64,000 nt of DNA, from assembly GCA_025057155.1 (NCBI GenBank), contig JANWYD010000006.1:1-64000 (forward strand). The letters are read 5' to 3'. Position 1 is the stretch's first letter. The number at the start of each line of letters is the position of its first letter. Both the position numbers and the translations under genes were made by a program. This document shows, piece after piece, positions 1-64,000 of the stretch. The stretch comes from Chloroflexaceae bacterium. GTDB lineage: Bacteria > Chloroflexota > Chloroflexia > Chloroflexales > Chloroflexaceae. Below the pieces are notes generated by a model. The model ran no database searches. It was not told the DNA's origin and worked only from the letters and a program-made list of their open reading frames with translations.

Positions 1-27
1 CGGGGGCCGCGGGCCCCCGCTACCCCC

Positions 28-59
28 GCCGAGACGAAGTCTCGTTGTAGTAATAGACG
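28..59 (+). repeat. Short hairpin repeat shared with 44733-44760
   Basis: GCCGAGACGAAGTC occurs exactly here and at 44733-44746, both times followed by a similar TT.TAGTA stretch. Here CGAGAC and GTCTCG form a 6-bp stem around GAA. The second copy lies just upstream of the small membrane gene at 44791. Its role is unknown; it may be a promoter-proximal or transcript-end element. Confidence 0.4.
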
Positions 60-119
60 ACCGTTTATCCTAGGAGAAATGAAAAACCAGCGTTAGCACT
101 CCTATAAAACGTCATATAC

Positions 120-160
120 GCCCTGAAATACTAAGTATTGTATTTCAGGGCTTTTTCTTT
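120..160 (+). terminator. Rho-independent terminator
   Basis: A perfect 12-bp stem (GCCCTGAAATAC at 120-131 with GTATTTCAGGGC at 140-151) encloses an 8-base loop and is followed at once by TTTTTCTTT. This is a textbook intrinsic terminator on the plus strand and would end a transcript entering from the left of the window. Confidence 0.85.
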
Positions 161-308
161 GCAATCATGCTGTAATCTTCATGGTATTGTTAGTATTTTC
201 CGGCAGATATTAAAATGAGAGCGCTCGCAAACCAATTACTCATCTGACACTCGCAATGCCCGTCTTGCTGTTCTTATTCATATACCACACAAGAGCAGGA
301 GGGTTATG

Positions 309-608
309 ATGGATAATTGCAAACATATTGAGAAGAATTTTGACGGACAGGATTTATCGGGAAAGAAGATCGCTGGCAATTTTATCGAGTGCACCTTTAA
401 TCATGCAATTTTGCGCAATTCAGACCTTCGGGGGAGTGTGTTTCAAGACGTTAAGTTCCGTCACGCAGATTTATCTGGGGCCAACCTACGTGGGTGTACG
501 CTAATCAACGTTGACTTCACCGGCGCCACAATTACTCACGAACAGATTCGGAGTGCAGGCGCCCTACAGAACGTTATAGGTCCCGACGGCAGACCTGTTG
601 ATCCGTGA
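309..608 (+). CDS. Small pentapeptide-repeat protein
   Basis: A 99-residue protein with a run of A(D/N)LXX-type pentapeptides in its middle: DLSGKKI, AILRNSDLRGS, ADLSGANLRG, then NVDFTGA near residue 70. Such repeats fold as a right-handed quadrilateral beta-helix; the molecular role is usually unknown and none is assigned here. The repeats give only about one or two coils per face, so it may act as a dimer or cap. AGGAGGG at 297-303 suits the second ATG (309) better than the one at 306. Base composition is clearly AT-richer than the rest of the window. A smaller paralogue follows at 1084, and both are trailed by a 114-bp element. No signal peptide or membrane segment is visible. Confidence 0.8.
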   Translation: MDNCKHIEKNFDGQDLSGKKIAGNFIECTFNHAILRNSDLRGSVFQDVKFRHADLSGANLRGCTLINVDFTGATITHEQIRSAGALQNVIGPDGRPVDP

Positions 609-706
609 TCCAGCCAGACGCCGCGGAACAGTGCAGGCTTCGAGTCCTTTAAGAGTCGAATGATCTTTAAGAACTGCATCCGGCATCGCCGAACGCTGCG
701 GGCTAA

Positions 707-820
707 TGAAGATTAAGAACATAAACCGGTATTCGTCGTATAGCCCTGCGGCTGAAGCCGCGGGCTGCCGATGCAAAGCCCGCCTTCGCGGGCTATACCG
801 GATTAAATTCTTAATCTTCA
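707..820. repeat. 114-bp palindromic element, copy 1
   Basis: Bounded by perfect 13-bp terminal inverted repeats, TGAAGATTAAGAA and TTCTTAATCTTCA. The interior has two GC-rich hairpins (GGCTGAAGCC type and AAGCCCGC/GCGGGCT type). Further 114-bp copies lie at 1403, 11078 and 50861. It encodes no protein. Confidence 0.85.
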
Positions 821-949
821 TAAGCCCTGGCTGAGTTCTTGAAAGCCCCTGCGGGGCTTCCGCGTTCTGAGCGAGGGCTTTAGCCCGCAGGCGCTGCCGC
901 CGCAAAGATCAGAGTGGTATACCGGATTCATTTCCTAATCCTCATTAGA
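821..949. repeat. Degenerate relative of the 114-bp element
   Basis: The right part (about 915-949) keeps GGTATACCGGATTCATTTCCTAATCCTCA in recognisable form, and hairpins built on AGCCCC/GGGGCT and GGGCTTTAGCCC precede it. It looks like a decayed copy directly abutting copy 1. I see no gene in 609-1083. Confidence 0.45.
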
Positions 950-1083
950 CCTTCGTTCTTACATTCTGCGCCCGGCAAGTCCCGTTACCTGCACAGTCGA
1001 GGGCGCGGGTATCAGTAAGGGCGAAAACCGCCCGTTCGTGGATGTAATGGCCTTGTATTTTCGATCAACGAAAGGCACGCGCT

Positions 1084-1314
1084 ATGAAGCTTGATGGCAC
1101 CTATGTCAATGTAAGCTTCGCCGATCAGAACCTGGCGGGCGTCGAGTTATCCGGGAAGTTCGTAGATGTCGACTTCAGGGGGGCGAACCTGGTGGGCGCC
1201 TGTCTCAACGGCACGTTTGTTGATGTTGACTTCACCGGGGCCGACCTGAGCAACGCGGATCTCCGCGATGGGTGCTTTGTTAATGTGAAGGATGGCGCTG
1301 AGGGGTCCAGGTGA
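1084..1314 (+). CDS. Very small pentapeptide-repeat protein
   Basis: A 76-residue paralogue of the protein at 309. It repeats a two-line unit, (K/T)FVDVDF(R/T)GA(N/D)L, at about residues 25-36 and 44-56, and ends in CFVNVKDG. The preceding AAAGG (spacer about 9) supports the ATG at 1084. The coil is too short for a full multi-turn helix, so it probably oligomerises or is a remnant of a longer repeat protein. It is separated from the first paralogue by palindromic elements and followed, 88 bp after its stop, by another 114-bp copy. The function is unknown. Confidence 0.7.
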   Translation: MKLDGTYVNVSFADQNLAGVELSGKFVDVDFRGANLVGACLNGTFVDVDFTGADLSNADLRDGCFVNVKDGAEGSR

Positions 1315-1317
1315 TAC

Positions 1318-1352
1318 GATTTTGGATTATGGATTTTGGATTTTGGATTGAT
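1318..1352. repeat. AATCCAAA-type octamer array (reverse orientation)
   Basis: About four units of TTTTGGAT directly after the pentapeptide gene stop. The same octamer in the opposite orientation forms arrays at 15941, 25359, 59188 and 62206; another reverse-orientation array is at 59007. Confidence 0.6.
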
Positions 1353-1402
1353 GGATATGGGGTTCTGAGGGGACGGGGTGATGGCACGACGGGAACGACG
1401 AA

Positions 1403-1516
1403 TGATCATTAAGAAATAAATCCGGCATAGCCCGCGCAGGCGGGCTTTGCATCGGTAGCCCGCGGCTGCAGCCGCCGGGCTACCGGGCGAATACCGGATG
1501 ATCTTCTTAATCTCCA
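1403..1516. repeat. 114-bp palindromic element, copy 2
   Basis: Ends TGATCATTAAGAA and TTCTTAATCTCCA, exactly 114 bp apart as in copy 1. The interior keeps both GC-rich hairpins (AGCCCGCGCAGGCGGGCT and AGCCCGCGGCTGCAGCCG). Confidence 0.85.
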
Positions 1517-1540
1517 TAAGGCTTACAACGGCGGATCGCA

Positions 1541-1573
1541 GGGGGGTGGGGAAACCTGGTTTCCCCACCCCCC
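1541..1573. repeat. Perfect GGGGAAACC/GGTTTCCCC palindrome
   Basis: Sixteen-base arms (1541-1556 and 1558-1573) pair perfectly around one base. It is the best copy of a palindrome also seen near 27023, 31004, 48701, 52911, 57242 and 58136, always between genes. I see no gene between 1574 and 1750. Confidence 0.7.
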
Positions 1574-1753
1574 TGCCTGTCGCGGCAGAACCCGGCGGGC
1601 TGCGCGCCGAACGCGGTTTCAGCAGGGCTATGAACCCGCCTCCCGGTGGTAACACCCAGGCTGTACACTATGCTTGCCTCCTGTGCTGCGAACACGGGAG
1701 GTGATCGTCCATCACGCTGTCCACATCACGCCTCATAGCAGCACGGAGAGCTT

Positions 1754-1828
1754 ATGTGTGTCACAACCGTGGTCGTTGCGTTGCTGATCGCGCCGGTGTT
1801 CGCGGCGATGCTCATCGGGAGCATCTGA
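1754..1828 (+). CDS. Possible 24-residue hydrophobic micropeptide
   Basis: An ATG preceded by GGAGAG (1745-1750) opens a 24-codon frame ending in TGA: MCVTTVVVALLIAPVFAAML and four more residues. It would be a single membrane helix with almost no polar flanks, the pattern of small membrane proteins or type I toxin peptides. The ribosome site and composition are the only evidence; chance cannot be excluded. It sits beside a decayed toxin-antitoxin locus. Confidence 0.3.
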   Translation: MCVTTVVVALLIAPVFAAMLIGSI

Positions 1829-1908
1829 TCCTCCATAATCGCCGGGACGCAACGGCGCAAACGCCTGACATCACTCCTATGAACACCTGGCGCCGTCGCG
1901 TCTTTGCG

Positions 1909-2206
1909 TCAAAATTTCCGAGAAACGCTCCAGACCTGCCAGTTCGCGATCTCCAGCGGATATCCAGGCGCTTTCACCCGCTCGTAGTGTGCCATATTGC
2001 CCGTAACCAGCCGCAGCCTATAAGGAGCGCAGGCTCATCGGCAAACAACCCAGGCAGCGGGTCTTGCACGGACTCGCCGCGGTCGAGCTTGGCGATCAGG
2101 CGCTATGCCAGCGCCGTTAGCGTGATGCCGCGCGCCTCGGCAAGCTGACGAGCCTATTCGCCAGTCTCCGGGTCAGGTTCAACCACGAGCGTATCCGTCG
2201 CACACC
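1909..2206 (-). pseudogene. Decayed VapBC toxin-antitoxin pair
   Basis: Read on the minus strand, 2206 to about 2040 gives a VapB-like antitoxin (DPETGE-stop-ARQLAEARGITLTALA-stop-RLIAKL) interrupted by two in-frame TAG codons at 2154-2156 and 2103-2105. It runs, with a frame change, into a PIN-toxin C-terminus: LRLVTGNMAHYERVK, then PLEIANW, ending at TGA 1909-1911. The T.N..HYERV...L...NW pattern is the usual end of VapC proteins. Most of the toxin, including the N-terminal acidic residues, is gone. No intact product can be made. Confidence 0.6.
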
Positions 2207-2466
2207 TCCCCGCTGCACTTCTCGATGGTCATATCCAGGCGCGTTGCCTCATTGCGTCGCTCTCTGGAACATTGCAGCATACGAACGCTTGTACGGGCGC
2301 AGGGATCTTTCCGTGGTGTAGCGGCTTCTTTTCGCCCCGGCACGGGGTCTGGGGGTAGTGTGGGTCCAGGTGCGCATGGGGTGTTGCCGCAGAGGGCGCG
2401 CAGGGCGGGTATGTTGACCCTCTCGCCGGCGTATGCAGAGAGGCGCCTATCACCTTCAGCGGCCAT

Positions 2467-3144
2467 ATGAAGGAACGCATGCCGGTAACGCCGTCTCGTT
2501 ACGCCCAACATGGGCTGCTGGCGTTACCGCTGGCGCTGGCGCCGGTGATGGCCGGCGTCTTTGCCCTGGGCGCCCGCTGGCTGGGCGCGGAGGCGGGCTA
2601 CCTGCTCGGCTTCGGCCTGTACTGGCTGGTCTGGTGCCTGCTCGTTCCGCGCGCTCTGCTGGGTAAGGCGGGTTTCGCCACCCTCCTGCGCGACCGCGCC
2701 CCGCTCTTCAGCCGAAACAACTGGCTTGCGGCCTGCCTGTGGCTGCTCGTCACACTGAGTGCCGTTTTCATGTACGCCGGAGCATTCCTGAGCGCCCCGC
2801 CGGCCCTGATCCTGCTCGCCGCGCCGCTAGCTACGGTCAACGGCGTGTGCGAAGAACTGCTCTGGCGCAGCCTGTACGCGCGTTGTTTTCCGCGCAACCC
2901 CTGGCTGGCGATTGTGTACCCGGCGATTGGCTTTGCCCTCTGGCACCTGGCCCCGCAGATGGTCTTTCCCGCCGGCAACGTGGCCGGCTTCGTGCTCGCG
3001 ACCTTCTTCCTCGGCCTGAGCTATGGCTTCATCGCCTACCGCACCGGCTCGGCCCGCTGGACGGCGGTGTCCCACAGCCTCAGCGGGGCTCTGGCCCTGA
3101 GCGGCTATCTGGCAACGAGTCTGCTGGCGCTGATCGAGGCTTGA
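2467..3144 (+). CDS. CPBP-family intramembrane metalloprotease
   Basis: A 225-residue, strongly hydrophobic protein with about six predicted membrane segments. It carries the family motifs: EELLWR (residues 129-134, EExxxR), FALWH (156-160, FxxxH) and a third His in VSHSLSG (about 203), which in CPBP/Rce1-like (formerly CAAX/Abi) proteases form the intramembrane active site. The substrate is unknown. An ATG at 2479 has AAGGA four bases upstream and is a possible alternative start, giving 221 residues. It is followed on the same strand by a small membrane protein, 61 bp away. Confidence 0.85.
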   Translation: MKERMPVTPSRYAQHGLLALPLALAPVMAGVFALGARWLGAEAGYLLGFGLYWLVWCLLVPRALLGKAGFATLLRDRAPLFSRNNWLAACLWLLVTLSAVFMYAGAFLSAPPALILLAAPLATVNGVCEELLWRSLYARCFPRNPWLAIVYPAIGFALWHLAPQMVFPAGNVAGFVLATFFLGLSYGFIAYRTGSARWTAVSHSLSGALALSGYLATSLLALIEA

Positions 3145-3205
3145 AGCTGATCACCGGCCACCTTGACCGAGAATGGATTGAGTTGTTCAAGCCCGGAGGA
3201 TCACC

Positions 3206-3586
3206 GTGACCCTACCCGTCGCGCTGTTTCTGATCCTGACGGCCGTCGCCGCGCTCTTCCAACTGGCCCTGGCCCTGGGGGCGCCCTGGGGCGCCTACAC
3301 GCTGGGGGGACGCTTTCCGGGCCAACTGCCGCCGCGGATGCGCCTGGCCGCGCTGGCGCAGATGCTGGCGCTGCTGCTGTTCGCGGCAATTGTCCTGGCC
3401 CGATCCGGCCTGGCCTTCGAGGTTCTCTACCCCTTCAGTCGCGTGGCCATCTGGTTCGTGGCGGGCTTTTTTGTGCTGGGCGCCCTCGCTAACCTGGCCA
3501 CCCCGAGCCGCGGAGAGCGGCTGCTCTGGGGGCCGGTGAATGTGCTCCTGCTGATTGCGGCGATCCTGATTGCAATTGGACCGTAG
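3206..3586 (+). CDS. Four-helix hypothetical membrane protein
   Basis: A 126-residue protein starting at GTG, with GGAGGA at 3195-3200. Four hydrophobic segments are visible (about residues 3-25, 46-67, 75-95, 105-124). The loop after the first helix has a conserved-looking GAPWGAYTLGGRFPG. Similar small proteins are common in Actinobacteria and Chloroflexota, but I know of no established function. It is probably cotranscribed with the CPBP protease upstream. Confidence 0.75.
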   Translation: MTLPVALFLILTAVAALFQLALALGAPWGAYTLGGRFPGQLPPRMRLAALAQMLALLLFAAIVLARSGLAFEVLYPFSRVAIWFVAGFFVLGALANLATPSRGERLLWGPVNVLLLIAAILIAIGP

Positions 3587-3662
3587 CTGAGCAAGGGTGG
3601 CCAGCCGCGTCCCGCTGCCCTGCCGGTCGCGGCGATGCGTGGCGCGCCCTCCGCACCCGGCC

Positions 3663-5588
3663 TCACGGCGTCGCCCGGCCCGGCGCATCAAGGGAACCTC
3701 TCCGCAGCACGGCGCCGCCATAGGCCGGCAGCCACAGGGCGCCGCCATGCGCCTCAGCGTCACCGGTTGCCAGGGCCACGTGCCAGCGCCCCGGCGGCAG
3801 GGCGATGCGTCCCGCGAGCGGGCCGTTGTTCAACGCCACCAGCCAGGCTTCATCATCACCGCACAGGCAGGCGTAGTGTCCCAGGGCATCGTCGAGAGCG
3901 ACGGTGCGTCGCGGGCCGCGCCACACCCGGGCCGTGGTGCGCCGCAGCGCGCCGAGCCGCCGGTAGAACGCCAGCAGGTCGGCGTCCTGGGCATCATCCC
4001 AGAGCATCGGCAGCCGCGACTCCTCGGGGTGGGCGCTGCCGTCGGGGTGGCGCACGTCGCGCTCCTGGCTCAGGCCCACCTCGGTGCCATAATAGATGAT
4101 CGGCGGATGCGGCAACGTGTACTGGCAGAGGGCCGCCAGCTTCAACCGGCGCGTATCGCCCCGCACCACCCAGAGGAAGCGGTTCATATCGTGGTTGTCC
4201 AGAAAGCTGGGCATCGCGAAATCGGGCGGGAAGGCTTCAAAATGCCGGCGCAGGAAACTTGCGAACTGGCTGGCCTTCAGGTCGCCGAAGGCAAAGAAGC
4301 GGCGCAGCGCCTGGAGCAGCAAGAAATCCAGGCAGCCGTCCAGCCGCCCGTAGTAGGAACGCACCATCTCGGCGGTATCCACTGCCTCGCCTAGGCTGAT
4401 CGCATCGGCGCGAACGGCCCGCGTGGCGGCGCGGAAGGCCGTCCAGAAGGCGTGGGAGGGGCCAATAGTATAGTCGAGCCGAAAGCCGTCAATGCCCTGT
4501 TGCAGCCAGTAGACCGCGGGGTCAATCATCATGCGCCGCGCCACGGGGTGATCGGTGTTCACCTGCGGCATGCCTGGCACCCCAAAGAAGGCGACGTACC
4601 GGCCGGGGTGCTCGGTGAAGATGAACCAGTCGCGGGCCGGGCTGTGGGGGTCGCGCAGCGCCTCCTGGAAGGCAGGATGCTGGTCGGAGACGTGGTTGGC
4701 GATGTAGTCGAGGAGCACGCGCATCCCCCGCGCATGGGCCCCGGCTACCAGGGCGCGTAGCTCCTCCAGGCTGCCCAGGCGCGGCTCGACGCGGTAGTAG
4801 TCGGTGGCGTCGTACCCGTGGTGCGAGGGCGAGGGGAAGATCGGCGACAGCCAGATGATGCTGGCGCCGAGCGATTGGATGTAGTCGAGGCGCTCGATCA
4901 CCCCGGCCAGGGTGCCGCCGTAGCGGCCCATCAGCGTCGCCGGGCGGGCGAACGGGCGCCCGCCGCCGGGGTTGAAGCGGTCCACGAACACCTGATAGAT
5001 CAGCCCGTCGTGGAGCCAGGCCGGGGTCCGCTCTTCGTCCACGGCGTAGGCGAAGGTGCGGCTGCCGCGCACGAAGGTCAACTCGAACTCCTGGCCCACC
5101 TCGCGCAGAAAGACATCCCCTGGCCCTACTTCCCCCAGCACCGCGCCATCGCCGGCCGTGCTGCCGATAATCTCCCCGGCCCAGACGCTGCGCAGATGAT
5201 GCTCGGACCAGGCTTCAATGCGGTACTGCACAATGACGCCCGCGGGCTGCGGCGGAAGGGTCGCGCGCCACTCTTCGAGGTACCCCCACAGGAAGGTGTT
5301 CCACTCGCTGCCCACTCGCTCGAAGGCCACTGCCTGCGAGCCGGGGGCGGGCGCGCCGCGCGACCCCCCTGGCTCGCTGCCGTCGGTGGTGAAGTAGCAG
5401 GTCACGTGGTCGGCCACCACCGCGGGGCCAAGACTGACCCGCAGGGTCACCGCCTGCCCCGGCGGGGGGTCGGCGGGTTCGATGCGGTAGCGATGGCTCA
5501 CGCCCGACAACTCGGCCTTGAGGAAGGCGAGCCGCCGGGCGTCGGTGGCCATGGTGCCGAAGATAAAATCGGCGGAGACGTCGTCCAT
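3663..5588 (-). CDS. GH13 alpha-amylase-type hydrolase (neopullulanase/cyclomaltodextrinase-like)
   Basis: A 641-residue protein. Residues 1-185 look like an N-terminal beta-sandwich, as in maltogenic amylases and neopullulanases, and the catalytic barrel begins at DGLIYQVFVDRF (about 194). The GH13 regions are present: DYIANH (294-299), GFRLDYT with nucleophile D372, LGEAVD with acid/base E401, and FLDNHD with D467. There is no signal peptide, so it should act in the cytoplasm on imported maltodextrins or cyclodextrins. It is the last gene of the binding-protein/permease locus. No clear ribosome site precedes the ATG at 5588; M13 is an alternative start. Confidence 0.9.
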   Translation of the reverse strand: MDDVSADFIFGTMATDARRLAFLKAELSGVSHRYRIEPADPPPGQAVTLRVSLGPAVVADHVTCYFTTDGSEPGGSRGAPAPGSQAVAFERVGSEWNTFLWGYLEEWRATLPPQPAGVIVQYRIEAWSEHHLRSVWAGEIIGSTAGDGAVLGEVGPGDVFLREVGQEFELTFVRGSRTFAYAVDEERTPAWLHDGLIYQVFVDRFNPGGGRPFARPATLMGRYGGTLAGVIERLDYIQSLGASIIWLSPIFPSPSHHGYDATDYYRVEPRLGSLEELRALVAGAHARGMRVLLDYIANHVSDQHPAFQEALRDPHSPARDWFIFTEHPGRYVAFFGVPGMPQVNTDHPVARRMMIDPAVYWLQQGIDGFRLDYTIGPSHAFWTAFRAATRAVRADAISLGEAVDTAEMVRSYYGRLDGCLDFLLLQALRRFFAFGDLKASQFASFLRRHFEAFPPDFAMPSFLDNHDMNRFLWVVRGDTRRLKLAALCQYTLPHPPIIYYGTEVGLSQERDVRHPDGSAHPEESRLPMLWDDAQDADLLAFYRRLGALRRTTARVWRGPRRTVALDDALGHYACLCGDDEAWLVALNNGPLAGRIALPPGRWHVALATGDAEAHGGALWLPAYGGAVLRRGSLDAPGRATP

Positions 5589-5625
5589 AGGGTCGCGTTC
5601 GTCTGGCTAAGGGTTGCGTCAGTCC

Positions 5626-5774
5626 GTGGAGGTGTGGAGATGTAGAGGTGTGGAGATGTGGAGTTGGGGGCTGTAGAACGCACTGTCAAGCCGATCTGAC
5701 ATCCACGTTTTCAGACGCGGCCATTAAACCTCACCTCCACACCTCCACACCTCCACACCTCCACACCTCCACCT
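5626..5774. repeat. Inverted arrays of the octamer GGAGGTGT
   Basis: The left arm (5626-5663) has about four and a half units of GTGGAGGT or variants; the right arm (5732-5774) has five or more units of the complement CACCTCCA. Together they can fold into a long hairpin with a 68-base loop between the permease and GH13 genes. Related arrays lie at 27944-28040 and 42576-42617. Confidence 0.75.
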
Positions 5775-5775
5775 C

Positions 5776-6873
5776 TCACCCCTTCACGCCGCCCAGGGTC
5801 AGGCCGCCGACGATGTAGCGTTGCAGCAGCAGGTAGACGATCGCCACCGGCAGCGAGACCAGGATGGAGAAGGCGGCGAAGCGCGACCAGGGCACCGAGC
5901 CGGCGTACTGGCCGGTCATATTGTAGAGCGCCATTGCCAGCGTAAAATCCCTGGGATTGGTGAGGAACTGCCAGGAGAGGAAGAACTCGGTCCAGCCCCC
6001 GGCGAAGCTGAGAAAGCCGGTGACGGCCAGGGCGGGCACGGCCAGGGGCAGGACGATCTGGAAGAAGATCTGGTTGGGGCTGGCCCCGTCAATGATCGCC
6101 GCCTCCTCAAGCTCTTTGGGGATGGTGTCGAGGTAGCCCTTGAGGTTCCAGATGGCGAAGGGCAGCGCGCCTGAGATCATGGCGACGCCCACGCCGAGCA
6201 GCGAATTGCGCAGCACGAAGACGTCATCGCGTTCCGGGGCGAAGGCCGTGTAGATCAGCGCCAGGCTGAGGAGCAGGGCCACGCCGCCAACGGCGTAGAC
6301 GCTGGCGCTGGCGGTGCCGGCGCGCAGCGCGGGAACCACGATCATCAGCCCGAAGCCGATCACCAGCGCCGCGGCCACCAGCAGGGCGATGCTCAGCAGG
6401 TCACTGCTGATGCGGATGCCATTCAGCAGGGCGAAGAGCGGAGCGATTGTCGCCACTGCCGGCAGCACGGTTATTGCCAGCACGGCGATCATCATATACT
6501 GCCGCCCCGGAAACTTGAAGCGCGAGAAGGCGTAGGCCGCGCTCACGCCGATCAGCAGCGCGAAGATCGCCACGCCTCCGGCCAGTTTCAGGCTGTTCAG
6601 CGCCAGTTCGCTAAAGGTCACCGGGTTGGCCGTGGGCCGGTCGAGCACGGCGCGATAGGCGTCGAGCGAGGCGCCGGGAGGGATGAGCCGCAGTTCGGTG
6701 GGCCGGGCGATGTTGCGCGGGTCGAGCGACATGCTCACGATCCACAGGATCGGGAAGAGCACCGTCGCCGCGATGAACAGGCAGAGGGCCTGGAAGATCA
6801 GTTGCTGCCACCAGCGCAGACGGCGACCGGAGGCCGTGCTGCCCTTGCGCGTCCGTGTGGCGATGCTAGACAT
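5776..6873 (-). CDS. MalG-type sugar ABC transporter permease with extra membrane insert
   Basis: A 365-residue inner-membrane permease with the EAA loop (ELEEAAIIDGASP, about 255-267) that contacts the ATPase. The family is usually about 280-300 residues. The extra length lies between the P-loop-facing LFALLNGIR (about 147-154) and the LPFAIWNLKGY segment (237-247), where roughly 70 residues carry two additional hydrophobic stretches. Its start overlaps the end of the upstream permease gene by 8 bp, so the two are translationally coupled. No ATPase gene is in the locus; a shared MsmX-type ATPase elsewhere is likely. Confidence 0.88.
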   Translation of the reverse strand: MSSIATRTRKGSTASGRRLRWWQQLIFQALCLFIAATVLFPILWIVSMSLDPRNIARPTELRLIPPGASLDAYRAVLDRPTANPVTFSELALNSLKLAGGVAIFALLIGVSAAYAFSRFKFPGRQYMMIAVLAITVLPAVATIAPLFALLNGIRISSDLLSIALLVAAALVIGFGLMIVVPALRAGTASASVYAVGGVALLLSLALIYTAFAPERDDVFVLRNSLLGVGVAMISGALPFAIWNLKGYLDTIPKELEEAAIIDGASPNQIFFQIVLPLAVPALAVTGFLSFAGGWTEFFLSWQFLTNPRDFTLAMALYNMTGQYAGSVPWSRFAAFSILVSLPVAIVYLLLQRYIVGGLTLGGVKG

Positions 6874-7933
6874 CGTAGCTCTCCGTTGCGCGCGAAATGC
6901 GGTTGGTGATCAGGAAGATCGGGATCAGCACCAGGGCGATGATAACCGAGAAAGCCGCGGCCACGCCAAAGAGTTGCTGGAGGTTTATCAGCTTGTAGGC
7001 CTGGGTGACCATGATCTCGGTCTGCCCAAGGGGGCCGCCGCCGCTCATGAAGTAGATGATATGGAACAGGTTGAAGGTGGTGACAATGCCGACCATCGCC
7101 GCCGGCACCATGGCCGGGCGCAGTAACGGCAGGGTGATGTTCCAGAACTGCTGTGGACCGGTGGCCCCGTCAATTGCGGCGGCCTCGTACATCTCCCTGG
7201 GGATGGATTGCAACGCCCCGGTGGCCACGATGGCCATAAACGGCCAGCCGAGCCAGATGTTGGCGATCAGCATGGCGTAGTAGCTCAGCGGCAGCGGCAC
7301 GCCGGGGATGGGCGGCTCGATCTGGTTGAACCAGCGGATGTTCACCGGCACGCCCGCGAACATGCTCAGCAACTGGTTGACCGCGCCGTACTGGTCGTCG
7401 AACATGTTGCGCCAGACGGCGGCGACGACGATGTTCGGCAACACCATCGGCAGAATGTACAGCGCGCGGTAGATCCTGCGCCCCCAGAGTCCCTCCACGT
7501 TCAACAGCACTGCGATGAGGATGCCCAGGGCCACGTGGAAGGCCACGTTCGAGAAGGTCCACCAGAGATTGAACCCGAGCAGGCGCCAGAAGTTGAAGGT
7601 GCCGCCCAGTCTGGCCACAAACTGCGGCTCATTGGTGAGGATGTCGCTGTAATTCTTCAAGCCGACCCACCGGGCGGGGCGGTAGTTGGGCGGGGGTTGC
7701 CCGTCAGGGCCGAAGCGGTTGAGGGTCTGCTTGCCCTCTTCCTTGATGACCCCGTAGTCGGTGAAGGACATCCACACCTGGTAGGCCAGGGGATAGAAGG
7801 TGATCAGCGCCATGACCAGCGCAGCCGGGATCAGATAAACCAGGGGGATCCGCAACTGCCGCCAGGCCTCGCCGAGCGCCGAGCGGGCCGCCCCGGGCTT
7901 GAGCGTGGCCATCCCCGGTTTCGTCGCTGCCAT
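6866..7933 (-). CDS. MalF-type sugar ABC transporter permease
   Basis: A 355-residue permease with an N-terminal membrane helix (about 31-50), a periplasmic loop (about 60-120) and a core of five more helices. The EAA motif MYEAAAIDGATGP is at about 248-260. The ribosome site GGAGGA stands seven bases before the ATG. It should pair with the MalG-type subunit downstream and the lipoprotein encoded upstream to import maltose or maltodextrins, consistent with the GH13 enzyme at the end of the operon. Confidence 0.9.
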   Translation of the reverse strand: MAATKPGMATLKPGAARSALGEAWRQLRIPLVYLIPAALVMALITFYPLAYQVWMSFTDYGVIKEEGKQTLNRFGPDGQPPPNYRPARWVGLKNYSDILTNEPQFVARLGGTFNFWRLLGFNLWWTFSNVAFHVALGILIAVLLNVEGLWGRRIYRALYILPMVLPNIVVAAVWRNMFDDQYGAVNQLLSMFAGVPVNIRWFNQIEPPIPGVPLPLSYYAMLIANIWLGWPFMAIVATGALQSIPREMYEAAAIDGATGPQQFWNITLPLLRPAMVPAAMVGIVTTFNLFHIIYFMSGGGPLGQTEIMVTQAYKLINLQQLFGVAAAFSVIIALVLIPIFLITNRISRATESYDV

Positions 7934-8046
7934 AGGGCTTCCTCCATTGGAATGACGCTACGCGCAACCGTGACGCTATGCCGTTCTACGGCCATGGCAA
8001 GACGCCCCCGCTCCCGGCGACACTCCGGGCAACCAGGCTGACAGAC

Positions 8047-8175
8047 AGCCGGGACACGGTTTCAGCGTGTTGCCGGCCTGCTCCCTCCCTGACCCTCCCC
8101 CGGCGGGGGAGAGAACCGGGCGCCTCCCTCGTTGGAGGGAGGTCGGGAGGGGGCGGAACGTGGAGCGTTGCACAT
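8047..8175. repeat. GC-rich palindromic spacer element
   Basis: CCCTCCCTGACCCTCCCC is mirrored by GGAGGGAGGTCGGGAGGGG, the same design as the interiors of the AGTCTGT-ended elements at 9906 and 13139, but here the ends are degraded. It belongs to the 680-bp spacer 7934-8616, in which I see no gene. Confidence 0.5.
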
Positions 8176-8309
8176 GCAATTGGATTAACTATACCAGAAT
8201 CCGGGGCGGCCGGCGTTGTTCGCGGAGCTAACCAGGTTATCCGAACCTCCTGAGGCAGAGCTATGGGGCAAACCCGCTTCCTCCGACTCAAGCAGGGGCG
8301 TGGGGGGAG

Positions 8310-8495
8310 CCCGGGGTGCACACCCCCCCCCCAACGCCCCCAGGCCAGGCGGACGGGGGGCGCGCCAGCCCCCCCCAACCCCCCCCCCCGGGGGGGCGGT
8401 TGTGGTGCGGGGTCCCACCCTGTTTACCCCACCCTCCTGCGGCCTTGTTTGGGCCCAACCCCTCTCCCCCCTAAAAACGCGGGGGGGGGGGTAAC
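8310..8495. repeat. Homopolymer-rich C/G tract
   Basis: Runs of eight or more C and seven to ten G occur repeatedly here (for example about 8318-8328, 8370-8395 and 8480-8490). The stretch is between the permease and binding-protein genes and is non-coding. Such runs are prone to slippage and to sequencing error. Confidence 0.6.
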
Positions 8496-8616
8496 CGGGT
8501 TTCCCCCACACCCCTCCAGACGGCCCTGGACCAGGCGTTCCTGGGACGGCGCATCCCTCCCGGACCCTCCCCGGCGAGGCGGCCGGACAGGGGTCAGGTT
8601 TTGGCGCCCTCCAGGA

Positions 8617-9882
8617 CTACTTGCCGTTAGCGGTGTTCATCGTCGCGCAAGCCTCGGCAACTGCTGCCGCCGGATCAGCGCCGCCATCCACAACCCTGGT
8701 GATCGCGTCGCCGAAGGGCGTCCAGAAGTTGCTCAACTCGGGGATCTGCGGGCGAGGCACGCCGGTCTGGGCGGCTTCCGCGAAGGCCGCGACCAGCGGG
8801 TCAGTGATCTCGATGTCGGTGCGGGCAGGCACGTGACCGGCCTTCTCGACATACAGTTTCATCGAGTCTTTGCTGGTGAGGAACATAGCCAGGGCCACCG
8901 CGCCGGCCTGGTTAGGGCTGTTGATGTTCACATAGAACCCGTCAACCCCGGTAAGGGGGCCGGCCGGCTTGGTCGCTCCGGGCATAGGGGCCACGCCCAG
9001 GTTCTCGCCCAGCGTCTCGCGGTAGTCGCCGAGTTGCCACGGGCCATTGATGATCATATCGGCCTTGCCCTCCTTGAAGAGCGAGTCGGCCTTGCCGGTA
9101 TCGAGCGAGAAGGTCACGTTCGGTTCGGCCTTCAGCGTCTTGAGGAAGGTGAACCACTCCACGCCGCCGGCCTGGTCGGCGACGCACCGGCCGTTCTCGT
9201 CCATCAGCTTGCCGCCGAAGGCCTGCAACCAGCCGAAGTTGTGGTAAACGATCTGGTTGAGCACCAGGGTGTTGCCGCCCCGCACGGCCGCAAGCAGTTC
9301 GTCGGTGGTGGCGGGCGGGGTGGCGACCTTCGCCTTGTTGTAGTAGAGCGCCACGGCCTTGAACGACTCGGGGATGGCGTAGAGCTTGCCGTCGAGGCTC
9401 ATGCCATCAATCGCCACCGGCGAGACATTCTCGGCCTGCAGGGCCGGAATGTAGGCGCTCAGGTCGGCCAGCAGGCCAGCGCGCACCTGGTCGCCGAGGC
9501 TGTCGTTGGGCGCAACGAACATATCGGGGCCGCCGCCCGCGGTGACCTCGTTCTGGAACTTGGTGAAGATCTGGTCGAAGGGGATCTGCAAGACGTTGAT
9601 CGTCGCGTTGGGGTAGGCCGCGCGGGCGCGCTCGATCAACTCGTTGATCGTTTCTTCCTCGTTGCTGCCCGTTCCGTAGGCGTGCCACAGGGTGACGGTT
9701 CCCTCGATCGCCATGCCGCCGGCGGGCGGGGCTGTCGTGGCGCCGGTGGGCGGGGCCGCGGTCGGGGCGGGGGCCGTGGTCGGGGCGGGGGCCGCGGTCG
9801 GCTGAGCGGCGCCGCCGCCGCATGCGGCCAGGATCAGCGCGAACAGCGCGCTGAGGGCAACCAGCAAACTGATGCGTTTCAT
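8617..9882 (-). CDS. Maltose/maltodextrin ABC transporter binding lipoprotein
   Basis: A 421-residue extracytoplasmic solute-binding protein (family 1). The N-terminus is a lipoprotein signal, MKRISLLVALSALFALILAAC, followed by a low-complexity linker of alternating PTAAPAP and TAAPP units before the mature fold (GTVTLWHAYG). The later LFKEGKADMIINGPW and GVDGFYVN segments are typical of MalE-like proteins. The chosen ATG has AGGAG nine bases upstream; an upstream in-frame ATG at 9930 has no such site and would add 16 residues before the signal. It heads the maltodextrin operon, 683 bp before the MalF-type gene. Confidence 0.88.
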   Translation of the reverse strand: MKRISLLVALSALFALILAACGGGAAQPTAAPAPTTAPAPTAAPPTGATTAPPAGGMAIEGTVTLWHAYGTGSNEEETINELIERARAAYPNATINVLQIPFDQIFTKFQNEVTAGGGPDMFVAPNDSLGDQVRAGLLADLSAYIPALQAENVSPVAIDGMSLDGKLYAIPESFKAVALYYNKAKVATPPATTDELLAAVRGGNTLVLNQIVYHNFGWLQAFGGKLMDENGRCVADQAGGVEWFTFLKTLKAEPNVTFSLDTGKADSLFKEGKADMIINGPWQLGDYRETLGENLGVAPMPGATKPAGPLTGVDGFYVNINSPNQAGAVALAMFLTSKDSMKLYVEKAGHVPARTDIEITDPLVAAFAEAAQTGVPRPQIPELSNFWTPFGDAITRVVDGGADPAAAVAEACATMNTANGK

Positions 9883-9905
9883 GCTTCTATGCTCCTTCGC
9901 TGAAT

Positions 9906-10043
9906 AGTCTGTAAAGTACGTTTCCGGCATTTCCGCCCCCCTCCCGGCCTCCCCTCGTTGGGAGGAGGAGCGAGGCGCCCTCCCCCAGTGGAGGAGGGGT
10001 GGGGAGGGGGCAGAGGTTTAGCGGAAAACGTTGTTTACAGACC
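9906..10043. mobile_element. AGTCTGT-ended palindromic element, copy A
   Basis: The ends AGTCTGTAAAGTACGTTT and, inverted, GGTCTGTAAACAACGTTT mark a 138-bp element whose interior is a C-rich arm mirrored by a G-rich arm. It lies directly upstream of the binding-protein ribosome site, so it may carry or disturb that promoter. The rest of the spacer to 10410 shows nothing recognisable. Confidence 0.65.
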
Positions 10044-10410
10044 AGCAAGAGACCAATCTCAAAACCATTGACGGCCAGGCGGTTAGGGGCAGGGAAATCC
10101 GATCTCCTCTCCAGGAGGACCGCGCCCTGCCAGGGACAAGCCTGAACGCCTGTCGCGCGCGGCCTCGCAGCGTTTTGGGATCGTCTCTAAAGATGGCCAG
10201 CACCGGCCAGATGTCAGGAATCTGTTCCCAGGGAGAACCCGTGCATGCAGGGGAATTGCTGAGGTAGGGCGAACAAACCGGCGATTCTTCGTGGCGCCCT
10301 CGCCACAGCCTTCGATGTTCCCGACGCGCTTCATTCCGCGCCCCTCGCGGGGGAGGAATGCCAGGCAAACCACTGTATCCCTTCAAGGATGCTGCTTGGA
10401 TCCTATGGCC

Positions 10411-10887
10411 TCACCCCCTTTCCATGGGCGAAGCGGGCGCCGGATCCGCCGTAGCGACGAGATCGGCCTGCAAGCCGTCTCGCAGCCTGGTGAGCAGGGC
10501 AAGCAACTGGCGCTGCTCGTCGGCGTCGAGGGCGGCCATGCGCCGTTCGATTGAGCGCTCGTGGGCCGCGCGCGCCTGATCGCGCCTCTCTCGCCCCTGG
10601 GCGGTCAGCACCACCCGTTGCACGCGGCGGTCATCGGCGTCGGCCTCGCGGCGCACCAGCCCGGCGCTTTCGAGGCGGTCCACAATGCGCGTGATCGTGC
10701 TTTTGTCCACCAGCAGCCGCTCACTGAGGTCGGTCAGGCGCCAGCCCGCCTCAGTGTCCAGCAGCAGCAGCACCGCAAACTGCGAGGGATTGAGGTTGAA
10801 GGCCCGGAGCACCCGGCGGTCGCCGTCGTCCAGTAACACATAGATGTCGTGAAACATACGGTACTGCTGGTGGGACTGCGAGGACAT
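10411..10887 (-). CDS. MarR-family transcriptional regulator
   Basis: A 158-residue winged-helix protein. The recognition region reads LTDLSERLLVDKSTITRIVDRLESAGLV (about 51-79), followed by the wing RREADADDRRVQRVVLT, both typical of MarR/SlyA dimers that release DNA on binding small ligands. C-terminal helices (about 95-145) form the dimer interface. It reads away from the histidine kinase region and its own start lacks a clear ribosome site. A weak inverted repeat at 10940-10965 may be its operator. The ligand is unknown. Confidence 0.85.
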   Translation of the reverse strand: MSSQSHQQYRMFHDIYVLLDDGDRRVLRAFNLNPSQFAVLLLLDTEAGWRLTDLSERLLVDKSTITRIVDRLESAGLVRREADADDRRVQRVVLTAQGRERRDQARAAHERSIERRMAALDADEQRQLLALLTRLRDGLQADLVATADPAPASPMERG

Positions 10888-10939
10888 AGATGAGTGTAAA
10901 GACTTTGATGCGGTGCAACCCTCCGGCTTGCACCAGTTG

Positions 10940-10965
10940 CCAATCGTTGTTCCAGCAATTGTTGG
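10940..10965. promoter_or_regulatory. Possible MarR operator
   Basis: CCAATCGTTG and CAATTGTTGG form an imperfect palindrome (7 of 10 paired) about 55 bp upstream of the MarR start codon. Position and symmetry are suggestive only. Confidence 0.25.
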
Positions 10966-11021
10966 AGACCCCTGGGAGTGTACAACCAGGGCGATCGTTC
11001 GTCAAGGCCGGGAGGCCGGAT

Positions 11022-11237
11022 GGGTGTGACGTAAAGTTCTGCACGCGCCGCGGCCTACCGGCCCGCCGGGAGCCTGATGATCATTAAGAAACAAATCCGG
11101 TATAGCCCGCGCAGGCGGGCTTCGCATCGGCAGCCCGCGGCTTCAGCCGCCGGGCTACAGGGCGAATGCCGGTTTACATTCTTAATCTTCATCAGCCGCC
11201 GGGCGAAGGGAAGCGGGCACGATGTTTCGTCACACCC
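11022..11237. mobile_element. GGGTGTGACG-ended element carrying a 114-bp copy
   Basis: GGGTGTGACG at 11022-11031 is mirrored by CGTCACACCC at 11228-11237, with weaker pairing further in. The same end sequence bounds the 300-bp element at 24930. The 114-bp palindrome (11078-11191) lies wholly inside, so one repeat has landed in another. Confidence 0.5.
11078..11191. repeat. 114-bp palindromic element, copy 3
   Basis: Ends TGATCATTAAGAA and TTCTTAATCTTCA, length 114 bp, with the two internal hairpins. It shares its left end with copy 2 and its right end with copy 1. Confidence 0.85.
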
Positions 11238-11249
11238 AGGCCGGATCCA

Positions 11250-11358
11250 GGTTCAGATGTAGCGCCGAGCACGCGGAGGAACGTAGCCCTGGCGCAGACC
11301 TACCGCCGCCTCGCCGATCAGGGTTCAGATGTAGCGCCGAGCACGCGGAGGAACGTAG
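11250..11358. repeat. Pair of identical 37-bp direct repeats
   Basis: The 37 bases starting GGTTCAGATGTAGCG at 11250 recur without change at 11322 (period 72). They lie downstream of the histidine kinase gene. A spacer repeat built on CGCAGAGG/CCTCTGCG (near 46498 and 53886) is related in part. Confidence 0.75.
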
Positions 11359-11437
11359 CGGATGAGCTATTTGAAGCTCCCCCCGGCCCTCCGCGTCCTC
11401 TGCGGCAACCAGAAGAAAACGCCGTTCACCGAATCTC

Positions 11438-13111
11438 TCATCCTGGCAGCGGCAGCGCAAAGCTGAACGTGCTTCCGCGGCCCTCCTCGCTCTCAACCCA
11501 GACAACGCCCCCCTGCAGGGTGGCCAGATCAGAGACAATCGCCAGGCCCAGCCCGGCGCCGCCATGTTCGCGGGTCAGCGAGTTGGCCACCTGGTAGAAG
11601 CGTTCAAAGATGCGGCCCTGCTGCTCCCGCGGAATGCCGATCCCGGTATCCTCGACGCGCACCAGCGCCCACGCGGCGGGCGCCGCCTCGCCGAGGCGAC
11701 GCATAGTGGGGTTGGCGACGGCGCGGGCGATCGCCGCGGCCAGGTCTTCGTGGGGCCAGCAGACCACCTCGACCTGAATCCGTCCCCCCGCAGGCGTAAA
11801 CTTGATGGCGTTATCAATCAGGTTGCCGATCACCAGCAGGACCTTCTCCCGGTCGAGTTCGAGGATCACCGGCTGGTTGGGCGGGATCAGGCTCAGCTCC
11901 TGGCCCTTCTGCTGCGCAGCGGGGACGAGCCGTTCGACCGCCTGGCGCGCCAGGGCGTCGAGCGCCGAACGCTGCAGGTTCAGGGTGGTCTGTTTGCGGT
12001 CGAAGTCGCGCAGTTGCAGCAGATCGTTCACAATGGTCTTGATCCGTTCGGCTCCGGTGAGCAGGCGCTGGGCATACTCGCGCAGATCGCCGCTGCTGCG
12101 ATCGTGCACCATCCGGGCGTAGCCCAGCACGATTGACAGCGGGCTGCGCAGTTCGTGGGAGGCGATGGCAATAAACTCGCTCTTGAGCCGATCAAGTTCG
12201 CGCAGGCTCCGGTAGGCCGCGTCAAGCTGGCTGTACAGTTGGGCGTTGCGGAGGGCATTGCCGGCCTGGTTGGCTAGCAGGGCCAGGAACTCGCTGGCGC
12301 CGGGGGCGATAAACTCGTCCTGGGCGCCGCAGAGCAGCAGTGCGCCAACGGCTTCGCCGCCGGCGCGGAGGGGCACGGCCAGGCCGTAGGTGAGAGGAGC
12401 GGCCTGGAAGAGCGCCAGCGGCTCGGCGCCGGCAATGGGCAGCGGGCGGCCGGCGCGAATGCTCTGGGCGACGGCCTCGCGCCCCGCGGGCTGGATCGCC
12501 GCTCCGGCCGGTTCGGCGAAGACCTGGGGCGGCAGATGGTCCGATCCGGCGACGAAGAGAAAGCCGGCCTCGGCGGGGGCGTGGGCGCGGGCGCGGGCGA
12601 TAATCTCCAGCGCGAGCTGGTTGCGGTCGAGAATGGCGTTAATCGCCTCGCTGCTGTGGAGCAGTTCTTCGAGCGTCCGCAGGCGCAGGCTCTGCTGCAG
12701 CAGGCTGCGTTTGTGCAGCGCCTGCTCGACGGCCAGGCGCAGTTCGTCAAGCTCGAAGGGCTTGGTCAGGTAATCGGCGACGCCGCGACGCACCGACGCA
12801 TGCAGCGTATCAACGGTGCTATGGCCGGTCATAATCACCACGGCGACGGCCGGATCAATCTCGCGCGCGATCTGGGCCAGTTCCAGACCGCTGCGCCCGG
12901 GCATTTTGATATCGGCCAGCAGCAGATCGAACGGCCCCTGCGTCTGCAGAGCGGTGATGGCCGCCTCGGCTTCGGCGACGGTCACGACGGCGTAGCCTGC
13001 GGCGCTCAGGGCCCGGGCGCATACGGAATTCATTGTGGCATCGTCATCGGCGATGAGGATGCGGGCTGGATTGGTGGTCGGCGGTGGGGAGGCTAGAGGT
13101 TCCTGGATCAT
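11438..13111 (-). CDS. Response regulator-GAF-histidine kinase hybrid
   Basis: A 557-residue soluble signalling protein. The receiver comes first (about 17-135) with phospho-acceptor D67 in LLADIKMPG and K117 in YLTKPF. A GAF-like sensory domain follows (about 155-290), then HisKA with H319 in SHELRSPLS and an HATPase domain with N430/N434 (GNLIDNAIKF), D488 (VEDTGIGIP) and G520-G524 (GLGLA). There is no membrane segment, so input is cytoplasmic and the N-terminal receiver probably takes phosphate from another kinase. No output regulator gene is adjacent. No ribosome site precedes the ATG at 13111. Confidence 0.9.
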   Translation of the reverse strand: MIQEPLASPPPTTNPARILIADDDATMNSVCARALSAAGYAVVTVAEAEAAITALQTQGPFDLLLADIKMPGRSGLELAQIAREIDPAVAVVIMTGHSTVDTLHASVRRGVADYLTKPFELDELRLAVEQALHKRSLLQQSLRLRTLEELLHSSEAINAILDRNQLALEIIARARAHAPAEAGFLFVAGSDHLPPQVFAEPAGAAIQPAGREAVAQSIRAGRPLPIAGAEPLALFQAAPLTYGLAVPLRAGGEAVGALLLCGAQDEFIAPGASEFLALLANQAGNALRNAQLYSQLDAAYRSLRELDRLKSEFIAIASHELRSPLSIVLGYARMVHDRSSGDLREYAQRLLTGAERIKTIVNDLLQLRDFDRKQTTLNLQRSALDALARQAVERLVPAAQQKGQELSLIPPNQPVILELDREKVLLVIGNLIDNAIKFTPAGGRIQVEVVCWPHEDLAAAIARAVANPTMRRLGEAAPAAWALVRVEDTGIGIPREQQGRIFERFYQVANSLTREHGGAGLGLAIVSDLATLQGGVVWVESEEGRGSTFSFALPLPG

Positions 13112-13138
13112 TGTAGTGCTTTGATGTGGCTTATTAGT

Positions 13139-13278
13139 AGTCTGTGAATGAAGTTTCCTTACATTTCCGCTCCCCCTCCCAACCTCCCCCCGTTGGGGGG
13201 AGGCGCCGGACTCCCTCCCCCGGAGGGGGAGGGTTAGGGAGGGGGTGGAGGTTTAGCGAAAGACTTCGTTTACAGACT
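13139..13278. mobile_element. AGTCTGT-ended palindromic element, copy B
   Basis: Ends AGTCTGTGAATGAAGT and, inverted, AGTCTGTAAACGAAGT. A C-rich arm is mirrored by a G-rich arm. It is directly followed by a second copy at 13286, giving a tandem pair with a 147-bp period, upstream of the histidine kinase gene. Confidence 0.75.
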
Positions 13279-13285
13279 AATTAGT

Positions 13286-13414
13286 AGTCTGTGAATGAAG
13301 TTTCCTTACATTTCCACCCCCCTCCCAATTTCCTCCGTTGGGGGGTGGGAGCCAGACTCCCTCCCCCGGAGGGGGAGGGTTGGGGAGGGGGTGGAGGTTT
13401 AGCGAAAGACTTCG
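13286..13414. mobile_element. AGTCTGT-ended palindromic element, copy C (3' truncated)
   Basis: Nearly identical to copy B over its left half, but it stops after AGCGAAAGACTTCG and lacks the TTTACAGACT end. The tandem arrangement suggests duplication after insertion. Confidence 0.7.
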
Positions 13415-13520
13415 CGGAGAGCTGCCGGGTTGTAGCCCGATCCGGAGGGTCAGGCTACCAGGCTTCACAGCACAGACGACAACAAGTTGTTCGGTTCCCC
13501 GGAAGGCGAAGCCTCGGAGC

Positions 13521-14660
13521 TTACCCCAGCACCTCCACGCATGTGCGGGGCAGCCAGACATCGCCGCCGTCCTCGAGGTGCACGTGCACGGCCGGCAACC
13601 CGGCGCCGGAGACCAGCTTCCGCGGCTCAGGCGACAGCGCGCGGATGGTTCCCGTCTGGCCGAGGTGCGCGTCGTCGAGCAGGCGCGCCACGGCTCCGGG
13701 GCGCAGCGTGAGTTGCGGCAATTCTGCCGGCGCGCCCCGCGAGAGCGGCACGATCACCCGCGGGCGGCGCAACGGCGCGCGCAGACTGGTTGCTCCCTCA
13801 ATCAGGGCCTCCTGGCGATCCAGCGAGCTGAGCAAGTCGAAGATGGCGTGGTGCATCGCCCGCACGCCGAAGCCCTCGGTGAGCACAAGGGTCAACTTGA
13901 GGTCGGCGGTGACGCGCGCATCGGGCAGCGACCACGGCGGAAGCGCCTCGCGCCAGCGCTCCATGCTCGACCATTGGAGGAACTGGCGTAGTTCGCGCTC
14001 TTCGATCCCGCCCACGATCACCCCTCGCACCTGTTCGAGCACGGCCCGCCGCAGGGCTGCCGCGCTGATGGCGGCCCCGCCGATAATGATCGCGTAAGCG
14101 CTGCGGGTGTCAATCTGTTCGGGCTGCACAACGTCGGACGGGTCCGTCGCGATGAGGCGGAGCACGCCGGTCTGGTCGGGGCCCAGGCCAAAGGCGCCGT
14201 AGACCTGCGCGGCGAGGGTTTCGATAGCTACCCCCCGGTTGGGGAAGACCTCGGTGACCACTCCGCGCACGCCCGCCGCGAGTTCCTGTTCTATCGGATC
14301 GGGCACGATGGTCACGTAGCCGGTCTCGGTGTCAATATCGGTGATTTCACCACTCACCGGAGCGATGCAACGCCGCCCGAAGAGGCTCCCCGCGCGCGCC
14401 AGCACCTCGCCCGCGCCGATCTTCACGCCTTTTTCACGGCGCATGGCGCGATACACATCGCCGGGGGGAATGCCCAGCGCCCGCGCCACGTTGATGATCT
14501 GCGGCGGGGCGGGCATAAGCGTGGCCGCTACAATGTCTTCGGGCTCAACGCGCCGGCCTGGACTGAAGCGCACCTCTCCAGGGTAGGGCAACCGCCGTTC
14601 GATGCGAGCCAGCCCTGTTGAAATGAGCGGAGGGAGTCCCTCTGGATTGTAGACTGTCAT
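13521..14660 (-). CDS. Conserved protein of unknown function with a barrel-sandwich-like domain
   Basis: A 379-residue protein that I cannot place in a named family. Residues about 20-115 (PGEVRFSPGRRVEPEDIV, GEVLARAGSLFGRR, APVSGEITDIDTETG) resemble the paired beta-hairpins of biotinyl/lipoyl or RnfC-type barrel-sandwich domains, but no lysine carrier motif is present. The middle (about 125-300) contains AYAIIIGGAAISAAALRRAV and VRGVIVGGIEERELRQFL, an alpha/beta pattern. The end (about 330-379) resembles a KOW-like small barrel (GAVARLLDDAHLGQTGTIRAL). GAGG five bases upstream supports the ATG. It stands alone on the minus strand. Confidence 0.7.
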   Translation of the reverse strand: MTVYNPEGLPPLISTGLARIERRLPYPGEVRFSPGRRVEPEDIVAATLMPAPPQIINVARALGIPPGDVYRAMRREKGVKIGAGEVLARAGSLFGRRCIAPVSGEITDIDTETGYVTIVPDPIEQELAAGVRGVVTEVFPNRGVAIETLAAQVYGAFGLGPDQTGVLRLIATDPSDVVQPEQIDTRSAYAIIIGGAAISAAALRRAVLEQVRGVIVGGIEERELRQFLQWSSMERWREALPPWSLPDARVTADLKLTLVLTEGFGVRAMHHAIFDLLSSLDRQEALIEGATSLRAPLRRPRVIVPLSRGAPAELPQLTLRPGAVARLLDDAHLGQTGTIRALSPEPRKLVSGAGLPAVHVHLEDGGDVWLPRTCVEVLG

Positions 14661-14837
14661 GCTGCCTCGTAGTGGCGTTTCGCTCTGCCTCTCGGCGAGA
14701 TTATATCATAAACTTCACGGTTCCAGCGGGATAGAGGGGCGCAAAGAGTTTCAAAAAGCTCATCCTCTACATTCCTCTGCGCTAAATCTGAACCCGCACT
14801 CCACCAGCAGCATTAACGCCGGCGCCGAGCAAGCTGT

Positions 14838-14894
14838 TATAATGAAGCGCACAGACGCCGGCGCCCGTTGTGCAGCATCGTTCACAACTATAAT
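14838..14894 (+). promoter_or_regulatory. Candidate promoter elements before the cyclase-like lipoprotein
   Basis: Two exact TATAAT boxes occur in an AT-rich island: 14838-14843 and 14889-14894. TTGTGC at 14868-14873 precedes the second by 15 bases, a short but usable spacing. The spacer 14661-14926 otherwise contains only weak CGCAGAG-type repeats. Confidence 0.45.
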
Positions 14895-14926
14895 TAAACA
14901 TGTAATACCATTTTTGTATAGACCCT

Positions 14927-15727
14927 ATGCGTATCATTGCCAGATCTGATCGGAACGCCGGCTACGGCAACCCGGAATCCAGAGTACAAAATCCAACATC
15001 GCATCAGGACTTCAGGGGTCTGCTGACCTTGCTGGCGCTGGCGGCCCTCCTGAGCGCCTGCGCCGCTCAGCCGGAGGCCCGCGCGCCGGCGCCTTTCTCA
15101 CGGGCGGTGGATCTGAGCCACGTGGTGCACGAAAATGTGCCTCTGCGCGCTGGCGAGCCCCGGCCGCGCCTCCTGCGCGCGCCCGACGGCGCGGTGACGC
15201 GGATCGAACTGGGCAGCAATACCGGCTCGTTGCTGCGGGTGGTTGCCGGGCCAGACGCCGAGCTTACCAGCGTCGAGCACCTCTCGCCGCGCGACCTGGT
15301 GTTGCCGGCGGTGGTGATTGACGCCCGCGATCGCGCCCAGGACGCGCCCGACTTCGCCCTCAGCGCCGCCGATGTCCGCGCCTGGGAGCAACGCTACGGC
15401 TCCATCCCGCCGGGAACGCTGGTCCTGCTGGCCACCGGCTGGGACGTGCGCTGGGGCGATCCGCGGGCCTATCTGGGGGCGGACGCTGGCGCGCCCGGTT
15501 TTGGCCCCGACGCGGCTGACCTGTTGCTGAACCAGCGCGGCGTGGCCGGTCTGGGCGTGGATGCGCCGGGGCGCCTCTACGCGCCGGCGCGGGGGTTCGC
15601 CCTGTTCCTGGAGAACCTGACCAGCCTGGAGCAGGTGCCGCCCACCGGGGCCACGGTGGTGATCGGCGCCCTGAAGGTGCAGGCGGCCTCGAGCGCCCCG
15701 GCCCGGGTGCTTGCGCTCGCGCCCTGA
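14927..15727 (+). CDS. Cyclase-family (KynB-like) lipoprotein lacking the metal motif
   Basis: A 266-residue protein. A lipoprotein signal (LLALAALLSAC, Cys about 45) places it outside the membrane. The mature part matches the cyclase/arylformamidase fold: VDLSHVVHENVP (61-72), LLATGWD, FGPDAADLL, GLGVDAPG and the final LEQVPPTGATVVIGALKV. The metal-binding H.GTH.D.P signature expected around residue 97 reads SNTGSLLRVVAGPD, so the zinc or manganese ligands are missing. It is probably not an active hydrolase of the usual type. The ATG at 14927 lies 30 residues before the hydrophobic segment, so the true start may be further in. Confidence 0.7.
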   Translation: MRIIARSDRNAGYGNPESRVQNPTSHQDFRGLLTLLALAALLSACAAQPEARAPAPFSRAVDLSHVVHENVPLRAGEPRPRLLRAPDGAVTRIELGSNTGSLLRVVAGPDAELTSVEHLSPRDLVLPAVVIDARDRAQDAPDFALSAADVRAWEQRYGSIPPGTLVLLATGWDVRWGDPRAYLGADAGAPGFGPDAADLLLNQRGVAGLGVDAPGRLYAPARGFALFLENLTSLEQVPPTGATVVIGALKVQAASSAPARVLALAP

Positions 15728-15731
15728 AGGA

Positions 15732-15928
15732 CTGACCGGAATGCTAAACCCCTGCTTCTCCCCAACCCTCCCCCGCCGGGGGTGGAACGCGTCGGTCGGA
15801 ATTGGCATAACGGGCGTATACCCCAACCCTCCCCCGCCGGGGGTGGAAGGCCGGCTCCTAACCTCGACGGGAGCAGGCCGGGAGGGGGGCGAACATGCCA
15901 GGAACCTTGCTTTACGGACCACTTCGTT
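15732..15928. repeat. GC-rich palindromic spacer with internal duplication
   Basis: CCCCAACCCTCCCCCGCCGG with following GGGTGGAA occurs twice (about 15759 and 15820), and the right side ends in a degraded TTTACGGACC, resembling the AGTCTGT-ended elements. It is non-coding. Confidence 0.5.
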
Positions 15929-15940
15929 TATCGGAAAGCC

Positions 15941-15966
15941 GAATCCAAAATCCAAAATCCAAAATC
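15941..15966. repeat. AATCCAAA octamer array before the HD gene
   Basis: Three units of AATCCAAA end 12 bases before the HD-domain start codon. The ribosome site AGGAAAG overlaps its right end. Confidence 0.65.
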
Positions 15967-15978
15967 AGGAAAGCGGTC

Positions 15979-16521
15979 ATGCCCTACGCTCACCACCCGT
16001 ATCCACCCGATCCCGGACTGGCCGGCGGGCTGCCGGAACTGCTCTACCGGGCGCGGCAGTTCCGGGCGGCCCTGGACGCGCGGATCGGCCCCGATGAACT
16101 GGCCGCGGCGCAGGCGCTGCTGACGCCCGCCGAGTGGCGGCTGTTCACGATGATGCCGCGCTACGATCAGCGCCACTGTCTGGACGTGTACGCCACGCTG
16201 GTGGCCGCGGGCCACGCCGATCCGCTGCTGCTGCGCGCTGCGCTGGTGCACGACTGCGGCAAGATGGACGACGCGGGCCGCCCCATGGCCCTGGGGTGGT
16301 ACGTGCTGGCGACCATCCTCAAGCGCGCGCCGGGACTGTACCTGCTGGCGGCGCGCCTCCTGCCCCCGGTCGCCCGCTATGCCGAACACGCCTGGCGCGG
16401 CGCGCGCATGGCCGCCGCCGCTGGCAGCCCGCCCGAGGTGATTGAGACGCTGCGGCGCTACCACGATCCCGCGCCCGCCGGTCGCGCCGCGCTGCTGCGA
16501 TGGGCCGATGAGCAGCATTGA
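15979..16521 (+). CDS. HD-domain protein
   Basis: A 180-residue protein with the HD-superfamily metal motif VHDCGKMD (about 87-94) after an upstream histidine in QRHCLDVYATL, and a later histidine pair region (YAEHAWRGAR). Such proteins are metal-dependent phosphohydrolases, often acting on nucleotides; the substrate cannot be read from the sequence. AGGAAAG just upstream and conservation favour the ATG at 15979 over a longer frame that would translate the octamer array. It precedes scpA by 135 bp of palindromic spacer. Confidence 0.8.
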   Translation: MPYAHHPYPPDPGLAGGLPELLYRARQFRAALDARIGPDELAAAQALLTPAEWRLFTMMPRYDQRHCLDVYATLVAAGHADPLLLRAALVHDCGKMDDAGRPMALGWYVLATILKRAPGLYLLAARLLPPVARYAEHAWRGARMAAAAGSPPEVIETLRRYHDPAPAGRAALLRWADEQH

Positions 16522-16529
16522 GGGGTCCT

Positions 16530-16656
16530 CACCCTCCCCCTGGCCCCCTCCCTCTCCACCTGCAGTGGAGAGGGAGGGGGCGCCGAGCGCAGCGAGGCGG
16601 GGGAGGGTGAGGAGCGGCGCCCCAACCCCGGAGGGGGCCAGGGGGAGGGTGAGGAA
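16530..16656. repeat. GC-rich palindrome between HD gene and scpA
   Basis: CTCACCCTCCCCCTGGCCCC is mirrored by GGGGCCAGGGGGAGGGTGAG, with an inner CTCTCCACCTGCAGTGGAGAG hairpin split around the centre. The right edge supplies GTGAGGAA, the ribosome site of scpA. Confidence 0.6.
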
Positions 16657-17418
16657 ATGTACACAATAACCCTGCCAGGCTTCAACGGCCCCCTCGACCT
16701 GCTGCTGCGCCTGATCGAGCGGGCGGAGCTTGACATCACCTCCATCTCGCTGGCGCAGGTGGCCGACCAGTACCTGGCCCACGTGCGGGCAATGGAGGCG
16801 CCGGACCCCGGCGCGCTGGCCGAGTTTGTGAGCCTGGCGGCCCGTCTGCTGCTGATCAAATCGCGGGCGCTGCTGCCCCGCCCTGCCGTTGCGGAGCGAG
16901 CCGCGCCGTTCCGGGACGCCGACGCCGAGGACCTGGCGCGGCAACTGCGCGAGTACCGGCGCTACAAACAGGCCGCCGCCCTGCTGCGCGCCTGGTACGA
17001 GGAGGAGCGGCGCACCTTCCTGCGCCTCACACCCGTTCCGCCGGAGCTGGATCTCACCCCGCCGCCCGTGCGCCATACGGTGGCCGAACTGGTCGCCGCG
17101 CTGCAGCGCCGCCTGCAACTGGCCCTGCCGCTGGAGGAAGCCGAGGTCATCGCCCTCGGCCCGCGGCTGACCGTCGCCCAGGTGGTCGCCGATATTCTGC
17201 GCCGCCTGGAGCGGGCCCCCTGGTTTAGCTTCGACGACCTGCTGGCCCCGGACGCGCGCCGGGAGGAGGTGATTGTCACCTTCTGGGCGGTGCTCGAACT
17301 GCTCAAACGGCGCGTGATCGTCGTGGAACAGCGCGACCTCTTCGGGATCATCAGCATCGGTCGCGGTGAGGCCGCGCCGACCCCCGCCGAGGCCACATTC
17401 GAGGACGATGAGCTGTGA
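16657..17418 (+). CDS. scpA: Segregation and condensation protein A
   Basis: A 253-residue ScpA, the kleisin that bridges SMC heads in bacterial condensin. The N-terminal signature FNGPLDLLLRLIERAELDIT (about 8-27) followed by ISLAQVADQYLAHV and the AARLLLIKSRALLP segment (about 61-76) is diagnostic. The C-terminal winged helix (about 180-250: VAQVVADILRRLE, VTFWAVLELLKR) binds the SMC cap. The partner scpB is not adjacent; it usually follows scpA but here a repeat-filled 940-bp spacer does. Confidence 0.93.
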   Translation: MYTITLPGFNGPLDLLLRLIERAELDITSISLAQVADQYLAHVRAMEAPDPGALAEFVSLAARLLLIKSRALLPRPAVAERAAPFRDADAEDLARQLREYRRYKQAAALLRAWYEEERRTFLRLTPVPPELDLTPPPVRHTVAELVAALQRRLQLALPLEEAEVIALGPRLTVAQVVADILRRLERAPWFSFDDLLAPDARREEVIVTFWAVLELLKRRVIVVEQRDLFGIISIGRGEAAPTPAEATFEDDEL

Positions 17419-17469
17419 GCGATCCAGCCGCCGGGCGGTGCGCTCTGATCATCTGGGAGCTGCATTAGT

Positions 17470-17796
17470 AGTCTGTAAACAAAGTCTTTCGCTAACCCCT
17501 CGCCCCCTCCCCAACCCTTACTCAGGTGCAGGGTTTTCCGGCCCATCCTCGCGTCACATTCGCCATCCGGGGCATCGGGACGCCCAACTCCCCCCTCTCC
17601 GCCGTAGGTGGAGAGGGGGGCGTGGGGGTGAGGATCGGAAGCGCATTGGAATGCCGAATACCCCTTCTCGCTCGAAAAACCCTGCACCTGAGAGCTCCCC
17701 AACCCTCTCCCGCCGGGGGAGGGAGTCCGGCGCCTCCCCCCAACGGGGGGAGGCTGGGAGGGGGGCGAAAATGCAAGCGAACGCGCTTCACAGACC
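17470..17796. mobile_element. AGTCTGT-ended element, copy D, interrupted by a second element
   Basis: The outer ends AGTCTGTAAACAAAGT (17470) and ACAGACC (17790-17796) match copies A-C. Removing the 176-bp insertion and one copy of the 12-bp direct repeat restores an element of about 139 bp whose C-rich and G-rich arms pair as in copy B. Confidence 0.75.
17507..17706. mobile_element. 172-bp MITE-like element with 12-bp target-site duplication
   Basis: The insertion is bounded by a perfect 17-bp inverted repeat, CTCAGGTGCAGGGTTTT at 17521-17537 and its complement at 17676-17692. The direct repeat CTCCCCAACCCT flanks it at 17507-17518 and 17695-17706, and the intact AGTCTGT-ended copies have this sequence only once. 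It encodes no protein; an inner palindrome (CCCCCCTCTCC...GGAGAGGGGGG) fills the centre. Confidence 0.85.
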
Positions 17797-18358
17797 GCCA
17801 CTGTCGTCCCACCACTTCACGGCCCGCCCCTCTCAGGGAAACCTCTGTAGCGTTTCTCGAAAGGATTGACCTGCAACGATGGTGGCGCGAGCGCAGCGAG
17901 CCACACCGCTCGGTGTCCTCAGTGGATCAAGCATTCCGGTCAGTGCTCTAAAACCCGCGTGAGCAACATTTCATCCGCGTGTCGCCTGGCAGTTCACGCT
18001 CAGGCGGCGATCGACGGCGTGACGGGGCGCGGGGTCTGCGTCTTCTCGCCGCTGCCGTTCCGCCCGCCGCAGGCGCGCTGGCCGATGTGAAAAGGGCCCG
18101 TAGCCGCCGGCCGCTGGCCGGCAGACGCTGGCCGGCGGCTTTCCGTCGCCGCGGCGCCGCCGCAATTCGGGCGCGCCACGAGGTGACAGGCTTTTCATTC
18201 CGCGCGCGGGGAGGGGGTCACAGGTTTCTCATACGCCCGTACTACCGTACCGGGTAAACGTATGACCAGGCTGCGCTACCACGTAGTACCCAAGGATGTC
18301 GTCTCCGGCGGGCAGCGGAGACCGTTGTGTTCATCGTCGTTGAGACAAGGAGCAGAGC
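17797..18358 (+). other. Spacer before the MBG-domain gene
   Basis: No gene is seen. The inverted stretch CCGGCCGCTGGCCGGCAGAC around 18107-18140 and the hairpin GTCTCCG/CGGAGAC at 18301-18322 are the only structures. The hairpin would lie in the 5' leader of the downstream gene, whose ribosome site is AAGGAG at 18348-18353. Confidence 0.4.
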
Positions 18359-20125
18359 ATGCGCCCATCCACCCCCACCCCCTGGTACCGCAAGGCCCCC
18401 ATCCGCGGCGCTCTAGCGGCCCTGCTGATCGCCCTGGTGGCCCTGACCGCCACCTCGGCAGTGTACGCCGTGGCCTATGTTGACCCCGATACGCCGCCGG
18501 GCGGTTCAGACCTCCCGAATGCCATCTACGGCTATCCCTACCCTCCTTCCGGCGGTCCCGTCCGCCTGGTGGCCACCGGCACGAATGCGGGGACCCAGTT
18601 TTTCATTGTTAATCCGCCGCCTTCGGGGTACAACCCTCCGCTGGGAACCCGGCTGCCCAATGGCATTCAGATCATTCAGGACAGTCAAACCCAGGCGCGG
18701 ATCGCCACTCCTCCGGGTGGGACGGTAACCGAGCCGGCAACCGATGATCCCAACGGCATTACGTTCGCCATCGGGGTGACGGGCAATGCCAATGAGCCGC
18801 CGGGATCGGGAACGGTCGCCGCGCGGGGCTACCGCATCCGCGTACAGCGCGCCCCGCTGACGGTCACCGCTAACAACGCCACCCGGCGCTATGGCGCACC
18901 CAATCCAACCTTCACGTTCAACGTGACCGGGCTGCGTAACGGCGACACGGTGCAGCAGGTATTCGCCGGCGCGCTGGCCACCACGGCCACCAGCGCCAGC
19001 CCGGCGGGCACGTACCAGATCATCCAGGGCACCCTGGGACTGACGAACTATGGCGCCGCGCGTTACACCTTGAACTTCGAGCCCGGCACGCTGACCGTGA
19101 CCCGCGCCCCGCTGACCGTCACCGCCAACGATGCCACCCGGCGGGTCGGCGCGCCCAACCCGACCTTCACTGCCCGCTATGAGGGCTTTGTCAATGGCGA
19201 CGGCCCGGCTGATCTGAATGGCACGTTGAGCTTCTCGACCCCCGCAACGACCGCCAGCCCGGCGGGCACGTATCCCATCACCCCCGGCGGCCTGACGAGC
19301 AACAACTATGCCATCACCTTTGTTGATGGCACGCTGACCGTCACCGAGCGCGACCTGCCGGAGATCGCCTGGCCCGACCCCGCGCCGATCACCTATGGCA
19401 CGCCGCTTAGCTCCGCCCAATTGAACGCCACGGCCAGCTTCAACGGCCAGACCGTTCCCGGCGTCTTCACCTACGATCCGCCAGCGGGAACGGTGCTGCC
19501 GGCCGGCACGCGCAACCTGCGGGTGACGTTCACTCCCAATGACACAACTAATTTCGCGCCCGTCAGCGTGGACAGAACCATCACGGTGAACCGCGCGCCA
19601 CTGCGGGTCGTCGCCGACAACCGCAGCCGGACCTACGGCGCGGCGAATCCGAGTCTGACCTACACCGCAAATCTCCAGGGCAACGACACGCTCGCGCAGG
19701 TGTTGACCGGTAGCCCGGCGACACCGGCTACGGCCACCAGCCCGGTGGGCGCCTATCCCATCAACCAGGGCACGCTGGCCCTCTCGGAGTACGGCGCTGA
19801 ACGCTACACGCTGACCTTCGAGCCGGGCACGCTGAGTGTGACTCCCGCCCCGCTCACGATCAGGGCCAATGATGTCTCCAGACCCTTCGGCAGGCCCAAC
19901 CCGCCCTTCACGGCCAGCTACATTGGTTTCGTCAATGATGAAGGGCCTGGCGTGTTGCAGGGTGAACTGCGATTCACAACTACGGCGACCGAGAGCAGCC
20001 CTATGGGCACCTACCCGATCGTTCCGAGCGGTTTATCCAGCCCAAACTATAACATTACCTATGTGCCGGGCACGCTGACGATCAGCGACACCCGCGTCTA
20101 CCTGCCGCTGCTCGTGCGGAACTAG
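18359..20125 (+). CDS. Secreted MBG/Ig-like repeat surface protein
   Basis: A 588-residue exported protein. An N-terminal signal (AALLIALVALTATSAVYA) is followed by a unique domain (about 40-160) and then MBG-type beta-sandwich repeats that begin APLTVTANNATRRYGAPNP, at about 165, 247, 421 and 503. A different Ig-like module (PAPITYGTPLSSAQLNATA) sits between the second and third. Each repeat has the YGAPNP...F/Y...G and GTYPI...GTLTVT patterns. The protein ends VYLPLLVRN, a tail seen on many exported Chloroflexota proteins. It probably contributes to the cell surface or adhesion. AAGGAG precedes the ATG, and a strong hairpin follows the stop. Confidence 0.85.
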   Translation: MRPSTPTPWYRKAPIRGALAALLIALVALTATSAVYAVAYVDPDTPPGGSDLPNAIYGYPYPPSGGPVRLVATGTNAGTQFFIVNPPPSGYNPPLGTRLPNGIQIIQDSQTQARIATPPGGTVTEPATDDPNGITFAIGVTGNANEPPGSGTVAARGYRIRVQRAPLTVTANNATRRYGAPNPTFTFNVTGLRNGDTVQQVFAGALATTATSASPAGTYQIIQGTLGLTNYGAARYTLNFEPGTLTVTRAPLTVTANDATRRVGAPNPTFTARYEGFVNGDGPADLNGTLSFSTPATTASPAGTYPITPGGLTSNNYAITFVDGTLTVTERDLPEIAWPDPAPITYGTPLSSAQLNATASFNGQTVPGVFTYDPPAGTVLPAGTRNLRVTFTPNDTTNFAPVSVDRTITVNRAPLRVVADNRSRTYGAANPSLTYTANLQGNDTLAQVLTGSPATPATATSPVGAYPINQGTLALSEYGAERYTLTFEPGTLSVTPAPLTIRANDVSRPFGRPNPPFTASYIGFVNDEGPGVLQGELRFTTTATESSPMGTYPIVPSGLSSPNYNITYVPGTLTISDTRVYLPLLVRN

Positions 20126-20160
20126 CGCGGCCCGCGGCGGCCAGGGAGAAGTGGCACTGG

Positions 20161-20193
20161 CGGGTCCGGGAGAGCGCGCCTCTCCCGGACCCG
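20161..20193 (+). terminator. Strong hairpin after the MBG gene
   Basis: CGGGTCCGGGAGAG (20161-20174) pairs perfectly with 20180-20193 around CGCGC. There is no T-run, so it may be a terminator of the U-tract-less kind or an mRNA 3' stabiliser. Confidence 0.6.
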
Positions 20194-20363
20194 AGTAGCG
20201 TAACCGTTCAGAACCCGGCCTTCTCGACCATCGTAACCGGCAGGAAGGAGCGGCGGAGACCCGCCAGAGGCCACCCCGACAACCCGCTGCAACATGCAGG
20301 AAATGCGTGGCCCCGCTGCGAGAGGCGGAGCTTACGCCTCCCGCGCCGCGCGCGCGGGCGTGC

Positions 20364-20369
20364 TATGAT
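20364..20369 (+). promoter_or_regulatory. Extended -10 candidate (TGCTATGAT)
   Basis: TGC followed by TATGAT stands 40 bp before the MBL-fold start, at the edge of a very GC-rich stretch. No clear -35 box is visible. Confidence 0.35.
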
Positions 20370-20408
20370 ATGCGTGGAGATGCGCGACTGCAAGACTCGG
20401 AGCGGACG

Positions 20409-21161
20409 ATGCCACGCATGATCCTGCTGGGGACGGGGACCGGTCTCCCCGACGCGGATCGGGGACATACGCATATGGTCTGGGACGGGCCGGGCGGCCC
20501 GCTGCTGATTGACGCGGGCGGCGACACCTACCAGCGGCTCCTGCGCGCCGGGATCGATCCGCAGGCGCTGAGCGGCGTCATCATTACCCACAGCCACTGC
20601 GATCACATCAACGGCCTGCCAGGGCTGATCTTCAGCATGCGCCTGGGCGGGCGCGAGGCGCCGCTGCCGATCTACGGGCTGGCCCCGGTGTTGCAGGTGC
20701 TCGAACATACCCTGGAGGCGATGCAGGTCGAGTACCACGTGCCACCGGACTGGCGCCCGCTCCAGCCCGGCGACATTCTGCCCCTGGCGGAAGGGTGGCA
20801 GGTGCGCACTGCGCCGACCACCCATAGCCGCCCCGGTCTGGCGTTGCGCTTCGAGGCCCCGGCGAGCGGGCGCGCCCTGGTCTACTCGGCTGACACCGAG
20901 CCGTGCGCCGCGGTGCAGGAGCTGGCCCGGAGGGCCACGGCGCTCATCCACGAGGCCACGACCGCCGAGCCTTCCGCCGGGCATACGACGCCGCGGCAGG
21001 CGGGGGCGCTGGCGGCGGCGGCGGGCGTGGCGCATCTCGTTCTGGTGCACTACAGCCCCCGCTGGACGATGCCCGAGGCCGACGCCCTGGCCGCGGTGGC
21101 GAACGGGGGCTTCACCGGCCGCGCCGACATTGGGCGCGATGGGCAGACAGTTGAGATTTGA
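20409..21161 (+). CDS. MBL-fold metallohydrolase (tRNase Z-like)
   Basis: A 250-residue metallo-beta-lactamase-fold enzyme. The metal ligands appear in order: HSHCDHINGL (HxHxDH, about 61-70), the histidine in TTHSRPG (about 138), aspartate in VYSADTEPC (about 158) and histidine in LVLVHYSPR (about 215). HEATT near residue 182 is the HEAT motif seen in RNase Z-like proteins. The length is shorter than canonical RNase Z and an exosite arm is not evident, so it may be a phosphodiesterase of that subgroup. The ATG follows a weak GGAG; a longer frame from 20307 lacks conservation. Confidence 0.82.
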   Translation: MPRMILLGTGTGLPDADRGHTHMVWDGPGGPLLIDAGGDTYQRLLRAGIDPQALSGVIITHSHCDHINGLPGLIFSMRLGGREAPLPIYGLAPVLQVLEHTLEAMQVEYHVPPDWRPLQPGDILPLAEGWQVRTAPTTHSRPGLALRFEAPASGRALVYSADTEPCAAVQELARRATALIHEATTAEPSAGHTTPRQAGALAAAAGVAHLVLVHYSPRWTMPEADALAAVANGGFTGRADIGRDGQTVEI

Positions 21162-21169
21162 GGCGAACA

Positions 21170-21585
21170 CGGCCCCCCTCCGGCCTCACGAATGGCGGAA
21201 AGGTTCCGCCCCCGGCCTTCTTGACCGGCAGGGGCGCGCGGCCGGTCGCTCGCCCGGCAGGCGGCGCACGCGTCGCCCTGAGCGCAGCCCGCCCCCCTCC
21301 CCGCCTCCCCCCAACGGGGGGAGGCGCCAGGCGCCCTTCCCGGCAGGGGAGGGTTTTGGGTCGTCAGAAAGCCCAATTCCCTCTCTCCCGCGCACGGGAG
21401 GCGGGGTAGCAAGCCGCCGGCATCCCCCTCTCCACCTGCGGCGGAGAGGGAGGGTGGGGCATTAGCGCATTCAGATGTGGAAAACCTCTTCTCCCTCAAA
21501 AACCCTGCACCTGCGCAGGGTTTGGGAGGAGAGTGCGCTTAAGCCCCGCCAGGGGTTCCATAGGAAGGGGTAGGCCCGCGGAACC
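21170..21585. repeat. Repeat-filled spacer with a fragment of the 172-bp element
   Basis: Two palindromes (CCTCCCCCCAACGGGGGGAGG near 21297-21321 and the CTCTCC...GGAGAG pair near 21425-21452) are followed at about 21463-21513 by the right half of the CTCAGGTGCAGG element, ending AAACCCTGCACCTG. No gene is seen. Confidence 0.55.
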
Positions 21586-22344
21586 ATGGACGAGCGAACA
21601 CTGCGCGCATTGCTGGAACGGGTGCAACGGGGCGAGACGGGGGTCGAGGAGGCCATGGCGGCGTTGCGCCGGTTGCCCTTCGAGGATCTGGGCTTCGCCC
21701 GCCTCGACACCCACCGCGCCCTGCGCGCCGGCTTTCCGGAGGTGGTGTACTGCGAGGGCAAGCGCCCCGAGCAGGCCGCCGCGATCATCGCGCGGCTGGC
21801 CGAGGGGCCGGGGCCGGTGCTGGGAACGCGGGCCTCCTTCGAGGTATACGCGCAGGTGCGCGCCGCCGTCCCTGCGGCGCGCTACAGCGACGTGGCGCGC
21901 ATGGTGATCATCGAGCGCCAGCCGCTCCCAAAGCGCCCCGGCGTGGTGCTGGTGATCTGCGCCGGCACCGCCGATCTGCCTGTCGCCGAAGAGGCGGCGC
22001 TGACCGCCGAAGTGATGGGCAACCACGTCGAGCGGCTGGCAGACGTAGGCGTGGCCGGGCTGCACCGGCTGCTGGCCCACCTGGAACAGGTGCAGCGCGC
22101 GTCGGTGCTGGTGGTTGTCGCAGGAATGGAGGGCGCCCTGCCCAGCGTGGTCGGCGGCCTGGTCCGGCGGCCGCTCATCGCCGTGCCGACCAGCGTGGGC
22201 TATGGCGCCAGCTTCGGGGGCCTGGCCGCCCTGCTGGCGATGCTCAACAGTTGCGCTCCGGGCGTAACGGTGGTAAACATTGACAACGGCTTCGGCGCGG
22301 GGTACGCTGCGAGTATGATCAACACGCTGGCCGCCGGGGGGTGA
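21586..22344 (+). CDS. larB: Nickel-pincer cofactor synthase LarB
   Basis: A 252-residue LarB: it carboxylates and hydrolyses nicotinic acid adenine dinucleotide to give pyridinium-3,5-biscarboxylate mononucleotide, the first step of the nickel-pincer cofactor. The N-terminal helical part (1-50) is followed by a PurE-like fold with the conserved VVYCEGK (about 52-59), VICAGTADLPVAEEA (about 125-139), ALPSVVGGLV and TSVGYGASFGGLAALLAMLNSC. These segments are specific to LarB. It is followed by larE on the same strand; larC and the racemase larA are not in the window. Confidence 0.93.
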   Translation: MDERTLRALLERVQRGETGVEEAMAALRRLPFEDLGFARLDTHRALRAGFPEVVYCEGKRPEQAAAIIARLAEGPGPVLGTRASFEVYAQVRAAVPAARYSDVARMVIIERQPLPKRPGVVLVICAGTADLPVAEEAALTAEVMGNHVERLADVGVAGLHRLLAHLEQVQRASVLVVVAGMEGALPSVVGGLVRRPLIAVPTSVGYGASFGGLAALLAMLNSCAPGVTVVNIDNGFGAGYAASMINTLAAGG

Positions 22345-22361
22345 CAAGAAGATTGTCCCGG

Positions 22362-22377
22362 GGAGGGCCAGCCCTCC
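22362..22377. repeat. GGAGGGC/GCCCTCC hairpin between larB and larE
   Basis: A 7-bp perfect stem around CA. Copies of this palindrome also sit at 33808, 38812, 38850, 48746, 52819 and 57327. Confidence 0.5.
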
Positions 22378-22421
22378 TTGAAACCCTCCCTGCCGTAGTT
22401 CTCGCCGGGAGTCACAAGCGA

Positions 22422-23285
22422 ATGAACCTCGAACCTTTGCCTCCCGAACTGGCCGATAAAGCGGCGCGCCTGCGGGCGATCCTGCGGGGCCTGGACGGCG
22501 CGGTGATTGCCATGTCGGGCGGCGTGGATAGCACGCTGCTGGTCCATGCGACGCACGCCGCCCTGGGGGACCGCGCCCTGGCCGTCACCGCTGATTCGCC
22601 GTCGTTGCCGCGCCGCGAGTTGCGGGAGGCGGAGGAACTGGCGCGTCTGATCGGCGTGCGCCATCTGGTCATCACGACCGATGAGGTCGCCGACCCGCGC
22701 TACGCAGCCAACCCAGCCAATCGCTGCTACTTTTGCAAGCGCGAGCTGTTCACCCGGCTGCGCGCCCTGGCCGATGAGTACAATCTGCCCTGGGTGCTCT
22801 ATGGCGATAACCTCGACGATCTGGGCGACCACCGTCCAGGGGCGCAGGCGGCGCTGGAGCACGGCGTGCGCGCGCCGCTGAAGGAGGCCGGCCTGACCAA
22901 GGCCGACATCCGCGCTCTGGCGCGCTGGCATGGCCTGCCGGTGTGGGACAAGCCGGCCTTCGCCTGTCTCGGCTCGCGCTTTCCCTACGGCACGCCGATC
23001 ACCCCCGCAAAGCTGGCGCAGGTGGAGGCGGCGGAGGAGGTGCTGCGCGAACTGGGCCTGCGGCAGTACCGGGTGCGGCACCATGGCGACCTGGCGCGGA
23101 TCGAAGTCGAAGCGGCGGATATGCCGCGGCTGGTAGAACGCGCGGTCGAGGTGGTCGAGCGTATCCGCGCGGCGGCCGGCTTCCGCCATGTGACGCTGGA
23201 CCTCGCCGGTTACCGGCGGGGCAGCCTGAACGAGGGTCTGGATCTGACCGTCGCGCTCGAACCGGCGCAGCGAGGCCGGCCATGA
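22422..23285 (+). CDS. larE: Sulfur transferase LarE
   Basis: A 287-residue PP-loop ATPase that activates the LarB product and inserts sulfur to make the dithio nickel-pincer ligand. The ATP-binding SGGVDS is at 32-37, the LarE hallmark RCYFCKRELF at 101-110, and KPAFACLGSRFPYG (177-190) carries a Cys at 182, which I take to be the sulfur-site position (aligned from memory, not computed). The four terminal bases overlap the start of the next gene (ATGA). An in-frame GTG at 22341 would add 27 residues from repeat DNA and is less likely. Confidence 0.92.
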   Translation: MNLEPLPPELADKAARLRAILRGLDGAVIAMSGGVDSTLLVHATHAALGDRALAVTADSPSLPRRELREAEELARLIGVRHLVITTDEVADPRYAANPANRCYFCKRELFTRLRALADEYNLPWVLYGDNLDDLGDHRPGAQAALEHGVRAPLKEAGLTKADIRALARWHGLPVWDKPAFACLGSRFPYGTPITPAKLAQVEAAEEVLRELGLRQYRVRHHGDLARIEVEAADMPRLVERAVEVVERIRAAAGFRHVTLDLAGYRRGSLNEGLDLTVALEPAQRGRP

Positions 23286-24898
23286 GCGCGCCGCGGGACC
23301 GGCGGCTGGCTGCCGCGAAGCAGGTGGCGGCGCCGGCCCTTGGCCGGTGGCCGGCGCGCCTGGCGCGAACTCTGGCAGGGCTGGCCGGCCTCGCAGCGAT
23401 CAGTGCAGGTCTCTGGCTGCTGTTCACCTCGCGGGCGCCGCTGGCGGGTATCGAGCGCCTCACCCTGGGCGCGACGCCGGTGACGGTATACCGGCCCGCG
23501 GTCGCGGGACCGGCCCCGGCGGTCGTGATCGCCCACGGCTTCGCCGCCTCGCAGCAGATTATGGAGCCGTTCGCGCTCACGCTGGCGCGCAATGGCTACC
23601 TGGCGCTTACCTTCGACTTTCCCGGCCATGGGCGGAACACCGCGCCCCTCCGGGGCGATCTGGCCGACCGCGAAGGGCGTTACCGGCAGTTGCGAACGGC
23701 GCTTGACGCAGTGGTGGCCTATGCCCGCGAGCGCGGCGACGGACGGGTGGGGCTGGTGGGCCACTCCATGGGTAGCGAAGCGGTGGCGCGCTACGCGATG
23801 GAGCAGCCCGACATTGCCGCGACGGTCGCCGTCTCGCTGGTCTACGAGGGAACGACGGCCACGCGCCCGGCCAATCTGCTGGTGCTCACGGGCGCGCTGG
23901 AGGGCGGCCTGCAGCCCCTGGCGGAGGCGGTGATCGTCGAGGCGGCGGGGGCGGCGGGCGTTCCCGGAGAGACGTATGGCGATCCAGCGGCGGGCACAGG
24001 GCGGCGGGTGGTCTTCGTACCGGGCGCCGAGCACATCGGGGTCCTGTTTCACCCTGTGAGCATGGCCGAAACCCTGGGCTGGTTCCAGGCGGCTATGCCG
24101 CTCAGGGCGATGCCGCCGCCCGGCGCGGGCGTTCTCGACAACCGCCTGCCGGCCCTGGGGCTGGTGTACATCGGCGCGGTGCTGCTCTACTGGCCTCTGG
24201 TGCGCCTGTTGCAGCCCATCGGTCCCCTCGGCGGGCAGACGGCGCCCTTCCCGCGGCGCGGCTGGTGGGCGACGGCGCTCGCCCCGGCGCTGCTCGCGCC
24301 CCTGCTGCTGCGCCTGATCCCTGCGGGCGATCTGCTGCCCATTCGCGTCGGCGGGCCGCTGGCGCTCTTCTTCGGCCTCTACGGGCTGCTCACCGCCGCG
24401 GGGTTGGCTGCGCTGACCCGGGGCCGGCGCGCAGCGTGGAGCGGTCTGGCCGCCTGGCGGCGCGGCCTCCTCATGGCCGTGGCCGCCGCCCTGCTGGTGG
24501 TTGGCTATGTGTTGTTGAGCTTCGGCGTGCCGACCCACCTGTTCGTGCTCAACTACTTCCCTCCGCCTCCGCGCTGGCCGGTCTTCCTGGCGGTCTTCGC
24601 GGCCATGCTGCCCTACTTCCTGGCCGACGAGCGGTTGACCCGCGGAGCGGGAGCGCCGCGCGGGGCCTATGTGCTGACGAAGGGCGCGTTCTTTGGCGGC
24701 CTGATCCTGGCCATCGTCCTCAACCCGCGCGAACTGTTCTTCCTGGTGCTGATCGCCCCGCTCTTCGTCGTCTACTTCGTGATCTACGGTCTCCTGAGCG
24801 GTCTGGTGCACCGGCAAACCCGAACCATCGTGGTAGGCGCGCTGGTGAACGCGGTCCTGTTCGCCTGGATCGTCGCGGCCACCTTCCCGCTGACGTAA
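23282..24898 (+). CDS. Membrane-anchored alpha/beta hydrolase with C-terminal multi-helix domain
   Basis: A 538-residue protein. After an N-terminal membrane helix (about 28-45), residues 60-275 form an alpha/beta hydrolase: VVIAHGFAASQQ (oxyanion region), FDFPGHGRNT, and nucleophile serine in VGHSMGSEA (about 160), with histidine in GAEHIGVLF (about 252). The second half has about eight hydrophobic helices (from LPALGLVYIGAVLLYWPLV onward). The membrane half has no function I recognise. Its ATG overlaps the larE stop, so it is cotranslated with larE, but a role in the cofactor pathway is not established. Confidence 0.8.
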   Translation: MSAPRDRRLAAAKQVAAPALGRWPARLARTLAGLAGLAAISAGLWLLFTSRAPLAGIERLTLGATPVTVYRPAVAGPAPAVVIAHGFAASQQIMEPFALTLARNGYLALTFDFPGHGRNTAPLRGDLADREGRYRQLRTALDAVVAYARERGDGRVGLVGHSMGSEAVARYAMEQPDIAATVAVSLVYEGTTATRPANLLVLTGALEGGLQPLAEAVIVEAAGAAGVPGETYGDPAAGTGRRVVFVPGAEHIGVLFHPVSMAETLGWFQAAMPLRAMPPPGAGVLDNRLPALGLVYIGAVLLYWPLVRLLQPIGPLGGQTAPFPRRGWWATALAPALLAPLLLRLIPAGDLLPIRVGGPLALFFGLYGLLTAAGLAALTRGRRAAWSGLAAWRRGLLMAVAAALLVVGYVLLSFGVPTHLFVLNYFPPPPRWPVFLAVFAAMLPYFLADERLTRGAGAPRGAYVLTKGAFFGGLILAIVLNPRELFFLVLIAPLFVVYFVIYGLLSGLVHRQTRTIVVGALVNAVLFAWIVAATFPLT

Positions 24899-24929
24899 CG
24901 ATAGGGAAAGGGGGGTTTCGCATGCCCGT

Positions 24930-25229
24930 GGGTGTGACGAAACGTTCTGCAGGATCGGGGTGCAGGCACCCGGCGCCCCGTAACCCGGCAAGCGTCCCGC
25001 CGGTTCGCACGCGGCGCTGGTTGCCGGTTCGCCCCGCGGCGCCGCGCTGCGCGCCGCAGGGCGCCCCCCTCCCGGCCTCCCCTCGCTGGGAGGAGGAGCG
25101 GTTCCCTCCCCCGGCGGGGGAGGGTCAGGGAGGGGGCGGGGCGGCGTCCGCCGCGAACGGACACCGCGCGTTCCCGAAACCTGGTCCGCCTCGCGCGCTG
25201 GGGATCATGCAAAATGTTTCGTCGCACCC
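24930..25229. mobile_element. 300-bp element with GGGTGTGACGAAAC ends
   Basis: GGGTGTGACGAAACGTTC (from 24930) and the complement of the bases ending at 25229 (GGGTGCGACGAAACATTT) form terminal inverted repeats matching in about 24 of 27 positions. The interior holds a CCCCCCTCCCGG/GGGAGGGGGCG palindrome and no gene. Imperfect CATGCCCGT and CATACCCCT flank it. Confidence 0.65.
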
Positions 25230-25269
25230 CATACCCCTTCCGGGCGAGGCGCCGGGCGCGATTTTCGGT

Positions 25270-25275
25270 TATACT
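25270..25275 (+). promoter_or_regulatory. Candidate -10 box for recO
   Basis: TATACT in GGTTATACTTG, the only AT-rich hexamer before recO, 168 bp upstream of its start. No clear -35. Confidence 0.35.
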
Positions 25276-25358
25276 TGTTTGCTACGCTAGGTAAGCGCCG
25301 CTGGCGGGAGCGTCGTGAGGGCCGCCCCCTCCCGAGAATCCTATCCCAGATAGACGCC

Positions 25359-25398
25359 AATCCAAAATCTAAAATCCAAAATCCAAAATCCAAAATCT
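25359..25398. repeat. AATCCAAA octamer array before recO
   Basis: Five units of AATCCAAA, one with a T variant. The array ends 44 bp before the recO ATG. Confidence 0.7.
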
Positions 25399-25442
25399 CA
25401 CTGCGCGGCGCAGCCGCAGGAGCACCCGACGAAAACCAGGCA

Positions 25443-26198
25443 ATGGGCGAGCGCATCTACCGAACCGAAGCGTTGATCCTGCGGCGGAGCGATTTTGGCG
25501 AGGCCGACCGGCTAATGCTGCTCGCCACGCCCGACGGGAAGCGCCGGGTGCTTGCGAAAGGCATTCGCAAGACCACCAGCAAGCTCGCGGGGCACCTGGA
25601 ACTGTTTACCCGCGTCGGGTTGCTGCTCGCCATCGGACGAACCTTTGACATTATCACCCAGAGCGACATCCGCGACAGCCACGGGACCCTGCGGGCGGAG
25701 TTGCCCCGGTTGAGTTGCGCCTATTATGCTGCCGAGTTGTACGATCGCTTCTGTGAGGAGAATGACGAGCATCCCGAGCTGTACGCCTTGCTGGCGCAGA
25801 CCTTTGCCGCACTGGATCGCAGCGCGAACCCCGACCTCGCGCTGCGCTGGTACGAACTGCGCCTGCTGCATTTGACCGGTTATCGCCCACAGTTGCATCG
25901 TTGCATTGTCTGCCAGGAGGTGTTGACAGAGGCCGCCGGTCGCTTCAGCCCCACCCTCGGCGGCGTGCTCTGCCCGCAGCACGAGGATGCCGACCGGGCG
26001 GCAATGCCAATGAGCGGCGCGGCCTTCCGCCTGTTACGCTACCTGCAAAGCCAGCCCCTTACGGTGGTTGAGAGCCTCCGGCTCTCCCCAGCCGTCCGGA
26101 GCGAGGCCGAGGGCCTCCTCCGGGCATATCTGCGCCGTCTCCTGGAGCGCGATCTGCGCTCGGTCGCTTTCCTGGATGAGATCCTGCGCATCGAATGA
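25443..26198 (+). CDS. recO: DNA repair protein RecO
   Basis: A 251-residue RecO, which loads RecA on gaps with RecR and anneals SSB-coated strands. The N-terminal OB-fold begins YRTEALILRRSDFGEADRLMLL and continues KRRVLAKGIRKTTSKLAGHLELF (about 35-57). The helical C-terminal domain includes the zinc-finger region CIVC (about 152) and VLCPQH (about 178). The ATG at 25443 matches the family N-terminus; the longer open frame to 25275 only translates repeats. The PH-domain gene follows ten bases after the stop. Confidence 0.93.
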   Translation: MGERIYRTEALILRRSDFGEADRLMLLATPDGKRRVLAKGIRKTTSKLAGHLELFTRVGLLLAIGRTFDIITQSDIRDSHGTLRAELPRLSCAYYAAELYDRFCEENDEHPELYALLAQTFAALDRSANPDLALRWYELRLLHLTGYRPQLHRCIVCQEVLTEAAGRFSPTLGGVLCPQHEDADRAAMPMSGAAFRLLRYLQSQPLTVVESLRLSPAVRSEAEGLLRAYLRRLLERDLRSVAFLDEILRIE

Positions 26199-26208
26199 GG
26201 AGCACCGC

Positions 26209-26901
26209 ATGGCCTACCTTGAACATCTGCTCGGTCGCGGGGAGCAGATACTCTACGTCGCCCGCCAGCATCTCTTCGTCCTGATCGCCAATATCGTGAC
26301 CGAACTGGCGCTGATCGCCTTGCTCGTCGCCGCCGGTATGGCCTCGCATATGGCCTTTGATACTAGCACGCTCACCTTCGGCGGCATCACCGCCAGCAAC
26401 CTGATCCTGCTGATCTGCGTCGGCATCAGCCTGGCGGTGTTGTTCAGCAGTTTCCTCGACTTTCTGCGCTGGAATAATGAACAGCACGTCGTGACCGACC
26501 GGCGCCTGCTCCAGGTGCAGGGAGTGCTGAGCAAACGGGTGAATGACGTGGCGCTGGAGAAGATCAACGAGGTCACGTTGCACCAGAGTTTCACCGGGCG
26601 CCTGCTGAACTTCGGCACAGTCACGGTCTTTACGGCTTCAGGCGATCCGGGCGTCAATGTCCTTGATCGCATCGAGTCGCCGCTGGCCTTCCAACGGGCG
26701 CTGCTCGAAGCCAGGCGCCAGTTGGAGCAGAACTACCGTTTCTTCGACCGCATCTATCGCGCTGCCCCGGCGCCCATCGCCTCCGCGCCGGCCGAGGTGC
26801 AGCGCACGCTGGAAGAACTGGCCGCGCTACGTGACCGCGGCATTCTCTCGATTGACGAGTTTGAGGCCCGCAAGCGCGAGTTGTTGAGCCGGCGGCGGTG
26901 A
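26209..26901 (+). CDS. PH-domain (bPH2) membrane protein with SHOCT tail
   Basis: A 230-residue protein with two hydrophobic helices (about 22-45 and 62-85), then a bacterial PH domain of the DUF304 type (EQHVVTDRRLLQVQGVLSKRVNDVALEKINEVTLHQSF, starting about 91). The C-terminal 30 residues (LEELAALRDRGILSIDEFEARKRELLSR) are a SHOCT motif, a short C-terminal helix pair thought to mediate assembly. GAGGAG precedes the ATG, and the gene is almost certainly cotranscribed with recO. The precise role is unknown. Confidence 0.85.
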   Translation: MAYLEHLLGRGEQILYVARQHLFVLIANIVTELALIALLVAAGMASHMAFDTSTLTFGGITASNLILLICVGISLAVLFSSFLDFLRWNNEQHVVTDRRLLQVQGVLSKRVNDVALEKINEVTLHQSFTGRLLNFGTVTVFTASGDPGVNVLDRIESPLAFQRALLEARRQLEQNYRFFDRIYRAAPAPIASAPAEVQRTLEELAALRDRGILSIDEFEARKRELLSRRR

Positions 26902-27060
26902 TCCTCACCCTCCCCCCGGCCCCTTCCCTCTCCACCAAAGGTGAAGAGGGAGGGGGCGCCACGCAGCGCGCGGCGGGGAAGGGTGAGGAGCAATACCCTA
27001 CCGGCAGGTGGAGGAGGAGGATGGGGAAACCAGGTCTCCCCACGCCCCTGCCGATGAAGT
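26902..27060. repeat. Palindromic spacer before the phosphorylase gene
   Basis: TCCTCACCCTCCCC is mirrored by GGGAAGGGTGAGGA (26902-26992), with inner CTCTCCACC/GGTGAAGAG. A GGGGAAACC/GGTCTCCCC palindrome follows at 27023-27041, bracketed by GGCAGG and CCTGCC. Confidence 0.6.
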
Positions 27061-27115
27061 GACACGATCCTCCGGGTTGCAGTGCGAAGGCCCGGTTGTT
27101 GCCCGGCGAGGCAGT

Positions 27116-27943
27116 ATGGAGGTTTATGATCGCATCGAACAGGCGCGGGCGAGGATCGCCGAGCGGCTGGCGCTCACGCCGCGGGTCGGCCTGATCCTCG
27201 GCTCGGGGCTGGGCGCGCTGGCTGATGCCCTGGAGCAGGCTGTTGTCATACCCTACCAGGACATTCCCGGGTTTCACCAGCCGAAGGTGGCGGGCCATCG
27301 CGGCGAGCTGGCGGTGGGCTTGCTGAGCGGCCAGCCGGTGGCGGCGCTCCGCGGGCGCTTCCACTTCTACGAAGGCTATACAATGCAAGAGGTGACCTTC
27401 CCGGTGCGCGTGCTGCGCGCTCTGGGATGCGACACGCTCATTGTCACCAATGCCGCGGGCGGGCTGCGTCCCGACTGGCAGGTCGGCGATATTATGCGCA
27501 TCAGCGACCAGATCTTTCTGCCGGGTATGGCCGGCCACCATCCCCTGATTGGCCCGAACGACGACCGACTCGGGCCGCGCTTCCCAGCAATGGTCGGGGC
27601 CTTCGACGACGAGTTAGCGGCGCTGGCCCGCGCCGTCGCCGCGGAGCAGGGAACGCCATTGCGCGAAGGGGTATACTGTATGGTAGCCGGGCCGAGTTTC
27701 GAGAGCGCCGCCGAGTTGCGCCTGCTGCGCGCCCTCGGCGCCGACGCGGTGGGAATGTCCACCGCTCCCGAGGTGGTGGTGGCGCACCACGGCGGCATGC
27801 GCATCCTGGGCCTCTCGCTGATCACCAATCTGGCCCTGCCTGATGGCCCGCCGGCCAATCACGAGGAAGTGCTCGCCGCTGGCGAGCAGGCGCGGCCCCG
27901 CTTCGCCGCGCTGATCCAGGGGGTGCTGGCGAGGATGACCTGA
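27116..27943 (+). CDS. punA: Purine nucleoside phosphorylase
   Basis: A 275-residue trimeric-type PNP that splits inosine and guanosine with phosphate. Conserved sites: LILGSGLGALAD (phosphate loop, about 24-35), GHRGELAVG, LRGRFHFYEGY (about 80-90), TNAAGGL (about 114-120), MVAGPSFESAAELRLLRALGADAVGMSTAPEVV (glutamate and methionine of the base and ribose site) and the late LITNLA with the purine-binding asparagine. The ATG at 27116 fits the family N-terminus. It lies between the recO block and the double protease and seems monocistronic. Confidence 0.92.
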   Translation: MEVYDRIEQARARIAERLALTPRVGLILGSGLGALADALEQAVVIPYQDIPGFHQPKVAGHRGELAVGLLSGQPVAALRGRFHFYEGYTMQEVTFPVRVLRALGCDTLIVTNAAGGLRPDWQVGDIMRISDQIFLPGMAGHHPLIGPNDDRLGPRFPAMVGAFDDELAALARAVAAEQGTPLREGVYCMVAGPSFESAAELRLLRALGADAVGMSTAPEVVVAHHGGMRILGLSLITNLALPDGPPANHEEVLAAGEQARPRFAALIQGVLARMT

Positions 27944-28040
27944 GGAGGTGCGGAGATGTGGAGGTGCATAGCATAGCTCTACAGCTCAACACCTCCACAC
28001 CTCCACACCTCCACACCTCTACACCTCCACACCTCTCCAC
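27944..28040. repeat. Inverted arrays of the octamer GGAGGTGT
   Basis: The left arm (27944-27967, GGAGGTGC/GGAGATGT units) faces a right arm (27989-28040) of at least six CACCTCCA units, the same layout as at 5626-5774. It ends just before the ribosome site of the protease gene. Confidence 0.75.
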
Positions 28041-28066
28041 AGAGTTACCAGGCAAGGAGACAGCCT

Positions 28067-30943
28067 ATGCGCCCTCTGACCCCCCTGGAACGCATTGAAG
28101 CAATGGACGCGGCGGTGCGCGACCGGCTGGCGACGTACTGGATCGCCAGCGTTGAGGAGTTCTACGCCACGGTGCGTTCGAGCAACCAGCAGTATGGCAC
28201 GGGAGTGCAGGCCCTGGCGGTGGCGCTGGAGCTTCCCGAAGAGCGGGTGCGCGCGCTGGCCGAGGCGGCCCTGCCGTTGCTGCCCGAGGGCGTCTCCTTC
28301 AGCGTGCCGGTCGAACTGGAGGTCGGCGCGGGTCTGGTGATTGACGCCTACGAGGACGTGGAGGTCGCGGCGTTCGCCCCGCCCACAACGTTGCCCGCAC
28401 GGGTCGATCCGCCAGCGCACCTGCCGCCGCCCGGCAATCAGGGGGTGCGCAATTCCTGCGTGGCCTTCACCCTGGCCGCCCTCTTTCAGGCCCGCAGCGG
28501 CGATCCGACCGATCTCTCCGAGCAGTTCCTCTACTGGGCCTGTAAGGAGCGCGACGGCATTCGCGGCGACGTGGGCACCGATCCGCTCGTGGGTGTGCGG
28601 GTGTTGCAGGATCTGGGCATCTGCACCGAGACCACCTGGCCTTACCGCCCCGCTCCCAGCGACCCCATCCGCCCCGGTCACGAGCGCCCGCCCGCGCAGG
28701 CCTTCGACGAGGCCCGATTGCGCCGCGTGACCGCATTTCGGAAACTGCCGGCGAAGGGGGTGTTGCAGATCAAGGAGGCCCTGGCGCAGGGCCACCCGGT
28801 GCTGCTCGGCCTGTACATCTGGGAGCACTGGAACGGCTCGTGGCAGGGGCGCGCCCTGGGGCGCGTGCGCTTTCCGCTGCCCGGCGAGGCGCGGCGGGGC
28901 GGCCACGCCGTGGCCGTGCTGGGCTACCGTGACGACGCGGACGCGCCCGGCGGCGGCTACTTTATCGCCCGCAACTCCTGGGGCCCTGACTGGGGCGCCG
29001 AGAACCCCGACGGGCCGGGCTACGCTCACGTGCCCTACCGCCTGGTCGCCGAGAGCGGTCTGGCGGCGATTGCCATTGAAGCAGTGGAGTGCCCGCGCCC
29101 CGTATCGCGCCCGGCGAGCGGCGAGCCGGCGCCGATGGGCCGGGCCGGCCTGGAGGAGTTGCACCGCGAGGCGCTGGCGTTGCGCGCCGACCTCCAGGCG
29201 CTTACGGCGCGCGTCGAGGCCCTGGCGGCGCGCCTGGGCGCGCTGGCGGGGGCAGGCGGCGCCGCGTCTCCCGGAGCGCCGTCGTCCGAGGCGACGGCCG
29301 CGCCCGCTCCCCCTGTAGCGCCCGCGGCGGAGGAGCGACGTCTCGCTGGCGGCCCGCTGCTCTTGATTCGCGGCGAAGGCCCCGGCGCGGGCGACGAACT
29401 CTACCCCAATGGCCTCTCGCCTGAGGGGACGCCATTGCTGCGCATCGACGCTGCCGCGGCCAGCGAACTGGCCCGCAGCGCCCTCGGCGCCGAACCGCCC
29501 GAGTTGCACGGCGTCTACAGGGCGAAAAAAGAGGTTGCGGAGACGACCCACCTCGGCGTGACCCGCGACATTGACCCCCTCGATCTGGCTCAGGCCCGCT
29601 GGGCGGTGGTGATCAACGCCACCGAGAGCGCCGAGCTGATCAAAGCCATCTGGCCGCTGATCGCTCACCGCATGGCTCAGATGGGCCTCGGCGCGCCAGC
29701 GGTGACCTTTGTCGAGGGCGAGAGCGCCGGGGCCTGGGTCAACCGGCACACCGACAATGGCAACAAGAACCTGCGCGAGCACTGGGGCCAGATCCCGCCC
29801 GTGCTGACCTACCGTCCCAACGAGCGCGCCGGGCGCTGGCTGGCCCGCCACGGGGTGAGCCAGGGGCCGGTCGATCCGCGCCGCGGCGTGCCCTACTACC
29901 TGCTGCTGCTCGGTCTGCCCGGCCCGCTCCACGCTGGCGATACGCGCTTCATTCCCTTCACCTTCCAGTATGAACTGGACCTGTTCTGGGCCGTCGGGCG
30001 CCTCTGCTTCACCGGGGCCGACGGCGACCATCGCCTGGCCGACTATGCCGCCTACGCCGAACGTCTGGCTGGCTTCGAGCAGCGGCCCGACCGGGCCGGC
30101 CAGGTGCGCAAGGAGGTGATCTACTACGCCACCCAGCACGACATGGACGTCGCCACACGGCGCAGCGCCGAGGAACTGGCGCGCCCGCTGATCCGCTGGA
30201 GCGGGGACCCCGCCAATGTGCCCCACAGGCAGGGCTTCGTGGCGCGCCCCTTCGTGGCCGGCGAAGCCGGCCGGGCTGCCCTCGAGCGCATCGTGCGCGG
30301 CGAGGGCGACGCCAGGGCCCCGGCGCTGCTCTTCGCCGCCTGCCACGGCCTGGGCCTGCCGCTGAGCGACGCGCGGCTCGTGCTGCACCAGGGCGCCCTG
30401 GTGACCCAGGACTGGAACGGCGCAGGCAATGTGCAACGCGAGCACTGGTTCGCCGGCGAGGATCTGGACGCCCGGGCTCATCTGGAGGGCACAATGGCGC
30501 TGCTCTTCGCCTGTTACGGCGCCGGGTGCCCCGACCGCGACGAGTTCATCTTCGACGAGACGCGGACGCGCCCCCAGGTGGCTCCCTTCCCCTTGATCGG
30601 CCAGTTGCCGCAGCGCCTGCTGCTCAGCGGCGTCCAGGCGGTCATCGGCCACGTCGAACGGGCCTGGACCTACTCCTTCAGCGGGACCGATGGCGCCCGC
30701 TCGCAGACGCAGGCCTTTGAGGATGTGATCGCCCGCCTGTTGCAGGGCGAGCCGGCGGGCAACGCCACCGACGACTTTAACATCGTGCAGGGAGCGCGAG
30801 CCATGGCCCTCACCGAGGAACTCGAGAACATCAGGTTCGGCAAGATTGTGGACCCCCTCGAACTGGCCCAGCTCTGGGTGGCTCGCAACGACGCGCGCAA
30901 CTACGCCCTGCTGGGCGACCCCGCAGCGCGCCTGCCATGGTGA
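28067..30943 (+). CDS. Papain-like plus caspase-like (C25/CHAT-type) double protease
   Basis: A 958-residue cytoplasmic protein. Residues 1-75 are helical. A C1A papain-like domain (about 115-340) has Cys131 (NQGVRNSCVAF), His280 (GGHAVAVLGY) and Asn303 (ARNSWGPDWG). A coiled coil (about 360-395) and an Ala/Pro linker follow. The C-terminal half (about 430-958) resembles gingipain/CHAT-type caspase folds: His760 in LLFAACHGLG and Cys816 in ALLFACYGAG are the likely dyad, and it ends YALLGDPAARLPW, as C25-like domains often do. Both catalytic sets look complete. AAGGAG precedes the ATG. The target is unknown; an adaptor or cell-death role is conceivable. Confidence 0.85.
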   Translation: MRPLTPLERIEAMDAAVRDRLATYWIASVEEFYATVRSSNQQYGTGVQALAVALELPEERVRALAEAALPLLPEGVSFSVPVELEVGAGLVIDAYEDVEVAAFAPPTTLPARVDPPAHLPPPGNQGVRNSCVAFTLAALFQARSGDPTDLSEQFLYWACKERDGIRGDVGTDPLVGVRVLQDLGICTETTWPYRPAPSDPIRPGHERPPAQAFDEARLRRVTAFRKLPAKGVLQIKEALAQGHPVLLGLYIWEHWNGSWQGRALGRVRFPLPGEARRGGHAVAVLGYRDDADAPGGGYFIARNSWGPDWGAENPDGPGYAHVPYRLVAESGLAAIAIEAVECPRPVSRPASGEPAPMGRAGLEELHREALALRADLQALTARVEALAARLGALAGAGGAASPGAPSSEATAAPAPPVAPAAEERRLAGGPLLLIRGEGPGAGDELYPNGLSPEGTPLLRIDAAAASELARSALGAEPPELHGVYRAKKEVAETTHLGVTRDIDPLDLAQARWAVVINATESAELIKAIWPLIAHRMAQMGLGAPAVTFVEGESAGAWVNRHTDNGNKNLREHWGQIPPVLTYRPNERAGRWLARHGVSQGPVDPRRGVPYYLLLLGLPGPLHAGDTRFIPFTFQYELDLFWAVGRLCFTGADGDHRLADYAAYAERLAGFEQRPDRAGQVRKEVIYYATQHDMDVATRRSAEELARPLIRWSGDPANVPHRQGFVARPFVAGEAGRAALERIVRGEGDARAPALLFAACHGLGLPLSDARLVLHQGALVTQDWNGAGNVQREHWFAGEDLDARAHLEGTMALLFACYGAGCPDRDEFIFDETRTRPQVAPFPLIGQLPQRLLLSGVQAVIGHVERAWTYSFSGTDGARSQTQAFEDVIARLLQGEPAGNATDDFNIVQGARAMALTEELENIRFGKIVDPLELAQLWVARNDARNYALLGDPAARLPW

Positions 30944-31003
30944 CCGGCGCATCCGGCAGGGATGGAGGAAACCTGGTTGCGTTAACCCGCGCGGCCGGGG
31001 CAC

Positions 31004-31022
31004 GGGGAAACCCGGTTTCCCC
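31004..31022. repeat. GGGGAAACC/GGTTTCCCC palindrome
   Basis: A perfect 9-bp stem around one C, in the spacer between the protease and the M20 peptidase. Confidence 0.6.
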
Positions 31023-31141
31023 GCCCTCCAACCGCTGCCGGAGCGCCTGACACCCCGGCAGGCATGCGGAAATCCGCTTTCTCCCTACCGCAACCCTCCG
31101 GGTTGCGCATCGTTTTTCAACCGGCATTGTGGAGACCACAT

Positions 31142-32326
31142 ATGACACTCGACGCCGAAACGCTATTGAACTGGTTAGGGCCGCGTCTGCCAACGTATGT
31201 CGCAGAGCTGGAGCAGGTGTGCGCGATTGACAGCCCCACCGGGTATCGCCCCGGCATTGAGGCAATGGGTCAGTGGGCGGAGAGGTGGGCAATGGCGCGG
31301 GGCTGGGAGGTGCGCCGGTTCCCCGACGCGCAGGCTGGTGACGGGCTGGCGCTCACCACGCATGGCACGGGCCAGCTCCGCGTCATGCTGGCGGCGCACC
31401 TCGACACGGTATACCCCGTAGGCACGGCGGCGGCGCGGCCACTGCGTCGCGCGGGCGAACGGCTGGTCGGACCGGGGAGCGCCGACAACAAGGGCGGGTT
31501 GCTCTCGGCGCTCTACGCGGTCGAGGCCCTGGCGGCCCTGGCGCCGCAGAGCTTCGCTACGCTGAGCGTCGTCTGCGGCAGCGACGAGGAGCGCGACAAT
31601 CGGGTCTCGCAGGCCATGCTCGAAGCCCTGGCGCCTGGATATGATCTGACCCTGGTAATGGAGCCGGGCCGACCGAATGGCAATATTGTCAGCGCGCGCA
31701 AGGGCGCCGGCGTATTCGTGCTCGAGGTAACCGGGCGCGCCGCCCACGCGGGCGCTGCGCCTGAGCGCGGGATCAACGCAATCCTGGCGCTGGCCCATCA
31801 GATCATCGCCCTGCAAGGGCTCAACGGGATGCGCCCCGGCGTCACGGTGAACGTGGGCGTGATCGAGGGGGGCGATGCGCCCAACGTGGTGCCGGCGCGG
31901 GCACAGGCGCAGGTGGATGTGCGGGTGACGGCGCCGGAAGACATGGCAGCGGTGACTGCGGCGGTGGAGGCCATCGCCGCCAGGGAGACGGTTCCGGGCG
32001 CTACCAGCCAGGTGAGCGGAGGGTGGACCTTCGCGCCCATGGCGCGGACGCCGGCGATCAGCCGTCTGGTAGACCTGGCGCGGGCCTGCGCGGGCGAACT
32101 GGGCTTTACGCTTGGCGACACGGCCACCGGAGGGGCGAGTTACGCCAACCTGCTCGCGGGCATGGGCCTGCCCGTGCTGGACGGCCTGGGTCCCATCGGG
32201 GGCAACTACCACAGTCCCGACGAATACATCGAGGAAGCCAGCATCGTGCCGCGCATCGCTCTGGTGGCGCTGCTGGTCAGCCGGGCGGGCGCCAGGGGGT
32301 CGAATGAGTTGAAAGGCAACGACTAA
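31142..32326 (+). CDS. M20-family metallopeptidase (carboxypeptidase G2-like)
   Basis: A 394-residue dizinc hydrolase. The ligands appear as AAHLDTV (about 85-91), GSADNKGG (bridging Asp, about 117), SDEER (general base and ligand Glu, about 151-152), VMEPGRPNG (about 175) and NYHSPDEYI (final His, about 362). The lid domain with RAAHAGAAPERGINAI (about 197-212) contains the dimer histidine. Closest in style are glutamate carboxypeptidases and aminoacylases that trim amide-linked amino acids. There is no signal peptide, so it should be cytoplasmic. Confidence 0.9.
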   Translation: MTLDAETLLNWLGPRLPTYVAELEQVCAIDSPTGYRPGIEAMGQWAERWAMARGWEVRRFPDAQAGDGLALTTHGTGQLRVMLAAHLDTVYPVGTAAARPLRRAGERLVGPGSADNKGGLLSALYAVEALAALAPQSFATLSVVCGSDEERDNRVSQAMLEALAPGYDLTLVMEPGRPNGNIVSARKGAGVFVLEVTGRAAHAGAAPERGINAILALAHQIIALQGLNGMRPGVTVNVGVIEGGDAPNVVPARAQAQVDVRVTAPEDMAAVTAAVEAIAARETVPGATSQVSGGWTFAPMARTPAISRLVDLARACAGELGFTLGDTATGGASYANLLAGMGLPVLDGLGPIGGNYHSPDEYIEEASIVPRIALVALLVSRAGARGSNELKGND

Positions 32327-32387
32327 AGTCGTTCCGACGACGGATCTTGGATGCGCGAGCTCCGCCTCCCCCCCTCCAAATGGCATT

Positions 32388-33764
32388 CTACCTGGCTCGC
32401 CAGTAAAGCACGATGAGCACAACCGCAGTTTCGAGCGCAGCGGCGAGGACGAAGGAAACAGGCAGGGCAACGGGGCCGAGGGGCGGAACAAGGGCGGCAT
32501 TGAGGGCGATGCGCGTGGCGAGTTGCAGCACATTCGCCACCAGAGGCGTGCGCGTATCAAAGCGCGCCACCAGGCCGCGAGAGGCGATCTCAGTGACCAC
32601 ATATGTGGGCAAACCAGCGGCATAGATCGCCAGCAGGCGGTAGGTGAGATCGCCAGCCGCCGCATCGAACGCGCCGCGTTCGAAGAGCAGGGCGATCAGG
32701 GGGCGTCCGAGGACGACAAGCGCGATGGCGGCCAGGAGACTGGCGCCGGCAGCGATGAGCAACGTGCGGCGCAGGAGGGAGCGGAAGGCCGCCAGGTTGT
32801 TGGCGACGCCAAAGGCGGCGAGGGCAGGCAGGGCGGCCTGCCCGACGGCAAAGCCAAGCAGGCGCACCGGCAACCCGACGAGCAGCAGGGCATTGACCAG
32901 CGCTCCCACCGCGGCGGTAACGCCGCTGAGACTGGCGAAGGCGACATCGGCGATGTTCCCGGCATAATTACTTAGCCCCGAAAGGGCGTTGGGCCAGAGC
33001 AGGCGCAACGTCAGGCGCAGATCAGGATCGCTCGGCGCCCATAGCAGGCGCGGCCGGTAGCAGTGGCTGCGCAGAGCGGGGACGAGGAACACGATCTGGA
33101 GCAACGCGTCGAAGAGCGAGCCGATCGTAGGGCCAAGGATGCCCACCTGTGGAACCACAAACGCTGCGACCGTCCCGCCAATCAACGTCAGGTTGCGCAG
33201 GGCGATGGCCAGAGCAGGGAGCAGGATCTGATTGCGGCTGACCAGCAGGGCCACCAGAGCGGCCTCACTGATCACCAGCAGCACCTCGAGGAGCAAGATC
33301 CGCGTCAGGGTAACAGTGAGGGCCTGGAGGCGGGCATCAAAGCCGGGGGCCAGGATCGTGCGCACGAACAGGGGCGCGGCGAGAACGGCGAGAAGGCACA
33401 GGGGGGCGAACACCGCCAGCAACGCCGTGAGCGTCAGATTGACCAGGCGGTTAGCGGCGGGCGAACCGCCGTGAGCAAAGGCCCGCACCAGCACCGGAAC
33501 CAGGGCATTGGTCAGCGCGCCGCCAGCGATCAACAGACTGATGGTTTCGGGGAGGCGAAAGGCCGCATAAAAAGCCGCGGCCTCGTCACCGAGGCCGAAG
33601 CGGGCATTCAGCAGGATCTGGCGGACGATGCCGAGGACTGCCGAGAGCAGGAATCCGGCCATGTAGAGAGCCGACGCTTCGGCAACCGTGACCTCCAGGG
33701 CGGGCCAGTCGCGGAGCGGCGTCCGCCGCAGGCGGGCAAGCAGGTTCAGAGCAGCGTGGCGCAA
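32388..33764 (-). CDS. murJ: MurJ/MviN-type lipid flippase
   Basis: A 458-residue MOP-superfamily protein with about 13-14 membrane helices. The N-terminal signature GIVRQILLNARFGLGDEAAAFYAAFRLPETISLLIAGGALTNALVPVLVR (about 45-94) matches MurJ, which flips lipid II, although some family members carry other polyprenyl-linked sugars. The initiation codon is TTG at 33764 without a clear ribosome site; an internal ATG (M35) would remove the first helix. It lies beyond the terminator of the PHA operon and so needs its own promoter. Its C-terminus is slightly shorter than in typical MurJ. Confidence 0.85.
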   Translation of the reverse strand: MRHAALNLLARLRRTPLRDWPALEVTVAEASALYMAGFLLSAVLGIVRQILLNARFGLGDEAAAFYAAFRLPETISLLIAGGALTNALVPVLVRAFAHGGSPAANRLVNLTLTALLAVFAPLCLLAVLAAPLFVRTILAPGFDARLQALTVTLTRILLLEVLLVISEAALVALLVSRNQILLPALAIALRNLTLIGGTVAAFVVPQVGILGPTIGSLFDALLQIVFLVPALRSHCYRPRLLWAPSDPDLRLTLRLLWPNALSGLSNYAGNIADVAFASLSGVTAAVGALVNALLLVGLPVRLLGFAVGQAALPALAAFGVANNLAAFRSLLRRTLLIAAGASLLAAIALVVLGRPLIALLFERGAFDAAAGDLTYRLLAIYAAGLPTYVVTEIASRGLVARFDTRTPLVANVLQLATRIALNAALVPPLGPVALPVSFVLAAALETAVVLIVLYWRAR

Positions 33765-33796
33765 CGACGTACCGGATGGCCCTGCCAGGGCGTCTT

Positions 33797-33826
33797 AAAA
33801 AACCCCGGGGAGGGCGAAGCCCTCCC
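33797..33826 (-). terminator. Rho-independent terminator of the PHA operon
   Basis: On the minus strand GGGAGGGC, TTC loop and GCCCTCCC (33826-33808) form a stem, followed after five bases by TTTTTT (33802-33797). It lies 30 bp past the SDR stop codon. It is also a member of the scattered GGGAGGGC/GCCCTCCC palindrome family. Confidence 0.75.
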
Positions 33827-33855
33827 GCATGCTTCCGGGTATGGCCTGTTTTCGC

Positions 33856-34596
33856 CTAGAACAGCAAGCCGCCATCAACGGACAACGTGATGCCAGTGAT
33901 AAAGCTCGCCTCGTCGGAGGCAAGGAAGAGGTAGGCGTTAGCGATATCCTGGGGGGTGCCAAGGCGGCGCAGGGGGGTGCGTTCGCGCACGCTCTCAAGC
34001 ACCTTTTCGGGCACCGTAGCAATCATCTCGGTGGCAGTAAAACCAGGGGCGACGGCATTAACGCGGATCTGGCTGGGGCCAAGCTCACGCGCCCAGGTCT
34101 TGGTCATGCCAATCACGCCGGCCTTGGCCGCGACATAGTTCGTCTGGCCGAAGTTGCCATGGATGCCGACGATTGACGCGGCATTGATGATCGAGCCACC
34201 GCCATTGGCGATCATAATCGGTACGACGGCCTTGGCGCAGAGCCAGACGCCCTTGAGGTTGACATTAATCACCGCGTCGAACTGATCCTCGGTCATCTTC
34301 TGCATCCGGGCGTCACGGGTGATGCCGGCATTGTTCACGAGGATATCAATCCGCCCGAACGCCTCGACGGTCGTCCGTACCGCGATCTCAACCGACTCGG
34401 CGCGGCTCACGTCGAGGAAGATCGCCTTGGCCTGGCCGTCGTTGCGAATGATCTCCTCGGCGGTAGCCTGGGCATTGGCCATATTGATGTCGGCGACCGC
34501 CACCCGCGCTCCCTCGCGGGCGAAGGTAAGCGCGGTTACTTTACCGATACCCTGGCCGCTACCGGTGATGAGGGCAACCTTATCTTTCAGTCGCAT
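33856..34596 (-). CDS. phaB: SDR-family 3-oxoacyl reductase (acetoacetyl-CoA reductase)
   Basis: A 246-residue short-chain dehydrogenase. The cofactor loop is TGSGQGIGK (about 11-19), NNAG is at about 88-91, and the catalytic Ser/Tyr/Lys appear in NAASIVGI and NYVAAKAGVIG. The end ITLSVDGGLLF is typical of FabG/PhaB. In sequence alone FabG and PhaB cannot be told apart; its position as third gene after phaE-like and phaC favours an NADPH-dependent acetoacetyl-CoA reductase supplying (R)-3-hydroxybutyryl-CoA. AAGGAG stands five bases before the ATG. Confidence 0.85.
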   Translation of the reverse strand: MRLKDKVALITGSGQGIGKVTALTFAREGARVAVADINMANAQATAEEIIRNDGQAKAIFLDVSRAESVEIAVRTTVEAFGRIDILVNNAGITRDARMQKMTEDQFDAVINVNLKGVWLCAKAVVPIMIANGGGSIINAASIVGIHGNFGQTNYVAAKAGVIGMTKTWARELGPSQIRVNAVAPGFTATEMIATVPEKVLESVRERTPLRRLGTPQDIANAYLFLASDEASFITGITLSVDGGLLF

Positions 34597-34674
34597 ACCA
34601 GCTCCTTAATCCAGGGACGCCCCTGAGCAACAAAGGCGCGGCCGCACCGCCGCGCCACAGGTACAAAGCAGACG

Positions 34675-35781
34675 TTACTGGCTGCGCTTGGCAAGCCACG
34701 CCTCGATCTGCGGCCAGGTGCGCTTGCTCGCGCCGCTGCCGACCATCAGACCGATATGGCCGCCCTTCATCTCCAGCAACAGTTTATCGCGCGAACCGAA
34801 CTTATCCATCGCCGTAACGGACTGGCAGGTGGGAACGATATGATCGCGGTCGGCGATGACATTGAGCAGATTGGCCTTCACGTTGCGCAGATCAACCGTG
34901 CGGCCCTCCATTTGCAGCGTTCCTTCCATCAGCCGGTTTTCGCGGAAGAACTCCACGATCCACTGCCGATAGGCTGCGCCGGGGAAGTTTACCCCATCGG
35001 TGACCCAGTTGTTCATCGCCAGCCAGGACTCGACCACCGCCGGGTTATCGAGGTTGTCCCACAGTTTCAGATAGTTGAGCACCCAGTTCTCGACCGGCTT
35101 AAGCATTTTGTTGCCGTAGTCGATAATCTCGCCCGGCACGTTGCCAAACTGGCGCACCAGTTCATCAACGTTGAAATAGGGCGTATTGAGCCATTTGTTA
35201 AAGGGGCCGGCCTCCTTATTTGAGAAGTCGAGCGGCGCGGTGAGCAGCACCAGATTGCGCAGGCCATCATCGGGGCGCATGGCGGCATAGATCACCGCGA
35301 TGGTAGCGCCGATGCACCAGCCGCACATGCTAAACTCGCGCTTGCCGCTGTGGCGCTGCATGGCGCGCACCGCCCGCGGCAGGAATTTGAGCGAGAAGTC
35401 CTCGAAGTCATACCCTGCATCCTCAGGACCGGGCCGGCCCCAGTCGAGCATGTAGACCTCGTAGCCCTGGCGGACCATGTACTCGACGAAGCTATTGCCC
35501 GGGCGCAGATCGAAAATATCGGGCCGGTTGATAAGGGCGAAGACCAGCAACAGCGGCACCGGCTTCCGCTGTTCAGGGGGCGTCTGCGGATAGAAGTGGT
35601 ACAGCTTCATTTTATTGAGCGTCCAGACCACTTCTTTGGGCGTCAGCCCGATCTGCACGTGCAGACGATTGGCGGCCAGCTTGGCCAGCGTATCGGTGCT
35701 CTTGCCAAGGCGCTCCATCTCGGCATAGAGGTTCCTGGTCAACTCTTCAACATCCAGGGCCGGGGGGCTTTGCGTAGTCAT
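34675..35781 (-). CDS. phaC: Class III poly(3-hydroxyalkanoate) synthase subunit PhaC
   Basis: A 368-residue synthase of the alpha/beta-hydrolase fold; the length fits class III/IV enzymes rather than the roughly 590-residue class I type. The lipase-like box is GWCIGAT with catalytic Cys156. Asp in VIADRDHIVP (about 311-313) and His342 in KGGHIGLMVG complete the triad. The tryptophan following LD at 113 (MLDWGRPG) is typical. It polymerises hydroxyacyl-CoA on PHA granules and needs the small subunit encoded just upstream. A purine-rich AAAGGGAG precedes the start. Confidence 0.93.
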   Translation of the reverse strand: MTTQSPPALDVEELTRNLYAEMERLGKSTDTLAKLAANRLHVQIGLTPKEVVWTLNKMKLYHFYPQTPPEQRKPVPLLLVFALINRPDIFDLRPGNSFVEYMVRQGYEVYMLDWGRPGPEDAGYDFEDFSLKFLPRAVRAMQRHSGKREFSMCGWCIGATIAVIYAAMRPDDGLRNLVLLTAPLDFSNKEAGPFNKWLNTPYFNVDELVRQFGNVPGEIIDYGNKMLKPVENWVLNYLKLWDNLDNPAVVESWLAMNNWVTDGVNFPGAAYRQWIVEFFRENRLMEGTLQMEGRTVDLRNVKANLLNVIADRDHIVPTCQSVTAMDKFGSRDKLLLEMKGGHIGLMVGSGASKRTWPQIEAWLAKRSQ

Positions 35782-35867
35782 CGGCAGCTCCCTTTCTCCG
35801 TGTCGGTCTGAGTCACCCCTGGCGGCCTGACCCGTGTGCCGGGGGCCACAGGCTCATGTAACGACGC

Positions 35868-36320
35868 TTAGCTTTCGGCGGCAGGCTTGCGGGTCCGGCG
35901 CGGCTTCGCGGTGATTTCGGCTTCGCCCATGCCGGCCTCTTCCGTGGCCACGGCGCCATTAGCCGAAGCGACCAGTGCCAGGCCGCGCACCGCTTCCAGC
36001 ACCTCGTCAAGCTGAACCTGCATGTCGTCCAGGCGCATCTCGATGTTGGTCAGGCGTGAGGCGAGGTTGATGACCTCGGCGCGCGAAGGCATATTGATCT
36101 GCGCCAGATAAGTCTCCATGTACTGGTTGACGGCCTGGCGAATCGGGGCGGAAGCTGCGAGAATCGTGTCAAGCTGTAAACCGATGGCGTTGGCGAAAAC
36201 CTCCGTGTTGACCAGCGCGGCCATTCCTTTGGCCCACGCATCGAGATTAGCGTCGCGAATCGTGCGCCAGGTGCCGATCGGATCATTCGGATTCAACCCG
36301 TCGTTCGGGCTCTGGCTCAT
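35868..36320 (-). CDS. phaE: PhaE-like small subunit of class III PHA synthase
   Basis: A 150-residue protein, much shorter than the roughly 350-residue PhaE of Allochromatium. It keeps the region that identifies PhaE: MPSRAEVINLASRLTNIEMRLDDMQVQLDEVLEAV (about 76-110), a helix after an N-x-PSR turn that contacts PhaC. The tail is basic and low in complexity (TAKPRRTRKP), perhaps for granule or DNA contact. GGAGACC before the ATG supports the start at 36320; a longer frame to 36374 is less likely. First gene of the PHA operon. Confidence 0.8.
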   Translation of the reverse strand: MSQSPNDGLNPNDPIGTWRTIRDANLDAWAKGMAALVNTEVFANAIGLQLDTILAASAPIRQAVNQYMETYLAQINMPSRAEVINLASRLTNIEMRLDDMQVQLDEVLEAVRGLALVASANGAVATEEAGMGEAEITAKPRRTRKPAAES

Positions 36321-36585
36321 ATCTGGTCTCCTTTGACGGTATGACGCAGCACAGGCGTATACGGGGCTCGACAATTTACTTTTAGGGTATTCTAGATAGT
36401 TACTGCGCGGTTACATGCCGCATGGCGCACTGTCGGGCGGTTTTGCCTGACGGCGCTCCGCCACCTTTCTACTTCCCAGAATCGGTCTGTAGAGATGTAG
36501 CGGTCCGGAGGGGTGGAGCTGTTCGCTCGCCTCTGCGCCTTCACGCCTCCACAGAGCTACGTTAAGCCGTAGACCGCATATGCCA

Positions 36586-38769
36586 TCACTTCCGCACGGC
36601 AATCTCATACACCTGGCGCATGGGGTGCTCGACTCCGCTCAGACCCAGTTCCAGCGCGTAGCGCCCGGCGCGAGCGGGGGTGAGCCGCAGCCGGTCAACC
36701 TCGATTGGCAAACAATCCGCCGCCAGTTCGACCCGGCGGCGCACGTCGGCGAGCGGTTCGCCAGCGGGGTCGCACAGGCGCGCTTCGAGTACGGCATCCT
36801 GAAAGGAGCGGCGCGCGTCGTTGACCACGTATAACGGGAGGTCAATCGCCTCGCCGATCGCGTAGGTTCGCGGCGGGTACAGACAGAAGGCGTACTGCGG
36901 GCTGAAGGCCACCTGCATGGCGTAGTAGGATCGTTTGGGCACGCGCCAGTAATCAACCACGCTCCATAAAATGGCCGGATACGGATCAACAAACAGAAAG
37001 GGCACAATGCCGCCGGTGGGGCGGTATTTGTGGGCGCGCAGCCGGTCAATGTAATAGCGATTGATGAAGATCTGGTAGTCCTGCGACATGTCAATCATCT
37101 CGGCCAGGGATTCGGCCTCGCGCCAGGCGATCCAGTTGGACATGATATCCGCCTGGAAGCTATGGCGCGCTTTCAGGCGCTCTACGTCCGCCTCACTGAG
37201 ACAGGGCGGCATGAACTTTAATGCGCTCTCCAGGTTAGGGAAGCTCTGCGCGCCAAACTCGGTGACGAAGGCCATGTTGGCAGGGAAGCGCTTGTGCATC
37301 ACCTCGGCGTCGTCGAGGGTGCCGTAGTTGCGGTACCAGCCAAAGTAGACGTGCGCATCGGTGCCCTTGCGCACATAGGGGATGTCAATTTCCCCCGATG
37401 AGCGCACGACCGGGCGCGTCGGATCCTCCTGTTCGGCCACCTCTTTGAGCTGCGTATCCAGCACGTCGCGGTTCCAACTGAACCCGAAGGCTGTCCGGTA
37501 CGTCCGCAGCCGGCTGAGAAGCGACTCGTCGGCGGTGTCTTCGATGACCACCGGTTCGTTGTGCATGCACCAGACGCCGATGCAGGGATGACTTCCCAGC
37601 AGCCGCACCATTAGCCGCGCCTGCCGCCGCGCCTCAGGCAGGATATGCCGCGCGTAGAGCCATTGCAGCGGAAAGTCCTGCCAGAGCAACACTCCGGCCA
37701 CATTTGCGGCCTCATAGAACGCCGGATGGTCAACGTGGGCATGGACGCGCAGCAGGTTCATGTGGCAGGCGCGGGCCAGTTCCAGATCCCGGGCGCAGCG
37801 TTCGGGGGTCATGGTGGCGATGCGCATGTCGCCGGGCGGGTAGTTGTTGCCCTTGACCAGGAAGCGCACCCCGTTGAGATGGGGGATCCAGTTGCGCAAC
37901 TCAAACGCGCGCACGCCGAAGGTGAGACGCTGCGCGTCGCTGAGCCGCTCGTCAAGCAGGAGTTCAATCGCGACATCGTAGAGGTCGGGCCGGCCCAGGT
38001 CGTGCGTCCACCAGAGGCGCGGGTCACGCAGCTTCAGCAGCCCGCTGAGTTCCTGGCGCCCGCGGCGCAGCATTCGGCGCTGCTCGATGATCTGCGGCTC
38101 GCCGTTGAAGGTGCGCGGCTCGAAGCGCAGGCGCAGGGTCACCTGCGCCTCGAAGGCGGCGTCTACTTCCAGGTCAAAGCGCAGTTGCGCCGCGCGCTCG
38201 TCACAGGCCAGGGTGAGCAGGCGCGCGTGACACAGCCGCACCGGGCCGCTGGCATGCAGTTCCACCGGCAGCCAGATGCCGCCGGGGTTGGCACGGGGGT
38301 CGAAGCAGTCCCAGTGGGAAAACACGCCGGTGATCATGGTCTTGTTGAGCTTGTTGCGCTCGTTGGGACAGTCAACTTCCACCAGCAGCGTGTTTTCGGC
38401 CTGGAGGACATCGCTTACCTCGATCTCCTTGGGTATGAAGTAGCCCTCGTGGAGGCCGAGGTCCACGCCATTCAAGTAGGGTTGGGAGTAGTAGAAGATG
38501 CCGTTGCAGCGCAGCCAGACGCGCACGCTCTGGCGGCGATCCGCGGGGGCGCGCTCTGGCCACAGGGCCTCGGTCGCGCGCTGCGGGTCAAAGGCGAACT
38601 GGCAGCGGTAGACCACTTTTCCGGCGTGTTCTTCGAGGCCGGGAAGTTCTTGCCAGTGGGCGGGTACGCGGGCCGGCAGCCAGCCTTCGTCGCCGCGCGG
38701 ATAGATCCCGTTGCGAAAGGCCGTCAGCGGGCGGATCTGCCAGTGATCCGTAAGGGTGTGAAGAAGCAT
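36586..38769 (-). CDS. GH2-family beta-glycosidase (beta-mannosidase-like)
   Basis: A 727-residue GH2 protein: an N-terminal jelly-roll sugar-binding domain (about 1-180), an Ig-like domain (about 185-290), then the catalytic barrel. Acid/base E405 is in CMHNEPVV and nucleophile E504 in FVTEFGAQSF. FLVKGNNYPPGDM (about 303-315) and LRVHAHVDHPAFYEAANVAGVLLWQDFPLQW are closer to beta-mannosidases than to LacZ. No signal peptide. It ends the GH35-GT2-GH2 operon, so it likely works on the same glycan. No clear ribosome site was found at the ATG. Confidence 0.87.
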   Translation of the reverse strand: MLLHTLTDHWQIRPLTAFRNGIYPRGDEGWLPARVPAHWQELPGLEEHAGKVVYRCQFAFDPQRATEALWPERAPADRRQSVRVWLRCNGIFYYSQPYLNGVDLGLHEGYFIPKEIEVSDVLQAENTLLVEVDCPNERNKLNKTMITGVFSHWDCFDPRANPGGIWLPVELHASGPVRLCHARLLTLACDERAAQLRFDLEVDAAFEAQVTLRLRFEPRTFNGEPQIIEQRRMLRRGRQELSGLLKLRDPRLWWTHDLGRPDLYDVAIELLLDERLSDAQRLTFGVRAFELRNWIPHLNGVRFLVKGNNYPPGDMRIATMTPERCARDLELARACHMNLLRVHAHVDHPAFYEAANVAGVLLWQDFPLQWLYARHILPEARRQARLMVRLLGSHPCIGVWCMHNEPVVIEDTADESLLSRLRTYRTAFGFSWNRDVLDTQLKEVAEQEDPTRPVVRSSGEIDIPYVRKGTDAHVYFGWYRNYGTLDDAEVMHKRFPANMAFVTEFGAQSFPNLESALKFMPPCLSEADVERLKARHSFQADIMSNWIAWREAESLAEMIDMSQDYQIFINRYYIDRLRAHKYRPTGGIVPFLFVDPYPAILWSVVDYWRVPKRSYYAMQVAFSPQYAFCLYPPRTYAIGEAIDLPLYVVNDARRSFQDAVLEARLCDPAGEPLADVRRRVELAADCLPIEVDRLRLTPARAGRYALELGLSGVEHPMRQVYEIAVRK

Positions 38770-38811
38770 AGCCCATTATGTCGAAGGAGTGGGCGCATGG
38801 AGGGTTCTTGA

Positions 38812-38870
38812 GGGCGTCGCCCTCCCTGGCGCCCACCGCGCGGGAGGGCCGGGAGGGCGCAGCCCTCCCG
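38812..38870 (-). terminator. Hairpins after the GT2 gene
   Basis: CGGGAGGGC and GCCCTCCCG (38850-38870) pair perfectly around GCA, and a weaker GAGGGC/GCCCTC hairpin is at 38812-38828. Neither has a U-run. They could attenuate transcription between the GT2 and GH2 genes. Confidence 0.45.
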
Positions 38871-38880
38871 AGAACGGCTT

Positions 38881-39825
38881 TCATAATTCGCGCAGCACCT
38901 GCCAGTATACTGCGATCCGTTGCCGCCGCAGGTCGGGCCGATGGCCCAGCCGGGCCTTGAGCGTTTCTACGGCCAGTTCGTAGGCGAAGCCAAGACGGAG
39001 AAAGGCGCGCAGCGCCCCGGCGAAGCGCCAGCCGTACCACATGCGCGCCAGGAGTATTTTACTGCGATTGAAGTGGATGTGCCGCCGCGCCGGGGCCTGG
39101 TCGCTGCTTTTGCCTTCGTGGTGCACAACCGTCGCCTCAGGAAGATACCAGATCGCCGATGCTCCGGCAGCGCGGGTGTGTTGCAGGCGCCGTTGCCACT
39201 CCAGTTCTTCGCTGTACATAAAAAAGCGTTCGTCGAGCAGGCCGGCCAGGCGAATGGCTTCCGCGCGCACGAGCAGGGCCGCGCCCACCAGCCAGTCTAC
39301 AGGTTGAGCCTGGTCGTCCGGAGTGTCGGCGCAGCGATAGCGGCGCGCCCAGGGGTTGGCCGGCCACAGGCGATCGAGCGCGGTGCTCTCCCAGAAGAAG
39401 GTCATGCGGGTGGGAAAGCGCCGCCGGGAGGACTGCACGCCGCCGTCGGCGTAGCGCAATTGCGGCCCGACCGCCGCCGCCTCGGAATGCTGCTGTAGAA
39501 AGCGCACCAGCCGCGGGATGGCGTCGCCGACCGGCTCGGTGTCGGGGTTGAGCAGCAGTATGAAGGGCACGTCGCGGGCCAGCAGCTCGCGCAGGGCCAG
39601 ATTGTTGCCCGCGGCGAAGCCCAGGTTGGCCCCGGCCTCGATCAGCCGCACCTGGGGAAAGGCGGCGCGCAGGGCCTCCGGCGTGCCGTCGGCGCTCTGG
39701 TTGTCAACGACGATAATTTCATACGCGATGCCGCTGCCCGCCAGCGAGGCTGCAACCGCCCGCAGGCAGCGGCAGAGCAGGTCGCGCACGTTCCAGGAGA
39801 CGATGACAATCGCCAGCTCGGTCAC
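38881..39825 (-). CDS. Family 2 glycosyltransferase (rhamnosyltransferase-like)
   Basis: A 314-residue GT-A enzyme of the WbbL/RfbF type. The N-terminus is IVIVSWNVRDLLCRCL, the donor-site acidic residues are in EIIVVDNQSADGT (about 41-53) and the metal-binding DTE in LLLNPDTEPVG (about 94-103). GLLDERFFMYSEELEWQRRL (about 192-211) carries the ED-type catalytic base region. There is no transmembrane anchor, so it acts on the cytoplasmic face. It starts with GTG overlapping the GH35 stop by four bases (GTGA), meaning translational coupling with a beta-galactosidase, an unusual pairing of synthesis and breakdown enzymes. Confidence 0.88.
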   Translation of the reverse strand: MTELAIVIVSWNVRDLLCRCLRAVAASLAGSGIAYEIIVVDNQSADGTPEALRAAFPQVRLIEAGANLGFAAGNNLALRELLARDVPFILLLNPDTEPVGDAIPRLVRFLQQHSEAAAVGPQLRYADGGVQSSRRRFPTRMTFFWESTALDRLWPANPWARRYRCADTPDDQAQPVDWLVGAALLVRAEAIRLAGLLDERFFMYSEELEWQRRLQHTRAAGASAIWYLPEATVVHHEGKSSDQAPARRHIHFNRSKILLARMWYGWRFAGALRAFLRLGFAYELAVETLKARLGHRPDLRRQRIAVYWQVLREL

Positions 39826-42554
39826 GGCAGGCTCTCATCGGCGACGAGGGTCACGCTGTCGGTATGGCCGGCTTCAGCGAAGATCAGCAGTTCGTTGTGC
39901 TCGTGGAGCCAGGAGACGGGCAGCTTGTAGGCCTCCTGAGGACCGATCTGCCAGAAACGCCCGATGTTGTGCCCGTTTAACCAGATCTGGCCCTTTTCCA
40001 GGCTGCCCGGTTCGAGCCGCAGGGCGCGAAGGTGCGACAGAGCGTTGCGCCCGAAGCAGGCGCGGTACCACGCCGGGCCGGTGAGGGGCGGATCGCCCGT
40101 GCCGGCTTCTACGCCAGGGCGAAAGCTCCAGGCCGCCGGCAGGGGCCGGGCGGGGTCATAGGTGATCAGCGTCGCGCGCCAGGGGTCGCCGGCGTAGCCC
40201 TGCAGCAGCAGGGCCAGCACGTTGGTTCCGGGCCGCAGCAGGTGGGTGATATCGTGCTTGATCCAGCCGTGGCTGTGGTGGCGGCTGAAGCGGTCAATCG
40301 CCAGGCCGTTGACGAAGAGCGCCCCGCTGCCCCGGTCGGCGCTGCTGAAATGCACCACGGCGCGGCATTCCCCGGGCACGTTGATTTCCCGCAGCAGCCA
40401 GAGAACCGGCGCGGTGAAGGGCAGGCGTTCGAGGTGGACGCCGGCGGCATCGGGACGCACGGCGCCGGGGCGCGTTCGCGCCACGGCCTCTCCGACGAAG
40501 CTCACTTCCTGCCACAGAGCGATCCAGCCGCTGGCAATGTCTTCCTCCGCGCCGCCCAGGTAGAGGGTGTCGAGCAAGCCTTTGCGCTCGCCCAACCCCA
40601 GGCCGTAGTTGAAGCGCCCGAGATTATCGGCCAGCAGGCGCAGGTCGTGGCGCCCGCAAGGCAGGCGCAGCGGCAGGGTATAGCGCGGCCCGTCCGGGCC
40701 GACTCCCAGGACGCCGAGTTCCATCCCGTTGGCGAACACGCGCAGGCGGTCGCTGACCCACGGAGCGACCAGCGTCGTATCCAGGGGCGCCTCCAGTTCG
40801 AGGATGGCGCGGTACCAGCCATAGCCACGGTCGCAGCCGAGCCGTTCCAGAGGGCAGGGGGCTTCTAGAGGATGCCAGCCCTCCTCAGTGGTCAGATCGG
40901 CCACCGGTCGCCGTTCGACAGGGAGTGTCAGGCGCGTCCGCCGTGGCGGGGCGGGTCGCGGAGCGATCCGCGGCTCGCCGTCCGGCGCAGGCTCGCAGCG
41001 AGCCGCCGCCTCGGCGCTGAGGACCATGACCCGCAGCGTCCCGGCAGCGCCGCGCAGGTCAAGGGTGGCCTGGTCGCCAGCGATCCAGTAGTGCAGCCGC
41101 AGGGTGGCAGCGTCCAGGCGCGCCTGCATCCCAGTCTCGGCGCGCAGCACCTCCAGCGGCGCGCCAAGGCCGGGCAGGGCCAGTTCCAGTGCGCCCCGCT
41201 CGCCGGGCTGGCCGTAGACCACCAGCAGGTGGCGGGAGTCGTCGCTCCAGAAGCCCAGCAGGCGCCCGGTATGGCAGACGAGGGTCATGCCCTTTGCCAG
41301 CGGCAGGTGGGCGAAGATGGGCCGGATGCTGCCCGGTTCCACCTCCACGCTCAGGTGGCGCGGCGGGTCGTCAAGCAGAATCTGATAGGTCCGGCCCTCC
41401 AGATCAGGGTTCTGGAGGAAGGTGGCCCGGAAGCGGCGCCAGGGTTCGGGCGCGTTGGGGCCGGCGCGCGCGGTGCGGAAGGGGGCCGCGCCGCCTTCGC
41501 TGCGCCCGCGCACGGCTGGAGGGACGAGCACGGTCAGGCCCCCCGGCGCGGCATCGGCCAGAATGGGGGCAAGGCGAGCGCCAAAGCAGGCCAGGAAGAG
41601 ATGGTGGCGGCGGGCGACCAGGGCCTTCGCGCGCAGTTCGCCGTACTCGCTCACCGGAGCGTCATAGTCGTAGCTGGTGGTCATATGCACCAGATCGCCG
41701 CCAACGGTGCGCCCGCCCCAGAAGCCGAAGTTGGTGCCTCCGGCCCACATCCAGTGGGAAAAGCCGGCGCAGCCCACGGCGACAAGCTGGTGGAGGATCA
41801 TATCGAGCTTCGCCGCCGTCTTGCGCGTCTGGCGGCTCGCGCCCCAGACATCGAACCAGCCGCTCCACAACTCGCTGACGATCAGGGGATTATCGGGCCA
41901 GACGGCGCGAGTCTGGACGAGCTTCTCGGCAATGCCGCTCCAGCCATTGCGGAACTCGGGCCAATCGGGGATCGCGCCCATGCAGGTGTACAGCGGGACC
42001 TCGATGCCCCGTTCCACCAGGGCGCGGGCCAGGGTTTGCTGGTGGGCATCGTGGCTGTAGACGCCGGAGGCCCAGTGCTCGTTCTCGATCTGGCAGAGGA
42101 TCACCGGGCCGCCGCGGGTAAACTGCCGCGGAGCGATGATCGGCAGCAGGCGGTCGAACCAGCGCAGCGCCGCGCCCAGGTAGCCCGGGCTATCCACGCG
42201 CAGGCGGATGGCGGGGTCGGCGCTGAGCCAGGCGGGGATGCCGCCATTCTCCCACTCGGCGCAGATGTAGGGGCCAGGACGCACGATGGCCTTCAGGCCC
42301 AGGTCGTGGCAGAGGTCGAGAAAGGCGCCCAGGTCGGCCTCGGCGTGGAAGTCGAACACGCCGGGATGGGGTTCGTGGCGGTTCCAGGGGATGACCGTAT
42401 CAATGGTGTTGAGGCCGGCCCAGCGGGCCTGTTCGAGCAGGGGCCGCCACTCGGCGCGGGGCCAGCGGAAGTAGTGGACGCAGCCGGCCAGCAGGTAAAA
42501 TGGCTCGCCATTGAGATGGAGACCGTCGCGGTCAACTTTGACTGAGGGCGTCAC
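39822..42554 (-). CDS. GH35-family beta-galactosidase
   Basis: A 910-residue GH35 enzyme removing terminal beta-galactose. The barrel begins at FYLLAGCVHYFRWPRAEW; acid/base E159 is in CQIENEHW and nucleophile E228 in IVSELWSGWFD. RPGPYICAEWENGGIPAWL (about 92-110) is the strongly conserved GH35 block. Beta-rich domains fill the C-terminal half (about 400-910), with two jelly-roll-like segments ending in INLNGHNIGRFWQIGPQ-type sequence. No signal peptide is visible. GTG start with AAGGA eight bases upstream. First gene of the operon. Confidence 0.92.
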   Translation of the reverse strand: MTPSVKVDRDGLHLNGEPFYLLAGCVHYFRWPRAEWRPLLEQARWAGLNTIDTVIPWNRHEPHPGVFDFHAEADLGAFLDLCHDLGLKAIVRPGPYICAEWENGGIPAWLSADPAIRLRVDSPGYLGAALRWFDRLLPIIAPRQFTRGGPVILCQIENEHWASGVYSHDAHQQTLARALVERGIEVPLYTCMGAIPDWPEFRNGWSGIAEKLVQTRAVWPDNPLIVSELWSGWFDVWGASRQTRKTAAKLDMILHQLVAVGCAGFSHWMWAGGTNFGFWGGRTVGGDLVHMTTSYDYDAPVSEYGELRAKALVARRHHLFLACFGARLAPILADAAPGGLTVLVPPAVRGRSEGGAAPFRTARAGPNAPEPWRRFRATFLQNPDLEGRTYQILLDDPPRHLSVEVEPGSIRPIFAHLPLAKGMTLVCHTGRLLGFWSDDSRHLLVVYGQPGERGALELALPGLGAPLEVLRAETGMQARLDAATLRLHYWIAGDQATLDLRGAAGTLRVMVLSAEAAARCEPAPDGEPRIAPRPAPPRRTRLTLPVERRPVADLTTEEGWHPLEAPCPLERLGCDRGYGWYRAILELEAPLDTTLVAPWVSDRLRVFANGMELGVLGVGPDGPRYTLPLRLPCGRHDLRLLADNLGRFNYGLGLGERKGLLDTLYLGGAEEDIASGWIALWQEVSFVGEAVARTRPGAVRPDAAGVHLERLPFTAPVLWLLREINVPGECRAVVHFSSADRGSGALFVNGLAIDRFSRHHSHGWIKHDITHLLRPGTNVLALLLQGYAGDPWRATLITYDPARPLPAAWSFRPGVEAGTGDPPLTGPAWYRACFGRNALSHLRALRLEPGSLEKGQIWLNGHNIGRFWQIGPQEAYKLPVSWLHEHNELLIFAEAGHTDSVTLVADESLP

Positions 42555-42575
42555 GGGTTGGTCCTTGTTTGAACT

Positions 42576-42617
42576 GTGGAGGTGTGGAGGTGTGGAGGTG
42601 CGGAGGTGTGGAGATGC
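42576..42617. repeat. GGAGGTGT octamer array (single arm)
   Basis: Five units of GTGGAGGT or close variants just upstream of the GH35 start, without the opposing arm seen at 5626 and 27944. The rest of 42618-42781 shows a short GGGAAGGGC/GTCTTCCCT hairpin only. Confidence 0.65.
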
Positions 42618-42781
42618 GCATCCACCCTCGTGACACGCGTCTTTCCACCTGATCAGCGATCCTTACCTCGCCAGCGCCTCACACCTTTAATGTTTCCAGG
42701 TCGCGTTTGTGGCCTTTCACAGGTTAGGAGAGCGGTTGTCCGGGAAGGGCGAGTCTTCCCTGGACTATCTCCGGTGTCGTT

Positions 42782-43672
42782 TCAGCTCGAGAGCATGGGG
42801 CGCGCCCAATCCAGGCAGCGTCCGACCAAGAGTTCGGTCATCCGAGCATGGTGCGTGTTTTTCATCGCCACAAGATAGGTGTCAAAGCCGTAGCGCCGCG
42901 CAAGCGAACGCACTTCCTCGGCATCATCATAGGTCATTAAGAAATCACCGGCAAGGGTGCTCGCCAGACGGAACAGTTCCTCGTGATCAAGTTCCGAGTG
43001 GGTGTACAGACGACTGCCAGCGCGTTTTCCGGCGGCGGTGTATGGCGGATCGATGAACCAGACCACATCGTCGCGGCGCGCGTGTTGGCGAACCAGGTTG
43101 AGTCCATCGCCATGCACAAACGTAATCCGGTCTCTCAGCGCCACGATGTCCAGGATGCGCCGTTTGAGCGTTTGTGGATACCAGCGCGACGTTAACCCCT
43201 TACCGTTTTCACCGTGCTTTACCATACTGGCGCCGGCGGCGAGAATACCGCCGCGATTCACGCGATTCTTCAGGATAGTCTGGAAGGCGCGTTCCTCCGA
43301 CGTGACCGGGGCAGCCGAGAGGACCGCCGCCACCGTCTCGCGGGTGACCTCGAAGGTCATAATCCGTTCCACCAGCCATTCCGCATCGCCGCTCAGCAGG
43401 GTCTGCCAGACCGAAGCGACGTGATCGTCGAGTTCGACCATTGTGACGTGGTCTGCCAGATGTTCAAACGCAACGGTCAAACTGACAATGCCGCCGCCGG
43501 CGAACGGCTCGATACACTCCGCTGGACGGAACGGCAGGCTGCGCAACCACGCGCGAATGTACGGCACGAGCCACGTCTTTCCGCCCGGATAGCGGAACGG
43601 GCTGCGCTGAGGCACCATTGCCACATTAATGATCGGCGCGTGAAGATCCGTATCGAGAAACGAGTGTTGCAT
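42782..43672 (-). CDS. D12-class (Dam-like) adenine-N6 DNA methyltransferase
   Basis: A 296-residue methyltransferase with the alpha-group order of motifs: FRYPGGK (26-32, motif X), EPFAGGG (55-61, SAM-binding motif I) and DPPYT (208-212, catalytic motif IV). It methylates adenine N6; the target sequence cannot be read from the protein. The nuclease gene stops only six bases before its start, and AGAGGA in that gene's end can serve as ribosome site, so the pair is an operon. Codon composition is less GC-rich than the surrounding glycoside genes, consistent with acquisition. Confidence 0.9.
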   Translation of the reverse strand: MQHSFLDTDLHAPIINVAMVPQRSPFRYPGGKTWLVPYIRAWLRSLPFRPAECIEPFAGGGIVSLTVAFEHLADHVTMVELDDHVASVWQTLLSGDAEWLVERIMTFEVTRETVAAVLSAAPVTSEERAFQTILKNRVNRGGILAAGASMVKHGENGKGLTSRWYPQTLKRRILDIVALRDRITFVHGDGLNLVRQHARRDDVVWFIDPPYTAAGKRAGSRLYTHSELDHEELFRLASTLAGDFLMTYDDAEEVRSLARRYGFDTYLVAMKNTHHARMTELLVGRCLDWARPMLSS

Positions 43673-43678
43673 AGGTGG

Positions 43679-44548
43679 TTATTCCTCTGGTGAAATGTCA
43701 CCATCTGCGTTGCTACGCGTCTGCTTGCTACGCAGTTTGCGTTGTAGAAAGGCGAGAAAATCTTTTTCGTTGCCTGGTTCTGGTGCCGTCATTCGCTTGA
43801 GAATTGCGGAAAAATCTGTATACAATGTCTGTACAAGTGTTAGTTTGAAGCGATTGGTATGCAAATCATGCTTCAGATCGTAGACGAGCCAAGCGATATC
43901 TGCGCTGCCCTTTGTCGTTTCTGGCAGGTCGGGGAGGCTTGCCAGAAAGCTCTTGTCGATAGCAACGGCAATCTTCTTTTTCCATGAGCGAAAGATGCTT
44001 CCCTTGTAAAGTAATTGAGGTACAAGGCGCTTTCGAGACGAAGACAGATAATCAGGACGCGGGTAATCTTTCTGTTCTGACCAATCCAGAGAGTTTCTGC
44101 TGGTCGGATCTTGCATGAAGAAGGTGAAAGGCTTTCGGACGTTACCGGAGATGTAGACTGCCTGCACCTCAAGAGCGCCATAATCTATCACCTGGCGTTG
44201 TTCATTATATGCTGCCAGAACAACATCAATGTTCCCGGCCGATACACCGTACCGATCCTTGAGTTGTATTTCAGTGAAGGATGTCCATCTGGTTCCAGAT
44301 GGGAAGAAAAACTTTGCGGCATCCTCTGCAATCTGCCAATTTTCGCGAAAACGTATCGGACAGATAATCACGGTCTGTCCTTCATGGTAGATGCTGCATA
44401 CACCTAGAGGATCATCAGCTTTATCTTTGTTACACTTTGCACCTTTGTTGTTGAATGGGCAGAGACGTTCCATGCGATGACGTTTCGCTTCGTCGGAGTG
44501 GTCATCGATACGGAAGCCAAACACCTCGGCTAGCGGCTGCCTCCCCAT
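43679..44548 (-). CDS. NotI-family type II restriction endonuclease
   Basis: A 289-residue protein resembling NotI. Four cysteines (C30 in LCPF, C39 in AKCNKD, C51 in GVCSIY, C63 in IICPI) match the spacing pattern of the NotI metal-binding fold, in which iron is held by four Cys. The catalytic core reads NIDVVLAAY (D108) and YGALEVQ (E127, Q129), the NotI-type variant of PD-(D/E)XK. The gene is far AT-richer than its surroundings. GAGGG lies nine bases before the chosen ATG; an upstream ATG at 44635 would add 29 residues. Its partner methylase follows at once, but it is an adenine enzyme, unlike the cytosine enzyme paired with NotI. Confidence 0.82.
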   Translation of the reverse strand: MGRQPLAEVFGFRIDDHSDEAKRHRMERLCPFNNKGAKCNKDKADDPLGVCSIYHEGQTVIICPIRFRENWQIAEDAAKFFFPSGTRWTSFTEIQLKDRYGVSAGNIDVVLAAYNEQRQVIDYGALEVQAVYISGNVRKPFTFFMQDPTSRNSLDWSEQKDYPRPDYLSSSRKRLVPQLLYKGSIFRSWKKKIAVAIDKSFLASLPDLPETTKGSADIAWLVYDLKHDLHTNRFKLTLVQTLYTDFSAILKRMTAPEPGNEKDFLAFLQRKLRSKQTRSNADGDISPEE

Positions 44549-44732
44549 GCGAATACCCTCTTGCTCTCTCTGATCGTGCAGCGGGTATACTCTAGCACGG
44601 GTGCGGTACTTCGACAAGACGATATAAGTATACACGTTTACGTGTATCTGTCAAGGCGCATAAGAAAAGCCGGGTTCACCTGCGCCCGATCTGGAGGGCA
44701 GGGCCACCGCGCGCCTCCCTGCTGAAATCCTC

Positions 44733-44760
44733 GCCGAGACGAAGTCCGGTTATAGTACCA
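44733..44760 (+). promoter_or_regulatory. Hairpin repeat and TATAGT box
   Basis: The GCCGAGACGAAGTC repeat (also at 28-41) is followed by GGTTATAGTACC, whose TATAGT could be a -10 box 30 bp before the small membrane gene. Confidence 0.35.
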
Positions 44761-44790
44761 TGCGGCTGAGTTGAAAGGAAAGCCTGCCCT

Positions 44791-44973
44791 ATGACCTCGC
44801 TTCACCGCCTGATTGCCATCATGACGATCTGGATCGTCACCGGCGCAGTGCTGATCACGGTGTTCAGCGTGTCGTTTCTGAGCGCGCCGACGCCCCTCTG
44901 GCTGCTGCTGCTGACGGCGCTGATCGTCGCCGGTGCGACCTTCGCGACGGTGGTGCTGGCGCGGGCGGGTTAG
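44791..44973 (+). CDS. Small two-helix membrane protein
   Basis: A 60-residue hydrophobic protein with two predicted membrane helices (about 8-30 and 35-57) joined by a short SAPTPL turn. AAAGGAAAG ten bases upstream makes it a credible gene. I know of no family. It is convergent with the FGGY kinase, whose stop codon lies eight bases away on the other strand, and stands just outside the restriction-modification genes. Confidence 0.55.
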   Translation: MTSLHRLIAIMTIWIVTGAVLITVFSVSFLSAPTPLWLLLLTALIVAGATFATVVLARAG

Positions 44974-44980
44974 TTTCCCT

Positions 44981-46462
44981 TCACCCCCACCCCCGCGCCC
45001 GTTCCACCGCCCGCTGCCAGCGCCCCAGCAATTCGGCGCGTGCCGGGGCCTCCAGGCGCGGCTCGAAGGTCCGCGCGCCCTGGTCGAGCAGCCGCGGCAG
45101 GTCCTCCGGCCCGTTCCACACGCCCGCGCCCAGGCCGGCCAGCAGCGCCGCGGCCCGCGCGCTGGTCTCGGTGTCGGCGGCACGGACGATGCGCACGCCG
45201 GCCACGTCGGCCTGGATCTGGCAGGCGACGTCGCTGCGGGCCAGGCCCCCGCCGACGCGCAACTCGTCAATCCGCACGCCGCCTTCGTGTTCCATCGTGT
45301 CGAGGATCTCGCGCAACTGGCAGCCGATGCTCTCAAAAAAGGCGCGGGCGATGTGGCCGAGCGTGGTCCCCAGGGTCAGGCCGAAGATGGCCCCACGGGC
45401 GCTGCGGTCCTCGCGGGGCGCCCCCAGGCCGGTGAAGGCGGGGACGAACACCACCCCATCGCTGTGGGGCGTCTTCCGCGCCAGGGCGTCGAGGTCTGCG
45501 GCGTGGCGGATCAGGCGCATCTGGCTCAGCCAGCGCGCCACCGCGCCGGTGACGGTCATGTCGGCTTCGAGGGCGTAGGTGGGCGCGCCATCAAGTTCCC
45601 AGGCCAGGTAGGTCTTGCAGATGCCCTGGGGCGGAGCGACCGGGCCGGCGACGACGTTGACGAACGAGGCAGTGCCGTGGGTGGCGACGGCCTGGCCAGG
45701 GCTACGGCAGTCGTAGCCGAAGAGGGCGGCCTGCTGGTCGCTGATCAGCGCCATGACCGGCACATCAACCTGGCCGAGGCGCAGCGCGCCGAAGGGGTGC
45801 AGGGTCGGGCGCGGGACGGGCAGAGCCGCCCGCGGCAGGCCCAGATAGTCTATCCACTCGTCCCAGAGCGCCCGGCGGCGCGGGTCGAAGACGGTCATGG
45901 CCTGGAGCAGCGAGTAGTCGAGGGCATGCTCGGCGGGCTGGCCGAGGGCCTGGATGAGCCAGCCGGCGCTGAGCGAGACGCGCAGATAGCCGCGCTCGGC
46001 GGCGCGGCGAAAGGCCGGGTCGTGGCGCATGCGCCAGGCCATGTGCATGGCCGAGCAGTAGGGGCCAGGAAACTGGCCCAGGCGAGCGCGACGCTCGGCG
46101 GCGCGCTCCCACCGGCTGGTCTCCTCCACCAGGGGCGCGGTGCGCAGATCCTGCCAGGTGATAGCGTTGCCGATCGGGCGCCCGCTCCGGGCGTCCCAGG
46201 CGAACACGGTGTCGCGCTGCGAGGTGATGCCGCAGGCGACGATGGCGGCGGGGTCGCAGCAGGCGCGGGCAACGGCCTCGTCGAGCGCCTCGCGCGCGCT
46301 GCGGGCGACGGCGGAAGGGCGTTGCTCGACCCAGCCGGGCCGGGGGTAGAGCCGGCCCACGGGGCGATACCCGTAGCCGCGCACCGTTCCGGCGCCATCC
46401 AGCAGCACGGCGCGAGTGCCGCTGCCGCCCTGGTCAATCCCCAGCACCAGTGTCTCCGCCAC
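44981..46462 (-). CDS. FGGY-family sugar kinase (glycerol kinase/xylulokinase-like)
   Basis: A 493-residue kinase. The ATP-phosphate loop GIDQGGSGTRAVL is at about 7-19; SQRDTVFAWDARSGRPIGNAITWQDLRT (about 80-107) is most like glycerol kinase; FGYDCRSPGQAVATHGTASFVNV and the late RVGGGLARSD (about 415) are the second phosphate and adenosine motifs. The sugar cannot be fixed from sequence: glycerol and pentuloses are both possible. The GTG at 46462 with GGAG six bases upstream is preferred; the open frame to 46510 runs into repeat DNA. Confidence 0.85.
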   Translation of the reverse strand: MAETLVLGIDQGGSGTRAVLLDGAGTVRGYGYRPVGRLYPRPGWVEQRPSAVARSAREALDEAVARACCDPAAIVACGITSQRDTVFAWDARSGRPIGNAITWQDLRTAPLVEETSRWERAAERRARLGQFPGPYCSAMHMAWRMRHDPAFRRAAERGYLRVSLSAGWLIQALGQPAEHALDYSLLQAMTVFDPRRRALWDEWIDYLGLPRAALPVPRPTLHPFGALRLGQVDVPVMALISDQQAALFGYDCRSPGQAVATHGTASFVNVVAGPVAPPQGICKTYLAWELDGAPTYALEADMTVTGAVARWLSQMRLIRHAADLDALARKTPHSDGVVFVPAFTGLGAPREDRSARGAIFGLTLGTTLGHIARAFFESIGCQLREILDTMEHEGGVRIDELRVGGGLARSDVACQIQADVAGVRIVRAADTETSARAAALLAGLGAGVWNGPEDLPRLLDQGARTFEPRLEAPARAELLGRWQRAVERARGWG

Positions 46463-46497
46463 GCCGCGCTCCGTGCAGGCAATTGCTGATTCACGTT

Positions 46498-46573
46498 CAC
46501 CACAGAGCACGCAGAGAAAAGCAGAGGATGGACTGTTTCAAACCCTTTGCGCCCCTCTGCGCTCTTTGTGGTG
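46498..46573. repeat. CACCACAGAGC inverted repeat
   Basis: The 19-base arms 46498-46516 and 46555-46573 pair at 16 of 19 positions. A related pair (CCGCAGAGG/CCTCTGCGG) lies at about 53886-53965. It is in the divergent spacer between the kinase and the peptidase. Confidence 0.65.
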
Positions 46574-46695
46574 AGGATACGTGCGGTGGGTATGAACGCA
46601 AACCATTATAGTGGAGTTTGCAGCGCAAGGAGCTATCTCACCTGCCTGCCAACGAGGTTATAGTCCTGTCACTGGCGCCCGCCACCCGGCACAGG

Positions 46696-46701
46696 TATAA
46701 T
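46696..46701 (+). promoter_or_regulatory. -10 box for the first oligoendopeptidase
   Basis: An exact TATAAT within ACAGGTATAATGCC, 52 bp upstream of the peptidase ATG; no good -35 is visible. Confidence 0.5.
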
Positions 46702-46752
46702 GCCGGGGTGATTTCGTTCCTGAACCAACCATTGCCTGAGAAAGGACCTGTG

Positions 46753-48555
46753 ATGACCGTGACGCTCCCCGATCGCGCCGAGGCGCCGGTTGAGTATACC
46801 TGGGATCTCGACAGCATCTACCCCGGCCAGGCGGCCTGGGAGGCCGATGCGCGCGCCTTCGAGACGGAACTGGAGGCGGTCGCCGGCTACCAGGGACGCC
46901 TGGGCGAGGCCCCAGAGGTCTTGCTTGCCTGGCTGCGGCTGGCTGACGCTTTGCGCGTCAGGATGGGCCGGCTCTTCGCCTATGCGCATATGCGCTTCGA
47001 TGAGGATACCACCAATCAGGCCTCCGCGGCGCTGCGCGAGCGCGCGCTCAGCCTCTATGCCCGGCTTGGCGCGGCCACCGCGTTCGCCGAGCCGGAGTTG
47101 CTGGCCCTCGGCCCGGAACGGCTGGAGGCGCTGATCGCCGCCGAGCCGGAGCTGGCCCCCTACCGGCACTACTTTGAGAACCTTGGCCGGCGCGCGGCCC
47201 ACGTGCGCCCGCCGGAGATCGAGCAACTCCTGGCGCGGGCGGGTGAGCCGCTCAGCGCCCCCTATAGCGCCTACCTCATGCTGGCCGAGAGCGACCTGCG
47301 CTTCGCCCCCGCGGAGGACAGCTCCGGCGTGCGGCACGAGGTGACGCCAGGCACGATCGAGGAGTTATTGCAGAGTCCCGACCGGACCCTGCGCCAGCGC
47401 GCCTGGGAGCACTTCCAGGACGGCTTTCTGGCCTTCAAGAACACCTTCGGCGCGATCTACGCCGGGAGCGTCAAGGCCGATGTCTTTCTGGCCCGCTCGC
47501 GGGGCTACGCCGATACTTTGAGCGCCAGACTCGACCACGACAATCTGCCCCGCGCGGTGTACGACAACGTGATCGCGGCATGCAACCGTCATCTGCCTCT
47601 CTGGCACCGCTACTGGGACATCCGCCGTCGGGCGCTGGGGCTGGAGTTGATGGCGCCATACGACATCTTCGCTCCGCTCGCGCCGCCCTACCAGGTACCC
47701 TACGAGCAAGCGGTCGAGCTGGTCTGCGCCAGCGTCGAGCCCCTGGGGGCCGCATACGCGACGGTGGCGCGGGCCGGGCTGACCCGCGAGCGCTGGGTGG
47801 ATGTGTACCCTAACCGGGGGAAGACCAGCGGGGCCTATTCCTCGGGCAGCTACGATACGCGCCCGTTCATTTTGCTGAACTACGACGGCACCCTGAACGG
47901 GGTGAGCACCCTGGCCCACGAACTGGGCCATTCGATGCACTCCTGGCTGGCCAACCACGCCCAGATGCCCGTGTACGCCGACTACTCGACCTTCGTTGCC
48001 GAGGTGGCCTCGAACTTCAACCAGGCCCTGCTGCGGAGCCATTTGCTGGCCCAGGGTCCATCGCGGGAGGTGGAAATCGCCATCATTGAGGAAGCGATGC
48101 ACAACTTTCACCGCTACCTGTTCCTCATGCCGATCCTCTCGCAATTCGAGCAGCAGGTCCACGCATGGGTCGAGGACGGCGAACCCGTGACCGCCGACGG
48201 GATGATTGACCTGCTGGCGGGACTGTTTGCGCGCGGCTACGGGCCGGCGGTGCAGGTCGAACCGGCGCGGAACGGCATCGCCTGGGCGCAGTTCCCCCAC
48301 CTGTACAGCGCCTTCTACGTTTTCCAGTACGCCTCGGGCATCGCCGCGGCCAATGCCCTGGCCGACGGGGTGCTGCAGGGCGAGCCTGGCGCCGCCGAGC
48401 GCTACCTGGAGTGCCTGCGCGCGGGTGGTTCGCGTTACCCGCTGGAGGCCCTGCAACTGGCCGGCATTGATATGCGCGCCACCGAACCGATGGAGCGCGC
48501 CTTTGGCGTACTGGCGCGGTTCGTGGATCGGCTGGAGCGGTTGCTGTTTGGGTAA
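46753..48555 (+). CDS. pepF: M3-family oligoendopeptidase F, copy 1
   Basis: A 600-residue zinc endopeptidase of the M3B (PepF) type that cuts short cytosolic peptides. The zinc site is HELGHSMHS (His389-His393), with the third ligand in STFVAEVASNFNQALL 25 residues later. The N-terminus EAPVEYTWDLDSIYPGQAAWEAD is standard for PepF. The ATG at 46753 follows AAAGGA; the longer frame from 46618 translates promoter DNA. It is followed 288 bp later by a paralogue of identical length. Confidence 0.92.
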   Translation: MTVTLPDRAEAPVEYTWDLDSIYPGQAAWEADARAFETELEAVAGYQGRLGEAPEVLLAWLRLADALRVRMGRLFAYAHMRFDEDTTNQASAALRERALSLYARLGAATAFAEPELLALGPERLEALIAAEPELAPYRHYFENLGRRAAHVRPPEIEQLLARAGEPLSAPYSAYLMLAESDLRFAPAEDSSGVRHEVTPGTIEELLQSPDRTLRQRAWEHFQDGFLAFKNTFGAIYAGSVKADVFLARSRGYADTLSARLDHDNLPRAVYDNVIAACNRHLPLWHRYWDIRRRALGLELMAPYDIFAPLAPPYQVPYEQAVELVCASVEPLGAAYATVARAGLTRERWVDVYPNRGKTSGAYSSGSYDTRPFILLNYDGTLNGVSTLAHELGHSMHSWLANHAQMPVYADYSTFVAEVASNFNQALLRSHLLAQGPSREVEIAIIEEAMHNFHRYLFLMPILSQFEQQVHAWVEDGEPVTADGMIDLLAGLFARGYGPAVQVEPARNGIAWAQFPHLYSAFYVFQYASGIAAANALADGVLQGEPGAAERYLECLRAGGSRYPLEALQLAGIDMRATEPMERAFGVLARFVDRLERLLFG

Positions 48556-48572
48556 GGCATGGTTTCGCGGCT

Positions 48573-48843
48573 GTGTTACCATTCGCGGCATTTCGCCCCC
48601 CTCCCAGCCTCCCCCCGCCGGGGGGAGGCGCCCGGTTCCCTCCCCAACGGGGGAGGGTCAGGGAGGGGGCGGCGAAACTCTCCCCTTCAGGCAGGGGTAT
48701 GGGGAAACCCGGTTTCCCGATACCTCCTGCCCGGGAGGAGGGTCCGGGAGGGCAAAGCCCTCCCAGGAAAGCGCCTTTTGCCGTTTTGGGATCCCGCAGC
48801 GTTTGGAGAGGCTTCGCTGGAGTATCAAAGGAGATCGCACCGC
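48573..48843. repeat. Palindromic elements between the two pepF genes
   Basis: Three elements in a row: a CCCCCCTCCC/GGGAGGGGGC palindrome with inner CCCCGCCGGGG (about 48594-48671), GGGGAAACC/GGTTTCCC (48701-48718) bracketed by GGCAGGGGTAT and its complement, and GGGAGGGC/GCCCTCCC (48746-48764). Confidence 0.6.
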
Positions 48844-50646
48844 ATGACAACCGCAACCCAGAAAGTGCCCACCCGCGCCGAGGCGCCGGTCGAGTTTACC
48901 TGGGATTTAAGCGTGGTATTTCCCGACGTGGCCGCCTGGGAGCAGGAGCTGGCGGCGGTGGAGGAGCAGGCGAACCAGCTTGCGGCCCTGCAGGGCAGCC
49001 TGGGCCAGGGCCCTGAGCACCTGGCGCGAGTGCTGGCCCTGCGCGACGAGGTGGGCCAGCGGCTCTACGCCCTCTACATCTACGCCTCGCACCGCAAGGA
49101 CACCGACGCCACCGATCCGGTCGGGCAGGCCCTGCAGGAGCGGGCCGGCTCCTTCGCCGCGCGCGTCGCCGCGGCCATGGCCTTCATCGAGCCGGAGATC
49201 CTCGCCGTGCCCGAAGCCACCCTCGACCAGTGGCTGCGCGAGACGCCCGCGTTGCAGCTCTACCGCTACGAGCTGGAGAAGCTCAACCGGCGGCGGGCCC
49301 ACGTCCGCTCGGCGGAGGTGGAGCACGTGCTGGCGCAGTTCAGCGACATCACCCGTGCGCCCTATGAGACCTTCGAGATGCTGATCGACTCGGACCTGAC
49401 CTTCCCCAGCATCACCGACGAGCAGGGCAACCCGGTGCAACTCTCCCACGCCCGCTACCGCCGCTTCATCGAGAGTCCTGACCGGCGGGTGCGCCGCGAC
49501 GCCTTCAAGGGCTACTTCGGGGCCTTCCGGCCCTTCCGCAACACGATTGCCACCACCCTGGGGGCGGCCATCCGCACCCACGTGATCGAAGCGCGTCTGC
49601 GCAACTACGCCTCGGCGCTGGAGGCGGCCCTGGCGCCCAACGAGATTCCCCTTGAGGTGTACCACAACCTGATCGCCACAGTGGAAGCCAATCTCGCCAC
49701 GAACTACCGCTACATGGAGGTGCGCAAGCGGCTGATGGGCCTCGACGAGCTGCGGGTCTACGACCTGTACGCCCAGCCCGTGCCCGATGTGGCGATCACC
49801 GTGCCCTACCCGGAGGCCACGGCGCTGATGGAGGCGGCCTTCGCGCCGCTTGGCCCGGAGTACGCCGAGGCCCTGCGGCAGGCTTTCAGCAGCCGCTGGA
49901 TTGATGTGTACGAAAACGTGGGCAAGCGCAGCGGGGCGTACAGCGGCGGGGCCTACTCCACTCCGCCCTACATTCTGCTCAACTACCAGGACCAGCTCGA
50001 CGACGCCTTCACCCTGGCCCACGAGCTGGGCCACTCGATGCACTCCTACTTCACGCGCAAGAGCCAGCCCTTCGTCTACGGCAACTACACCATCTTCGTG
50101 GCCGAGGTGGCCTCGACGCTCAACGAGGCCCTGCTGACCGACTACCTGCTCAGGCACCGCGACGACGAGGCCCTGCGCCGGCGCCTGCTGGTGCAGCAGA
50201 TCGAGGACATCCGGCGGACGATCATTCGCCAGACCATGTTCGCCAGCTTCGAGCTGACGATGCACGAACTGGTCGAGGCCGGCGAGCCATTGACCACCGA
50301 GACCCTCACGGCGCGCTACTACGACCTGGTGGCGAAGTACCACGGCCCCACGGTCGTGCTTGATGACGAAATCGGCTTCGAGTGGGCGCGCATTCCCCAC
50401 TTCTACTACAACTTCTACGTCTACCAGTACGCCACGGGCCTCTCGGCGGCCCTGGCGCTGAGCCGGCAGATCATCGCTGAGGGCCAGCCGGCGGTGGAGC
50501 GGTACATCACCTTCCTGCGCAGCGGCTCGTCGCGGCCCTCGATTGACCTGCTGCGCGACGCGGGGGTGGACATGACCACTCCGGCCCCGGTGCAGGCGGC
50601 GATGGACACCTACGCGCAGTTGATTGATGCGCTGGAGCGGTTGTAG
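48844..50646 (+). CDS. pepF: M3-family oligoendopeptidase F, copy 2
   Basis: Also 600 residues, with zinc site HELGHSMHS (His393-His397) and third ligand region YTIFVAEVASTLNEALL. It opens RAEAPVEFTWDLSVVFPDVAAW, nearly the same as copy 1, but much of the rest has diverged (for example YALYIYASHRKDTDATD against FAYAHMRFDEDTTNQAS), so the duplication is old and the two probably differ in peptide preference. A strong AAAGGAGAT precedes the ATG. Both look cytosolic. Confidence 0.92.
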   Translation: MTTATQKVPTRAEAPVEFTWDLSVVFPDVAAWEQELAAVEEQANQLAALQGSLGQGPEHLARVLALRDEVGQRLYALYIYASHRKDTDATDPVGQALQERAGSFAARVAAAMAFIEPEILAVPEATLDQWLRETPALQLYRYELEKLNRRRAHVRSAEVEHVLAQFSDITRAPYETFEMLIDSDLTFPSITDEQGNPVQLSHARYRRFIESPDRRVRRDAFKGYFGAFRPFRNTIATTLGAAIRTHVIEARLRNYASALEAALAPNEIPLEVYHNLIATVEANLATNYRYMEVRKRLMGLDELRVYDLYAQPVPDVAITVPYPEATALMEAAFAPLGPEYAEALRQAFSSRWIDVYENVGKRSGAYSGGAYSTPPYILLNYQDQLDDAFTLAHELGHSMHSYFTRKSQPFVYGNYTIFVAEVASTLNEALLTDYLLRHRDDEALRRRLLVQQIEDIRRTIIRQTMFASFELTMHELVEAGEPLTTETLTARYYDLVAKYHGPTVVLDDEIGFEWARIPHFYYNFYVYQYATGLSAALALSRQIIAEGQPAVERYITFLRSGSSRPSIDLLRDAGVDMTTPAPVQAAMDTYAQLIDALERL

Positions 50647-50663
50647 GGTAGCAGGGGAAGCTC

Positions 50664-50713
50664 GCAGGTGCAGGTTCTTGGTACGAGAAGGGGTTTTCGG
50701 CGTTCCAGTGCGC
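50664..50713. repeat. Fragment of the 172-bp element (inverted)
   Basis: GCAGGTGCAGGTTCTTGGTA and the following 30 bases are the complement of the right half of the element at 17507. The other end is missing. Confidence 0.55.
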
Positions 50714-50811
50714 TTGCGACTCTCACCCTCCGCCCCCCTTCGGCTTCGCTCAGTGCAAGCCTCTCGCGCGCGGGGGCGATGCATGAGCCACGCCTTGCCG
50801 CTGGCAATAGA

Positions 50812-50860
50812 CGAAGATTAAGCATGTAAACCGGCATTCGCCATGTAGCCCGGCGGCTGA
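50812..50860. repeat. Left fragment of a 114-bp element
   Basis: CGAAGATTAAGCATGTAAAC and the next 29 bases match the first half of copy 1, broken off where copy 4 begins. Confidence 0.7.
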
Positions 50861-50974
50861 TGAAGATTAAGAATATAAACCGGTATTCGCTCAGTAGCCC
50901 GGCGGCTGAAGCCGCGGGCTACCGATGCGAAGCCCGCCTGCGCGGGCTACACCGGCTTTAATTCTCAATCATCA
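50861..50974. repeat. 114-bp palindromic element, copy 4
   Basis: Ends TGAAGATTAAGAA and TTCTCAATCATCA, again 114 bp, inserted against or inside a half copy. The rest of the spacer to 51161 shows only a TATACT box at 51090-51095 and a CTGACGGC/GCCGTCAG hairpin near 51017-51043. Confidence 0.85.
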
Positions 50975-51089
50975 TAAATCGTGCCTGCACAGGCTGAAGC
51001 CGCCATCCGCCTGCTCTGACGGCAAAGGCGTCCTCGCCGTCAGAGCGTGCCCGATCAACTACGGATACGACGTGGTATAGGAGCCACGG

Positions 51090-51095
51090 TATACT
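51090..51095 (+). promoter_or_regulatory. -10 candidate for the orphan gene
   Basis: TATACT in CACGGTATACTTGCC, 67 bp before the gene at 51162. A second GGTATAGG box lies 20 bp upstream. Confidence 0.4.
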
Positions 51096-51161
51096 TGCCC
51101 GCAACAGGGAAAACCATAAACCTTTCTAACGCAGCAGACTGTCGCACCACGGGGGGTGAAT

Positions 51162-51506
51162 ATGGGCAAGTGCTACGAGGATGAGAACGTCTTTGCAATC
51201 ATCAGTCGTTTGATTACCCGAATCTGCAGCGAAAAACAGAACACCAGGTTCAAGGCATTACCTGAGTATGCGACACATGACGAAATTGTCGCCGCTTTGA
51301 AGAGAGATCTCGAATCGAGAAGAGAGATCGAAGAGGCCAGACGAAGGCGCCCCCACTTAGACGGAGATTGGTTGGCCAGCAACATGGTTGCCTGGTGGAG
51401 CCAGACGATTACTGTAGGTAAAAACCCCTGGGAAGACCGATTCATCGTAAGAAGCACGACGGAAAGTATGCGTACAAGCCCAAACGTACAGCTTGATCTG
51501 GTGTAG
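51162..51506 (+). CDS. Uncharacterised small protein, AT-rich orphan
   Basis: A 114-residue soluble protein I do not recognise. It has an N-terminal helical part (ENVFAIISRLITRICSEKQ), a charged helix with HDEIVAALKRDLESRREIEEARRRRP (about 40-65) and a conserved-looking WLASNMVAWWSQTITVG (about 70-86) followed by WEDRFIVRS. The base composition is distinctly AT-richer than the flanking genes, suggesting recent arrival. The ATG at 51162 follows a G-rich stretch; an upstream GTG at 51156 adds two residues. There is no neighbour that hints at a role. Confidence 0.6.
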   Translation: MGKCYEDENVFAIISRLITRICSEKQNTRFKALPEYATHDEIVAALKRDLESRREIEEARRRRPHLDGDWLASNMVAWWSQTITVGKNPWEDRFIVRSTTESMRTSPNVQLDLV

Positions 51507-51753
51507 TTGTATGGTTGGTGAACGGTACCGAACAATTGAAAAAAGACCTCATGTAAGACCTGCCCGATAGGCGGGCGCCTGCTCTCTGCAGCGTGCACAG
51601 GGATGGCACGTGCGCCTACTGTCAGGTCTTTGCATAATCTCCACTATCGCCTGGTAGGAACAGTCGGGCGGGCGTTAGCCCCACGGGTCGCCCGTGGCGA
51701 CGGCCCGCCGGGCGTTGGCCCGATGGGGCGTCCGTTGCGCCGTCCGTCCCCCT

Positions 51754-52779
51754 TTACCCCCCGCACCTTACCCCCCGGGCGGCATAGAAATCGCGCACAA
51801 ACTGGCCCTGTACAGCGGCCTCCAGATCCGGCGGGGCGGTGAGGATGCCCAGATCCTGGAGCAAGCGCGCCTCAGCGGCCCAGAGGCCGGGGGCGTTGAT
51901 GCCGGGGCAGCGCTCGCCGGGACCGTAGCGGATCAGCGTGATCGTCTCGGCGGCCTCGAAGGCCAGTTGCTCGCGCCCCAGTTCGGGGTTGTAGGCCAGG
52001 ATCAGCTCCACCGCGCCGTCCGGGTCGGCGATGGCGTCGGCCCAGCCGCGCAGGGTGGCCTCGACGAAGGCGCGGACGGTGCGCGGGTTCTCCCGCAGGA
52101 AGCGCTCGGTGGTGAAGAGCACGTCGCCCATCAACTGCACGCCGTAGTCGCGGGCCAGGATCAGGCGCACGTCAGCCCCGGCGCGGCGGGCGATATGGGG
52201 CTGGTCGGTTACATACACCGGCCAGATGTCTACGCGGCGCTCCAGAAAGGGGGCCAGGCTGTAGTCGCCGGGTATCTCGCGCACCGCCTCGCGGGGGATG
52301 CCCGCGGCGGCGAGCAGGGCGCGGTACTCGGTCTCCACATTGTCGCCGTAAAACATGCCGATGGTGCGCCCCGGAAAGTCCTGCGGGCCGCCGATCCCCG
52401 CGTCGGCGTGGACCATGAACCCCACCGGGCTGGCCTGGAACCAGGTGGCCAGGGCCACCACGTCAATGTCCTGCTCGCGGGCGATCAGCACCGTATCGGC
52501 CCCGGTGCTGCCGAAGTCGTCGCGCCCCGCGGCGACCAGGGGCAGGGGTACCAGGTCGGGGCCGCCGGGGTTGAGGGTGACGTCGAGCCCGGCCTCGTGG
52601 TAGTAGCCCTTGACCTTGGCGACGATATAGCCGGCGAACTGGAACTGGGGGAACCACTGCAGGCGCATGCTTACACGGGGCTTCTCGGGGCCGGCGGCGG
52701 GCGACGCTGGCGGCGACGGCGGCGTAGCACACCCCGCCAGGACGATGGCGAGGAACAGGATAAGAGTGAATGTGCGCAT
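51754..52779 (-). CDS. NMT1/THI5-like ABC transporter binding lipoprotein
   Basis: A 341-residue periplasmic-binding-type lipoprotein (signal ending IVLAGC). The mature part VSMRLQWFPQFQFAGYIVAKVKGYYHEAGLDVTL and DFGSTGADTVLIAREQDIDVVAL is characteristic of the NMT1/THI5-like family, whose studied members bind pyrimidine precursors of thiamine (as in ThiY) or sulfonates. The ligand here is not fixed; no THI-box riboswitch is visible upstream. The permease gene lies just before it in the same direction. GAGG six bases before ATG 52779 supports that start over the longer frame to 52875. Confidence 0.85.
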   Translation of the reverse strand: MRTFTLILFLAIVLAGCATPPSPPASPAAGPEKPRVSMRLQWFPQFQFAGYIVAKVKGYYHEAGLDVTLNPGGPDLVPLPLVAAGRDDFGSTGADTVLIAREQDIDVVALATWFQASPVGFMVHADAGIGGPQDFPGRTIGMFYGDNVETEYRALLAAAGIPREAVREIPGDYSLAPFLERRVDIWPVYVTDQPHIARRAGADVRLILARDYGVQLMGDVLFTTERFLRENPRTVRAFVEATLRGWADAIADPDGAVELILAYNPELGREQLAFEAAETITLIRYGPGERCPGINAPGLWAAEARLLQDLGILTAPPDLEAAVQGQFVRDFYAARGVRCGG

Positions 52780-52818
52780 ATGTGACCTCAGTGGTTTGCA
52801 GCACCAGCGGGAGGGTTG

Positions 52819-52929
52819 GGGAGGGCCAGGCCCTCCCGAAATAAACTGCGACCACAATCGCTGGTGGTGAATCACCAGGGTGTCAGACTTCGCAGGACCG
52901 GTCGCAAGGCGGGGAAACCGGGTTTCCCC
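52819..52929. repeat. Two palindromes between permease and binding-protein genes
   Basis: GGGAGGGC/GCCCTCCC at 52819-52837 and GGGGAAACC/GGTTTCCCC at 52911-52929, both members of dispersed families. They lie between two genes of one operon. Confidence 0.6.
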
Positions 52930-53004
52930 GCGCCCCTGGCCGGCAGGAGGGATCGTGGGAACGCATCCTTCCCGGACACTTCCCTACTCCCCACTCCCCA
53001 CGCC

Positions 53005-53814
53005 CTACCCCGGTCTGCGCCAGAAGACGATGAACCGCTCCGCCAGCACCACGAGGCCGTGCAACCCCAGGCTGATCGCCGCGGCGACGATAACCGCGGC
53101 GAAGATCTGGTCGGTGCGCAGATGGTAGGCGGCCACGCTGACCACGAAGCCCAGCCCGCGCCCGCTGCCGGCCAGTTCGCTCACAATCGCGCCGACCACG
53201 GCCAGGGCGGCGGCGATCTTCAGGCCGCTAAAGAGCGCCGGCAGCGACGCGGGCAGCCGCAGGCAGCGGAAGGTCTGCCAGGAGGTGGCGCCCCAGGCGC
53301 GCATCAGGGCCAGTTGTTCGGGGGTGACGTCGCGCAGGCCGCGGGTGGCGGCCACCAGGATGGGGAAGAAGGCGAAGAGGGCGGCCATGGCCGCGCGGGG
53401 TGCCAGGCCGTCGCCGAGCCAGATGGCCAGCAGGGGGGCCAGGGCCGCGGCGGGCACCGCCTGCGAGACCAGCACCCAGGGGTAGAGGGCATCTTCAAGC
53501 AGCCGCAGATGCACGAAGGCCACCGCCAGGCCGAAACCGGCCAGCGTTCCGGCGGCCAGCCCGGCGATAGCCGCGGTGGCGGTGGCCACGGCGTGGCCCG
53601 GCAGGTCACCAGGGGCGAGCAGGCGCGCCAGCACCCGCGAGGGCGGCGGCACGAGGTAGACCGGCACCCGGAAGGCGCGCAGCGCGATCTCAAGCGCGAT
53701 AAGGATGATAAGCATGAGCAAGAGCGCAGCGGCGTAGCGACGGGCCAGGGCAATCAGACGCCCCGGCCCTCCGCCGGCCGCTCGCAACTCACTTTGCAGA
53801 GCGGTGTTTGACAT
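53005..53814 (-). CDS. ABC transporter permease (SsuC/ThiX type)
   Basis: A 269-residue permease with six hydrophobic helices. The cytoplasmic ATPase-contact loop reads MRAWGATSWQTFRCLRLPASLPALFSGLKIA (about 178-208), the EAA-like motif of nitrate/sulfonate/taurine/HMP transporters. VPPPSRV near residue 55 is also typical. With the downstream NMT1-like lipoprotein it forms an importer, but no ATPase gene is present in the window. GGGAGC stands directly before the ATG at 53814; the longer frame to 53925 translates repeat DNA. Confidence 0.87.
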   Translation of the reverse strand: MSNTALQSELRAAGGGPGRLIALARRYAAALLLMLIILIALEIALRAFRVPVYLVPPPSRVLARLLAPGDLPGHAVATATAAIAGLAAGTLAGFGLAVAFVHLRLLEDALYPWVLVSQAVPAAALAPLLAIWLGDGLAPRAAMAALFAFFPILVAATRGLRDVTPEQLALMRAWGATSWQTFRCLRLPASLPALFSGLKIAAALAVVGAIVSELAGSGRGLGFVVSVAAYHLRTDQIFAAVIVAAAISLGLHGLVVLAERFIVFWRRPG

Positions 53815-53885
53815 GCTCCCATCGTACCACGAAACGGCTCGTGGGGCGCCGGGCGTCCCGGCGGGGAGCGGAGCGGAGGAATAGG

Positions 53886-53965
53886 TTGCGGCTTTCCGCA
53901 GAGGGCGCAGAGGAGCGCAGAGCATCGGCGGCTTAAATCACTCCGCGTCCTCTGCGGTAAGAAAG
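53886..53965. repeat. CCGCAGAGG/CCTCTGCGG inverted repeat
   Basis: CTTTCCGCAGAGGGCGCAGA at the left and the complement in CCTCTGCGGTAAGAAAG at the right can form a long imperfect stem between the permease and the hydrolase genes. It is related to 46498-46573. Confidence 0.55.
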
Positions 53966-53972
53966 CGCTCCC

Positions 53973-55085
53973 TCACTCCAGAAAATCGCGCAGCGTCTGA
54001 TGATACACGTCGGGCGTCTCGATCATTGGCAGATGGCCGCAGTCTTCGAGCACAACGAGCCGGCTGTCTGCCACCAGTCGCTGGCACTGCTGAACGTCGC
54101 TCAGGCGGACGAGACGGTCGCTGTCGCCAGTTACGAGGAGCGTCGGCGCGCTGATGGCCCGCAGCGCCGCATGCAACTGGGGAACGCCGGCAGCGGTAAG
54201 GGCCGTCAGGTAGGCCCGCGCATCGGTGGCGGCGTGGTCGGCCAGGTACTCGCGCCACAGCTCCTGGTCGGCAGGCGGGCGCTGCAGGGTCTGGGCGCCG
54301 AGGAAGGCCGCCAGGGGCGGGGCCTGGAACAGATAGCGATTCCAGGGCTGCCAGAAGTCGAAGAGCGGCCGGGCCAGACCGAGGGAGAGATCGAGGGGCG
54401 CGCGGGTCCATTCCAGGGCCACCAGCTCCGGCGCGAAGGAGCGGGCGCCCAGGTTGCTGAGCACCACGCGCCCCACCCGGTCGGGGTAGCGCGCCGCCAC
54501 CATCGCGGCGACCGCGGCCCCCAGGCCATGCCCGCACAGGTCGAAACGCCCCAGGCCCAGCCCGTCGGCGAAGGCGATCGTCGCGTCGGCCAGGGTCCTG
54601 AGAGTGGGCGGGGCGGGGCGCGGCGGCGTGCCGCCGGCGCCGGGCAGATCGAGGGCGTAACAGGTGCGCGCGCCAGCCAGGGCGCCGGCGACGCCCCGCC
54701 AGATGCGCGAGGTGGCTCCAAAGTCGTGGAGCAGCAGCAGGGCCGGCCCCGCGCCGGCGCGGCGATAGGCGACCTTGCCGCTGGAGAGCCAGAGCGATTC
54801 GAGCAGAAACGAAACTGACGGCGCGGTTGTCGCGGCAGAGACGGACTGCGGGACCGCCGGGGCTTCGGTGGCGAGCCGCAGGGTCTGTCCAGAGGCGGAA
54901 GCCTCTGCGACCGGGAGGACGGTGGAAGCTTCGGCGGCGGTAGTGGAAAGGCGCAGGCCGCGCCCACGGGTAAGCGGTTGGTCAGTAGCGGGCGACGTTG
55001 CGGGTTCCTCGGCGGGGTTCTCAGTGGAAAGGCGCAGGCCGCGCCCGCGGCGAATGGGGGCCGTATCTTGAGGCTCAGACGCCAT
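53973..55085 (-). CDS. Alpha/beta-hydrolase-fold protein without nucleophile, with RGRGLRLST repeats
   Basis: A 370-residue protein. The first 90 residues are low-complexity and contain three versions of one motif: [10 protein letters not shown] (12-21), RGRGLRLST (40-48) and GQTLRLAT (66-73). The hydrolase domain follows: LLLHDFGATSRIW (117-129), DLPGAGGTP, and the nucleophile elbow CGHGLGA, where the usual Ser is Gly187. The acid (TGDSDRLV) and histidine (EDCGHLPM) are kept. The ATG overlaps the stop of the ParA gene by 11 bases, so the two are made together. It is probably a binding or localisation factor rather than an ordinary esterase. Confidence 0.8.
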   Translation of the reverse strand: MASEPQDTAPIRRGRGLRLSTENPAEEPATSPATDQPLTRGRGLRLSTTAAEASTVLPVAEASASGQTLRLATEAPAVPQSVSAATTAPSVSFLLESLWLSSGKVAYRRAGAGPALLLLHDFGATSRIWRGVAGALAGARTCYALDLPGAGGTPPRPAPPTLRTLADATIAFADGLGLGRFDLCGHGLGAAVAAMVAARYPDRVGRVVLSNLGARSFAPELVALEWTRAPLDLSLGLARPLFDFWQPWNRYLFQAPPLAAFLGAQTLQRPPADQELWREYLADHAATDARAYLTALTAAGVPQLHAALRAISAPTLLVTGDSDRLVRLSDVQQCQRLVADSRLVVLEDCGHLPMIETPDVYHQTLRDFLE

Positions 55086-55839
55086 AGCGGGACTCCAGTT
55101 CCGTCGCCAGGGCCTCGTAGGCCAGCGCCCCGGCGCTGCTCGGGGCGTAGACGCCGATGGGCTTGCCCACGGTCGGGGCCTCGGCGAGCTTGACATTTAT
55201 AGGGATAACCGTCTCGAACACCAGGGCGCCGTAGCGTTCGCGAACTTGCTGTTCGATCTGCAGGCTCAGATTGGTGCGCCGGTCGGCCAGGGTGCAGATG
55301 ATGCCGCCGATGGTCAGGTTCGGATGGATCTCGCGCACCAGTTGAATCGTTTGTTCAAGCTGGGGCATTGCCTTGAGGGCATAGGCATGCAGTTGGAGCG
55401 GCACGATCACCGCGTCGGCGGCGGCCATGGCGTTGAGCGAAAAGATGCCCAGGCTTGGAGGCGGGTCAATCAGCACGTAGTCGTACTGCTCACGGCTGGT
55501 GCGCAACGCCTTGCGCAGCAACAATTCGCGCCCCACCTTGCCTGCCAGCTCCAGTTCGGCCCCGGCCAGTTCCAGGGCCGCCGGGATAAGATCCACCCCT
55601 GCGTCGGTGGTGATGGTCGCGAACCCGATGCCCCGCTCGGGGTTGAGCAACACTTCGTACACGCTGTACTCCAGGGCGCTCGGGTCAACCCCGAGGCCCT
55701 GGGTAAGATTGGCCTGCGGATCAATATCAATCAGCAGCACGCGGCGTCCCCGCGCTGCCAGCATCGTGCCCAGACTCAGGGTGGTGGTCGTCTTGCCGAC
55801 GCCGCCCTTCTGCATTGCCAGCGCCAGAACATGGCCCAT
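55075..55839 (-). CDS. ParA/Soj-family ATPase
   Basis: A 254-residue ParA-type ATPase. Deviant Walker A KGGVGKTTT is at about 11-19, with a switch I aspartate in LIDIDPQANLTQGLG and Walker B in YDYVLIDPPPSLGIF. The C-terminal part (SLQIEQQVRERYGALVFETVIP) is standard for chromosomal Soj. GGAGG five bases before ATG 55839 makes this the best start; upstream in-frame ATG and GTG codons (55860, 55872) would add up to 11 residues. No parB is adjacent; the overlapping downstream gene is the nucleophile-less hydrolase, so this ParA may position that protein instead of DNA. Confidence 0.9.
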   Translation of the reverse strand: MGHVLALAMQKGGVGKTTTTLSLGTMLAARGRRVLLIDIDPQANLTQGLGVDPSALEYSVYEVLLNPERGIGFATITTDAGVDLIPAALELAGAELELAGKVGRELLLRKALRTSREQYDYVLIDPPPSLGIFSLNAMAAADAVIVPLQLHAYALKAMPQLEQTIQLVREIHPNLTIGGIICTLADRRTNLSLQIEQQVRERYGALVFETVIPINVKLAEAPTVGKPIGVYAPSSAGALAYEALATELESRYGV

Positions 55840-56015
55840 GGCCGCCTCCGCTGTAGACATGCCCTCCGGCACGATTGTACCAGAGATGGTAACCAGCGTT
55901 GACAGGGAGTTATATGATTCTGGATTGTGGATTGTCGTATATGGCGTCCTGATGAGACCGGGCGATGATTTGCAAGCACCGAACAGGAAAAATCCGCAGG
56001 GCCCCGAGCGGAGGC

Positions 56016-57134
56016 CTACCGGCGGGCAGCTCCGATCTCCACATCACCGGAGGTAGTGGTGATGGTCAGATTGGCCGTGCCGGGGCCAATGAGGGCGCTC
56101 AGGCGGCGGCGCTCGGGGGCATCGTCGGCCAGCGGCAGGTCGCTGCTGAGTTCGCCGCTGACGGTGCGCGCATCGAGGCGTAGATCGGCGGGATCGCTCA
56201 GGCGCACGCGCACGTCGCCGGAAATCGTGGTAATAACGCCGGCAGCATTGGAGGCCAGGCGACCCTCGAAGACGATGTTGCCGCTGGTGGTATCAATGAT
56301 GATATCGCCGTCGCCCTGGGGATCTGCGGCGCCGGCAATGGCGCGGGCCGCCGGACCATCGTTGACGCCCCGCAGTTCGATATCGCCGCTTAGCGTGGAG
56401 AGACGCGCGCCGGTAATCAGCCCCTCGGCGCTGATTGTGCCGCTGGTGGTGTTCACCGTGAGCGGGCCGCGATGATTGCGTACACGCACATCGCCACTGG
56501 TGCTGTTGACTCGCAGATCGCCGCTGACCCTCTCGGCGTGCACATCGCCGCTAACGGTCTGCAGCATGAGATCGCCCTGTACGCCCGTGACGGCAATATC
56601 GCCGTTCACCACCGTGGCCTCAACCCGCGTACTGGCCGGTACAGCTACCCGCAGCGACACGGCGGACGCCCGGCCAAGGACCCTGGTCAGACCATTGCCG
56701 CCGCCCACGCTAATTACCAGGGTGTCACCCTGCACCTCGGTGACCACCTCCAGGCCCTGGAGGGCCGCGGTGGCGACGTCCTTGTTCCAGCCGCCAGCGC
56801 GCCGGGTTGCCTCGACGGTAATGTCCTCTCCGACGGCAGGAACCAGTTCGATGTCATCGTTCACGCCGTTGATGCGCACGGCGCTGGCTGCAAAGCTCCG
56901 GGGCGGCAGCGTATCGGAGCGTTCGGCCAGGTTGATGCGCACGCCATAAACCGAACTGCGCACGGTCAATTCAAAGACCAGCCAGACAATCCCGATCAGT
57001 AAGAGCAGCGCGCCCCAGCGCCGGGCCTGCTCGCGGCGGCGATAGAACGGCTCGGCGGGCGCTCCCGGTGCAGCGCGGGTCGTCGGCCCCGTGCGTGGCG
57101 GTTGTTCCTGCTGGGGACCGGTTTCGAGACTCAT
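56016..57134 (-). CDS. DUF4097 beta-helix membrane protein
   Basis: A 372-residue protein: a Pro-rich cytoplasmic N-terminus (1-35), one membrane helix (WGALLLLIGIVWLVFELTV, about 40-58), then an outside domain of short beta-strand repeats. The unit (T/S)(V/T)SGD(V/I)...V occurs about ten times (for example VSGDVHAERVSGDLRV, TSGDVRVRNHRG, LSGDIELRG, ISGDVRVRL), the DUF4097 pattern that should fold as a beta-helix. Similar proteins in Firmicutes are linked to anti-sigma or envelope-stress systems; none is adjacent here. AAGGGG precedes the ATG. Confidence 0.85.
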   Translation of the reverse strand: MSLETGPQQEQPPRTGPTTRAAPGAPAEPFYRRREQARRWGALLLLIGIVWLVFELTVRSSVYGVRINLAERSDTLPPRSFAASAVRINGVNDDIELVPAVGEDITVEATRRAGGWNKDVATAALQGLEVVTEVQGDTLVISVGGGNGLTRVLGRASAVSLRVAVPASTRVEATVVNGDIAVTGVQGDLMLQTVSGDVHAERVSGDLRVNSTSGDVRVRNHRGPLTVNTTSGTISAEGLITGARLSTLSGDIELRGVNDGPAARAIAGAADPQGDGDIIIDTTSGNIVFEGRLASNAAGVITTISGDVRVRLSDPADLRLDARTVSGELSSDLPLADDAPERRRLSALIGPGTANLTITTTSGDVEIGAARR

Positions 57135-57241
57135 CGTTGCTTCACCCCTTCGTTGGCCGTCCGGCTCCGTTGCATACGACGCCTCAGAGCGCGGCGCTGT
57201 TGCACTATTGTCGTCTCTGCGAACAGGACTTGTTAGAGGGG

Positions 57242-57269
57242 TATGGGGAAACCAGGTTTCTCCATACCC
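57242..57269. repeat. TATGGGGAAACC palindrome
   Basis: TATGGGGAAACC and GGTTTCTCCATA pair with one mismatch; flanked by CCCCTGCC as in other copies. Confidence 0.6.
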
Positions 57270-57335
57270 CTGCCCGTGGGAGGGCTACAGCCTGCCGAGG
57301 TTTCCCCGCGCATCTGCCGGTGGGAGGGCCCGGAA

Positions 57336-57531
57336 GGGCTGCGCCCTTCTCAGGTGCAGGGTTTTCCGGCGTATGCTCGCATCGCATGCGCCATCCGGGG
57401 CATCGGGACGCCCAACTCCCCCCTCTCCCGCTCGCGGGAGAGGGGGCGGGGGGTGAGGACCGTAACCGCATTGGAATGCCGAAAACCCCTGCTCGCCCCA
57501 AAAACTCTACACCTGAGAGGGGCTGCGCCCT
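57336..57531. mobile_element. Second 172-bp MITE-like element with 12-bp duplication
   Basis: CTCAGGTGCAGGGTTTT at 57349 and an imperfect complement ending at 57517 bound a 169-bp core similar throughout to the one at 17507. GGGCTGCGCCCT flanks it exactly at 57336-57347 and 57520-57531. Joining the flanks restores a GGGAGGGC...GCCCTCCC palindrome, so this copy also landed inside another repeat. Confidence 0.85.
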
Positions 57532-57597
57532 CCCGTGAAAACTCTTTTTTCACCCCTCGGAGCGAGGCGAAGCCCAATAGTCGCCAGAAGAGAATGT

Positions 57598-57603
57598 TAC
57601 AAT
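57598..57603 (+). promoter_or_regulatory. -10 box close to the NYN gene start
   Basis: TACAAT ends nine bases before the ATG at 57612 and no ribosome site is present, so the transcript may be leaderless. Confidence 0.4.
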
Positions 57604-57611
57604 ACAATCAT

Positions 57612-58094
57612 ATGCCAGTTCTCATTGACGGGCACAACCTGATTGGCCAGATCCCGGCGATTGACATCGCCGATCCCGACGATGAGGCGCGCCTGGTGCT
57701 GCTGTTGCGCCGCTATGCCGCTCGGCGCCGCGGACGCAAGGTGGTGGTGGTCTTCGACCATGGCGTTTATGGCCATCCGGGAAGCCTGAACGGCTACGGG
57801 GTCGAGGCGCACTTTGCCCGCTCTCCCGCCGATGCCGACGCCGAGCTGATCCGCCGCATTCGCGCGGTCAGGCGGCGCGACGAATGGCTGGTGGTCAGCT
57901 CCGACCGCGCCGTGGTCGGCGAAGCGCGCGCCCGCGGCATTCCGGTGATCAGCTCGCAGGAGTTCGCCCGTCGCCTGGCGGCCCTCGATCAGCCCCGCGT
58001 CTCCGCGCGCGAGAAGATCGGCGAACGTCCCCTCAGCCCCGCCGAGGTGGAGGAGTGGATGCGCTTCTTCGGGTTCGAGGAGGAGGACGAGTAG
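57612..58094 (+). CDS. NYN-domain (YacP-like) ribonuclease
   Basis: A 160-residue PIN-like nuclease. The acidic residues lie in VLIDGHNLIG (about 3-12), VVVFDHGVYG (about 46-55), DADAELIRRI (about 76-85) and VSSDRAVVGEARARG (about 95-109), the layout of YacP/Rae1-type RNases that cleave mRNA on ribosomes. The acidic C-terminus WMRFFGFEEEDE is also common. No Shine-Dalgarno sequence is visible; an upstream open frame from 57243 only translates repeats. Confidence 0.85.
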   Translation: MPVLIDGHNLIGQIPAIDIADPDDEARLVLLLRRYAARRRGRKVVVVFDHGVYGHPGSLNGYGVEAHFARSPADADAELIRRIRAVRRRDEWLVVSSDRAVVGEARARGIPVISSQEFARRLAALDQPRVSAREKIGERPLSPAEVEEWMRFFGFEEEDE

Positions 58095-58165
58095 GCCCGG
58101 TCAGGGACGGCGATGCTCTTCAGGCGGGCAGGGATGGAGAAACCTGGTTTCCTCATACAGAACGT

Positions 58166-59011
58166 ATGACCGACCCGACCATCAGTGAACAAAACCGCCA
58201 CTCGTGGAATGCCGCCGTGCCCGTCCACGCCAGCCACCGCCCCCATCTGGCCGCCTTCCTGCGCGCCGGGGGGCTGACGCTCTTCCCCGAGGAACGCGAG
58301 TTGCTGGGAGAGGTGGCCGGGCTGCGCCTGCTGCATCTGCTGTGCAACACCGGCCAGGATACGCTGAGCCTGGCGGCCCTGGGAGCCAGGGCGACCGGCG
58401 TGGACCTGAGCGACGCCGCGATTGCCGAGGCGCGGCGGCTCAGCGCGGAGACGGGGATCGCCGCGCATTTCGTGCAGTCTGACGTGTATGCATATCTCGC
58501 CGCGGCGCCGGCAGACGCCTTCGAGCGGGTCTACTGCGGCTACGGGGTGATCTGCTGGCTGCACGACCTGGGGGCGTTCGCCGCTGGCGTGGCCCGCATC
58601 CTGGCCCCCGGAGGGCGATTCGTACTGATGGAGTTTCACCCGCTTTCGAACATGTTTGACCGGAACTGGCAACTCGCCTACGGCTACCCCTCGGGCGGCA
58701 CGCGGCTGACCCTGCCGGGCGTGGGCGACTACGTCGGTGAAGCGGCAGGCGGCCTCTCGCCGGGCGGTTTCGCCGAGGGCCGGCGCGATTTCGTCAATCC
58801 GCATCCCTGCCACCTGTTCCGCTGGGGGGTCGGCGAAGTGGTAAGCGCTCTGGCCGCCGCCGGGCTGCGGATCGTGGCATTGCGCGAGCACCCCTTTGTC
58901 AACGGCGAGCGGCCCTTTGCCCGCATGCGCCCCGCGCCTGGGCGTCGCTGGCTGCCGCCCAACGACATGCCGCCACTGCCTCTGATGTACGGCCTGGCTG
59001 CCGATCTTTGA
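58166..59011 (+). CDS. Class I SAM-dependent methyltransferase
   Basis: A 281-residue methyltransferase. Motif I is LHLLCNTGQDTLSLAALGA (about 56-74), motif II acidic turn GVDLSDAAIAEARR (about 78-91), and motif IV/post-I VYCGYGVICWLHDL (about 121-134) followed by LAPGGRFVLMEFHPL. The N-terminal EQNRHSWNAAVPVHASHRP is shared by a family found widely in bacteria with unknown small-molecule substrates. No ribosome site precedes the ATG at 58166; a GGAGAAACC/GGTTTCCTC palindrome (58136-58154) lies just before it. Confidence 0.82.
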   Translation: MTDPTISEQNRHSWNAAVPVHASHRPHLAAFLRAGGLTLFPEERELLGEVAGLRLLHLLCNTGQDTLSLAALGARATGVDLSDAAIAEARRLSAETGIAAHFVQSDVYAYLAAAPADAFERVYCGYGVICWLHDLGAFAAGVARILAPGGRFVLMEFHPLSNMFDRNWQLAYGYPSGGTRLTLPGVGDYVGEAAGGLSPGGFAEGRRDFVNPHPCHLFRWGVGEVVSALAAAGLRIVALREHPFVNGERPFARMRPAPGRRWLPPNDMPPLPLMYGLAADL

Positions 59012-59037
59012 TTTGGGATTTTAGATTTTGGATATTG
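59007..59037. repeat. TTTTGGAT octamer array after the methyltransferase
   Basis: Three to four degenerate units in the reverse orientation directly overlapping the gene's end. 59038-59187 shows nothing recognisable. Confidence 0.5.
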
Positions 59038-59187
59038 GTTGCGCTGCCACAAAAAAGCCACCCTCGGTTCCCAAATGTTTGCTCAGGGTTTCCTGAAGCT
59101 ATGAAACGGCTCCGCTCCGACCGTATTAAGTCTCTGATCGCATCATGAAGGCATCGGCGAGAAACATGAGCAAACAGTTGGATCTTC

Positions 59188-59213
59188 AATCCAAAATCCA
59201 AAATCCAAAATCG
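59188..59213. repeat. AATCCAAA octamer array at the RibD-like start
   Basis: Three units plus AAAATCGC, ending four bases before the ATG at 59218. It occupies the place of the ribosome-binding site. Confidence 0.7.
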
Positions 59214-59217
59214 CAAG

Positions 59218-59880
59218 ATGCGCCCCCAGATCACCATCAGCTACGCCCAGACCCTTGACGGTCGCCTGGCGACGCGGACGGGCAGTTCGCAGTGGATCAG
59301 CAGCCCGGAGGCGCTGCGCTTCGCCCACGAGCTTCGCGCGCGCCACGACGCGATCATGGTCGGTATTGGCACGGTGCTGGCTGACGACCCGCGGCTGACC
59401 GTGCGGCTCGCGCCGGGCCGCGACCCCCTGCGCGTTGTGCTCGACAGCGCGCTGCGCATCCCGCTCACGGCTGCGGTGCTGCGCAATGGCGCGGCCCATG
59501 GCACCATCATCGCCTGCGCAACCGGCGTTGCTCCCTCCCGGCGCGCCGCCCTGGAAGCCCTGGGAGCCACGGTGCTGGCGCTGCCGCCGGGGCCGCAGGG
59601 AGGCGTGGACCTGGCCGCGCTGATGACCGCCTTGAGGCAGCGCGGCATCGCGTCGCTGATGGTCGAGGGCGGGGCGCGGGTGATCACCGCGCTGCTGCGG
59701 GCGCGCCTGGCCGACCGGCTGGCCGTCTGCATCGCGCCGAAGATCCTTGGCGAGGGCATCAGCGCGATTGGCGACCTGGGGATCAGCCGTCTGGCCGATG
59801 CCTGCACGCTCCACGATGTCACGGTGACACTGTGCGGGGCGGATGTCATCGTGCAGGGTCGTCTGGACGCGGGGGCGTAG
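59218..59880 (+). CDS. RibD C-terminal-type pyrimidine/dihydrofolate reductase
   Basis: A 220-residue stand-alone reductase of the RibD-C/DHFR fold that uses NADPH. PQITISYAQTLDGRLATRTGSSQWIS (3-28), HDAIMVGIGTVLADDPRLTVR (about 43-63) and LMVEGGARVITALL (about 145-158) are the RibD-C blocks. The usual deaminase domain is absent. Riboflavin synthesis (5-amino-6-ribosylamino-pyrimidinedione reduction) is the default role, but many single-domain members reduce other pterins or are unassigned. No Shine-Dalgarno sequence; the octamer array abuts the start. Confidence 0.85.
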   Translation: MRPQITISYAQTLDGRLATRTGSSQWISSPEALRFAHELRARHDAIMVGIGTVLADDPRLTVRLAPGRDPLRVVLDSALRIPLTAAVLRNGAAHGTIIACATGVAPSRRAALEALGATVLALPPGPQGGVDLAALMTALRQRGIASLMVEGGARVITALLRARLADRLAVCIAPKILGEGISAIGDLGISRLADACTLHDVTVTLCGADVIVQGRLDAGA

Positions 59881-60002
59881 GGCCGAAGCGTGCGCACCGG
59901 AGGGCGCGCGCCCCACGGCGCGCATGCTTCGGCCTCACCCCCGCATCGGCACCCCCACCGCATCCCGATGGTCGCGCGCCCTCCGGCGCAAATGCTTCGG
60001 CC
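59881..60002. repeat. Long GC-rich inverted repeat with alternative pairings
   Basis: GGCCGAAGCGTGCGCACCGG and the next nine bases (59881-59909) are mirrored at 59974-60002. The first nine bases can instead pair perfectly with GCTTCGGCC at 59926-59934. 60003-60240 has further GTAGCG/CGCGGCGT repeats but no gene. Confidence 0.6.
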
Positions 60003-60261
60003 TCGCCCCCGTAGCGTCACGGACGGCGCGGCGTCCCATGGCCGTCCCGTAGCGACGCCCGGCGCGGCGTGCCGCGCCCCTCCGGGGTCGCGTCCGGGTG
60101 GCCCCCGAGCCGGCGCGCCACCCCCGGTAGCGACCCTGCTACGCACGGTGCCAGCTTGTTCTCGCACGAATCAGGGCGCCGGAGCTATTATTAGAGATGC
60201 GCGCGCCGGTGCGCGCGTCTGTGTGTCGGTTGCTGTCGTTTCGACTTCAAGGAGGAAGGCG

Positions 60262-61974
60262 ATGAGCAGCACGACCGTTGATCGCTCTGGACCGGATGCG
60301 CATCCAACCCCTGGCGATGAGCTTGCCTCCGAGCAGCGGGCGGCGCTCGACGCGGCGCTGGAGGAACTGCGCGCCTATGCCGGCGCCTGGGCGCGCCTCG
60401 GCCCCGCGCAGCGCGGCGCTCTGCTCGATGAGGTGCTGGCGGGCCTGGTTCGCGTCGGGCCGCGCATCGTGGAAGCCGCGCTGGAGGCTAAGGGCCTGCC
60501 GTCCGGCGGCCACGCCGAGGGCGAGGAGTGGCTCAACGTGGCCACGTATGTGCGCTACGCCCGCCTGCTCCGCCGCTCCCTGGCCGAGATTGAGCGCCAC
60601 GGTCATCCCCGGCTGCCCCACCCGCCATACTATGGCCCCGGCGACCAGGCCGTGACGCGGGTCTATCCCGATGACATTTATGAAGAATTGACCCACCCCG
60701 GCATGCACGCCGAAGTATGGATGCGGCCAGGCGTCTCGCTGGAGGAGACCATCGCCACCCAGGCATGGGCCTACCGCGCGCCGCACGCCGGCCAGGTGGC
60801 GGCTGTACTCGGCGCGGGGAGCCTTTCGTCCCTCATCCCTCTGGACATCCTCTACCAGCTCTTCGTTGAGGGCCGCGTGGTGGCCTTCAAGTTCAGCCCG
60901 CTCAACGCCTACCTTGAGCCGCTCTTCGCCGAGGCCTTCATGCCGCTGATCGCCAGCGGCTACCTGCGCCTGCTCCCCGGCGGGGCCATGGTCGGCTTCT
61001 ACCTGGCCCACCACCCCGCCGTTGATCACGTCCATCTCACCGGCTCGCGCGAGACCTGCGAACGGCTCCTGGCAGGCCCCCCGCCTCTGGCTCGCCCGCT
61101 CACCGCGGAACTGGGCAATGTGACGCCGGTGATCATCGTCCCTGGCCCCTGGAAGCCCGCCGAACTGGAAATGCAGGCCCGCGCCCTTGCCACCTGGGCC
61201 GTTTTTAACGGCGGCTTTCTCTGCTATGCCCCGCGGGTGATCATCCAGCAGCGGCAGTGGGCGCTGCGCCACGAGTTCCTGGGGCGTTTCGAGCAGATCC
61301 TCGCCGCCACCCCTACCCGCCGCGCCTGGCATCCCGGCAGCGAGGCGACCTTCGCTGCCGTCCTGGCCGGGCATAGCGATGTTCGCCGCCTGGGTCTCCC
61401 TGGCAAGGATGAGTTGCCCTGGACCCTGGCGCCCAACCTCGATCCTGAGGAGCGCAATGAGCCGCTCTTTACTCGCGAGCACTTCGGGCCGTTTATAGCC
61501 GAGACCGCGCTCGACGCGCCCGATGTGGCCGGCTTCATTGACCGGGCGGTGGTCTTCGCCAACGAGCGGCTGTGGGGCCGGCTCGCCGCCGCGATCGTGG
61601 TGCATCCGGAAACACTGCGCGATCCACGGGTGCGCGCAGCCTACGAGCGGGCTTTGTTCGATCTCTGTTATGGCGTCATCACCGTGAACACGCATCCGGG
61701 ATGGAACCACTACGCCGGCCTGACGACCTGGGGAGTCTTTCCGGCCTCCCCGGAGCACGACCCCTTCGCCGGGGCGGGCACAGTGGGCAATGCGCTCATG
61801 TTTCGCTCGCCCGAGAAGTCGGTGCTCACCGCCCGGTTCCATTCGCCGCTTAACCCAATGCTGCTCGGCTCGCAGGCCATGCCCCTGGTCGCCCGGCGCC
61901 TGGCCGAGGCCCAGGCGCATCCCTCGGCGCGGACGCTGGCTCAGTTGACGCTGGCTTCCTTCCCGCTACGGTAG
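60262..61974 (+). CDS. Aldehyde dehydrogenase-superfamily protein
   Basis: A 570-residue ALDH-fold enzyme. The NAD-site region is VAFKFSPLNAYLEP (in place of the usual KPS), the general base sits in TAELGNVTPVIIVP and the nucleophile is Cys321 in FNGGFLCYAPRVII. HVHLTGSRETCERLLA matches the conserved FTGS segment. It is longer than standard ALDHs (about 500), with an extra helical N-terminus (about 1-110), and the C-terminal segment GVITVNTHPGWNHYAGLTTWGVFP differs from common families, so the substrate is unclear. AAGGAGG gives a strong start. Confidence 0.85.
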   Translation: MSSTTVDRSGPDAHPTPGDELASEQRAALDAALEELRAYAGAWARLGPAQRGALLDEVLAGLVRVGPRIVEAALEAKGLPSGGHAEGEEWLNVATYVRYARLLRRSLAEIERHGHPRLPHPPYYGPGDQAVTRVYPDDIYEELTHPGMHAEVWMRPGVSLEETIATQAWAYRAPHAGQVAAVLGAGSLSSLIPLDILYQLFVEGRVVAFKFSPLNAYLEPLFAEAFMPLIASGYLRLLPGGAMVGFYLAHHPAVDHVHLTGSRETCERLLAGPPPLARPLTAELGNVTPVIIVPGPWKPAELEMQARALATWAVFNGGFLCYAPRVIIQQRQWALRHEFLGRFEQILAATPTRRAWHPGSEATFAAVLAGHSDVRRLGLPGKDELPWTLAPNLDPEERNEPLFTREHFGPFIAETALDAPDVAGFIDRAVVFANERLWGRLAAAIVVHPETLRDPRVRAAYERALFDLCYGVITVNTHPGWNHYAGLTTWGVFPASPEHDPFAGAGTVGNALMFRSPEKSVLTARFHSPLNPMLLGSQAMPLVARRLAEAQAHPSARTLAQLTLASFPLR

Positions 61975-62071
61975 CACAACCCTCCGGATCGTGCGCGCCC
62001 TACGTGCAACTCTCCAGGTTGCGTGCAGGGCGCATCGGGCTGCGCGTGGCAGAAGAAACCCGCTTGTCTCA

Positions 62072-62077
62072 TATAAT
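62072..62077 (+). promoter_or_regulatory. TATAAT box before the MDR gene
   Basis: An exact TATAAT in CTCATATAATGAAGCG, 164 bp upstream of the next start codon; no convincing -35. Confidence 0.4.
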
Positions 62078-62205
62078 GAAGCGAGAGGCCCGCTCTGCCA
62101 GCAGGGAACGAACGGTCCTGACTCGCCCCGGCAAGCGAGGCTATAGAGAACCCCGGTCGCGCCGGGTCCATCAGCGCCAGCGCATTGCCAGTCGGAGTTG
62201 ATCTG

Positions 62206-62239
62206 CAATCCAAAATCCAAAATCTAAAATCCAAAATCG
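62206..62239. repeat. AATCCAAA octamer array at the MDR start
   Basis: Four units ending AAAATCGC two bases before the ATG at 62242, leaving no room for a Shine-Dalgarno sequence. Confidence 0.7.
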
Positions 62240-62241
62240 CC

Positions 62242-63264
62242 ATGCGTTCCTACAACGCCCAGGCTGTCTGGATCACCGCCCCGCGTCAGGTCGCGATCCG
62301 CAGCGAAACCGTGCCGCCTCCCGGCCCCGATCAAGTGCGGATCGCGGCTCTGTGCTCGGCGATCAGCCACGGCACCGAGATGCTGGTCTACCGCGGGCAG
62401 GTTGATCCCGCCCTGCCCCTGGATCTGCCGACCCTGGCCGGCAGTTTCGCCTTTCCGATCAAGTACGGCTACGCCAGTGCGGGTCGCGTGCTGGACGTGG
62501 GCGCGGCGGTGCGCCACCTGGCTCCCGGCGATCTTGTCTTCGCCCTGCATCCGCACCAGAGCCTCTACGTGGCTCCGGCCGCTCTGGTGACGCGCCTGCC
62601 TGGGGATCTCGATCCGGCCCTGGGGGTGTTCTTCGCCAACACGGAGACCGCGCTCAACGTGGCCCACGACGCCGCACCGCGTCTGGGCGAGACGGCAGTG
62701 GTCTTCGGGCAGGGCGTGGTGGGGTTGCTCGTCACCCAGACGCTGCGGCTGGCCGGGGCGTCACGAGTGATCGCCGTGGAGCCTGACCCGGCCCGCCGCG
62801 ACCTGGCCCTGGCGGTGGGCGCCGACGCGGCCCTGGCCCCCGGCCCGGATCTGCTCGAGGCGCTGCGGGCCCACAACGACGGCCGGCTGGCCGATCTGGC
62901 CGTCGAGGTTAGCGGCGCTCCCGCCGCCTTGCAGGCGGCCATTGACACCGTGCTGGACGAGGGCACGGTAGTGGTGGCCTCGTGGTACGGGCGCAAGCCC
63001 GTGACGCTCGACCTGGGCGGGCGGTTTCACCGCGGGCGCCTGCGGCTGCGCTCATCGCAGGTCGGGCGCCTGGCGCCGGAAACGGCCCCGCGCTGGGATC
63101 ATGCCCGCCGCGCGGCCACGGTGGCCGCGCTGCTGCCCCGGCTGCGCCTGGCCCCCCTGCAGGGGCCGCGCCTGCCCCTTGAACGCGCCGACGAGGCCTA
63201 CCGCCTGGTTGACACTGGCGGCGCGGTGCAGGTAACGATAACGTATACCGCCGATTCCCCATAA
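62242..63264 (+). CDS. MDR-family dehydrogenase without zinc ligands (BchC-like)
   Basis: A 340-residue medium-chain dehydrogenase. The GroES-like half has CSAISHGTEMLVYRGQ (about 38-53), where the usual catalytic Cys is Ser, and YGYASAGRVLDVG, where the GHE histidine is absent. The same ISxGTE pattern is found in BchC and other zinc-less MDR enzymes. The Rossmann half is VVFGQGVVGLLVTQTLRLAGASRVIAVEPDPARR (about 154-187). NAD(P)H is the expected cofactor. BchC itself (bacteriochlorophyllide dehydrogenase) is possible but unproved. No Shine-Dalgarno; the octamer array fills that place. Confidence 0.8.
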   Translation: MRSYNAQAVWITAPRQVAIRSETVPPPGPDQVRIAALCSAISHGTEMLVYRGQVDPALPLDLPTLAGSFAFPIKYGYASAGRVLDVGAAVRHLAPGDLVFALHPHQSLYVAPAALVTRLPGDLDPALGVFFANTETALNVAHDAAPRLGETAVVFGQGVVGLLVTQTLRLAGASRVIAVEPDPARRDLALAVGADAALAPGPDLLEALRAHNDGRLADLAVEVSGAPAALQAAIDTVLDEGTVVVASWYGRKPVTLDLGGRFHRGRLRLRSSQVGRLAPETAPRWDHARRAATVAALLPRLRLAPLQGPRLPLERADEAYRLVDTGGAVQVTITYTADSP

Positions 63265-63285
63265 TCCCCGCCCCGTTCCTCGTGG

Positions 63286-63291
63286 TATACT
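63286..63291 (+). promoter_or_regulatory. Extended -10 promoter box for sfsA
   Basis: TGGTATACT, an extended -10, lies 46 bp before the sfsA start codon. The -35 region is not clear. Confidence 0.5.
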
Positions 63292-63336
63292 AGGCACCGG
63301 ATGTGATGCGAACCGACCCGCCGCTCAGGATCAGCT

Positions 63337-64000
63337 ATGCCTGTCCGTGTGCCCCTGACCTCCAGCGGACCGCTCGTTGAGGCGGAGTTTGTCTCCCGGC
63401 CCAATCAACTGGTAGTGGAAGCTCGCCTGGGGCGCCGGATGGTGCGCGCCCACCTGGCCGACCGGGGGCGCCTGCTCGACCTGCTGGTTCCCGGCGCGCG
63501 GCTATTGCTGGCCCCCCGCGAGGAGATCGGCCGGAAGACCGGCTATCAGGTGGTTGGCGTATACCACAACGGCGAGCTCGTTTCTCTTGACACGCACCTG
63601 GCCAACCGGCTGGTGGTCGCAGCCCTGGCGGCCGGCGCCTTGCCGCAGTTCGCCCGCTATACCAAGGTGCAGCGGGAGGTGATGATCGGCGAGCACCGCT
63701 TCGATTTTCGTCTGAGCGAGGGCATCCATACCTGTATTGTCGAGGTCAAATCGGTCAGCAAAGTGGAGAATGGCCTGGCTCGCTTCCCCGACGCGCCGAC
63801 CGAGCGGGGCCGCCGCCAGGTGCAGGCTCTGACCCACATGGCCCGCAACGGGCAGCGCTGCGCCATTGTCTTTATCATTCAGCGCCACGCCGCCCGCGCT
63901 CTCGTTCCCGATGATGTGGACCCCGAGTTCGGACGCGCCTTCCGCAATGCCATTACCGCCGGGGTCGAGGTCTACGCCTATCTCTGTCCGCTTACGCCCG
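63337..64000 (+). CDS. sfsA: SfsA-family nuclease/regulator, cut by the window end
   Basis: An open frame from ATG 63337 continues past base 64000; 221 residues are visible of a family of about 230-240. SfsA hallmarks: [25 protein letters not shown] (about 36-60), [25 protein letters not shown] (Asp of the nuclease core), [29 protein letters not shown] (E-x-K motif) and [17 protein letters not shown]. The fold is a PD-(D/E)XK nuclease with an OB domain; E. coli SfsA was first described as a sugar-fermentation stimulator. The start lacks a clear Shine-Dalgarno sequence. Confidence 0.9.

Follow-up and report, generated by a model that had tools for sequence, protein, structure and literature searches.

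Small mobile elements that depend on the transposase of a larger relative are familiar in bacteria. Among those with IS4-family ends are the IS231-related mobile insertion cassettes of Bacillus, which are non-autonomous and are flanked by duplications of 10-12 bp, and IS231 prefers sites within another transposon, Tn4430. IS630-type MITEs, such as RUP and Correia elements, are also known, and the IS630 elements themselves canonically duplicate the dinucleotide TA. Elements of the IS4 family, on insertion, duplicate about one helix turn of their target; the tabulated lengths are 9 bp for IS10, 8-9 bp for IS50 and 7-8 bp for ISPepr1 (De Palmenaer et al. 2008, PMC2266710). Here, we analysed a window of 64,000 nucleotides from a Chloroflexales genome, in which a small element had been predicted to lie inside another one. 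Two unrelated MITE families were found there, the inner within the outer. We estimate at about 90% the probability that the inner element is a non-autonomous IS4-type MITE nested in an older IS630-type MITE and mobilised by an IS4-type transposase. The analysis supports the original prediction as essentially right, with small corrections to the exact ends of the inner element and to the length of its duplication, which is 11 bp. The features are collected in Table 1.

Table 1. Features of the nested locus and related copies in the window.
Feature	Position	Strand	Basis or remark
Outer element, TAGTCTGT...ACAGACTA family, split by the inner element	17469..17797	+	
Inner element (176 bp), a non-coding MITE in the YT-CTCAGGTGYAGGGTTTT family	17519..17694	+	Family-wide end comparison; 239 TIR matches genome-wide
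Left terminal inverted repeat of the inner element	17521..17537	+	
Right terminal inverted repeat of the inner element	17676..17692	-	
Left target duplication copy CTCCCCAACCCT, the 11-bp family duplication CTCCCCAACCC plus T	17507..17518	.	
Right target duplication copy CTCCCCAACCCT	17695..17706	.	
C/G-rich hairpin internal to the inner element	17583..17627	.	Fold of the element, z -6.4
Intact outer copy without inner element	9905..10044	+	
Intact outer copy without inner element, 5-bp duplication ATTAG	13138..13279	+	
Outer copy in tandem with the 13138..13279 copy, right end decayed	13285..13423	+	
Second complete inner-family copy	57347..57519	+	Perfect 11-bp duplication GGGCTGCGCCC at 57336-57346 and 57520-57530

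The two ends of the inner element carry the perfect 17-bp inverted repeat CTCAGGTGCAGGGTTTT, as had been predicted, and the inverted match extends to 20 nt at 95%. The same sequence, CTCCCCAACCCT, stands on both sides of the element and is separated from the inverted repeats by TA on the left and AG on the right. The predicted length of 172 bp has to be raised to 176 bp, because the two bases beside each inverted repeat belong to the element across the family (YT...AR). The predicted 12-bp duplication is present at this locus, but the comparison of flanks gives 11 bp as the family length. Since the left end of the window copy, TA, is slightly off the family YT, the most plausible reading of its 12 bp is the family duplication of 11 bp with one further base, present by chance or mutation. 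The element is non-coding, in agreement with the prediction, and the family has no conserved ORF. With up to 3 mismatches allowed, the window holds six matches to the inverted repeat against 0.1 expected. Inner-MITE ends that are single or decayed, with no detectable partner end, were seen at 21499-21515 and 50663-50679.

The genome-wide search for the 17-bp repeat, which the original prediction had proposed as a check together with a tabulation of flanking repeats, gave 239 matches in 5.13 Mb at up to 2 mismatches. The reversed control pattern gave none, which excludes chance. The family comprises about 120 copies. Their length between the ends of the inverted repeats is 124-175 bp, with a mode at 169-172 bp, and the median pairwise identity is 0.88 over 80 rows, including a few redundant placements of one copy. 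Flanks were analysed for 67 complete copies from the window's own genome; as a null, each left flank was compared with the right flanks of other copies, which preserves composition. When two bases per side were assigned to the element, the 11-bp repeat had a mean identity of 0.71 against 0.32 for the null. A copy's own flanks agreed at 8 or more of 11 positions in 48 of the 67 cases (19 perfect), compared with about 3% for mismatched flanks. In nearly all copies, the bases adjoining the inverted repeat are TT or CT. On this evidence, the family has the ends YT-CTCAGG...CCTGAG-AR and duplicates 11 bp of its target. The inner element thus has the properties of a MITE: it is short, non-coding and multicopy, with a 17-bp inverted repeat, a duplication of fixed length, an empty site and ends common with full-length elements. 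A search for a symmetric consensus among the targets revealed just a weak G...C at the outer positions. A general liking for hairpin-forming targets was not supported (median z -0.30 versus -0.06 in GC-matched windows). We found no description of the family in the open-access literature on IS4-derived or nested MITEs in Chloroflexi.

In the case of the outer element, intact copies are about 137-143 bp long. The genome contains about 235 matches to its ends, or about 120 copies, and the family was present in 16 of the 70 genomes searched. The window copy actually ends in TAGTCTGT...ACAGACCG; its right end is degenerate, with CG instead of TA, and its own 5-bp duplication is not preserved (ATTAG vs CCACT). 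Elsewhere in the family, 5-bp repeats of the form NTNAN lie outside the terminal TA and are perfect in 25 of 73 copies (permutation p < 5e-5). Genome G042 contains a full-length element of 1197 bp (L227:323-1519) whose ends are almost the same and which is flanked by ATAAG twice. Its two ORFs match HTH_32 (61.8 bits) and DDE_3 (82.9 bits), and by these protein matches, a DDE_3 domain with an N-terminal helix-turn-helix as expected of IS630, the relative is IS630-type. The outer family and this relative both appear to duplicate 5 bp (NTNAN), and in this they deviate from the canonical TA. No description of an IS630-like branch with a 5-bp duplication was found in open-access papers.

Several other repeats were observed in the window. 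Three Rfam CRISPR-DR28 matches (1428-1451; 11103-11126, -; 50926-50949, +) are isolated and do not form arrays. Each lies inside a palindromic dispersed repeat whose borders are ATTAAGAA...TTCTTAAT (GTAGCCCGGCGGCTGAAGCCGCGGGCTACC...), so the CRISPR calls are probably false and due to a REP/MITE-like element. A dispersed repeat of about 105 bp at 17845-17951 has many matches in sister species (e.g. G002) and in the own genome. A C/G-rich dispersed repeat between two genes, at 16521-16617, reaches 94% in sister species.

The original prediction held that a transposase encoded elsewhere must act on the inner element, and that a full-length insertion sequence with the same ends should be sought. 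Such elements, with ends CTCTCAGGTGTAGGGTTTTTG, were found in related Chloroflexales: one of 1375 bp at L063:690-2064 (G009, Oscillochloris sp. isolate RM1_1_4) and one of 1362 bp at L062:1501-2862 (G048). The G009 element encodes a 375-aa protein with a DDE_Tnp_1 domain and the IS4 signature Y(2)R(3)E(6)K, present as YRLRAWIEASYKAMK at 241-255. It scores 28.5 bits with PF01609 (cut-off 23) and 86.7 bits with NF033591 (cut-off 152). D81, E248 and the spacing fit D(60-110)D(100-150)E, and the position of the second Asp (143) is occupied by Gly. The second catalytic Asp is present in the transposase relics of G048 and of the window's own genome; the Gly is possibly an error in a low-coverage metagenome contig. 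There is no clear target duplication around the G009 element. The G048 element is decayed but has a perfect 11-bp duplication, CATCCCCCCTC; the 11 bp of this copy and of the MITEs lie within the range of the IS4 family (about 10 bp, 8-13). About 230 bp from it, a diverged inner MITE with similar ends was observed (L062:1099-1268), and the presence of such a copy beside an IS4-type element in another family of the order indicates that the inner MITE family is old. Related ends, of the CTTTCRGG type, also occur in additional IS4-type members of the family. Two other members (L188:1334-2743 and L194:1286-2740) are enclosed by the arms of long inverted repeats rich in G/C, and their flanks are inverted, not direct. 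The MITE and the full-length elements have only the terminal ~21 bp in common, and an origin of the inner MITE by simple internal deletion of a full-length element is not shown by these sequences.

A search of the window's own assembly for an intact IS4-type transposase or a full-length partner found none. It contains half an IS4-type gene (G000:C7), with 41% identity, which is interrupted by a MITE copy and is closest to elements with other ends. This relic, the own genome's only one of an IS4-type transposase (L065:1326-1510), is truncated exactly at the MITE copy with no direct repeat, which suggests an adjacent deletion. The only PF01609 match above threshold in the own genome was rejected as a partner: it belongs to a different insertion sequence, with ends CAGGGCTTGAGCAAAG, which is ISAs1-like by inspection. 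Searching the PDB with the transposase yielded no useful match.

The arrangement in the window had been taken as direct evidence of movement, on the grounds that intact outer copies at 9906 and 13139 contain the target once. They do contain it once, but each with one mismatch (CTCCCCACCCCT near 9906 and CTCCCTAACCCT near 13139). The exact target is found in the tandem neighbour at 13286 (13376-13387), where CTCCCCAACCC occurs exactly once (13377-13387, - strand). At the window locus itself, a clean orthologous empty site is absent, the scpA/MBG-protein intergenic region being rearranged in all four sister species; intact outer copies were therefore used as related empty sites. A doubled target in uninterrupted outer copies had been named as a finding that would speak against insertion. 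In none of the 35 such copies does the target occur twice, even when one mismatch is allowed. The other such finding, relatives with no empty site, was answered for a different copy (G000:C9:1450-1619, duplication GAGGYGTAGCC). Its orthologous site is empty in the sister species G003: the aligned flanks, 1.4 and 1.3 kb long with identities of 90.8% and 91.6%, join there in an uninterrupted palindrome. The inner family has thus moved in the past. The pair of CTCCCCAACCCT copies could instead have arisen by chance within a C-rich palindrome of low complexity, with no transposition, and the motif is indeed common in C-rich repeats and also occurs outside any outer copy at 15758 and 52812. This is hardly credible, given the undoubled intact outers, the empty site and the far better agreement between flanks of the same copy than between flanks of different copies with equal composition. 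It is also conceivable that the transposase of another family, recognising similar ends, mobilised the inner element, since the assembly lacks an intact IS4-type partner. We consider this very unlikely: two full-length IS4-type elements have near-identical ends, one of them with the same 11-bp duplication, and duplication of about one helix turn is the habit of the IS4 family (PMC2266710).

Insertion into outer elements was found repeatedly. The flanks match an intact outer element in 19 of the 67 inner copies, about 16 of them across the junction. Twenty insertions were mapped on the outer consensus; ten fall at positions 37-47 (CTCCCCAACCC) and the others at 58-102, where about eight other sites are used. 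Of the ten at 37-47, six point one way and four the other. They include the window copy, which was positioned manually, as the automatic register is shifted by its 12-bp repeat. As the outer elements make up about 0.3% of the genome (if there are about 120 copies of 138 bp), insertions are enriched in them on the order of 75-fold relative to the whole genome; against intergenic DNA alone, the enrichment would be an estimated several-fold to tenfold. A single entry of the inner element into one outer element, followed by multiplication of the composite as a unit by way of the outer ends, might also fill many copies. Three composites (C12:116002, C18:70283 and G003:C743) agree with the window copy along the entire nested stretch, at the same site and in the same orientation, as this would predict. 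The occurrence of both orientations at one site and the use of the other outer sites make it improbable, as does the relatedness of the outer parts. All seven composites from which the outer element could be extracted are closest to an intact outer element and none to another composite; two of the nine hotspot composites were left out of this comparison since their outer element was not extractable. With both orientations present, the site was used independently at least twice, and orientation and relatedness together make the hotspot insertions look independent and repeated. The 11-bp outer site may be either recognised or merely a place that tolerates insertion. We hold it possible, but rather doubtful, that the IS4-type machinery specifically recognises it as a safe landing pad and that, at the same time, the outer family represents an IS630-like branch duplicating 5 bp (NTNAN).

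The preferred reading, insertion of an IS4-type MITE into an older outer MITE, implies the following course. An IS4-type DDE transposase, provided in trans, would bind to the ends (17-21 bp), excise the inner element and join it to a target with an 11-bp stagger, and gap repair would convert this target into the direct repeat. Here, the target was CTCCCCAACCC in the C-rich arm of an older outer MITE with IS630-like ends; the same site was struck repeatedly in other copies of the outer family. We infer mobilisation in trans from the full-length relatives with the same ends, from the presence of only half a gene in the own assembly and from the duplication length typical of IS4; the cut-and-paste chemistry is likewise inferred. 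The IS4-type partner was presumably lost from the window's genome or is unassembled in it.

Where MITEs are nested and the duplication is intact, the relative age of two insertions can be read off, and past movement is proved directly. This case is unusually complete: the copies number more than 100, the duplication length is exact, one copy has an orthologous empty site, both elements have full-length relatives, and there is a hotspot. With its two MITE families, each of about 120 copies, this Chloroflexales genome is tractable for the study of target choice by IS4-type transposases and of an IS630-like family with a 5-bp duplication. Nested MITEs are otherwise of a familiar kind; the notable parts are the MITE-on-MITE hotspot and the 5-bp duplication.

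The outer element resembles the RUP and Correia elements in its length of about 140 bp, its lack of coding sequence, its high copy number and its ends, which are common with an IS630-type element (PF13358, DDE_3). It differs from them in the 5-bp NTNAN duplication in place of the canonical TA. The inner element is similar to the IS231-related cassettes in its dependence, its IS4-family ends and its duplication length; the cassettes, however, belong to another phylum, have other ends and are larger. The likeness of the full-length partners to the IS4 family consists in the DDE_Tnp_1 domain, the Y(2)R(3)E(6)K signature, a single ORF, a duplication of about one helix turn and a length of ~1.36-1.38 kb, and their 5'-CT ends recall the IS10, IS50 and ISPepr1 subgroups (PMC2266710). 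In contrast, the G009 protein scores under the cut-off of the curated NCBIfam profile IS4_2, the ends CTCTCAGGTGTAGGGTTTTTG match no subgroup signature tabulated for IS4, and the combination of 5'-CT ends with an 11-bp duplication is absent from that table (PMC2266710).

What the first reader, a model, noticed from the sequence alone, without database searches (positions are those of the whole stretch)
28067..30943. Two complete cysteine-protease domains of different folds in one cytoplasmic protein
An N-terminal papain-like domain (C131, H280, N303) is joined by a coiled coil to a C25/CHAT-like caspase fold (H760, C816, ending LLGDPAARLPW). Both catalytic sets look intact and there is no signal peptide, so both would act in the cytosol. 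One domain may mature or be switched by the other, as in proteolytic cascades and CHAT-based defence.
Basis: partly seen in the sequence, partly recalled or inferred. Interest (0 to 1): 0.75.

Follow-up and report, generated by a model that had tools for sequence, protein, structure and literature searches.

The report
Two-headed intracellular cysteine protease
Photosynthetic filamentous Chloroflexi carry one conserved cytoplasmic protein that joins a papain-type protease to a gingipain-type (caspase-relative) protease, whose closest relatives in other bacteria sit inside predicted self-defence or suicide gene clusters, so it is a good candidate for a built-in proteolytic switch.

Summary
ORF 28067-30943(+) encodes 958 aa: an HhH-like helical region (1-98), a papain domain (Q125/C131/H280/N303), a short coiled coil, a variable linker, and a C-terminal half that folds with high confidence (pLDDT 93) as a complete two-subdomain gingipain-type C25 unit (best solved match gingipain R, Z 22.5; craspase TPR-CHAT 14.8). 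H760 and C816 follow two strands of one sheet, as in caspases and gingipains. Both catalytic sets are invariant in all 28 dual proteins compared; no signal peptide or TM segment was seen. The dual form is a near-core gene of Chloroflexaceae at a fixed chromosomal site (recO - PH - PNP - dual), found only in Chloroflexales. The C25 half alone is widespread (Cyanobacteria, Planctomycetes, Cupriavidus and others); there 38 of 49 loci lie beside CHAT or nSTAND genes, many beside an alpha/beta-hydrolase, and it is also fused to TIR or nitrilase. Two divergent dual proteins sit beside CHAT genes, one in a CHAT-SIR2/nSTAND1-WD40 cluster. Best reading: a signal-gated intracellular proteolytic effector derived from such conflict systems, kept by vertical descent at the core locus. 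Cis-maturation at Arg/Lys in the linker is not supported by conservation. Trigger and substrates are unknown.

The parts
28067..30943 (+). CDS of the 958-aa papain-C25 dual protease
   Evidence: relatives
28067..28360 (+). N-terminal helical region, residues 1-98, helix-hairpin-helix (DUF4332)-like
   Evidence: profile A5 hits a DUF4332/HHH protein of the same genome, E 1.5e-4; no convincing Pfam match of its own
28376..29101 (+). papain-like (C1A, xylellain-type) domain, residues 104-345; Q125 28439-28441, C131 28457-28459, H280 28904-28906, N303 28973-28975
   Evidence: invariance
29147..29254 (+). coiled coil, residues 361-396
   Evidence: heptad scan, kept in relatives
29255..29353 (+). 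variable Pro/Ala-rich linker, residues 397-429
29354..30940 (+). gingipain-type C25 catalytic unit, residues 430-958 (subdomain A about 491-673, subdomain B about 674-958); H760 30344-30346, C816 30512-30514; ends LLGDPAARLPW
   Evidence: AF2 model; fold search; H/C invariant in 70 of 70
27008..27943 (+). purine nucleoside phosphorylase family gene directly upstream; conserved neighbour
   Evidence: PF01048; synteny
31064..32326 (+). M20-family peptidase gene directly downstream; neighbour in 8 other loci
   Evidence: PF01546

Best explanation
A cytoplasmic, probably coiled-coil-oligomerised protein with two proteolytic heads that acts as a signal-gated proteolytic effector. Its C25 head belongs to an intracellular gingipain-fold family that in other bacteria is encoded with CHAT, nSTAND1-WD40, TIR, SIR2 and alpha/beta-hydrolase proteins, so the ancestral role is most likely a stress- or infection-triggered executioner. 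In Chloroflexales this head was fused once to an HhH-papain module, which takes the place of the usual hydrolase partner. I infer that a trigger (a partner protein or nucleic acid bound through the HhH-like region, or assembly through the coiled coil) opens one or both active sites, which then cut specific intracellular proteins to halt or kill the cell. Shown: both heads, intact invariant catalytic sets, no export signal, a single fusion lineage, conflict-gene context of the C25 family. Inferred: trigger, order of the two activities, substrates, outcome.
For: Invariant active sites in 28 dual proteins; full gingipain fold; C25-only relatives lie beside CHAT and/or nSTAND in 38 of 49 loci against 0 of 30 core-locus loci, and many beside an alpha/beta-hydrolase with a GHS(F/Y)G elbow; C25 fused to TIR (L127) and to a nitrilase (L064); matching clusters CHAT-SIR2 / nSTAND1-WD40 / hydrolase / C25 in Cupriavidus (L113) and CHAT-SIR2 / nSTAND1-WD40 / DEAD / papain-C25 in Chloroploca (L108); one dual clade on the tree; Kaur et al. 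2020 report that caspase-superfamily domains in one class of such systems always have an alpha/beta-hydrolase neighbour (PMC7159879).
Against: The window's own locus has no conflict genes: it is a fixed core site beside recO, PNP and an M20 peptidase, single copy and vertically inherited, unlike most defence genes. The helical N-terminal region is not shared with other effectors of the genome as an EAD would be. No activity, trigger or substrate is known.
Confidence: 0.5

Rival explanations
1. A housekeeping cytosolic endoprotease for protein or peptide turnover: the two heads make peptides that the downstream M20 peptidase finishes, in an operon with nucleoside salvage (PNP).
For: Conserved order recO-PH-PNP-dual, with M20 directly downstream in 8 loci and PNP directly upstream on the same strand (overlap to 335 nt) in most loci that hold the upstream flank; N-domain found in 25 of 28 good family genomes.
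Against: C25 relatives are tied to CHAT/STAND/TIR, not to peptide catabolism; two divergent dual proteins lie beside CHAT genes; M20 is not always the neighbour.
Confidence: 0.27
2. A cis-acting cascade: one head is a zymogen matured by the other within the same chain.
For: Two intact heads joined by a long, probably exposed linker; clan CD and papain enzymes are often made as zymogens (general knowledge).
Against: The linker has no conserved site; 9 of 28 have no Lys or Arg there. One pair (L105) is encoded as two overlapping genes, so a covalent linker is not essential.
Confidence: 0.13
3. Only one head is catalytic in vivo; the other is a binding or regulatory domain that keeps its residues for structural reasons.
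For: The papain part is lost in several C25-only descendants inside the dual clade.
Against: All catalytic residues of both heads are invariant down to about 40% overall identity.
Confidence: 0.1

Closest known systems
Gingipains and MEROPS family C25 (clan CD)
   Same: two-subdomain caspase-like catalytic unit, His then Cys after successive strands, best solved fold match
   Different: gingipains are secreted proteases; this one has no export signal, only about 12% identity, and is fused to a papain domain
TPR-CHAT (Csx29, craspase) and SAVED-CHAT proteases of type III CRISPR
   Same: same clan, intracellular, next-best folds (Z 13-15), belong to regulated defence proteolysis
   Different: lower fold similarity, no papain head; CRISPR genes were not noticed at these loci but were not searched for systematically
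Caspase plus alpha/beta-hydrolase pairs in NTP-dependent conflict systems of multicellular bacteria (Kaur et al. 2020, PMC7159879)
   Same: C25-only relatives have the same pairing and a STAND/CHAT context
   Different: in the dual protein the hydrolase is absent and a papain module is fused; the window's locus is a core site
Xylellain (3ois) and short bacterial C1A peptidases
   Same: nearest solved papain relative, E 1.3e-22
   Different: free-standing short enzyme, without coiled coil or C25 head
Multi-peptidase proteins of the NucA-trypsin-subtilisin systems (Kaur et al. 2020)
   Same: two peptidase domains in one predicted conflict polypeptide
   Different: serine peptidases flanking a nuclease; different folds and taxa

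Membership tests
Papain family C1A | Gln-Cys-His-Asn catalytic set in papain order | tested here: met
   Q125, C131, H280, N303; PF00112 above cut-off
Papain family C1A | papain fold | tested here: inconclusive
   sequence match to 3ois and cathepsins only; the full-length model job failed and the tool was then off
Peptidase family C25 (gingipain type) | two-subdomain caspase-like catalytic unit | tested here: met
   VIA Z 22.5 to 1cvr over model 62-529
Peptidase family C25 (gingipain type) | His-Gly and Cys dyad at strand ends, in that order | tested here: met
   H760 and C816 invariant in 70 of 70, right order in the model's secondary structure; distance not measured
Peptidase family C25 (gingipain type) | PF01364 match above its cut-off | tested here: inconclusive
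   window protein none; 28 of 32 relatives match at E 1 or better, several above cut-off
CHAT | PF12770 match above its cut-off | tested here: not met
   window none; 5 of 32 relatives match, best E 1e-4
Caspase/hydrolase conflict systems (Kaur et al. 2020) | neighbouring alpha/beta-hydrolase and NTPase genes | tested here: not met
   0 of 30 core-locus loci have CHAT, nSTAND or the partner hydrolase; met by many C25-only relatives; L108 has nSTAND1 but no hydrolase. MoxR/vWA genes were not searched for
EAD-coupled effectors | small N-terminal adaptor shared with other proteins of the genome | tested here: inconclusive
   only one weak DUF4332/HHH hit elsewhere in the genome
Active cysteine protease | peptide-bond hydrolysis | not testable with these tools
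   needs an enzyme assay

The most novel reading that the evidence does not exclude
A new kind of bacterial death protease: one polypeptide in which a caspase/gingipain-fold head and a papain (cathepsin-like) head form a self-contained two-enzyme cascade, recruited from a mobile STAND/CHAT conflict system and fixed as a core programmed-death or stress switch in filamentous phototrophs.
Probability: 0.22. Interest if true: 0.85.

Novelty: new variant of a known kind. Interest (0 to 1): 0.58.

Why it matters
It joins in one bacterial protein the two protease folds (caspase-like and cathepsin-like) that animal cells use in death pathways, in a lineage of multicellular bacteria with cultured members. 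It also defines an intracellular gingipain-fold family, spread over many phyla and tied to STAND/CHAT/TIR clusters, which Pfam detects only weakly in some members and not in this one. If active, it would allow a direct test of whether conflict-system proteases become core regulators of cell fate.

Tried and rejected
Antisense 994-aa ORF as a gene: rejected (GC artefact). PADLOC and NCBIfam: no match for the window protein; PADLOC gave only 3 of 70 weak hits to PDC-S02. Viral contigs and phages: no C25 relative. Profile comparison of the C25 family with the genome's one classical C25 protein (L188) gave only a weak match in the N-terminal subdomain, so it did not test the dyad. Profile-to-PDB search with the C25 alignment found nothing real. 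Rosetta-stone splits: L105 looks genuine (ATGA overlap, in-frame stop just upstream), L082 may be a frameshift in an A10 run, so little weight is put on them. Literature searches found no paper on a papain-C25 fusion in the held open-access library; most subscription papers are not held.

Full report
1. What is there. The ORF at 28067-30943(+) is a real gene. Its 958 residues divide into: 1-98, a helical region whose profile finds a DUF4332/HHH domain in another protein of the same genome; 104-345, a papain domain (PF00112 E 1.1e-10; 3ois E 1.3e-22); 361-396, a coiled coil of about five heptads conserved in pattern among relatives; 397-429, a Pro/Ala-rich linker variable in length and sequence; and 430-958, a unit that no library names from the window sequence alone. 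No signal peptide or TM segment was seen.

2. The C-terminal half. 28 of 32 relatives match Peptidase_C25 (best 4e-10) and 5 match CHAT. An AF2 model built on 70 sequences has pLDDT 92.9 and pTM 0.94. Foldseek's best solved structure is gingipain K (E 1.6e-7). Re-alignment gives gingipain R Z 22.5 (309 residues, rmsd 3.4), gingipain K 20.6, then TPR-CHAT 14.8, separase 13.8, SAVED-CHAT 13.4, metacaspase 11.3 and MALT1 10.7. The match covers both subdomains. H760 follows the strand 322-329 and C816 the strand 381-385 of the model, the caspase/gingipain arrangement, and both are invariant in 70 of 70 aligned sequences.

3. Both active sites are kept. Across the window protein plus 27 dual proteins, overall identity down to 40%, Q125, C131, H280, N303, W305, H760 and C816 never vary (an overlapping set of 21 gave the same).

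4. Distribution and descent. In 400 Chloroflexota genomes the C25 half is found in 25, besides the window's own genome, most of them of the window's family. The N-domain profile finds 33 of 41 family genomes, 25 of 28 of good quality. In the GTDB scan 338 loci encode C25 relatives; of the best 80, all dual proteins are from Chloroflexales. A tree of 70 C25 units puts all papain-bearing proteins in one clade of 35 rows (SH-aLRT 100), with papain apparently lost later in L101/L103, L102/L104 and tandem Oscillochloris paralogues (midpoint root). The simplest history is one fusion, then losses. The papain module with its N-region also occurs with a different, beta-rich C-terminus in another Chloroflexota family (L190:497-2347).

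5. Neighbourhoods. Dual genes sit at a fixed site, recO - PH domain - PNP - dual, sometimes followed by an M20 peptidase and murJ. In 30 such core-lineage loci (455 kb) there is no CHAT, nSTAND or partner hydrolase. In 49 C25-only loci from the genome and plasmid scans, 38 have CHAT and/or nSTAND and 41 have at least one of CHAT, nSTAND or hydrolase (a further 16 C25-related loci, L055-L070, mostly Chloroflexaceae paralogues, have none and are included in the 65 of that output). The small HMMs were built from a few of these same loci, which slightly favours hits there. The hydrolase partner has a GHS(F/Y)G elbow in nearly all members. C25 is fused to TIR in L127 and to a nitrilase in L064. Cupriavidus L113 reads CHAT-SIR2, nSTAND1-WD40, hydrolase, C25; Chloroploca L108 reads CHAT-SIR2, nSTAND1-WD40, DEAD helicase, papain-C25. 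So papain-C25 can occupy the effector slot of the same kind of cluster. L107, the sister of L108, also has a CHAT neighbour.

6. Mechanism. The C25 head is most likely a regulated intracellular protease of conflict-system descent; the papain head is either a second effector or the activator. Kaur et al. (PMC7159879) noted that caspase-superfamily domains in one class of these systems always come with an alpha/beta-hydrolase; here papain appears to replace it (inference). Cleavage at Arg/Lys in the linker is not conserved (absent in 9 of 28), so maturation of one head by a gingipain-type cut at the linker is not favoured; trans-acting or allosteric control is. The core-locus form may have become a stress or cell-fate regulator, or, as the main rival, a turnover protease working with the M20 enzyme.

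7. Limits. No full-length model, so the relative placement of the heads is unknown. Absence of dual proteins outside Chloroflexales rests on the 80 best of 338 loci, the plasmid set and 400 Chloroflexota genomes. Nothing here shows enzymatic activity. Literature cover is the open-access library only.

Noticed in passing
window 22943-24898: Gene upstream of recO reads as an alpha/beta-hydrolase plus a polytopic membrane region (by eye, not scanned); homologues keep this place in a few close relatives.
   Followed up: partly
L188 (G000:C7:13204-14328): The genome also has one classical C25 protein (PF01364 E 1e-81) with GHG and Cys motifs, separate from the dual gene.
   Followed up: partly
L096:8546-17902: Oscillochloris ZM17-4 has the dual gene followed by three tandem C25-only paralogues with intact His/Cys.
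   Followed up: partly
L055-L063: A second C25-only lineage in Chloroflexaceae has about 200 extra C-terminal residues of unknown fold and a conserved neighbour of about 271 aa (cluster C5), away from CHAT/STAND genes.
   Followed up: no
L123:7944-9752: A lipoxygenase gene lies next to C25 in Gemmata; members of the same cluster (C21) occur beside C25 in other Planctomycetes and in Cyanobacteria, an odd partner for a protease cluster.
   Followed up: no
L190:497-2347: HhH-like/papain module joined to a C-terminus with weak CARDB/BACON-like matches instead of C25.
   Followed up: partly

Follow-up and report, generated by a model that had tools for sequence, protein, structure and literature searches.

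A NotI-family nuclease and a D12-class methylase form a probable restriction-modification operon in a Chloroflexaceae genome

Organization of the locus

The window, a 64,000-nucleotide stretch at the start of Chloroflexaceae contig JANWYD010000006.1, carries on its minus strand a gene for a NotI-family restriction endonuclease that is followed, after a gap of 6 bp, by the gene for a D12, alpha-class amino-methyltransferase (Table 1). The two genes are flanked by a GH35 beta-galactosidase gene and an FGGY kinase gene. GC content is 47-52% over most of the nuclease gene and 57-61% in the methylase gene, against 63-75% in the flanking genes, which agrees with the preliminary description of the pair as AT-richer than its surroundings.

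Table 1. Coordinates of the gene pair and associated sequence features in the window.
Feature	Position	Strand	Details
NotI-family restriction endonuclease gene	43679-44548	-	289 aa; ATG at 44548; gene 1 of the putative operon
D12 / alpha-class amino-methyltransferase gene	42782-43672	-	296 aa; ATG at 43672; gene 2 of the putative operon
Stretch holding the pair, without homologue in siblings	42558-44576		window compared with G094 and G222 by blastn
Sigma-70-like promoter, TTGACA-16-TATACT	44627-44654	-	consensus scan, 11/12 matches; upstream of the nuclease ATG
Perfect inverted repeat ATACACGTTTACGTGTAT, operator-like	44630-44647		in the promoter spacer and -10 box

In the sibling genome G094, 434 bp separate the beta-galactosidase gene from a small downstream gene, the nuclease and methylase genes are absent, and tblastn is negative. 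In G222, which also lacks the pair, homology extends as far as position 44577 of the window, 29 bp before the nuclease gene begins. Because the pair is missing from the sibling interval, its insertion into the window's lineage is, on this comparison, the most likely origin. The promoter-like segment upstream of the nuclease is homologous in G222 and is probably older than the insertion; its position within shared sequence suggests that the operon may have landed behind a resident promoter. The operator-like inverted repeat is imperfect in G222, no counterpart was found in front of the nuclease genes of the relatives, and no control-protein gene is seen beside it.

The nuclease has a predicted NotI fold

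The nuclease matches the NotI profile PF12183 with E=5e-62 and 209.7 bits (cut-off 22), covering profile positions 7-238 of 238. Residues C30, C39, C51 and C63, together with D108, E127 and Q129, are invariant among 22 aligned proteins that include NotI of PDB 3BVQ, whose sequence was confirmed against the PDB. The YGALEVQ core occupies residues 123-129, and D108, E127 and Q129 constitute a PD-(D/E)XK-type core in which Q replaces K. NotI itself has Q where most PD-(D/E)XK enzymes carry K, and its Cys4 site binds iron (PMC4081073).

The AlphaFold2 model of the nuclease (pLDDT 89.7) aligns with the NotI-DNA complex 3c25 over 271 residues at Z 22.1, while its best non-NotI structure match reaches Z 7.0. 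A single-sequence phmmer search of the PDB with the nuclease gives no match; a profile search retrieves NotI 3BVQ at 1.2e-7, and in PADLOC the nuclease matches REase_II models only. Together, the invariant residues and the match to the NotI fold support the family assignment, and the nuclease is, as judged from sequence and predicted model, a full-length NotI-family member. The preliminary description had recognized a NotI-like nuclease with four cysteines and a YGALEVQ core, which these results bear out; the alignment with NotI that it had proposed as a check retains all four cysteines and the catalytic D, E and Q. The window nuclease therefore has in common with NotI (3BVQ/3C25) the whole-chain fold, the four cysteines and the catalytic D/E/Q, at an identity of about 21%. 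It differs from NotI in its length (289 aa against 383 aa), in a PRPDYLSSSRKRL stretch that NotI lacks, and in its D12 methylase partner.

The methylase is an alpha-class D12 enzyme with M.CbeI as its nearest solved relative

The downstream methylase scores 41.6 bits against the D12 profile PF02086 (cut-off 22) and carries the motifs FRYPGGK, EPFAGGG and DPPYT in the order X-I-TRD-IV that marks the D12, alpha class. Against the Dam subfamily model TIGR00571 it reaches 37.6 bits, below the cut-off of 114.85. The D12 class assigned to the operon partner in the preliminary description thus holds.

The sole PDB sequence matched by the methylase in phmmer is 7m6b, which is also its best profile match and its best fold match (Z 24.7, 24% identity, compared with Z 22.4 and 18% identity for E. 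coli Dam). This entry is titled 'Mcbe1' and is presumably M.CbeI of Caldicellulosiruptor bescii. M.CbeI was annotated as a D12, N6-adenine-specific enzyme and has the DPPY motif, yet it makes N4-methylcytosine in GGCC (PMC3425538). It shares the alpha-class fold and DPPY with the window methylase, of which it is the nearest solved relative, but it is partnered by the HaeIII-like CbeI (GGCC), whereas the window methylase accompanies a NotI-family nuclease. E. coli Dam also has the alpha-class D12 fold but lies on a separate branch of the tree and reads WAGGK where the window methylase reads YPGGK.

In the methylase tree, for which the Dam sequence was checked, the NotI-paired D12 clade groups with D12 enzymes encoded beside HaeIII-family nucleases, apart from Dam (100/100). 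Nostoc D12 genes that adjoin HaeIII-family nucleases are closely related to 7m6b. The window methylase is only about 24-28% identical to enzymes of the M.CbeI type, and the tree places several uncharacterised D12 groups closer to it.

D12 genes also occur away from NotI-like nucleases. Two of them (L068 and L069; Bdellovibrio, Deinococcus plasmids) are 46-54% identical to the window methylase and have no NotI-like neighbour, and one of the two adjoins a PHP/DNA polymerase III alpha-type gene.

The pair is conserved across phyla, and decayed copies appear to lose the nuclease first

A D12 gene lies directly beside the nuclease gene in 33 loci, namely the window and 32 distinct relatives; a few further loci end at contig ends and fall outside this count. 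In the linked relatives the nuclease is about 47-63% identical and the downstream D12 53-70% identical to the window proteins, and the hosts include Chloroflexota, Acidobacteriota, Nitrospirota, Planctomycetota, Spirochaetota, Elusimicrobiota, Deinococcota and others. The recurrence of the same two genes side by side in 32 other loci indicates that the pairing is not due to chance, and it is a common arrangement rather than an odd one. On plasmids, among them one of Thermus brockianus, pEST4011 and one of Aeromonas, the pair is annotated as 'NotI family restriction endonuclease' and 'DNA adenine methylase', and the window operon is a further example of this known, already annotated pair type. 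A search of the open literature returned nothing on D12-paired NotI-like enzymes.

For example, the Thermus brockianus plasmid pTbrSNM4-1c (L022) has the same gene order, with a nuclease 59% and a methylase 55% identical to those of the window; its pair is plasmid-borne and adjoins an integrase, unlike the window pair, and is annotated, although no published characterisation was found. As a NotI relative with a close Thermus homologue, the nuclease may be useful as a rare cutter. Additionally, pEST4011 and plasmids of Variovorax, Burkholderia and Aeromonas carry a D12 gene whose product is 51% identical to the window's, beside a nuclease that is just 28% identical to the window nuclease.

Six loci hold a decayed pair. 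In L009, L014, L015, L017 and L037 the nuclease is split over two frames next to a full-length D12, and L018 retains only the nuclease C-terminus, again with a full-length D12. An intact nuclease with a broken D12 was not seen in any locus with a visible flank. Loss of the nuclease before the D12 would be predicted for a nuclease that is toxic once its methylase is absent.

A probable Type II restriction-modification operon

The 6 bp gap and the linkage in 33 loci are the close association that characterizes Type II restriction-modification genes, and the nuclease and D12 pair is assigned to such an operon with a probability of about 0.93; on the sequence evidence it is probably a real, working system. 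Against this assignment stand the split frames, some of which may reflect no more than errors in draft sequences, the locus L045, in which the nuclease is itself split and no D12 occurs in ~1 kb downstream, and the D12 relatives that lack a NotI-like neighbour (Bdellovibrio, Deinococcus plasmids). That the methylase belongs instead to a PD-Lambda-5-like defence system, with the NotI-like gene incidental to it, is very improbable: PD-Lambda-5_B is its best PADLOC model, at 144.9 bits above all MTase_II models, but the nuclease matches REase_II alone and NotI-D12 pairs are kept together across phyla. Less probable still is that the true partner of the nuclease is a cytosine methylase encoded at another place in the genome, a possibility that the preliminary description had raised. 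A single C5 gene is indeed present (C1:139796-140866), located between an aldehyde dehydrogenase gene and a PfkB-type kinase gene (L202 5782-7116), but it stands alone with no nuclease beside it and is divergent, with only a distant relationship to the C5 methylases paired with NotI-like nucleases, whereas the adjacent D12 stays beside the nuclease throughout the 33 loci. A listing of the genome's C5, D12 and N6/N4 methylases contains no C5 methylase of the NotI-partnering type and no enzyme that fits better than the adjacent D12.

The reading as a Type II restriction-modification operon draws on the folds predicted for both proteins, on the conservation of active-site and metal residues, on the close linkage of the two genes across phyla and on decayed copies that keep the methylase but not the nuclease. 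The first gene would supply a NotI-fold nuclease of the PD-(D/E)XK superfamily, with Q for K and a four-cysteine site that may bind metal. By analogy with NotI, this nuclease would act as a dimer that cuts an unmethylated palindromic site, and the alpha-class amino-methyltransferase would protect the same site in the host. Cleavage, protection, dimerisation and metal binding are thus predicted properties of the window pair.

Methylase partners are exchanged within the NotI family

In the phylum sample, 26 of 301 genomes contain a NotI-family gene. Members more distant from the window nuclease adjoin SPPYW (N4-cytosine type), C5 or again D12 methylases, and in the other NotI-family clades encountered the partners are mostly cytosine-type enzymes (C5 or SPPYW). 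In the nuclease tree, NotI sits on a long branch and its placement is unsure; row L038 of that tree is an artefact, translated from wrong coordinates. The window's own genome (G000) contains a second NotI-like gene on contig C36 (about 4041-5964; L021 / L203), with an SPPYW (N4-cytosine type) methylase gene just upstream and one in-frame TAA in the nuclease.

On plasmid pBN5 (L070, NZ_CP022995.1, 2419-5230), a NotI-family nuclease has a C5 methylase and a Vsr endonuclease as its neighbours. This nuclease shares 82-85% identity with its D12-paired counterparts on pEST4011 and the Aeromonas plasmid, and the C5 methylase shares 72% identity with the partner of the L050 nuclease, which belongs to a different clade. 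The occurrence of a near-identical nuclease with a C5 partner indicates an exchange of methylases. Provided that the pBN5 pair is functional, a pEST4011-type site must be protectable through cytosine. Such a near-identical nuclease with another methylase class provides a natural route to the shared recognition sequence.

Methylated base and recognition sequence

D12 enzymes are for the most part regarded as specific for adenine. The NotI site, GCGGCCGC, contains no adenine, and a partner that makes N6-methyladenine would therefore mean a site different from NotI's, whereas with N4-methylcytosine the site need not differ. The window pair may have a new specificity.

For the base made by the window methylase, N4-methylcytosine and N6-methyladenine stand at about even odds. 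A D12 partner that methylates cytosine at N4 in the manner of M.CbeI/DmtB, with a nuclease cutting a G+C-type palindrome as NotI does, has very nearly an even chance, and would leave the whole NotI family cytosine-protected through three unrelated enzyme classes. It draws on M.CbeI as the only phmmer match in the PDB and the best match by profile and fold, on the position of the NotI-paired clade with the D12 enzymes beside HaeIII-family nucleases, on the DPPY motif of an enzyme whose GGCC target has no adenine, on the C5 or SPPYW partners of other NotI-family clades, and on the C5 partner of the pBN5 nuclease. Weighing against it are the general assignment of D12 enzymes to adenine, a Z difference from Dam of only about 2, and the low identity to M.CbeI-type enzymes with uncharacterised groups in between, which together leave N4-cytosine methylation unproven. 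The stronger proposition, that the D12 'adenine methylases' beside NotI-type nucleases, present in dozens of genomes, are misnamed and make N4-methylcytosine, so that the family is protected via cytosine only by exchangeable C5, beta SPPYW and alpha D12 enzymes, is tentative and somewhat less probable than not.

N6-methyladenine at an adenine-containing site other than GCGGCCGC comes a little short of an even chance. Pfam and the plasmid annotations label the family adenine-specific, DPPY is the usual m6A motif, and the pBN5 swap is also compatible with a site that contains A as well as C. However, D12 class and DPPY do not fix the base, as M.CbeI demonstrates, and a palindrome-avoidance comparison gave no motif. 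The family name is accordingly no ground for inferring m6A, and in D12 methylases paired with NotI-type nucleases the methylated base is not deducible from the name of the methylase. Of the adenine-N6 partner in the preliminary description, the D12 class stands while the adenine is not secured, and the new recognition sequence that it had derived from this premise does not follow.

The avoidance comparison covered 400 kb each of six Chloroflexota genomes, four D12-NotI carriers (G000, G118, G230 and G092) and two without the pair (G134 and G166). Many 6-bp palindromes, among them CGTACG, CAGCTG, CGATCG, CTCGAG and CGGCCG, are depleted in carriers and non-carriers, and no palindrome cleanly separates the four from the two. 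For many of them, including CGTACG, CAGCTG, GAGCTC and CTCGAG, depletion is strong in both groups, beyond maximal-order Markov expectation (L078-L197). As a possible analogue, M.DraR1 (CCGCGG, m4C) was rejected, its nuclease being a GIY-YIG enzyme and unrelated.

A separate plasmid-borne pair may bear on specificity within the family. Plasmid pBspH9 of Acinetobacter sp. NEB 394 (L077, 2899-4864) encodes a site-specific methylase and a NotI-family nuclease, and the strain is the namesake of the BspHI systems. These may be the BspHI genes, in which case the specificities of the NotI family would widen.
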